A DNA stretch of 34,040 nt. Origin: Saccoglossus kowalevskii. Its lineage: Eukaryota; Hemichordata; Enteropneusta; Harrimaniidae. The notes under the pieces were generated by a model that saw nothing but the letters and a program-made list of their open reading frames with translations, did no database searches and had not been told where the DNA came from. Position 1 is the first letter of the stretch. Each line of letters starts with the position of its first letter. The stretch is taken from NCBI RefSeq assembly GCF_000003605.2, contig NW_003146774.1, forward strand, positions 195,601 to 229,640. The letters are read 5' to 3'. Positions 1 through 34,040 of this stretch are shown in pieces. Position numbers and translations under genes: made by a program.

Positions 1-1072
1 CTTTATTCATCCTGAAGTAATAAGTAAGAAATACAATATTTGGTATGATACTATTCTATGTCACAGAAAATAGATGAAAGGGGCTTCAGAAAATAGCTAT
101 AGGTAGTCTAGTCTAGTCTGAGCTCAGCCTTTGTAAACAAAACTAAGTATGTGAGGGACTTGTATTATTTTAGGTAGTAAGTGAATAAATGAATGAAGGA
201 ATGAATGAAAAAAATAATTAATTAAATAAATAATGGATAAATAATTATTTTCATCCAATAAATGTAATTTTAAAAGTTTTCTAAATTTCGATACATTTGG
301 TATTGATCATATGTGGAGGGGGATACTGTTCCAGATTTTTGCTCCAGTAAAATAAGTAGCAAACTGTTAAATTATTAAGTCTGCGTATTGCTCCAGGATA
401 CATATGTCTCCTTTGGAACATACAAATGCATGTAGTGGCGAGAATAACCATGGCAACGCCTTGCGTGATACTCAAACACGATATTCTTTAGCCCCAATAC
501 ACTCCAAATTGTGTCAATCCGACCTATGCAATTCTTTTTATTGACTATCAGATATCCTATTAATCGTCCTTGACTGAAATCCTTATGAAAACACAATTAT
601 TTTGACACATTTGATTGCCACTTAGCCCTGTGTTTTTATGGGTGGTTTTCACATTGACGTCATCGAAACAAAACATCCCGAGCGGACGTGGCATGGCAGC
701 TAATTTAAATTTTTAAAATCTCTACCTTCAAATACCAAATGATAAATTGCACAGTGAGTTTTTATTTCGATGTGAATTATTAGTATGCTAATAAAAAATA
801 TTTGGAAATCGATTGAATCTGGAGTAAATGTATGTCATTTATTTCCCGGGTGCAAACTATTATCGAACATGTGGTCTTCTAGCGACATATACCGCACACT
901 TATGTAGAGTCAGTAATCCAATACGGGATCACTTAAACCAGTACTTAATTTTATTCTAAAACAAACCTTCATTGATTGTTATGATATACTTTAACAATAG
1001 TATTACGGTATAAAACAGATTTCCCTGCAATAAAATGTTATTCATTGTTTATCGTTATAAATATCTTCGCAG
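1..1072. other. Upstream flank or intron, no gene recognised
   Basis: No exon with convincing coding character was found here. AT-rich simple sequence built on GAAT/AAAT words lies at about 181-247. The next gene's first visible exon starts with a split codon after a splice acceptor, so its start codon and earlier exons must lie here unrecognised or before the window. Confidence 0.5.
655..662. promoter_or_regulatory. Perfect CRE palindrome (TGACGTCA)
   Basis: The 8-bp CREB/ATF site TGACGTCA lies about 410 bp before the first visible exon of the vWA-E2-U-box gene. It is a perfect match, but such an 8-mer is expected about once in 65 kb by chance and no TATA or initiator context was identified, so promoter function is only a suggestion. 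Confidence 0.25.
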
Positions 1073-4000
1073 ATTGTGATCAGATTGCAGGCATTATTTT
1101 AGACCCACAGACATGTGTTCTAACCTCTGATGCTAAAGTAGAACGACTTCTTCTGTGTTATCCATCTTCAAAAAGTTGTTACGTGTGGCAGATAGTCCGG
1201 AATTACAAACCAGTGTAAGTTTTTGCTGCCACTTTTTGAAATAACATAAAAATAAGACAATACACAGCAATACATTTGGTTTTATATTATTCAGCTAGAA
1301 ATGACTATTGAATCATTCCACGAAACACATAAAAGTTCAAAGATACATGATCGGTCGCAATATTTGGCGTCATAGAATTTAACGTTGACTGCATCCCCAT
1401 GTGCAATGTGTGTGGAAACGCGTCAAACACTTCTACTACTTTGGCCACCACATTATGAACCGAATATCACATCAAACTTTGATTGTCCAGCATTTGCTAT
1501 ACGTTATTTCTTTTGTGAAACAATATAACTATTATATGCACAGGTGTAATGAAATTACGGCCCAGTCGTTAGAGGACCCAGAAACAAGAATATCAGAATA
1601 TGAGTTTTTGATGATATATCCACCATTACGACTGAAAGACACTGATGTATTGACTCCATGTCTAACACTGAATCAGGATGGTATGTTAGCAATCTATTTC
1701 TAGAACCTTTGTTACGTTTTTTTCTCTAATTAACTCGTCCAACACGAGATTTGAACCAATGACCATAGCCGTACACATTGTCACTGCAATCAGACACTGA
1801 TCTCAGTATTCTACAGTCACCGACCCTCACAACTTACAGTGTTGAAATGAATATGTAACCCAAATTTATGTTACACACCAGGACATACATATAAAGACAG
1901 ATATTCATGGTCAGTGTGACCTACTCAGTTTTCCCTCAGGAAAAAGTACATGTTCACCAGCAGAGATCCAAAGAAGTCGGCTCTAAACAATGTCTTAATG
2001 AATGTGTCCCCGGTGACCAGATGATCATGCTTATGCCGAATGTACAATGTCACCTACGACAATAACAATTATATCCATTGCATCTGACTCCTCATTTTCA
2101 GGTCTTTTAGTACCATATACCGCAACATGTAAAGCAGCTGGACCAACTCAAGTCATAATCTACAATCCAATAGAGAAGAAGGAAGAAAAGTGTTATCCCG
2201 ATCATGTAACTCACATGTACGTGTCAAAGTGTTATTCTTCATTGCTGCATGAATGTAATGAGAATGAAATAGATACATTACAATGACAGGCTCAGCAAAT
2301 TCCTAATGTACCGTGTCTCATAATATTATTCTCTATACAATAGGCTGAAGGACTACACTTTCACACAAACTAACTGTTCTTTGGTAAAATCCGATAGTTG
2401 ATGTTTTAGCAGAGAGCCATCTGAAGCTATTGTCGTAAGTATTCTATGTAATTTGCTTTGAGTAATAAAGCATTGTCAAATTAGTGGACACGAATTCATT
2501 TTTTAGGTAACAATTCCGGGTTGGCTGAAACACAAATTAGGTTCATATTCCCAATATATTCATTCTAGGTACTGTTTGACATTAGCGGTTCCATGTCATC
2601 AACATGTTGGAAGTAAGTTATTATTATTATTATTCTTTACCTATAAAGTACCATTTTGAAGTTGTTAGGCATCTTCGCCAGCCAAAGTTTATTTATTCAG
2701 TTAATTTATCGCCCCACTGTTATACCTTGGCAGAATTCCAGCTGTTAACCTGTATTCACTGTCAAATCAAACACAACGAAGCATGCTCCATGTTAAATTG
2801 AACATGAAGGCAATCGTTGTGACGCGTTTGTATGGGAAATCGAATGCGACGTCGTGCGTTTTTGGTCATACATACATATATAGAACGCCTCCGTCTAGCG
2901 TCAACTAGGTGCAATAGGTTATCTAATAATTTCAAAATTATTTAATCTATGCAAAACTGATTTTCCAAAATTAAAATAATAGTCAGTACAGCTGTGTACG
3001 TGTCTTAGAAGTTGTAGATGCACCCACGGTAGAAGGTGGTGCAGGTCAATGCGTTCTCTTAACAAAACAATTACGTAAGTAAGTGACAAGTATATTAGTC
3101 ACCATAATTGGTGAACAAAACTTGTTTCTCAAAAGATGTCTCAATCCTGGCTATGTTTACAGTAGTCAACATTTTATTTTACTTTTCTATTTATTATAGT
3201 CGTCAGATGTCGAAACTTGATGCGATCAAAAATTTATTTCATGCTTTTGCGGATAGAAGTATGGCATATAATTTCAGACATGTTATTGGTCTGACAACGT
3301 TTAACTGCACACCACATGTTGAAGATAAATGCACTGAAGCTTTCGAGAGTGTTAAGGTACGTGCCTGTTTAACTTATTGAACTTGTGGTGTTTCAATTAT
3401 AATATGTTGGATATATGATGAAATAGTTTTTGCGTATTTGTTGACCGACTTATTTAGTTGATTACTAGCGAATTGCTGTGTTATGTCTGTCATCGTTTAG
3501 GCGAGGTCCTGGACGGAACTCGACTCAGTGATTTGGAACTAATTACGAAATAACCGTCGTTATTCGGACTACTATTTCTGACAGTTAGTTTTCGCAATTA
3601 TTAATGTAGTGAACGATTAATCAAAAGATATGACGTATTCAGTACTTAGTTTGATTGGCTGTATGATTGAAGGTTACGCCCTAGAGTCTTTTTACTGCTT
3701 TGTAATTGGTTAGAGTTTTGAAAATGAATAAAGTTGTTTTTAGTTGGTCTTGGCGAGAACACCACGACAGACGCAGTCCAGTCCTGGAGAGTCTTGGGGG
3801 CGAGTCTTGACGCAACCTAGAGAGAGTCTTGGGTCAGCCTTGCGATAGTCTTGGGGACTTTTCCCCAGGGCGCTGTGTCTTATAGATCGATTAAGACGAA
3901 AGTTGAAACGTATTTTGTTGTGTGTGTCTTATTAGACTGAAGCTTAAAGTGACTTTCCCGATCCCGTACCTCAAGGGGACGCGATAGAGAGACGAGATTC

Positions 4001-7000
4001 CCCCCTGACACGTGTGGGGAACACAGAGAGAGGATTTCCCCCTGACAGATAAACAATATAAATACCGCCATCTAAATGCCTTACATCTTGCTATTATTGG
4101 GTAAAGAGCGACTATTCAATTTTGTGATCATTGTCGTAGTCAGACACAACCTTGCTTTATATAGTAAATAGTGGGGACACTGACTGTCATAAATAACAGA
4201 CAATGTCTTCAGATAGAAAAAAAACAACAGTTTTTAGTTACTCAGTGAGATTTCAATGCGATAATATTTTCCATTATATTGCATGTACATTCCTCGGCAC
4301 ATAACATTACAAATTCAAAATTATACCATGTTATATTCAATTTATTTGCTTAGGCAAAAGTACAAAGGCTTTACAGTGACGGTGGGACAGCAATGTACGA
4401 CGCTAAATTTAATGCGTTATCACAATTGAGAGAAATTGGTGTAAAGTATCTGGCATGCAAAAAGTGAGTATTTGTAAACTATTACATACCTAGCTTTCAT
4501 TACTTTATTAATTTCATTAACACATATTGTTTTATTGTAGTTACAAATCAGTGAAATGTATCTTCTTGTGGACGTTTTATGCCGACCACCTCGAAGTTGA
4601 TGCATCTACATTTAAATGTAACTAAAGTATAGAAATAACTAATTCATAGATTAAGTGTAAATAAATTGAATCTGTTGTTGGTTACGGTGTTCATCAAGTA
4701 ATGATATGCTCACATTCAATGTATTACCTGTCAACTTAATTAATGTTATGTTAAAGGAGGATTCTGTGTTTAACTGATGGGGACGACGGATCGCGACATC
4801 ACAATATCCTTGATACGACAATCGCATTACAGGTAAAAAACATTTTTTATGAAGCATGCACACATGCACGTGTACACTTAAATGCATGATCAATTAGCAC
4901 TTTCTATCATTTTCACTCACGCCATATATAAACAAAAGACTGATATAACGGCTTTCCGCATTATGTAATTATAATAAAGAAGTTATTAATGACCGTTTAG
5001 ACAACCTTCAATATATTCAAATTCTCGCTCTTCTCAAACAAGGGAGTATAAAATATAGAGTTTTTAAATTAAGCCAATTCAAAGTAATGTAGAAACATAA
5101 TCTGCCTAATAATAAAATAAATCTTATATAATCTTATGCCATATTTGTGAATATTTGGCGATTCTTCTATCTTGTTGACAGGCATCAGATATATGTCTTG
5201 ACTCAGTCTTGGTTGGCAGCAATAACAGAAGATTGCAGTGTCTATCTAGCATTACAGGTGAGCTTATATTTTGTATGTGTCAATTAGGAATAGTATTTAT
5301 CGTGAATGGCATAAGTGTTAATTGCAGACAATTTCTTTCTATTCGAATTTTTTATGTAATTTTACAGTAAATATCAATCTTTCTGAGCTCTGACACAAAC
5401 GTTACTAACATTTATTGGCTTATCAATTTCCAGGTGGATGTTGTTTTTTCCCCGAATCTGAAAAAGAAGGATTACAACTTTTTGAAATGGAAACTGTGTT
5501 GTCTCTTGGAGCTAGAAAAGATGTAAAGAAAACGTATAGCGTACGAACACAGGTATTGTATAATATTGTGACATGAAGTGTAATATTTGTTGTTAGAGGA
5601 ACTCCATGTTTTGTGGTTTGTCTAACTTAACTACGACCATTACATAATAATTCCAACCACAGCCCATGTCATGTCGCACACGCTAGCATTCACATGTTTT
5701 ACATTTACAATGACTAATTCTCGTTACCATGTCATACCAAAGCGCGACATATTATCGCATGTCATGTTTGAGCATTTAACAAATCTACAGCACTCTCTCA
5801 GGAAAAAACACACAACTCAAAATGTGTTTGACAAAATCAAAGATTTGTCAAATGACCTGAGCAAGCGGTGGCACCTTTCAATAAATTATTTTCGATATGC
5901 ACATGCTCATTGTTATACACAATATGATGCAACTCGTTTGATTAGCTTTTATTAAAAAAACTAGATAAAGAAGAAGACAACCTGTGCGAGTATTCAATAT
6001 TTATTTCCCCGAATGCTACAGTTTAGACTTTGTGGTTCTGTAGGTATGACGAAAACTTGTTGGTAACCATGTGACATTTTCTTTAAAATCCGACCAGGTC
6101 TTGCAAGTGTATGAATCGATGAATAAATCGTAAAGTTATATAAAAAAATCTTAAAAGTGTGCAGCTGCACGTCACATTGATTGGCAGCCGAATCACGTGA
6201 CCAAAAACCCATTTTCTTGCTCCAGTACATGTTATCTGCCGCTGCCATAGAAATAGCAGCATTTCGTTCAACGGCTTTCTAAAACCAGCTCACGTGACAC
6301 AAAAGGGCTCCATGACCATACAAATGTGTGTAAGGCTTGCAAACCTAGAAATCAGAAAGACAACAATAGTGTTTGGGGTTTCTAAATATAAGAATGATAA
6401 TAAAAAGTCCGTTGAGCCTTCATATGCCTGATCGCCAATAAGAAGTACAATACCGATAGGATGCGTTTCACGCTGTACACATGAATAAATTTACATCACA
6501 ATTCCATAAGCTCAACATAGTATAACTCCATTTCTATGCCGAATTAATTCAAGTTATTGATTTTTTCCAGTATGATATAGATAATTTTGTGAAATACGCA
6601 CATCCTCCTTATGATAAACAACCAGCTTACTGTGTACCAGATGGTATTAGTAAACCGGTATCAACACCTCATATGTAAGTGAAAGTGTTTGTATTGTGTA
6701 TACTAGTATGCATTATGTACTGCATTCAACCGTTGTTCTTGCATGATTTCAATATTTCCCTGCTGTAGTACATATACCTTCTTTTGTCCAAGGGTTTTGT
6801 AGAGAATAACCAGCCGTAAAGTTCAAAATATTTAAAGCAGATATGAGCTTGTGGTTAAATATGAATATACAGATTATCTAAAATGCATCACTGACACTTG
6901 TCTGTTGTAGACTTAATTTTTTTTTTACAGAAACAATTTGATTATAACATATTAGGATAATATGTAGCAGTAACATGTGCTCACTTTGAGGGGTCATACT

Positions 7001-10000
7001 TCATTACGAGCTGGTTAAACTCTCACACATACAATTAACTTGAAGCCATCAAATGAAATAAAAAATCATTATATTCAATTCAATTAATTAAACTTTATAT
7101 ATATTAAGTTTTATTATATTAAATAAAATAACAACATATACATATTGGGTTCATTGCCATGTTTATTTGGGGGTATCTCACACTAACCTTGTACGAACTC
7201 ATGTATCCGTATTATGTGCACTTGTAATCCGTTGGGTATATTTCGTGCATGTTTAATTTTGATGGCTGGTATTTTTGACTCCCACGTGAGAAATACACAA
7301 TGGGTGTTTTTGTATATGTGTGTGTATGCGTATGTATGACGTCTTTTCCACTTATATCCTAAGAACCACAGGTACGATTTCAATAAAACTTGGTACATAG
7401 ATGCTATAGTTAATGCACAGACCAAATTAGTTTTAATTATCTAATTTGTATAATGCTTAGTTAATTTTTGGCTTTTCTACTGGTATCATTTCAATGAAAC
7501 TTACTGCATATATGCTCTGGGACCATGCACAGACCTGATTAGTTTTACGTTGAAATATGCCTTTATTAATAACCTAATTTGCATATTTTTTTATAATATC
7601 TCGATAAGTATTAATCGTTTTGGTTTTGCTCCAAGACCATGGGACGACCTAATTAGTTTTGGGTTTAAATACATCCATAATAATTTTCTAGTTTGAATAA
7701 TAATTTAAATTTAGGCCACCATTTTCTTTAAAAATTAATAATCACTTTGTGATGAAACTATGCGCAGACAAGGATAGGTTTTTGGTTGAATTTCTGATAT
7801 CTCAATTTTTTTTATTTAAATTGAACTTGGGATAAGGCTATTCTAAACTATATCAGTCTGCGAACCACATATGTATAAATAAACTTTGTGAATATTGTAT
7901 TTGTAAATATTGTGTGTCACCTTACTTTCATGTTGTGCATTTCGAATAGTAGACTAATATTAGTCGCCAAGCTTTTTTTGGAAAGGCTAATCTTAAATTT
8001 TGAATTAATTTTAAATGTGTCTCTCAGCACACGGGAGTTCTTTCTAAGCTTCAATTGATTAATTCTGCTGGAAGTAGAATATTTAATCCACAATACAAGT
8101 CACCGACTTGCTAAATATAGATGTAGTAGTGCATTGATATGGTTTATTCCACTGTTGAGGTCAGTTTTTGGAAGTTTAGTTAATATATATAATATCTTTT
8201 ACCTTTTTTTTTGCTGAAGGTACTCCTATATATATGTCTGGCGCCTTCTGTATTGTAGGCAACGTTTTCGTTGATCATCTGTTTTCATTTCAATACTCTA
8301 ACAATGACAGGGTGGACAGTGTGATGTCCTCAATAATTGCTGCTATATGTCCACGTTGATTTGTTTTTGGACCTATTACAGTTCTATAATTCTACGAAAT
8401 TATGGCTCCGTTATCGCTCCGAAAATAGTTCCGTAATCAAATTTGAATTATTATTTTGATGGGTGACTGGTATTTTTTTACTTGATGTACTTATTATTAA
8501 TCTTAGATATCTGCTTTCATTGACGATTGTGTGGTTTCACACCTGTAATTAAACTTGCACATGCTTTAAAAAGCACTGTGTGCCTTATTTTGTGACCAAA
8601 TATATATAGAGAAGTTACCAAACCAAAGCATTTTACAAAGCAAGTGTTGTAACTGAAAGTAACATGTTTTTTTTTCGGCCAGTGATTTTACTGGGTTCAC
8701 TCGTAGTATGGATATATTTTTTGAAATTCTCTCTCATATGGTAAAATTGACATCTTAAGCATCGTTCTAGTGAATCACCAGGAAAAAGTTTAGTAGTTTC
8801 AATTTTGGCATTAATTTCCTGAATTGTTGTTTATTCAGTTTGCTTATAGATTTTTGTCTGTACTGTACTGTACTTATCAAGCAAGTGGTAACAGTTTTGT
8901 TGCTGAGTTTCAAAAAAGTCACTGAATTTAACCTGGATTTCAGCTCGTACTGCATGACTGCCAAATATAACATGCTTGGTGTCAAAACATAGGACACAAT
9001 ATATACTATAAGTTTTGGAAATATTATCAAACCAATAATAAAATACGAGGTTACTTATTTAAAAATAAACACTAATGTACATTGTTGTGGTGACCCAGTT
9101 ATTAAGGTCAGTTACTTTTCTTGATAATTCTAGGATTCTGAACAAAGTCGGGGGTGACTTGCAACAAGGTGGACTTTCTACTGATAAAACAGTACGCAGA
9201 AAAAAAAGTATACTCCGGGAAATATCTGCTTATCAAAAACAGCCACATCCACTTGTGTACATTTTTCCATGTGACAATAAGTAAGTTATATTATTACTAG
9301 TATATTATATAATACTTTGATTATTATGATATTGTACATTGGAACACATACACATGTTGATACGATTATTTATAACAGTCAATAATTCCTTTTCTCCAGC
9401 ATCGCTCTTTGGCGTATACTACTTGTTGGACCATTGGATACTCCATATGAAGGCGGTGTATTCTCACTATATGCTGAATTCCCAGAAAACTATCCATTGG
9501 CTGCTCCAAAAGTGCGATTTGTTACTCCAGTATCCTTTTATCATATATTCGAAACTTTGTTTTTTTATTTGAAAAAAATAAATAGTTTACAAAAACATCT
9601 GTATTGACTATTGCATTGTCAAATAATTATTCACTACACTATGTTCACCATTGAAATATCTCAATAATAATAAACGCAATACGTTAGTTCCTCAATATCC
9701 AAGATATACCATTGTAACATTAATGCTGCTGGTCGTATATGCCATAGTATATTTGATAGAGACTATACATCTCGCACACCATTCAGTAAAATTATGTTAT
9801 GCGTCTTTGGATTGCTGATCACCCCGGAACCTGATGATCCCTTGGATAGGTAATTAACAATACATATATAGCATATAATTATAGTATACTATCTTTAAAA
9901 TATATTTAATTTGAAATTTGCTATTATGTAGATATTACAATTTTTTTTGGCTTTTGTTAAATAAAATAGATTATGTTCAGTCCCACTTATAGTAAATTAT

Positions 10001-10785
10001 TACAAATATTATCAATAGTATAGCGACTTGAAATATTACAAATATTCAATAAAAGCTATGTGACATATTTGAATAACTATTTCACATTTTCAGTATCATG
10101 GCTGAAGAGTATATCACGAATCATGACGTATATAAACGCAAGGCAAGGGATCATACGCACAGACATGCAAGTAAATCGTTACAGGAACACAAACAGGTAA
10201 TGACGAAATATTTCTGACCAGACAAAATTGTTTTCACAAGTATCCTCATTTATTAGGCAAAAAATGATATACTTACTGTTTACCACACCTGCACGATAAG
10301 GTAGATATGCTTAGTTATGTTACGGCTACAAATATATATTGCAGTTCGAGGAATTAGTTGTAGTGTATCTTATAAATGATATATTTGAATACAAGTACAG
10401 TCATTTACAATTACACCAAGAGTTGTAGTTTATGATATTATGTTATTTACAGATTAGATTTATTTACGTTGTATTACAAAACTTATATACTAATGATTCA
10501 TTTACACAGGAATTGCTCGGCAATGCCCCTGCTGACTCCGAACCTCCACCACCAGAACTAATCTGTCCACTTACTGGGGAGCTGTTTGTCGACCCCGTGG
10601 GAACACCTAGTGGCAAAGTTTATGAGCGTCATGCACTGGAATCACGCCTTTCAAGAAAAAAGGAAGACCCATTGACTGGTGAACATCTGCAAAGAGGCCA
10701 ACTAAAAGAAAAGAATGACATAAAGAAACTTGTCACCGAGTTTCGTAACAGTCGAATTACGGCTGCTGCTTGGTGGCAACCATAA
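1073..10785 (+). CDS. vWA-like / UBC (E2) / U-box (E3) fusion protein, 5' end missing
   Basis: Spliced gene. Exons read as 1073-1214, 1544-1680, 2102-2216, 2344-2383, 2417-2434, 2507-2612, 3009-3078, 3200-3356, 4354-4463, 4757-4832, 5182-5257, 5434-5552, 6571-6674, 9134-9280, 9400-9529, 9704-9849, 10094-10196 and 10510-10785. All have GT/AG borders and their phases join without conflict into at least 689 codons. The first ~185 residues are unrecognised. A vWA-type domain follows (GLTTFN, GGTAMYDA, LTDGDDGS), then a linker, a UBC domain with GRIC catalytic Cys, and a U-box (ELICPLTGELFVDPV). By family knowledge the UBC domain carries ubiquitin as a thioester and the U-box recruits an E2, so the protein is inferred to be a combined E2/E3 ubiquitin enzyme, probably cytosolic or nuclear because no membrane segment is seen. 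Least certain are the 18-nt exon at 2417 and the start, which is not in view. Confidence 0.85.
3009..5552 (+). other. vWA-type domain exons of the fusion gene
   Basis: Six exons encode an alternating strand/helix fold typical of vWA domains. MSKLDAIKNLF fits the first helix, GLTTFN the following strand, GGTAMYDA the MIDAS threonine loop, and ILCLTDGDDGS the strand with the MIDAS aspartate loop. The DxSxS loop that should precede the first helix is not visible: the spliced reading there is CVLLTKQLRN. Metal binding is therefore probably lost or altered, unless a short exon was missed in the 3079-3199 intron. The usual role of such domains is protein binding. Confidence 0.75.
3439..4047 (+). 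repeat. LTR-like dispersed repeat, copy 1, inside an intron
   Basis: This ~609-bp block begins TGTTGACCGAC and ends CCCCCTGACA, giving TGT...ACA ends of the LTR type. It is closely similar to 22895-23543 in the same orientation. It has an AATAAA signal at about 3727 and a GT/CA-rich tail with repeated 'gagtcttgg' and 'ttcccccctga' words. It lies between exons 8 and 9 of the vWA-E2-U-box gene, on the sense strand. No target-site duplication or internal retrotransposon coding sequence is seen, so a solo LTR is the best guess and a non-LTR dispersed repeat remains possible. Confidence 0.65.
5671..5955 (+). other. Unassigned 94-codon open frame in an intron
   Basis: An open frame between exons 12 and 13 of the large gene, with a polar, helix-like middle (RKKHTTQNVFDKIKDL). 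It matches no family I recognise and has no clear splice sites placing it in the host gene. It may be chance or debris of a mobile element. Confidence 0.15.
7365..7700. repeat. Diverged tandem repeat, unit about 111-114 bp
   Basis: The phrase ggta(c/t)(g/c)atttcaat(a/g)aaactt recurs at 7371 and 7482, and gacc(a/t)(a/g)attagttt recurs at 7420, 7532 and 7646. This shows about three decayed copies inside the long intron 6675-9133. The rest of that intron is AT-rich with no exon recognised. Confidence 0.6.
9134..10196 (+). other. UBC (E2) domain exons of the fusion gene
   Basis: Four exons carry the E2 core. WRILLVGPLDTPYEGGVF and AEFPENYPLAAPKVRFVTP are classic UBC strands and loop. YHCNINAAGRICHSIF holds the catalytic cysteine, in the position where E2s normally have GRICL. 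TPFSKIMLCVFGLLITPEPDDPLD matches the region after the active site. The HPN motif is HCN, with Cys replacing the conserved Pro while the catalytic Asn is kept. The C-terminal helices follow (IMAEEYITNHDVYKRKARDH). Retention of Cys and Asn suggests an active enzyme. Confidence 0.9.
10510..10785 (+). other. C-terminal U-box domain exon
   Basis: The last exon encodes an acidic, proline-rich lead (ADSEPPPPE) and a U-box: ELICPLTGELFVDPVGTPSG, then YERHALESRL, then EDPLTGEHL, ending in a charged helix and WWQP. The pattern (I/L)CPLTGEL..DPV with a later DP(L)TG is diagnostic of U-box E3 ligases. It lies directly after the E2 domain in the same chain. Confidence 0.93.
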
Positions 10786-10790
10786 ATAAA
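10785..10790 (+). terminator. Poly(A) signal AATAAA overlapping the stop codon
   Basis: AATAAA starts on the last base of the TAA stop (10783-10785) of the U-box exon. If used, the 3' UTR would be only some tens of bases. Whether it is the used signal cannot be told from sequence. Confidence 0.45.
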
Positions 10791-12040
10791 GCTTAGTTTA
10801 TCAGTGCTTGTATTGATTGTAATAACTCATTAGATAATTGATATGGTGGGTGATTTTTCATTCTGGAACTCATCATATTTTGCAAAACATTATATTTGGA
10901 ACTTTTAAATGAATAATGTCTACACACACTTCTATTTGGTGGTTGGTGTTGTGTTACAACCATTAATGTTATTTAAACGTATACCATAGGATATATGATC
11001 TATTGCAAACAAAGTAATATAGTAAGATCTGGCAATATATTTTATTTACTTGTATTTGTAGTTGATGCTATATTGTAATTTATATTTTATTTTTGCTTAG
11101 TTCATTTATCAATGTCAACATATATGCATTATTAGACAACTTCGTCCCAAAAAACTATTTATTCATGATACATACTCTATCATACATTTTGCCCATTCAG
11201 ATAATGTCTTCTGTATTACATTTTTTCCATAAAATAATGTGTGATTTGTATTTATTGTTGATAGTTTTTACTGTAGACAATAGTTTATGCCATCAAAGAA
11301 TATTATTCAAAATACTTGGATGATCTATTCCCTTCCATTTCCCTTCTAATGCCTTGTTTTTGTAGTATATAAGTATACCAGGTCCGTCCTCAGTTTGATA
11401 AAATATAGGCAGGGGTGTTCACATTTGTGTTTCATATTCTAAAAGTTTAATTTCTGACGATGCTTATCTGACCAAATTTCTCGTAATGTAAAACCCTTAT
11501 GTCCTTTTTTCAGCAATGGACAGGCCAATTTTCCAATTACATCACACAAGGCTCCCGCCTTGTTGCGACACGTTGTTTTGAATGGCGCTTATATTCAAGT
11601 TTCTATTATCTATGATTTAAAAAATACTCAATATACAGAGTTAGATGTGTTCAATATTTTGATCATGTTTTTATAAAATGTAAGTCACATCTGGTACAAC
11701 TATCAATCATACGTTGTAAGTTACTGTTAAACAGCTTCCTTTCACAATTTGACTTAGTTTCCAAATTGTTAAGAATTGTTTGTGATTTTACAATGCATTA
11801 TGGAAAGGAGAGCCCGATGATGCAGCATGTTGAATAGACAGAAGAGTGATAGAGTGTGGTGTCATGTGACCTCGTAATATGCATACATGTATTGTTTGCA
11901 AGATATTATATACTACTATATCGTATACTACCAAGTGTACAATGGTAATGATGGGTGTTAAGTGGGCATGTCTCTAACAAACATAACTACACCGATAATA
12001 CAATTTTATGGTTGTTCCTACACCTTTTAGCTATCTGAAA
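10791..12040. other. Intergenic AT-rich DNA, nothing recognised
   Basis: Only short AT-driven open frames are present on either strand (for example 11093-11323, rich in F, I, L and Y). No splice-bounded coding segments or repeats stood out. Confidence 0.6.
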
Positions 12041-12453
12041 TTTGATCAGATTAACCAAGGCGAAAACCCAACTGTAATGATTTAGTTGACCTAATTTTAT
12101 TTATCCACGTATGAACAACAAAGCTGTCACACGCAACAGTACAGGTGTGATGGTTCAAATACCAAAATGGCAACAGTAACAGGAAGACTTCCCTGGCGGC
12201 GATGATAAAATACGAACACGGAGCCAACAGATGAGGTTTCAACTGGTACTGGTATTATTATACTCCGCAAACATCAAGTACAATAACGCGGTAAAACTCC
12301 ACTACTCCAATAACTAGATACTTAAACTCCAATACAATTCAACGAGATCTCCGATCTGATCTCAGTGCTGAACAACTCCCCTATATATACCAACACTGTC
12401 TATAAATAGACCATTATATCAGCATACATAATGAGTCTGGAACTTACTACCAA

Positions 12454-12468
12454 TTTCTAGAATGTTCC
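12454..12468. promoter_or_regulatory. Perfect trimeric heat-shock element
   Basis: TTTCTAGAATGTTCC contains TTC, GAA and TTC units with two-base spacers, the consensus site for trimeric HSF. It lies about 65 bp upstream of the minus-strand TATA-like box. Confidence 0.6.
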
Positions 12469-12526
12469 ATTACCTTCTATTGCCTCCTACAGTGTTCTAT
12501 TACCTATTCAACCAGTTTCTAAACAA

Positions 12527-12541
12527 AATCTAGAATATTCT
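12527..12541. promoter_or_regulatory. Near-perfect heat-shock element
   Basis: GAA and TTC units with correct spacing are preceded by an imperfect ATC in place of the third unit. Confidence 0.45.
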
Positions 12542-12557
12542 ACCCAGACACAGTACG

Positions 12558-12572
12558 GTTCTAGAACATTCT
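12558..12572. promoter_or_regulatory. Perfect trimeric heat-shock element
   Basis: GTTCTAGAACATTCT contains TTC, GAA and TTC units with exact spacing. It is the element of the cluster farthest from the TATA-like box. Confidence 0.6.
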
Positions 12573-13149
12573 CAATGACACGGTGGTACATAAGTCGTGT
12601 GCGACAAAAGCGTTATCTCTGAAGGGGAGGTCCAGTCTTGCACAACGTTGCATGGCAAAATCGAGATGGAAATACACCTTGCGAAATTGAGGATTGGATA
12701 ATTGACATTTATTTTTTCAAACCACAAAGCATCGTGGCAATGGCCTGGTACCTGAAGGCAGAATTTCCAGTTCAGAATTTTTCGAAACGTTTGAACTGAA
12801 ACACCTGGCCACCAAAGGTGGTATAGAAGCTTTCTAATCCACATTTACATACTGGTATTCATCGAAATAAAAGGTGAGGTCTCTCTAATAGTTAGGGTGT
12901 AAAATAAGTATGGCTTAATGTAGTAAAACGGACTGGGAAGAGTCACGGCATCTCACTCGTATACATTAATAAAATTGGTATTATAATTTTATTTATATTT
13001 TAGCTTCATTCACTATTAGCATGACCTGCAATATCTAGAAACACATAACTAGAAAGGTGTATGCTTTTCCACTGTAAAGAAGCTATCAGGGACATTGTTT
13101 TGGTGATATCCTTGTGTTACATCTGCGATTTGTAAGATTTGTAAGAAAA

Positions 13150-13660
13150 CAGCTAGAAAGAAAGGAGCTAGAACATACGAGGATTATTGAAGAGAATTGT
13201 AGTCATATAAGAAACTTGCTGAAAATCAGGCACAGCAAGAAGTGATATATAATGTAGACAGATCTGATGAAGGAAGTCAGCAATTAAGTGACATACCGAC
13301 AGCCAATAGAAATGGAGATCTGTACAAATGTTTAAATTCACAACCACAGATGGATGAACTACACTCACAATAAATAGAGCCATGTTTCTTCAGTACACGA
13401 TCAGAACTGTGCATTGATTTTGTCACCAAAAATGGAAGCAAAGGTAAGAGTAGAAAACAAAGAAGCCAGGGCCATGGTGAGCAGTGTTGTAACCCCACTT
13501 GCAAATGAAGTGACTGATGCTATGAAACAGTTGTTGAACTTAAGACAAATTAGTAATCTTCAGTGGAAACAGTTTTTATCATGGGGGGGGGGGTCCTTTT
13601 TCAGGTCACTGATCGACTCAAAGCTCCCCCCTCAGTGTTTGAAAGGTTAAATTTGTGAGC
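13150..13660 (+). pseudogene. Possible gag-like fragment of the BEL/Pao remnant
   Basis: Several frames carry polar, helix-prone peptide stretches (KLAENQAQQE near 13205; the open frame 13414-13650 with DAMKQLLNLRQISNLQ). Position and character would fit a BEL/Pao gag, but no diagnostic motif such as a zinc knuckle is visible, and a run of G's near 13585 disturbs the frame. Assignment rests mainly on proximity to the pol remnant. Confidence 0.25.
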
Positions 13661-13717
13661 CAACATCTGTTTGGTGTCTTATACTACCCACTTGAATATT
13701 TAAAAATGTGTTTCTTA

Positions 13718-15118
13718 GATGCATAAATAATGAATCCAAACGTTTAACACCTATGCTGCCAACAGGGTTCAGCAGATACGTATGCTGACTTCTCCAAATT
13801 CAAATCCGAGTGATGACGCTAGCAGGGGGATAACAGCTAAGCAACTTATCAAAGATTCTAACTGGTTAACTGGACCAGATTTTCTGGAAGCCCCTATCTG
13901 CAAAAGAATTTTGATGTGAATGTAGCAGTGACATAAGAAGAGATGAGGAGAGAAATTAAGATAACCACAACAGTATTGAAGACTAATTCACTCACAGCCT
14001 GTTCAAATGATCAATTGATTAGTACTAATTTTATCAGCACATATCATGAGACGCATCTAAACGTGCAGCGTGCAGCAACTATTTGTCTATGTCTTAAAGC
14101 AAAAATATTGAGGGCCACCAAGACCTTGAATAATAAGGTAAGTCTCACATATGTTATGCAAGAAACTAATACACCCTTGACTGTACAGGATCTTGCAGAT
14201 GGTGAAAAAGCCGTAATATGAGAAGACCAAAGTAGAGCGTTTCATATACTGAGGGAATCGAAGCTAGTAGATAACCTAGTAAAATCTAGTAAACAACTAA
14301 AGGCACAAAATATACAGTTCAGAAAGTCAAGTACTATATCTAAGCTGAAACAAATATAAGATAATCAGAAATTGCTATGGGTTGGAAAGAGAGTACAAAA
14401 ATCCTGCCAACCTTTTGAAATTGAACATCGAGTTATCCTACCCAAGAAGATCCACATAACAACACTAATAGTGTGACACTTCCATGAACAAATGATACAC
14501 ATGTGAAGAGGATGTAACCACACCAGACAGCATGGGTATTAAATCATCAGCAGTTTAGGGGAGAAGGAACCAGTTGAAAATATATAGTGAAGTTTGTGTG
14601 TGCATGGCATCTAAGGCGATTCACCTTGAGACTGTAAACTCTCTAGATACCGATTCTTACAATACATTAACGCTGAATTTTTAGCACCTATTATGCAGCT
14701 GAGAGCAGATTGTGGCACTATCATTGTTGGAACACACAATGAAATGAATAAGGGCCTGAAAGAAATTGATCAGAAGAAAATGGTCGATTTCTTGCTAGGG
14801 CAAAAGTGTGATTGTGAACCCCTCATCAATCAGGCAGGTCTACAGCCGGATGATGAGATCTTTAGCACATTTATGGCCGAGGTGCAGAACATTGTATATT
14901 CAAGACCAATCACTTTCAGCTAGCTGTATGAATCCGATGAAATTTAGTAACATCGTCATTATCAAGGAAGATAATAGTGTACTATGACGCATTGGCAGAG
15001 TGACAGCTGTATATCCTGGGAAAGATGGTTTAGTACTCAAGGAACAGCATACTACTGCCAGTTCGATAGTGGACAGACCAATCCACAAGCTTGTACTGTT
15101 CCTTGCTGTTGGTGAAGG
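13718..15118 (+). pseudogene. Decayed BEL/Pao retrotransposon pol (RNase H end to integrase C-terminus)
   Basis: Fragments in changing frames follow BEL/Pao pol order: INNESKR and ANRVQQIR (RNase H to integrase linker), SDDASRGITAKQLI and DSNWLTGPDFL near 13810-13890, the pre-integrase stretch with VILPKKIHITTL near 14435, then an integrase core with AIHLETVNSLDTDSY near 14615 and LRADCGTIIVGTHNEM near 14700. These are followed by DDEIFSTFMAEVQNIVYSRP near 14850 and the C-terminal GRVTAVYPGKDGLV and DRPIHKLVL near 14995-15100. Reverse transcriptase and protease are absent. At least five frame changes or stops make it non-functional. No flanking LTR pair was identified. Confidence 0.85.
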
Positions 15119-15936
15119 CTAAATGGGACTATGAATAACGTTAAGTACAATTATTACCTTTATTGTTATGTTTATCTTTTGTGAATTTGCTTGAATTTCA
15201 AGAACAATTATTATGGAGACATGTTGGCATCATTGTAAGTGTACGATTTGTTTGCAGAGAGGAGAGTTGCTACTGTCGTGTACAATCGTATAGTATTTCT
15301 AGAAATTTCACTATAGCGCCCTCGCAATTTATTGAAGTCTGTTAGTTTGTCATGCACTAGAGTCGACAAGCCGTCAACGTAAATATGGCCGCTATTTAAA
15401 GACCAGATTTTGCCAGTTTATCCCGAAATCTAGATGAATAATTTAAATGTATTTACTATTAGCGGTTGAAATGATTAATATTTATGGGTGTCTCATTTGG
15501 ATGTTTTATTTGCATCAATCCTGCATTAATATTTTGGGACCAGTTAATGATTTGCTATTGTTGGTAATAATGATGACATGATATAAGTTCCGCACCAATT
15601 GTTCGCTTTAGGGAATAGTATATGATTCGCTTGTATGTGAATTTTTCTACAAATGAATAAGAAATTAATATTGGTCACAATATTTTTAACGCGTGTCAAA
15701 ATGTATATCAGTAATACAGATACAGTAAATTAGAAAAGAAATTAATATAATATAATATTTACATATTTGGGTAATTGATTTGCTTCGTTTAACTAAAGTA
15801 CAAAAAATGCGCGATTATCAAAGCAGTATACATGTTTTCTCAGTGTACAATAATTTGCTTATACTGATTGTAATATATATCACAACAACATAACTTTAAA
15901 ATGTCAGAATCTTTATTCTTTTACAATATTTCGAAG
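15119..15936. other. Intergenic, nothing recognised
   Basis: AT-rich sequence downstream of the BEL/Pao remnant. It could include that element's eroded 3' end, but no LTR counterpart was found. No coding segment is supported. Confidence 0.5.
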
Positions 15937-16123
15937 TTTCCTACCAACGCACATGATGAAAATCAGACTGCAGTTTCCTCTTCACTTTTAAGTAAGTTAA
16001 GTAAGTTGGTTATTTGAGTTTTGACCAGAACTTGAAATCCCAGCCGCCAAATCAGGGAGTAGTCCTAATGACTGAGCTCAACAGGTAATTTATGAGAGAA
16101 TAAAAGTGATGAAACATACATGT
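15937..16123 (+). repeat. Dispersed repeat, copy A
   Basis: Shares extended similarity with 19201-19362 in the same orientation: 'catgatgaaaatc', 'cagccgccaa.ccagggagt', 'atgactgagct.aacaggtaatt', 'gagagaataaaa' and 'gtgatgaaacatacatgt'. It has no coding potential. It may be the end of a larger mobile element or a SINE-like unit. Confidence 0.65.
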
Positions 16124-16473
16124 ATTAGGGCGGCAAGGGTGGTTAGGTTATAGAAAATAAAAAAAGGCTTTTTACGTTTTTACAGAAAATAAAATGAAAG
16201 TTTCATTTACAGTAAAAAATAGGTTTTTACACTTTATAGATAAAGCAAATTCCTAATTACATTTTACCTTTTTATAATATATTTGATAATTTGTGTTTAA
16301 GAAACAAAATTTAAAATAGCGTACGAATTACGACATTTAATGTGGAAAATGCTTTATTCGCTTACACAAAATAATATCTTTGTACAAATTACGGACGAAT
16401 AAAATAGCTGATTACATTTTACACCTTACCTATGTCTACAAATTTACGTTTCTTATTTATTTAAATTACATTT
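16124..16473. other. Very AT-rich stretch with repeated TTACATTTTTA-like words
   Basis: Variants of 'attacatttttac' and 'ttttacag' recur several times, giving a loosely repetitive, extremely AT-rich block. No gene is seen. Confidence 0.4.
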
Positions 16474-16929
16474 TTACGAAAATAAAAACAATTGATTACG
16501 AAAATGTCCCCTGCCGAGCATCGTATTAGATACATCATGTACATAAAACTTCATTGGCCATCGATTGACAGTTGACCGTGTGACATGACCACTGAAGTAA
16601 CTGTATTGTCTTCTTCCAAATGTGGGATCCATTTCTCCTAAATCACTAAATACATCTTTGTAAGAAATCATAATGTGTTCTTTGGTAAACCTACCATTCG
16701 TTGTGTCTTCTCTATAATCTATTTGTATAATACCGTGATCATCTTCTTTTGATGTTATATAAAAGACCCTAATAAGTTTCCAACACTGATGCTCTACATA
16801 ACGATACATTTTGACAATGTTAAGTCTGGTTCTCAGAGCATTATACTGGATACCACAGACAATTCTGCCACGCAGTAAATATTTGTGCAGTCTACCATAA
16901 TTACAGGTAGTAACCAGGGTTTGTAACAA
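16474..16929 (-). pseudogene. Open frame of 151 codons, possibly a Gypsy polyprotein fragment
   Basis: This is one of the longest open frames in the intergenic region. Its middle reads FTKEHIMISYKDVFSDLGEMDP, which resembles the linker between protease and reverse transcriptase in Gypsy-type polyproteins (a (K/E)YKDVF..LG core). The preceding CWKLIRVFYITSK would fit the end of the aspartic protease. No YxDD reverse transcriptase motif or DTG protease triad is visible, and the following residues do not match the usual proline-rich RT entry. It may be a relic or a chance open frame. Confidence 0.3.
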
Positions 16930-18918
16930 TGTTGCATGAATGTATTCATCTGGCTGTTGTGTATGATTATTAAATACATATCGTTCTTAAATAACGCTAG
17001 TTTAATCAATGCTGTGATTGGTCCAAATTCACATGGAATAGTGGTGATTGGTGCTGATTTCGATTTCAACAAAGCACATGGCCGGGATTACCTTTGACTG
17101 GCCCAGTTTTGACAATTTTATAATTACCCCATTTCAAGATGGGAGAAGCCTATATTTTAAAAATGAATTTTATGTTCTGAAATGACATCTTATATATTCA
17201 CATATCCTTTCTAAAATTATTTGAAGCATATTAAAGCTTGTCGACGCATTGACCATGACAGCATTTCTAAAGCGCGTGATGTGTTTGTAAAGTATCTAAA
17301 TCAATACACGTGATGAAAGTAGCAGCACGGCACCTTGCATTCCTGCCACAGAGATTGGTAACAATTGTATATGCATTCCAGATCTGTTTCCAATTTTTTC
17401 AATTACCAAAAATACTACCATTTAAATTCAGCTTGGGTGGCAGAAATACATTTTAGACAAGATTCTATTTTTGTGAAACAGTTGTTGGTGTTTTCTAATC
17501 GTATAACATGATGCTAACTGTTTGCGATGTGAGGATATTCAACTCTGTATGACAGCTCTATATGGCGGTAACAATGGCACGGATCCCACTTCTGACATTG
17601 TGTAAAGTTTAGCTACTTTATAAAAGGCGAATAAAGACATGGGAACAAGATTCCTTGTGTAAACCACTCCGCCATTGTATTCTTGACTTCCCAAGCCTAT
17701 GCAGGACATACCATTATGTTACAGAGGGTGCATAGCATTATAAGTTAGGGGCAATATTTACAAGCCATCTATACATTACAGTTTTGTCTAAAATGTACAA
17801 ACGTAGTTGATAAATATGATGTATGTAACGCTATGAAAAAGTTGTGCAATAATTTTCCACAACATGCCCGGCCCTGATTGATCATATTCGGACAAACATA
17901 TTCCCTTTACACGTTTAGAGCGGCGCGCACGAACTGTTCTCAGCATCGCGTCACCAGAGATGACATTCGTAGAGAGTTTGAATTGATCTCGACACAATTT
18001 TGCCGTTATGTTGTGAGTCTTGTCTATATAAAACATCGACCAAATTAGCTACAAGAGTTGCGATAGTTATGGGCGCAAACGAATGTAAGAACGAGTGAGC
18101 GAGTATTGTTGGTGCTGGGACGCCAGACACAGAAATATTAATCCGTACTGTGAACGTTAGAATAAATGTTAGAAATAATATTAATAACCAAGATAAATTA
18201 AACACCAGTAGTTCAAAACAATTGCATTTGTTTGTAATGCTACTCTATTAGGTGTATGATGAAACGTTTATAGACTGGATACCGCAATATGAACATGTAA
18301 CTCTTTTGAAATGTTACTTATCTGGTTGAGGATGAAGGATTCTAATACTTCAGTAACTATAGCAACGTTGCAAAACTCTTATCGTCATCACATTCACATC
18401 CATGAAAAAACAGCTACTAGTTAAAATGTAAAACCTAAATCGTAAATAGCATGCAAATTCCTAAAGAAAATTGAAATCCTCCTACTGACATAGAAGGCTT
18501 TGAACAAATAAAAATGACAATGTTTACCATTGTTTTTGTGATATAATATATGTGTCTAAAGTTTGAAATATTGTTTCCTCCTTATTAATCACATTCAACA
18601 TTGTTCACAAACTATGTGGTCAAACATTAGTATAACATAGCTATTGTTGTTGTTGTTGTTGTTGTTATTGTTGTAGTAGTCACCATTACAAGGGAAAAAA
18701 TGACACCTGTTTGTAAGTAGACCATAGACTGTCGGTTTATTTGTGTGGTCCATTATACTTATTGCATTTCACGTTTTAAAATATATGTCGTATTGTATAC
18801 AATGTACGTCTGGCGATAGACTATTTCGTTTCCTACACCATATACCATGATCGATTAAGTTGTATTCGCATTTCGCAATTATGTGACTCAACTTTTTTCA
18901 ATGTATACATTGCTCATT
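16930..18918. other. Intergenic, AT-rich; one TATA/AATAAA pair
   Basis: No coding segment is supported. A TATAAAAGGCG box at about 17618 is followed within 15 bp by AATAAAG near 17629, a compact arrangement reminiscent of an LTR U3/R junction, but no matching second copy was found. Minus-strand open frames at 17788-18205 overlap one another and show no family signature. Confidence 0.4.
18642..18680. repeat. TTG trinucleotide microsatellite
   Basis: About ten TTG units with one TTA interruption, followed by TAGTAG. Confidence 0.8.
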
Positions 18919-18991
18919 GATATTGCACAATTCACTCCATATATACACTTGCCTGCTGCTCGTGCATATATGTCGTGCATTGTGCAATATC
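18919..18991. repeat. Hairpin with 30-bp imperfect inverted arms and 13-nt loop
   Basis: Arms 18919-18948 and 18962-18991 pair at about 26 of 30 positions; the outer 13 bp (GATATTGCACAAT) are perfect. The loop is 13 nt. Size and shape are like a microRNA precursor, and the 5' arm contains ATTGCAC, the seed of the miR-25/92 family. In that family, however, the mature RNA comes from the 3' arm. A MITE end or cruciform is an equal alternative. Confidence 0.4.
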
Positions 18992-19200
18992 TCGTGGTAT
19001 ACCTGCCGTCGTCATGGGGTTATTGCTTAAATATCACATGAGTGTCATACAAGCTTCATGATTAAACGTTTGTAGAACATCCTACATAGGTTTTGGCAGT
19101 ATAAGTTGTTACTGTTATAACGTGAAATTATACTATAATTTGATTTACAGACACGTTATTTAATATTGCGTTGTGCACATTTCGTCGAACTTGAAAACAT

Positions 19201-19362
19201 TTTCCCACCAAAGCGCATGATGAAAATCGAAAGTAAATTAGTTATTATAGTTTAGACAAGAACTTGTAATCTCAGCCGCCAAGCCAGGGAGTGACCATCA
19301 TAATGACTGAGCTAAACAGGTAATTAATGAGAGAATAAAACAAAGTGATGAAACATACATGT
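19201..19362 (+). repeat. Dispersed repeat, copy B
   Basis: Second copy of the repeat at 15937-16123, about 3.2 kb away in direct orientation, with small insertions and deletions and many substitutions. The end at 'aaacatacatgt' is shared exactly. Confidence 0.65.
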
Positions 19363-19998
19363 CGATTTATCTTCACGTGGGATGATTTGGCAATATGTCC
19401 CCGCCCTATTCAAATTGTGGAAACTCCAAGTGCATTGATTTCAACACTACCACGTGGATTCATGCTCAGACTAGACCATTATTGGGGGGGGCTTATTTTC
19501 ATAACACAAACACATAGTTTAAACGAGTTGCATGATTCATATAAAATCAATGATATTTTGCAAAATGTATCGTTCTTTGGTAATACATTTTTCAGTTATA
19601 GTTCTCTATATATGTAAATTGTCAAGAATTCTTAAGAGTATAGTACACCCTATGCTTTCAATATAGTTTTGTCCAGCTGGTCAACCAAATGTTACTGGTC
19701 CTTGGTATACGTGTGGTTGCTCTTATTTCATAGTGTGTATATATCTCTTGTTGTCATACGAGACTAGGTTTAGTTGAAGTCGGTGGGCTGACAACGGGAA
19801 GAATATCGAACCAGGTAAGACTATATTCAGTGTGGTATGCGAACTCGTGCATTTACATTCATATGCCACGCGCTGAATATATTTTCCGCACAAACTGATT
19901 CTTGTGCAATGGATTTGTACTATAGAGTTAACGGACGGTGGTCGTCTTGTATATGTGTTTCTTAGGCGTAAACAGGTTAACATACGCATTTTTTTTTG

Positions 19999-20391
19999 CA
20001 CACACACACGAAAAAAAATCATTCGACCTCACACACTCCATTTTTAAAAGCACACACATCATTTTTTAACACACACGTCGTTTTTAACACACACGTCATT
20101 TTTAAAAACACACACGTCATTTTTAAACACACGCCATTTTAAAAAACACACACGTCATTTTTTTAACACGCACGTCGTTTTTAAACACACGCCATTTTTA
20201 AAAACACACACGTCATTTTTAAACACACGCCATTTTTAAAAACACACACGTTATTTTTAAAACACACGTTTTTTAAAACACCCACGCCATTTAATACACA
20301 TACATGATTTTTTAAAGCACATACCATTAAAACGCACAGTCACGTCGTTTTTTAAAAATGCACACATCATTTTAAAACACACACGCCACGG
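19999..20391. repeat. CA-rich minisatellite (ACACACACGTCATTTTTAAA-type units)
   Basis: Roughly twenty irregular units of about 16-22 bp alternate CA runs with CGTCATTTTTAAA or CGCCATTTTTAAA. Units vary in CA length and in the CGTC/CGCC core. Confidence 0.85.
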
Positions 20392-20989
20392 CCTCAATAC
20401 GTACGTAATTTTGAATTATTAGCACGTTTTCGTCTAGTACACACAAAATAATAAATTTACATTCCGCGCCTCGTATGCAGATATAATACACTGTATTTGT
20501 AAGCTGAGATATCGATCAATAACACAATAAAGTATTCAAGTGAATGTTCATACTAAATAATTTTAACTAACTAGTCTGCTATTAATTACATATTATTTTA
20601 GGAGTAACCTATGGCCCTTGATGTGTGTGCTAAACTGGCGCCTTTTTCGGAGAGTTATTTATCGTTTAAGTGCTACAGTGAACATTATAAACGTTTAATG
20701 AATGTCCTATTCATTACAACATATTTATCGGAGTGAACACACTTCCAAGTACTTATTGATTGTATATATGAAAAACAGAACCCACAAATAAGTATATAAA
20801 TGTAAAGATGGTGTAAAGTGGTCCTACAGTTGATTCGTATTGAAAACATGTGCGATGCTGGATGGGGATGTTGAGTTAAAAAGCGAGTCTTTTCACTGTT
20901 TTCACTGTTTTCACTATAATACTTAAATATATGTCCTTTTTTAATGACATGATAAATCATGATATTAGTCAGCTAAATCATCGTTAGTC
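20392..20989. other. Intergenic, nothing recognised
   Basis: AT-rich, with only short frames lacking family features. A short 'gttttcactgttttcact' duplication occurs near 20898. Confidence 0.5.
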
Positions 20990-21320
20990 AAGCCACCTAT
21001 CAGCTGAAATAAAAATATTGGCCGAAAAACGTTCCTTATCAGCTGAATGGTGTAACCATTAGCAAAATGGCGCCATCTACCGGTTGATAATATCTAAGTG
21101 ATTCTGTGACTATCGTCTAAATAACGTGAGTGATGCTATCTACCAGCAGAATGACGTCAACTATCAGCCAAACGGAACCTATTATCAGCCAAACGTAACC
21201 TGTTATCAGCCAAACATAATCTGTTATCAGCCAAACGTAACCTGTCAGCCAAATGCCACAAATGGCGCAACCTGTGTCAAGTTAAGTTAGGTGACGTCAT
21301 CTATCAGCTGAATGTTGTCA
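20990..21320. repeat. TATCAGC(C/T)(A/G)AA repeat cluster with a 21-bp tandem core
   Basis: The word 'tatcagctgaa' or 'tatcagccaaa' recurs about ten times. At 21161-21255 it forms a 21-bp tandem unit (tatcagccaaacgtaacctgt), four copies plus a partial one. Flanking units are more diverged. Confidence 0.8.
21068..21086 (-). promoter_or_regulatory. CTCF-like motif
   Basis: On the minus strand CAACCGGTAGATGGCGCCA fits the animal CTCF consensus as I remember it at 18 of 19 positions. It lies inside a repeat cluster, so it may be repeat-borne. Confidence 0.3.
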
Positions 21321-21350
21321 TTAACACATACCTACCGAGATAAAAAACCG

Positions 21351-21444
21351 ACCCATCCACTCTACCCATCAACAAACTATCCAAAACCCACCCATCCAAA
21401 TCCAAACACACCAACAAATAAAACACACACATCCAACCACAACC
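21351..21444. repeat. G-free C/A-rich low-complexity tract
   Basis: Ninety-four bases without a single G on the plus strand, made of CCCATCCA, CCAACA and ACACAC words. It lies directly after the TATCAGC repeat cluster. Confidence 0.8.
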
Positions 21445-21479
21445 GAAGCCAACCTCCAACAAACATTGTTGATTCTGGT

Positions 21480-22140
21480 GGTTATATGCACAAATAAGAG
21501 AACATACTTTCTATAGATTTCTCACAACAATATAACATTTGGAAATGTAAAAAGCTGAACTTGTCATTTTGGAAATGTGTACCTTTTTAGTGTCAATTTA
21601 AAGGAAAAGACGGTCATTTTCATATCGAAAAAGAAACAAAAACAATTAAATTACACTAAGACAGTCCAATAGCGCAAGCCTCCGTGATATGCAAATTACA
21701 TAACCTAACTATACTATTGTATACATTCATCATACTCACATACTAAGCTTCTGTTATTTTTTGAACAGAAAGATCAAATTGGATGATGCTACCAGAGGAT
21801 GGTGATGAATCCGTATAAAATAACCTGCAAGAATATAATGGCTTATATTTGAAGGACAATTCCTACTTAAAAACTCAAGAATTGTTTCATTAACTTGTTA
21901 ACGAATGGTCATTGAAAACAATGTGTTCAGTGTGAAAAAATATAATCAATTTTTTCCACGTAAAAATAAATGAAAAACTTTTAAATGAAAAATTATTTGC
22001 AATATATATGTTTTCACCGTCAAGAAAATTTCATGAAAATCTGTACTTTTTTGTTTCCATGACAACTTTACGTTACGTTCATAAACGAATTTAATTTTTT
22101 TTATTTCAGTTTTGGGAATGACTCCCGATTTTAATTTAAC
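21480..22140. other. Intergenic, nothing recognised
   Basis: AT-rich sequence without supported coding frames. A phrase near 22031 ('catgaaaatctgtac') recurs near 22758 as 'catggaaatctgcac', so the block 21950-22800 may be one old repeat array. Confidence 0.4.
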
Positions 22141-22600
22141 CTAATCATACTGCAGACCAAATCCAAAATGGCAGTCAAACCAAGTGCCTTATCAAAATTA
22201 TTTTATTTTTCTCGTAGGAGTGTTTGGATATAATACGAGGTAGACAATTTCAAGTTGGTTGATTAAAGCACTCTTTGTTGTTTGTTGACGGAAATCTGAA
22301 ATGGCGGCCAAATCACGTGACTAATCCAAATAATTTGTCTGCTGTCTGGAGTGGTTACAACACAGAAACAACATGGCAAATTTCAAATCGATCAGCTAAC
22401 TGTGGCATCATTATAAAACTACTTTCTTTTTTGAACTAAGATGGCTGTCAAACAATGTGAGACCAATCATAAAGAGCTTTGAAAACAACTTTCTCTTTTA
22501 TGCATAGATGCTAAATACCAAAAAATAAACACTCATAGTTTAATTTTAATTCTAAGATGGCCGACAAGGTAAGTAGAGGAAACTGTTTTAATTTATTCAC
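22141..22600. repeat. Diverged repeat array marked by AAATGGC(G/A)GNCAAA
   Basis: Related phrases occur at 22168 (atggcagtcaaacc), 22301 (atggcggccaaatc), 22441 (atggctgtcaaac) and 22557 (atggccgacaag), spaced 133, 140 and 116 bp. 'atttcaa(g/a)t(t/c)g' phrases fall between them. This suggests an old satellite-like array. Confidence 0.5.
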
Positions 22601-22894
22601 TGCTCACCTTTGAATCAAGCTCTTTAAGTTTACAAAGTTTCATAAGTTTATTATTAATTGTGTCTGAGATGTAGATGACTAAAAAAGCTATTGCAGAAGA
22701 AAAAAAGAAGTAAAGACATAACAATAACATAAAGGCTACCCTCTTCTGAAAACATTCATGGAAATCTGCACGTAATTTTCTAGTTATAAATGAAAAATTA
22801 TTTCCGAAATTGGCATTTCTATAGAAACCATACCCATGTCTGTATCGAAATTTAATAGGCTCATTCTTGTGTCATGAATTTGTTTTCGCGTATC

Positions 22895-23543
22895 TGTTGA
22901 CCGACTTAATTAGTTGATTATTAGCTGAATTGCTGTGTTATGTCTGTCATCGTTTAGGCCTATTTGAAGTTTTGGACGGAACTTGGCTCAGTGATTTGGA
23001 ACTAATTACGAGATATCCGTCGCTATTTTGACAGTTGGTATTCATAATTATTAATGTAGTGAACGATTAATCAAAAGATATGACGTATTCAGTACTTAGT
23101 GTGATTGGCTTTATGTTTGAAAGTTACGCCCTAGAGTCTTTTTACTGTTTTGTAATTGGTTAGAGTTTTGAAAATGAATAAAGTTGTTTTAGTTGGTCTT
23201 GGGGAGCACAGCACGATAGACGCAGAAGAGAGTGCAGTCCTGGAGAGTCGAGAGTCCAGTCCAGGGGCGAGCCTTGAGGCAGTCCAGTCTTGGACGAGTC
23301 TTGGTTCAGCCTTGTGAGAGTCTTGGGGACTTTTTCCCAGGGCGCTGTGTCTTATAGAGTGCTCCAAAAGATCGACTAAGACGAGAGTTGAAACGTATTT
23401 CGTTGTGTGTGCCTTATTTGACTGTAAAGTTAAAGTGACTTTCCCGATCCCGTACCTCAAGGGGACGAGATAGAGAGACGAGACGAGTTTCCCCCCTGAC
23501 AAGTGTGGAGAACCCAGAGAGAAGAGAGATTTTCCCCCTGATA
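22895..23543 (+). repeat. LTR-like dispersed repeat, copy 2
   Basis: Same element as 3439-4047, about 19.5 kb downstream in direct orientation. Similarity is very high across the AATAAA region and lower at the tandem 'gagtcttgg' tail, which is expanded here. The terminal CCCCCTGATA differs by one base from the ACA end of copy 1. No retrotransposon coding sequence adjoins it. Confidence 0.65.
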
Positions 23544-25600
23544 CTTATATCAATGGTAGCTACTCCTGAAGAATCCATCAACTCTGTTTTAGTTATCATG
23601 CTAACAGTCAAGTAAAGCAAAACTATTGAACACATAACCTACTTATGGAGGTAATGACATAACGTATGTATCAAATTTAAAAAAGACTATCCAGAATATC
23701 CTCTTTCTGAATGGTGGAAATGCTTGATTTTGATGACCATAACATAATTACATGTGCAAATGTGTGTAATTGCAAAGCCATTGACTCGGATACAATGAAA
23801 TCATCAAATTTAAATCCTGATACATGCGAGTGAGTATGAATAAACAGTTTCCGGGCATTCCTTCCCTCAAAAATAAATTAACCTCAGACCCATAATAAAT
23901 TAACTACAAACGTGGAATGTTATGGGCATCTATGCGAATCAATCGAATAAGTTTAATACGATAACGTTTCAATCTTAAATGCACTGGCAACAATGATATT
24001 CAGTCGATTACAAAAATTAAGGTAACTGATAGTTTGATGACATTCACCCGATTAATCAATTTATTATTCTAAAGTAATACCGATGCACAACAAGCTTCCC
24101 TTTGTTACAGAATATTACGACATCACATTTGTTCAGACTGAGTTTCTCCAATATTGTACATACAACAGTTGAACCCTTACTACATACCAGCCAAAGCATG
24201 GCATGTTAGATACATGACTGATCTAAATATTAGTGACCCTGGATAGGAAGAGCAGTCCACATTTGAACCAATCAAATGAGACCCTTGTTAATTTGACGAA
24301 AATGTGGGCACCGTCATAAACCCATTGAGGCTTTCTCTGAGTTATATTGTTGTGAGAGTGTATGTGCAAATGTAATGTTGCGGTGGTCTAATTTATTTAA
24401 TCCATCAAAGACCCTGGAATACCGAATTGCATCCGAATCGTTTTTCAGTTAAGCTGCAATGGTTGTATTTTGCAGTGGTGGAAGTGGCCGCCATAGTATA
24501 GGGCTAACTAGTGTCAACAGTACCTACTCTTTTCCTGACAGTGCAAACAAATACTTTTTAACAACATTCTACTAAACATTCCTTTAAACATTGGAATTCC
24601 TGTATTTCAGCAATTGGTTTATATTGTATAGCCATTTCCCAGTAGAAATGAGTGGTTTATTTTTGTTGAATATCATTTATTTCTGGTCGCCAAGCAATAT
24701 GGTAGGATGTGACAATAAACTGTTAATGGTAACTAAAACACACTATCCAGAGAATATTACTATAATAAGTCATATGACACAACCTGCACTACTGCTTTTT
24801 GTAGTACAACGGGTTGTGTCAGGGATTACCAATACTATGATTCAGTTACAGCTAACATGCGACGAGTTTTTATACTTATAACAAAATGAACGCATTTCCA
24901 ATAATATTGCCAGCTACATTGATCCTGCAGTGCACTTATTTAGATTTTTTGTTTACTAACATTTTCATTTTTATTTGATATATTCATCAACTAAATAGCA
25001 GTATATCCTAGCAGTGGCATAAATATGTGTGTATTGGTATTTAAAACGACAAGTACCTTGGACAGGATTGAAGAACATAATCCTTCTATAGACCAAAATA
25101 ATCGGCTTTGGAATTGGAATGGTGTTGCCAACATATTGCATTGACGAAAATAACATAAATTGATTAAAATTAATGTAAAATTTAGTAAATATCAATTACA
25201 TACCGTGTTACTCCAACTCTGGAAAGGTCAAACTGATAGATTTACTTGATGATCAGCAAATAGAATAAATTCATAATAAAGTGAACTATCCATAGAAAAG
25301 TTGAAGTATGTATCTGAAATGATAAGCTGCATCAATTACAATTAATATACACGTTTTATTTGTCCCATGACTGCATTTATTAGATGTTCTGTGTTGAGAA
25401 CTGTTGTCATTGTCATACAACAGAGCAGAGCTATTCATATAGGAGATTGTTCACCATTGTCATCGTTTTTCATATCCGCATCTGCATCTCCTTTTGCTGG
25501 TAACAATTTTTTTCTGCAACCCGAATACCTAATCGGCCAACCTCTATAACAGATGTCTTCATTTGTAGTGATAACTCGACTTCTTAGTGCAGTACGTCCA
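23544..25600. other. Intergenic, nothing coding recognised
   Basis: AT-rich DNA with isolated frames of fewer than 100 codons, the longest at 24591-24881, hydrophobic and without family features. A hairpin is annotated separately at 24776. Confidence 0.5.
24776..24820. repeat. 45-nt hairpin with 9-bp perfect outer stem
   Basis: GACACAACC (24776) pairs with GGTTGTGTC (ending 24820), and an inner ACTAC/GTAGT stem surrounds a T-rich loop. It could be transcribed as a small structured RNA or be a palindromic repeat end. Confidence 0.4.
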
Positions 25601-25615
25601 TACAATATCTTCGGG

Positions 25616-25634
25616 TAGCGCCACCAAGTGACAG
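25616..25634 (-). promoter_or_regulatory. CTCF-like motif upstream of the C11orf68-like gene
   Basis: Minus strand CTGTCACTTGGTGGCGCTA agrees with the remembered CTCF consensus at 17 of 19 positions. It lies about 115 bp before the ATG of the Bles03-like gene, and a close relative including flanking bases occurs at 33338-33373. Confidence 0.35.
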
Positions 25635-25747
25635 AATGAAGCAAAGGGAGCAGCACCGAATATCGCTACATGTAATGATATGTAATTTCCGGTAGCTCTG
25701 TAGCAATGAACGAAGAGCTCACACGTGACGCTTGAGAAGATCACGCC

Positions 25748-27798
25748 ATGGCATTAAAACAGGAAGATGACATCCAAGGACATAGAACAAGTCGAGAGGT
25801 GCATGGTGCCACCACAATTGCTTATCGCAAATACAGACGTGAGGGGAAAAAAGCAGAGGAGTACGCCGCGGAATCGAAGGCTGATGCCATGGCCGAATGG
25901 ATCATATTCGACCCCAATAAACACGACTCCGTATCATTTGAAGATTTCTTGGAAACCAATGTTCCGTCACAAATTTATAGGTATTCTTCCAGTTTATAAC
26001 TGATCCTGACATATATATGTATATATATTGCAGGTAACTTGCATTTAACCTTTGGACTTTTATTGACGTGACCCTTATATGAGTACACCGTGATACATTT
26101 CTGACAAACGATGTATTTGTCGACGGATTATTAATTTGCTTTTACATAAAAAGTAAAAACGTGCTGGCCAGAATTGTGCTAATTGTGTGGCTTGTTTTTT
26201 GTATTATTGCACCGCGCTGCAATTTATATGCTGTATAGCCAGACGATATGAGCACTTATCATATAAATACCTTCAAAATTTCAAAATAATTATTTATAAC
26301 AATTGGTTATTTCATAATATTAAAATGTATTATATTTGTATCTTTTCTAGACAGACTGGTGTTGGTTATATTTGCGTAAAAAGCCCATATGGAAGTGAGG
26401 ACGCAAGACTACGAGAAGTGTTGAAACTCCTGCAACAGTCCGATCGATCAATCCGCTATCGAAATATATCCCACTTAGCTATGGCACATAACGTGATTTC
26501 ATACATGTATGCAGTTAAGATTAGATACTTGTCTATACATTGCAGTTTTATAAGTTTTTATTGTTTGTAAATTGTTAATTAATATCATTGGCCTTGCTAC
26601 GTTATATCTTAACCGTGTCGTTATGTTTGACGTTGTACAAAGATTTTACGTTCGAAAATGTACGTAGCCATAATCCAATTATAATAGGTCATATAAACAA
26701 CTTCGAAAATGTAACAAATTTTCTACTGATTATTCAACGCATATTGACAGAAACCATTTCAAAAACAATATTGTCACTTCGGCACATCCTGTTCGTATGC
26801 CTACAATATTGTCACATCTCAGCCAAGCCGCGTGTGTCAATTCCTTTGATTTACACATTGAATAATGGAATTTTATTCCAACATTCAAGTTGTAATTATT
26901 AATGTCACTTATTATATCACAGGAGAGGAAACTTCATATGCACATTTCCAAAATACATACATATTTATTCGTAATTGGAACGAAAGCTTTCTGGTCAAAA
27001 TGCTGATGTCAATTGAAATGACAAGTTTCGTTGTCCTTCTGTCAAGCACAACTATGTTTTGCGCTTGTGACAATTGTGACACATTACGATAAGTCATGAA
27101 TAGGTTTCAATTCAATTCTTTCGCTTTATTAGTTGCTTTATTGGAAACATATCACCTTTTCCATTTCCTGAGCTAAAAAAATCATAACAGGAATTGTTAA
27201 ATATTTAAATATGAACAATAATGGCAAGTGATCTGCATATCAATAATAGGTTGTAATTGGCTTTATTTTATTTTCCAGGCAGACTGGTTTTGGCTGGTTG
27301 CTCAAACCCCCTCCTTCAGATGATACTATATATGTCAAAGGTCTACAGGAAGAGTGGGAACTTTTACAACAGTCTGGTCGACCAATCAATTACCATACAA
27401 TATACGACTTGGCAAAGGCACATCATGTGACTTGCGGTAGTTGGTTGATACACCTTGATCCAGGCTTTAAAGCAGACCATGCCTGGCATGCTATTGCCAC
27501 GGCAACAGTAAATGCACAATTAGGAACACGTGCCCAGATAACAGCTTTTAATTCCGCCATTGATGATTACCAACATGTGATCAGTGTTTTCAATGCTGAT
27601 TTCACAGATAAACAACAGGTATATGATCTTGAGAATAAAATTCGTGCTGTGGGAATTAAATGTGAGATGAAATACAAACCTTATGTTTATACGCAACTTG
27701 GTATTTATAGAAACAACAAGTGGGGATTGAGACCTACTATATATAGAAGTAACTATGTACTGCATCAGGGTTCAATTATACAGGCACTATATGACTGA
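25748..27798 (+). CDS. C11orf68/Bles03 (DUF1917, UPF0696) homologue
   Basis: Two core exons, 25748-25980 and 27279-27798, join in phase to give 250 residues, close to the family length as I recall it. The ATG at 25748 opens a charged N-terminus (YRKYRREGKKAEEY), then AEWIIFDPNKHDSVSFEDFLE, the start of the Bles03 fold. The second exon carries QTGFGWLLKPP, a strand reading WLIHLDPGFKADHAWHAIA, TVNAQLGTRAQI, HVISVFNADFTDKQQVYDLE and the C-terminal YVYTQLGIYRNNKWGLRPTIY, all strong family signatures. The family has an eIF4E-like fold; its cellular role is poorly known, so no function is claimed. The intron contains a second copy of the start of exon 2 (26351-26506), which may be included or skipped. 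Confidence 0.88.
26351..26506 (+). CDS. Duplicated internal exon of the C11orf68-like gene
   Basis: After a TTTTCTAG acceptor this 156-nt segment encodes QTGVGYICVKSP...LLQQSDRSIRYRNISHLAMAHNVISYM. It is homologous to the first ~52 residues of the last exon (QTGFGWLLKPP...LLQQSGRPINYHTIYDLAKAHHV). It ends before GTATGC, has no stop, and its phases (2 in, 2 out) allow inclusion between the two core exons without shifting frame, giving 302 residues. The copies have diverged considerably in protein sequence while splice sites and frame are kept. Whether it is spliced in is unknown. Confidence 0.55.
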
Positions 27799-28001
27799 CT
27801 GACTGTAATAGTATGTGATTGATACTCGGATCATTGAACACGTTGAATCTATTTGCGAAAACCTGGTCTAAATATCTAAAAGTTTACTCATATTACCATA
27901 TTGTGGTTAGATCAATTATTATCTCACTAATTTGCCAACAAAACAAAACAACTGTGTTATGTTAAACTTATGCAAGTATGTATTACATTTGTTATTATAT
28001 A

Positions 28002-28007
28002 AATAAA
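28002..28007 (+). terminator. Candidate poly(A) signal AATAAA
   Basis: AATAAA about 200 bp after the stop of the C11orf68-like gene and before the next coding remains. It is the nearest clear signal in sense orientation. Confidence 0.4.
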
Positions 28008-28040
28008 CATGATGAATTAAATGGTTTTCTTTGATTTCAG

Positions 28041-31000
28041 ATATAAGTGTGGTTTTATTGATGGTGTTATTTTTGATGTAAATGTAGCCGAATTGCTCAC
28101 TTCACTGCATGCCCATTTCATGTCATGAAAGAAAACAATGAAATCTTAAACCAGCACAAAGTAACAATTAGGTATTATCATTTACAATAGAAACTTGACT
28201 GTAGAGACTGCAGTTCGGAGGGCATGTTTTGATAAAGGCTTGGTCACAGAAACTGCATTCTACCTCAGAATATTGACCACGTCAGAAGAGCTAGAAAGTG
28301 TTACAGCAGAGACCTTGAAGGAGGGTATGACCAACACACCACAAAAACCTTTACAGTTCTTTGAAGTTCTCTATATATGGGTCTACCATGCATTCAGAAA
28401 ACGAAAAGATTCAACGACTTGTTCAGTCAGTCTCAGGTGATGTAATCTTTGCAACAACACGGGCAAGAATAAAGCCAAACAAACATATATGCCTGGGACT
28501 AGGCTCGAAAAGTTTTACGGGAAATAGAAAGGTGTTAGATATTCTAAATAGATTTGGCCACTGTTTTGAATACCACACCGCAGAGGCTATAGAGACTGAT
28601 TTAGCAACTGAAATATCAGACAGGTGTTGTGCTACACCAGATGGTTTATACGAGATGCCTGGCGTCTGTACTGCTCTTGCTTGGGACATTTACAATAATG
28701 AGACCCTTTCAGGCAGTGGAACTCTCCTTGATACAGTTGGTATTTGTTATCAGAATGATGAATTTGACATTACGGATATTGTACACACCAGTAATGTCCA
28801 AGAAGAATCTACTTTTACAACCAGTGAACATAGTAGAACACAATCCAAAAGATCGAAACGTTCATTTCATACAACGGAGACCACTCTTGAGCCCTACAGA
28901 AAAAAGCCAAAAACAAGTGATTTTCATTATGCTGTCAAAGATATTCTAGAACCTAAATATTATAGAACACAGAGATATATTTTGGATGATGAATGCAACA
29001 ACGTCAGAAACATCCATGTGGGCTGCATGGAATACCTTAGTGACTGATGACCCACTGTCAAAACAAAAACTTGCTTACATGGAGAACCTCAATTTACCAC
29101 CTACAAGGCTGGATGTGATAGCTGAAACCCTCAACATTTCCCAGCATGTGGCCAGAGAGTATGGGCAGGAGTTTTGCTGTTGTGCACTATGATTTTGCTG
29201 TGACCAAAGCTACCATGCTGATACAAGCAGAATATGCCCCAAAGCATGACAACATCTTCATATGCTTTGAACCATTCCACGTCTAGTTGGCTTATTTTGG
29301 TGCTTTAGGACACATTCTGGTTGGCTCTGGAGGTCCAGATATCTTGACAGAAACAAAGGTTCTAGCACCTGGATCACTCAATAGGTTCCTACTAGGAAAG
29401 CATTACAACAGGTAAAATCACAATCATTATAATTTCCTTTCTATATTTCAAAGTCATCTGCTACTTTTCTATACTTTTCTGTGTCTTTCTTTATTCTTGC
29501 AAAATTTACACTATTTTGTGACTGTAGGACTACCTAAAATACATTTACTCTTATCTGAAATGAATTTGTTGTATATATAATGCACTTAATTTTTCTTTAT
29601 TTCATAGATGTAAGAGGTTACATCCTATATTATCAACAGCCTTCCAGTGACTACCAAGATATCATGACAAGTACACAGAATATATTGAGTTCACAATGTC
29701 TGTTGAACATGGAAGTATGGCGTGATTCTGGATGCTATAAGTCAAGCATGTACATATATTTCTTTTGTTTAGTCGAGCATGCAGGAGTAACAACCTAGAC
29801 CTGTTCATCTATGCCTTAGATCAGAAGCTTCCCATCTTTTTCGCAGGAAATAGGCCCAGTTATGCTCGTTAGATGGTAAGATATTCTTTGAACATAGATG
29901 AAACACATCCAGGAGTGCGCAAAATCTTGGAGGATGGTTTCCCTTTCAGTGAAACGAACCCCGAGGACGTTTTCGAGGACTCCGGTTGATATGGCTCTTG
30001 AACAAACAGTGAATGCAGATGCTGCATCACGATTAACAGGGATAGCTTCATTTAGTCAATCAAACACTGCAAAGAGACGCTGGATAGTGACCAGATCTAT
30101 GAGAAGCAGTATTGTCAGTAACCTGATGACCAAAGCCGGATTGAAATCTACTGAAGATATCACAAAAGGGCTCAGCCATACAGAATAAACAATGGGCAAT
30201 GAAGATCTGCAGAAGTTGATTGAAATGATCCGGAGAAGCATGAATCCATTCACTCAAAAGCCACATGAAAACCTACATCGTATCTCAACAGGAAAGAAGG
30301 TAGATGATGTAATAAAAAATGATCTCTTAAACTGTGTTCAAAGGGGGCAAGCATGGTGTGAGGAGTTCAAAACCAGTTGTTTTGAGGACCCATCCCGCTT
30401 CTAGAAACCAATTCCTAGAAGGAAAGTAAAAATCTTTGCATCTACTGCTGTAAGGCAAAAGACCAGTGCAAATTATGCGAAGATTAAAGAGGTGGTAGGA
30501 ACCAGAGATTTATTTGGAAGACTGCTTTATCTCAGCACAGTTGAGGAACTTGGCTTACAATTCGTATTCAAATACCCTCTAACACCAGTTCCACTCTCCT
30601 TGGCTCATATAGATGGATCTCTAAACAAGACAGACAAAGCTAAACTATTACACAAAATTGAAGGAATGGTAGAAAGTACAGCTCCAGATCACATCAGTGT
30701 CACAGTTGTAGATGCTATGTTTCTACTGCGTGCACAGAAAAATCTACCTTCAACATATGGTGATGTTGCAGCACATATTCTGGGCATACTATGCTCAATG
30801 TCAGAGTGAGTTGACTCTGTGTGTGACACATATTTTAGTCCCTACATCGTGGACTTGTAGATGGACCGGCGTGGATCAGAGGAGACAGCATTTTTCATCA
30901 CAGACAGTGAACAAAAGATACCTAAGGATTGGCAACAAGCAATGAATTCACCATCTTTCAAAGATTCCTTGTTTCGATTCCTGGCGTCAGAGTGGGTTAA

Positions 31001-31958
31001 GAGTTCTTATGCATATACCTTTAATGGTCACCAAGTCTACTTGGCGTATGATACAGAGTGTCTTCGCTTCACTGAAGCAAATGGAGAAGTTGTCAAAGAA
31101 ACAGTAATTTCATTGAGGTGTAAGCATAAAGAAGCGAACACTGGGATGATTTACCATCGGTGCCACATATTCAACGAGACAAATGATGCAAAAATCAATG
31201 TCAGAAGTAATGGCACTGATGTGTTTATACTACTCTTATATCATGTTGCACATGTAACAGGAGCAAATCAAAGTCAACCCAGGGTATGGATGAATGTAGG
31301 CCAGAGCAGTAATAACACTCATTGCTACATCAACATCACACAACTCGCTGTCCATCTTGGTCATCGGGAATTAAATATCCTGGATTCACTCCCTGGTCTC
31401 CATTCTTTCACGGGATCAGACTACACGGCATCATTTGAAGGGAATTCGAAGCCTTTTGCTCTCATGATATCAAAACATTTGCAGAGCTAGGAAAGAGCAG
31501 GAACATTTCTCAGCATCTTTTGTCTAGTCTTGAGCAGTGTGCCTTATATGGGAAAGCCATTTTTACCGATGTGGATAATGCCCGATATGCCATGTACCAG
31601 CAACATTATGCACCTAAGAGGAAAGAAGATTGCATGGGGAGGATTAAAGGAGTAAACCAAAGCTCTATGCCACCCAGTAAAACAGTCTTGCTATACACAA
31701 TCAAGCGTGCCAACTTTGTAGCTTCAATGTGGAAAGATGCCAACTTACCAGAACCATGCCGATTTCAACCCGAGGACAATGGTCATGCAGGGTGGGTTTA
31801 TATCACATTAAATGGTTTGGAGGAGAGCGAGTTCCTCAAGTGTTCATCAAGTTTTAAACAAGGATGACTGGAGGGAAGACAGCGCCGATGACGAAATGGC
31901 CTATGAGGAAGCGTTGTATGGCTATGATGAATCTGATGCCGAGGACAGTGATGGGTGA
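28041..31958 (+). pseudogene. Broken copy of a multicopy invertebrate family with PIN/FEN1-like C-terminal motifs
   Basis: Coding remains run on one strand in shifting frames: RYKCGFIDGVIFDVNVAELL (28041), LTVETAVRRACFDKG (28195), KHICLGLGSKSFTGNRKVLDILNRFGHCFEY (near 28478), FAVTKATMLIQAEYAPKHDNIF and LAYFGALGHILVGSGGPD (near 29190-29340), GKHYNR/CKRLHP across an intron (29412-29608), GFPFSETNPEDVF (near 29935), EQTVNADAASRLTGIASF (near 30000), SNGTDVFILLLYH (near 31205), LPGLHSFTGSDYTASF (near 31390), and an acidic tail to 31958. From memory, intact relatives read SPDTDV and TGCD at the last two sites, acidic motifs of a PIN-like fold; here the first has Gly for Asp and the second Ser for Cys. 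At least eight stops or frameshifts break it. Its function is unknown. Confidence 0.75.
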
Positions 31959-31959
31959 T

Positions 31960-32706
31960 TGTGGAAACGTTTTGGGTATTTATGTACAGTGTTTTTGCAT
32001 AATATAAGCAATACCAAACAACACTAGCTAGTGATGTTCATGTTTAATCTGTTCACTATGCATTATAACGAAATTAGCAGGAAGTGAAATATGTATTTTT
32101 TTTATTTGCATAAATAAGAAATACATAAATGAAAGTTAAGTGAGATATTTAGTTAGAATATGAGATCCGACTCTAATACATATTATTCATTCTGTGACTT
32201 TGCTTTTTTCAAATTTATATAGGTATATTGTGTTGCAGAATGTTGATCAGTGTTGTCAAATACATACCAAGAGGGTAAACATATCATAAACATACCAAAA
32301 TGTAGCATGTATTCATAGATTCACGAGGGTGGGGGTGGGGGCTGTGTTTGGTTAGAGATTTGCATATATAATGTACACAAAAACAAAATTATTATCCCCA
32401 TATTATAGCAGAAACACTCTAAGTTTTTGAATGTTACCAAATTTGTTGTCCTGGTAGCATGTAACTACAGCTATTTTTTTTTAAATATCCAACTGCCTGT
32501 TAGTCAGACTCGAGCAAAACGAGCCAAAATCGGAATGGGGATACCCTGATTTAAAAGCAAATAAAAAATCTGTCCAAGTAATTTTTTGTCAGACTAGCAC
32601 ATTTGAAATCTACGCATATTTTTACACTAGAAACAAGTCTCTAACCTTTTGGCCTCGAAAACATAAATAAAAGTTCTGGGACTAATTGTTTAATACATGT
32701 AATTTG
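31960..32706. other. Intergenic, AT-rich, nothing recognised
   Basis: No supported coding segment. A short 'gggtgggggtggggg' run occurs near 32328-32342. Confidence 0.55.
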
Positions 32707-32864
32707 AACACATCGCTGAGAGACGAACACATCGCTGAAGGACGAACATGTCGCTAAGAGACGAACACATCGCTGAGAGACGAACACGTCGCTGAGAGAC
32801 GAACACATCGCAGAGAGACGTACACATCGCTGAGAGACGAACACATCGCTGAAGGACGAACACC
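32707..32864. repeat. 19-bp minisatellite, about eight copies
   Basis: Consensus unit AACACATCGCTGAGAGACG repeats eight times without indels, plus a partial unit; substitutions include CGTC/TGTC and GAAGG variants. Because 19 is not a multiple of 3, the minus-strand open frames across it (reading LSAMCSSLSDVFVSQR) are a by-product of the repeat rather than a gene. Confidence 0.92.
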
Positions 32865-33119
32865 GTGCCATATAATACAGACGTGATGTTTGTTATATTG
32901 TGCACATGTAATTTTGCGGGCTCATTTATGTTATTTTATTATTGATTTCATGAATTAAAAAAATATATATATTATATTGGCGTAAACAGAATTTGGAAAC
33001 AATTTTCTCCTAAACTACATTTTATGCGAGTTTATATTTGTACCACACGACTCCTTCCCATTATGTCAAATACGTCGCCATCTTGAGGGGCTACCTCTAC
33101 ACATCTCCACTGATCTGAC
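32865..33119. other. Short intergenic stretch with a YY1-like box
   Basis: Minus strand CAAGATGGCGACG near 33072-33084 fits the YY1 motif AAGATGGCGGC except for its end. No gene start could be attached to it. Confidence 0.25.
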
Positions 33120-33398
33120 TCATATCGCGCAAGGTGTGCCGGAGGTTTTTTCGAAACTTCGAGCGTTTCGAAGCAAATCGTCGATTGGCACGTATTTAAC
33201 GGATATATTGAATCGTTTCAGGGGCTTGTTTACTGAATAATGATAAATGAAACCTAGAAATATTGCAAGAACAACCTGGCCAAAAAAATACCCGGAAGTC
33301 CGCCACCGCGGATTGGTGAATAGGCGGCTGTTTTTGTTAGCGCCGCCAAGCGACAGAATAAGAAAGGGAACGAACATGATATAGGTCAATTTCCGCAT
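33120..33398 (-). CDS. Hypothetical small single-pass membrane protein
   Basis: A 92-codon frame on the minus strand. It has a hydrophobic N-terminus (FVPFLILSLGG), NPRWRTSGYFFGQ, a membrane-like segment (VVLAIFLGFIYHYSV), then a basic and polar C-terminus (KPLKRFNISVKYVPIDDLLRNARSFEK). One membrane span followed by a basic tail resembles small mitochondrial inner-membrane subunits such as COX6C, but residue matches are weak. Codon use is less AT-biased than the surroundings. The first ~20 codons overlap a DNA motif shared with 25616, so the true start may be later, or the frame may be chance. Confidence 0.35.
   Translation of the reverse strand: MRKLTYIMFVPFLILSLGGANKNSRLFTNPRWRTSGYFFGQVVLAIFLGFIYHYSVNKPLKRFNISVKYVPIDDLLRNARSFEKTSGTPCAI
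33338..33356 (-). promoter_or_regulatory. CTCF-like motif, relative of the site at 25616
   Basis: Minus strand CTGTCGCTTGGCGGCGCTA differs from the 25616 site at two positions, and similarity extends about 15 bases further on one side ('gacagaat.aag..aaggga'). Confidence 0.3.
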
Positions 33399-34040
33399 AC
33401 GGAGATAAGAAAAAATAGTAATCGAAACAATTTTTCAGCTAACGTGCAATTAGAGGGGGTATGTGTTTTGCAGCGATAGCGGAAGAAACAGAACAAGAAC
33501 AATACCACCACACTGCTACCCGTTTCCTAAAAATACACTAGAATTCCCTGTTTTTCTATTTTCGTTTTTATTAGCTCCGCTGTCATCGTAAATGGCAGTC
33601 AACAATTGCATTTTCTATATTTTTAAAATTGCTTTGATACTTGGTATTGTGTGTGGAACTTTTTCAGTATTGTTCATTTCGTGATATCTTCAATTCCCTG
33701 CTTTTTGGGGAGAATATTTTTTCCGGTTTTAACTACCGCTCAATTGTTAACAACCAGCTCACCCTGGTGGACATTTTTCAGATTATTCTATTTTGTGACA
33801 ATATTAATAATTCTCTAATTTGTTTATTTAATGAATTTATCAAATCCAAAAATAGTTTAGCCTAGCAAGTAATATATGTTGACCCCCGTGTATTTTTTTT
33901 CTTTTTGAAAGGAATTTTTGAAAATAGCAAAAACGGGAAACACTAACGACTTGAATGCGCCCTCGGGGATATTGACAAGGTTTCTAACCAGTGACGTTAT
34001 TCATTAACTATGACCTATTTTAAAATAACCAGATTAGCCT
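33399..34040. other. Right end, nothing recognised
   Basis: AT-rich DNA. The open frame 33641-33865 is rich in F, I, N and L as expected from composition and has no family features. Confidence 0.5.

Follow-up and report, generated by a model that had tools for sequence, protein, structure and literature searches.

The vWA, UBC and U-box exons form one open frame

The DNA analysed here, the window, is a stretch of 34,040 nucleotides from the hemichordate Saccoglossus kowalevskii, and near its beginning we read a gene of 16 exons whose product carries a vWA domain, an E2 (UBC) domain and a C-terminal U-box (Table 1). The exons were chosen by reading, with AG and GT borders for all 16, and joined in phase they give 635 codons in which the sole stop is the final one, leaving one open frame of 634 residues. 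The mutually consistent exon phases described in an earlier note on this DNA were thus borne out. That note had counted 18 exons; we find 16, and in alignment with two further copies of the gene (see below) no piece is missing between exon 1 and the stop. Estimated from 3000 random placements per exon in the window DNA outside the 16 exons, the chance of such an open chain is about 10^-14.4, a per-exon product for exons that had been picked by eye beforehand.

The same note had placed the start of the gene at 1073, which instead proves to be the start of an internal exon. Since the open frame preceding it (from 985) has no Met, and since the two copies have nine and eight extra upstream coding exons, we read the gene as beginning upstream of 1073, with its 5' exons outside the window. 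None of these exons was found in the readable part of the flank, more than half of which is N. An Rfam search of the window gave no match.

A profile search of the spliced protein, which the earlier note had proposed as a check, placed all three domains over their Pfam cut-offs. UQ_con (PF00179) matched with E 7e-35 (120.1 bits, cut-off 27), the U-box (PF04564) with E 3.4e-14 (53.2 bits, cut-off 21.4), and two vWA profiles (PF13519 and PF00092) were both over the curated cut-off, with VWA_2 covering residues 138-251 (E 2.5e-6) and VWA residues 138-303 (E 5.6e-6). VWA_CoxE and VWA_3 stayed under the Pfam cut-off on the spliced protein, NCBIfam returned vWA-type matches only, weak and far under cut-off, and nothing besides vWA, UBC and U-box exceeded the Pfam cut-offs in the window protein, which thus has no BIR match. 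As a single sequence the vWA region found no convincing vWA chain in the PDB, the best match being the beta-propeller BUB3 (E 0.029). Residues D143, S145, S147, T218 and D250, presumably the metal-site residues of the vWA domain, are invariant in all three copies. The U-box exon folded alone, from one sequence, gave a poor model (pLDDT 56.5).

Table 1 Features of the vWA-UBC-U-box gene in the window
Feature	Position	Strand	Evidence or remark
vWA-UBC-U-box gene (16 exons read)	1073..10785	+	spliced frame, Pfam, two copies
Exons 1-6	1073-1214, 1544-1680, 2102-2216, 2410-2434, 2569-2612, 3200-3356	+	
Exons 7-11	4354-4463, 4757-4832, 5182-5257, 5434-5552, 6571-6674	+	
Exons 12-16	9134-9280, 9400-9529, 9704-9849, 10094-10196, 10510-10785	+	
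Exon 1	1073..1214	+	would hold the end of a U-box-like stretch, as in the copies (weak); no Pfam match
Exons 2-3, stretch conserved among the three copies	1544..2216	+	three-copy alignment; no PDB or Pfam match
vWA domain, exons 4-10	2410..5552	+	Pfam; three-copy profile matches CLCA vWA chain, E 6e-4
DISGS (which we take to be the DxSxS metal-site motif of vWA)	2578..2592	+	D, S, S invariant in 3/3 copies
Bulk of the vWA-UBC linker (residues 323-390), in exon 11 and the start of exon 12	6571..9209	+	tandem-pair identity 57%
UBC (E2) domain, residues 394-529, exons 12-15	9210..10154	+	Pfam, PDB matches
HCN replacing the common HPN, as in UBE2E	9710..9718	+	alignment
Catalytic Cys473 of UBC (GRIC)	9740..9742	+	aligned with UBE2E Cys; invariant in 3/3 copies
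UBC-U-box linker (27 residues, 530-556), interrupted by the last intron	10155..10548	+	
U-box, residues 557-624	10549..10752	+	Pfam, U-box alignment
Gly600, aligned with the Arg of E4B DPFNR (presumed linchpin)	10678..10680	+	

Two further copies in the genome keep the domain order

The genome searched was a 572 Mb draft assembly made up of 4830 contigs and containing runs of N, in which the window forms the end of its contig, C3729. Thirty exon matches to the Wnt family mark it as an animal genome. A U-box search gave seven exon matches, three of which adjoin UBC matches, and these three loci are the window gene, a tandem copy upstream of it (its U-box lying 20.8 kb away) and, on the separate contig C2076, a third copy. 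When the spliced protein was used as the query 44 exon matches were obtained, and among the best candidates, which were those scored, only the E2 part was matched beyond the three loci.

The tandem copy is 73% and the third copy 55% identical to the window protein, and the order vWA-UBC-U-box is the same in all three copies, on two contigs. Exon lengths equal those of the window gene for 14 of the 16 exons in the tandem copy (one of them set by hand) and for 11 of the 16 in the third. The copies were modelled exon by exon, with AG/GT borders and the window phases required and candidates ranked by similarity to the window peptides; in the tandem copy one GC donor was placed manually. Part of the agreement in borders and phases therefore follows from the method. 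The resemblance of the translated exons does not, as unguided tblastn shows it. None of the three gene models contains an internal stop.

The presence of the three domains in one polypeptide, as the earlier note had it, is upheld by the single frame in the window and by two paralogues that share the domain order and in which the linkers are conserved. Judged from these gene models, S. kowalevskii has a small three-gene family of predicted single-chain multidomain vWA-E2-U-box proteins, and the window holds most of one copy. Relatives were also sought in viral contigs and prokaryote genomes, in stretches chosen by match to two short peptide patterns each, and none was confirmed among 176 and 164 stretches, respectively.

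The copies extend upstream of the part read in the window

The N-terminal exons of the two copies were read by hand from their mutual similarity. In the tandem copy nine extra exons lead from an ATG to the equivalent of window exon 1, giving a protein of 1027 residues in 25 exons, and the third copy has eight extra upstream coding exons, for 1038 residues in 24 exons, its start exon not having been located. A ubiquitin-like domain (UBL) scored 28.2 bits in the third copy, over the Pfam cut-off of 25.4; in the tandem copy it scored 20.1 bits with the N-terminal piece and 15.4 with the whole protein, both under that cut-off. Compared with the PDB, a UBL profile of the two copies found polyubiquitin chains, the best E of 9.5e-6 being carried by their repeats, and single-ubiquitin matches were weak. 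Another UBL-like stretch, first picked out near the N-terminus of the copies, was dropped after PDB and Pfam gave only one chance-level match.

Further along, across the boundary with the equivalent of window exon 1, runs a degenerate stretch that resembles a U-box. It has no Pfam match, and when it was compared pairwise with the C-terminal U-boxes, 0, 0, 4, 18, 24 and 12 of 2000 shuffles scored at least as high in the six comparisons, so that a second, N-terminal U-box-like stretch in the copies is only suggested. The stretch after the UBL and that between the U-box-like part and the vWA domain had no match in PDB or Pfam. The order in the copies is UBL, uncharacterised stretch, U-box-like stretch, uncharacterised stretch, vWA, UBC and U-box. 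The triple architecture first described thus stands as far as the order vWA-UBC-U-box is concerned, and falls short as a description of the complete protein, the copies being larger, with a UBL and a weak U-box-like stretch upstream.

Of the three domains, UBC is the most constrained in the tandem pair

Across the 634 codons of the tandem pair (window gene versus tandem copy) pS is 0.59 and pN 0.165, with dS about 1.15 and an overall pN/pS of 0.28. By domain the ratio is 0.19 for UBC, 0.24 for the U-box and 0.23 for vWA, where pS is already saturated, and UBC is the most constrained domain of the pair (pN 0.082). The linkers gave 0.35 (vWA-UBC) and 0.13 (UBC-U-box, over 19 codons), and the N-terminal part 0.45. 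In comparisons with the third copy synonymous sites are at or close to saturation and segment pN/pS ranges from 0.23 to 0.55; here the UBC-U-box linker reaches only 0.42-0.46.

Genomic blastn between the tandem copies gave 13 matches, 12 of which lie over exons (one spanning the short intron 12). The sole intronic match is a repeat at 3418-4042.

Kept and changed catalytic positions

The catalytic Cys, HCN and DDP of the UBC are invariant in all three copies, HCN standing in place of HPN, a variant found also in UBE2E chains. The PL, DPV and DP positions of the U-box, which align with E4B, are kept. Since Cys473, HCN and DDP, the vWA metal-site residues and these U-box positions are conserved, we expect the UBC cysteine to be charged by an ordinary E1, the UBC then working as an E2; the U-box, on its tether of about 27 residues, would engage the UBC of its own or of a partner chain and help to discharge ubiquitin from it, while the vWA domain and the N-terminal parts would bind a target or a larger complex. 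We consider a single-chain enzyme of this kind, with an E1-charged UBC, a tethered U-box that aids discharge and vWA/N-terminal parts that bind targets, to be the probable reading, if by a modest measure of confidence.

Other positions have changed. The SPA loop and the Phe of YPF in E2s contact E3s, and in the family the SPA loop of UBE2E is altered in all three copies (TSR in the window and in one further copy, TPD in the other), as is the Phe of YPF, replaced by Leu in 3/3. At the position that we take to be the U-box linchpin the window copy has Gly, and thus lacks the typical Arg, whereas the tandem copy has Arg and the third copy Lys. The Gly of the window copy and the changed SPA loop would speak against simple cis-activation in that copy. 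Two proposals of the earlier note, that such a chain would bypass E2-E3 selection and that the vWA domain could supply the substrate, stand as hypotheses. They also lend some weight to a different reading, in which there is one chain whose E2 and U-box do not cooperate, the UBC serving other ligases and the U-box serving other E2s or acting only as a binding or dimer module. One review calls linchpin contacts essential for RING/U-box action and yet describes FANCL as lacking the residue (PMC5095918), and another paper presents the residue as common, though there are cases that do not require it (PMC12919000). Given also the Arg and Lys of the other two copies, and the constraint on the short UBC-U-box linker within the tandem pair, although it is weaker against the third copy, we regard such a division of labour as rather unlikely.

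Less probable again is that the UBC is a non-catalytic scaffold in a protein that binds ubiquitin and does not transfer it. The second residue after the catalytic Cys is Ser, where UBE2E has Asp, which would suit a scaffold; the retention of Cys473, HCN and DDP in 3/3 copies and the position of UBC as the most constrained domain of the tandem pair make it improbable.

The enzyme reading leaves room for differences between the copies. The Gly at its linchpin position may make the window copy less active as a ligase than the tandem copy. Of the two, the tandem copy is thus the stronger candidate for a full E2-E3, and the window copy may have lower activity, be under regulation or need a partner.

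A 2.5 kb intron (6675-9133) separates the vWA from the UBC exons and could be taken to mean that two or three neighbouring genes, and not one, supply the vWA, E2 and U-box exons. We find this very improbable, since the order is the same in three copies on two contigs, the linkers are conserved and in phase, and only four Met positions are common to the three copies, the last being residue 312, inside the vWA domain. As no shared Met follows it, the copies would offer no start in common for a UBC or a U-box protein made on its own, which makes separate E2 or U-box proteins unlikely and one chain by far the likeliest reading of the sequences. An assembly error or a decaying gene, conceivable in a fragmented draft in which the window gene lacks a readable 5' part, can be set aside along with the separate-gene reading, its probability being close to nil when copies that have diverged from one another keep this order on two contigs, none of the three models has an internal stop and the overall pN/pS of the tandem pair is 0.28.

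Relation to known ubiquitin-system proteins

No vWA-UBC-U-box protein was found in the openly readable literature, and database entries or other invertebrates may still have one. BIRC6 and UBE2O are E2/E3 hybrids, and E4B and CHIP are not known to have an E2 in the same chain. The core and E2-contact positions of the E4B and CHIP U-boxes align with those of the window U-box, whose best PDB sequence match is LubX, a bacterial U-box protein.

The UBC shares the IYHCNIN motif and the catalytic Cys with UBE2E (PDB 9p1q, 9lul, 1y6l, 5lbn and others), and a 51-residue UBC core obtained its best PDB scores with UBE2E. Since the whole UBC scored best against yeast Ubc13 chains, descent from UBE2E is not shown. 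UBE2E proteins are stand-alone E2s with an SPA loop, whereas the window UBC is fused and its loop changed. Among the PDB matches of the UBC are also engineered single-chain E2-RING fusions, of BRCA1, RING2, RNF168 and MIB1 with UBE2D, and in one such fusion, 8v0d, the E2 comes first.

The nearest published architecture that we saw, compared by description, is that of Mb_UBOXa, a Monosiga protein that joins vWA and U-box and has relatives in Naegleria, Trimastix and Spironucleus (PMC3087547, in the part available). Like the window protein these protist proteins have vWA and U-box in one chain; in contrast to it they have no E2 reported in that part of the source, which also states that this type of gene was lost in early animal evolution (Marin 2010, PMC3087547), whereas the window protein has an E2 and belongs to an animal. 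BIRC6, UBE2O and UBE2Z are described as larger multidomain E2s in the accessible text of PMC11354881, and by description BIRC6 and UBE2O resemble the window protein in having the UBC inside a large multidomain protein. They differ in what accompanies it: the window protein has a U-box ligase module and a vWA domain, BIRC6 has BIR repeats (PMC2964712, available part). According to the same part of that source, fungal PARPs of clade 6A carry a UBCc domain, so that an E2 domain is likewise built into a larger enzyme, the partner being PARP and not vWA or a U-box. VWA is absent from the main text of a survey of ubiquitin-system architectures (PMC4327156), and the available part of PMC2408969 contained nothing relevant to a vWA-UBC-U-box architecture.

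Meaning of the fusion

We conclude from the gene models and their conservation that the fusion is genuine and conserved, that it lies within single genes of an animal, and that it is larger than the earlier note had it. The family is a variation on multidomain E2s and vWA-U-box proteins. Going further, it may be an animal one-chain ubiquitin machine in which a UBL, a target-binding vWA domain, an E2 and a U-box have come together with a co-evolved private E2-U-box interface (hence the changed SPA loop and the varied linchpin), so that charged E2 would reach one set of targets and free pairing of E2 with E3 would be avoided. It could then either descend, with an E2 added, from the vWA-U-box gene that animals are thought to have lost, or be an independent fusion. 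We offer this as a tentative proposal, possible but short of probable.

The combination of vWA, E2 and U-box was not found described, and its chemistry is directly testable. E2-E3 pairing is a central specificity problem of ubiquitin biology, and engineered single-chain E2-RING proteins have been made to study it; an E2-U-box chain that occurs naturally, is conserved and exists as three paralogues with different linchpin residues would offer a ready-made test of how a ligase module activates the E2 in its own chain.

Repeats and reading frames around the fusion gene

Besides the exons of the vWA-UBC-U-box gene, the window holds repeats, tandem arrays and further reading frames. The repeat inside an intron of this gene is 76% identical to a repeat in the region of the tandem copy, the paralogue about 20 kb upstream on the same contig, and a similar stretch, judged by eye, seems to recur further along the window. 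The match of one reading frame to the Bles03 family (PF08939, E 1.1e-15) was obtained with a query protein made by joining two window frames, and none of the three frames tested from the run of long frames matched Pfam at E 0.1 or better.

Repeats and reading frames in the window
Feature	Positions	Strand	Description
Intron repeat	3418-4042		
Apparent similar stretch	near 22880-23550		judged by eye
Tandem array	20030-20292		ACACACG-rich units, several overlapping periods
Tandem array	32706-32863		19-base unit, 8.3 copies
Bles03-type frame	27250-27798		
Consecutive long frames	28331-31867	+	

Exon 14 and the E2 active site

At the exon 14 donor site the tandem copy (L010, C3729:182361-182508, on the contig whose end is the window) appears to have GC; the gene in the window has GT there, as does the third copy, on another contig. 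Across the 155 bases of window 9699-9853, which cover this exon and the E2 active site, DNA identity to the tandem copy reaches 93.5%, against 71-84% for the remaining exon matches between the two genes; local gene conversion or strong constraint may perhaps account for this high identity.
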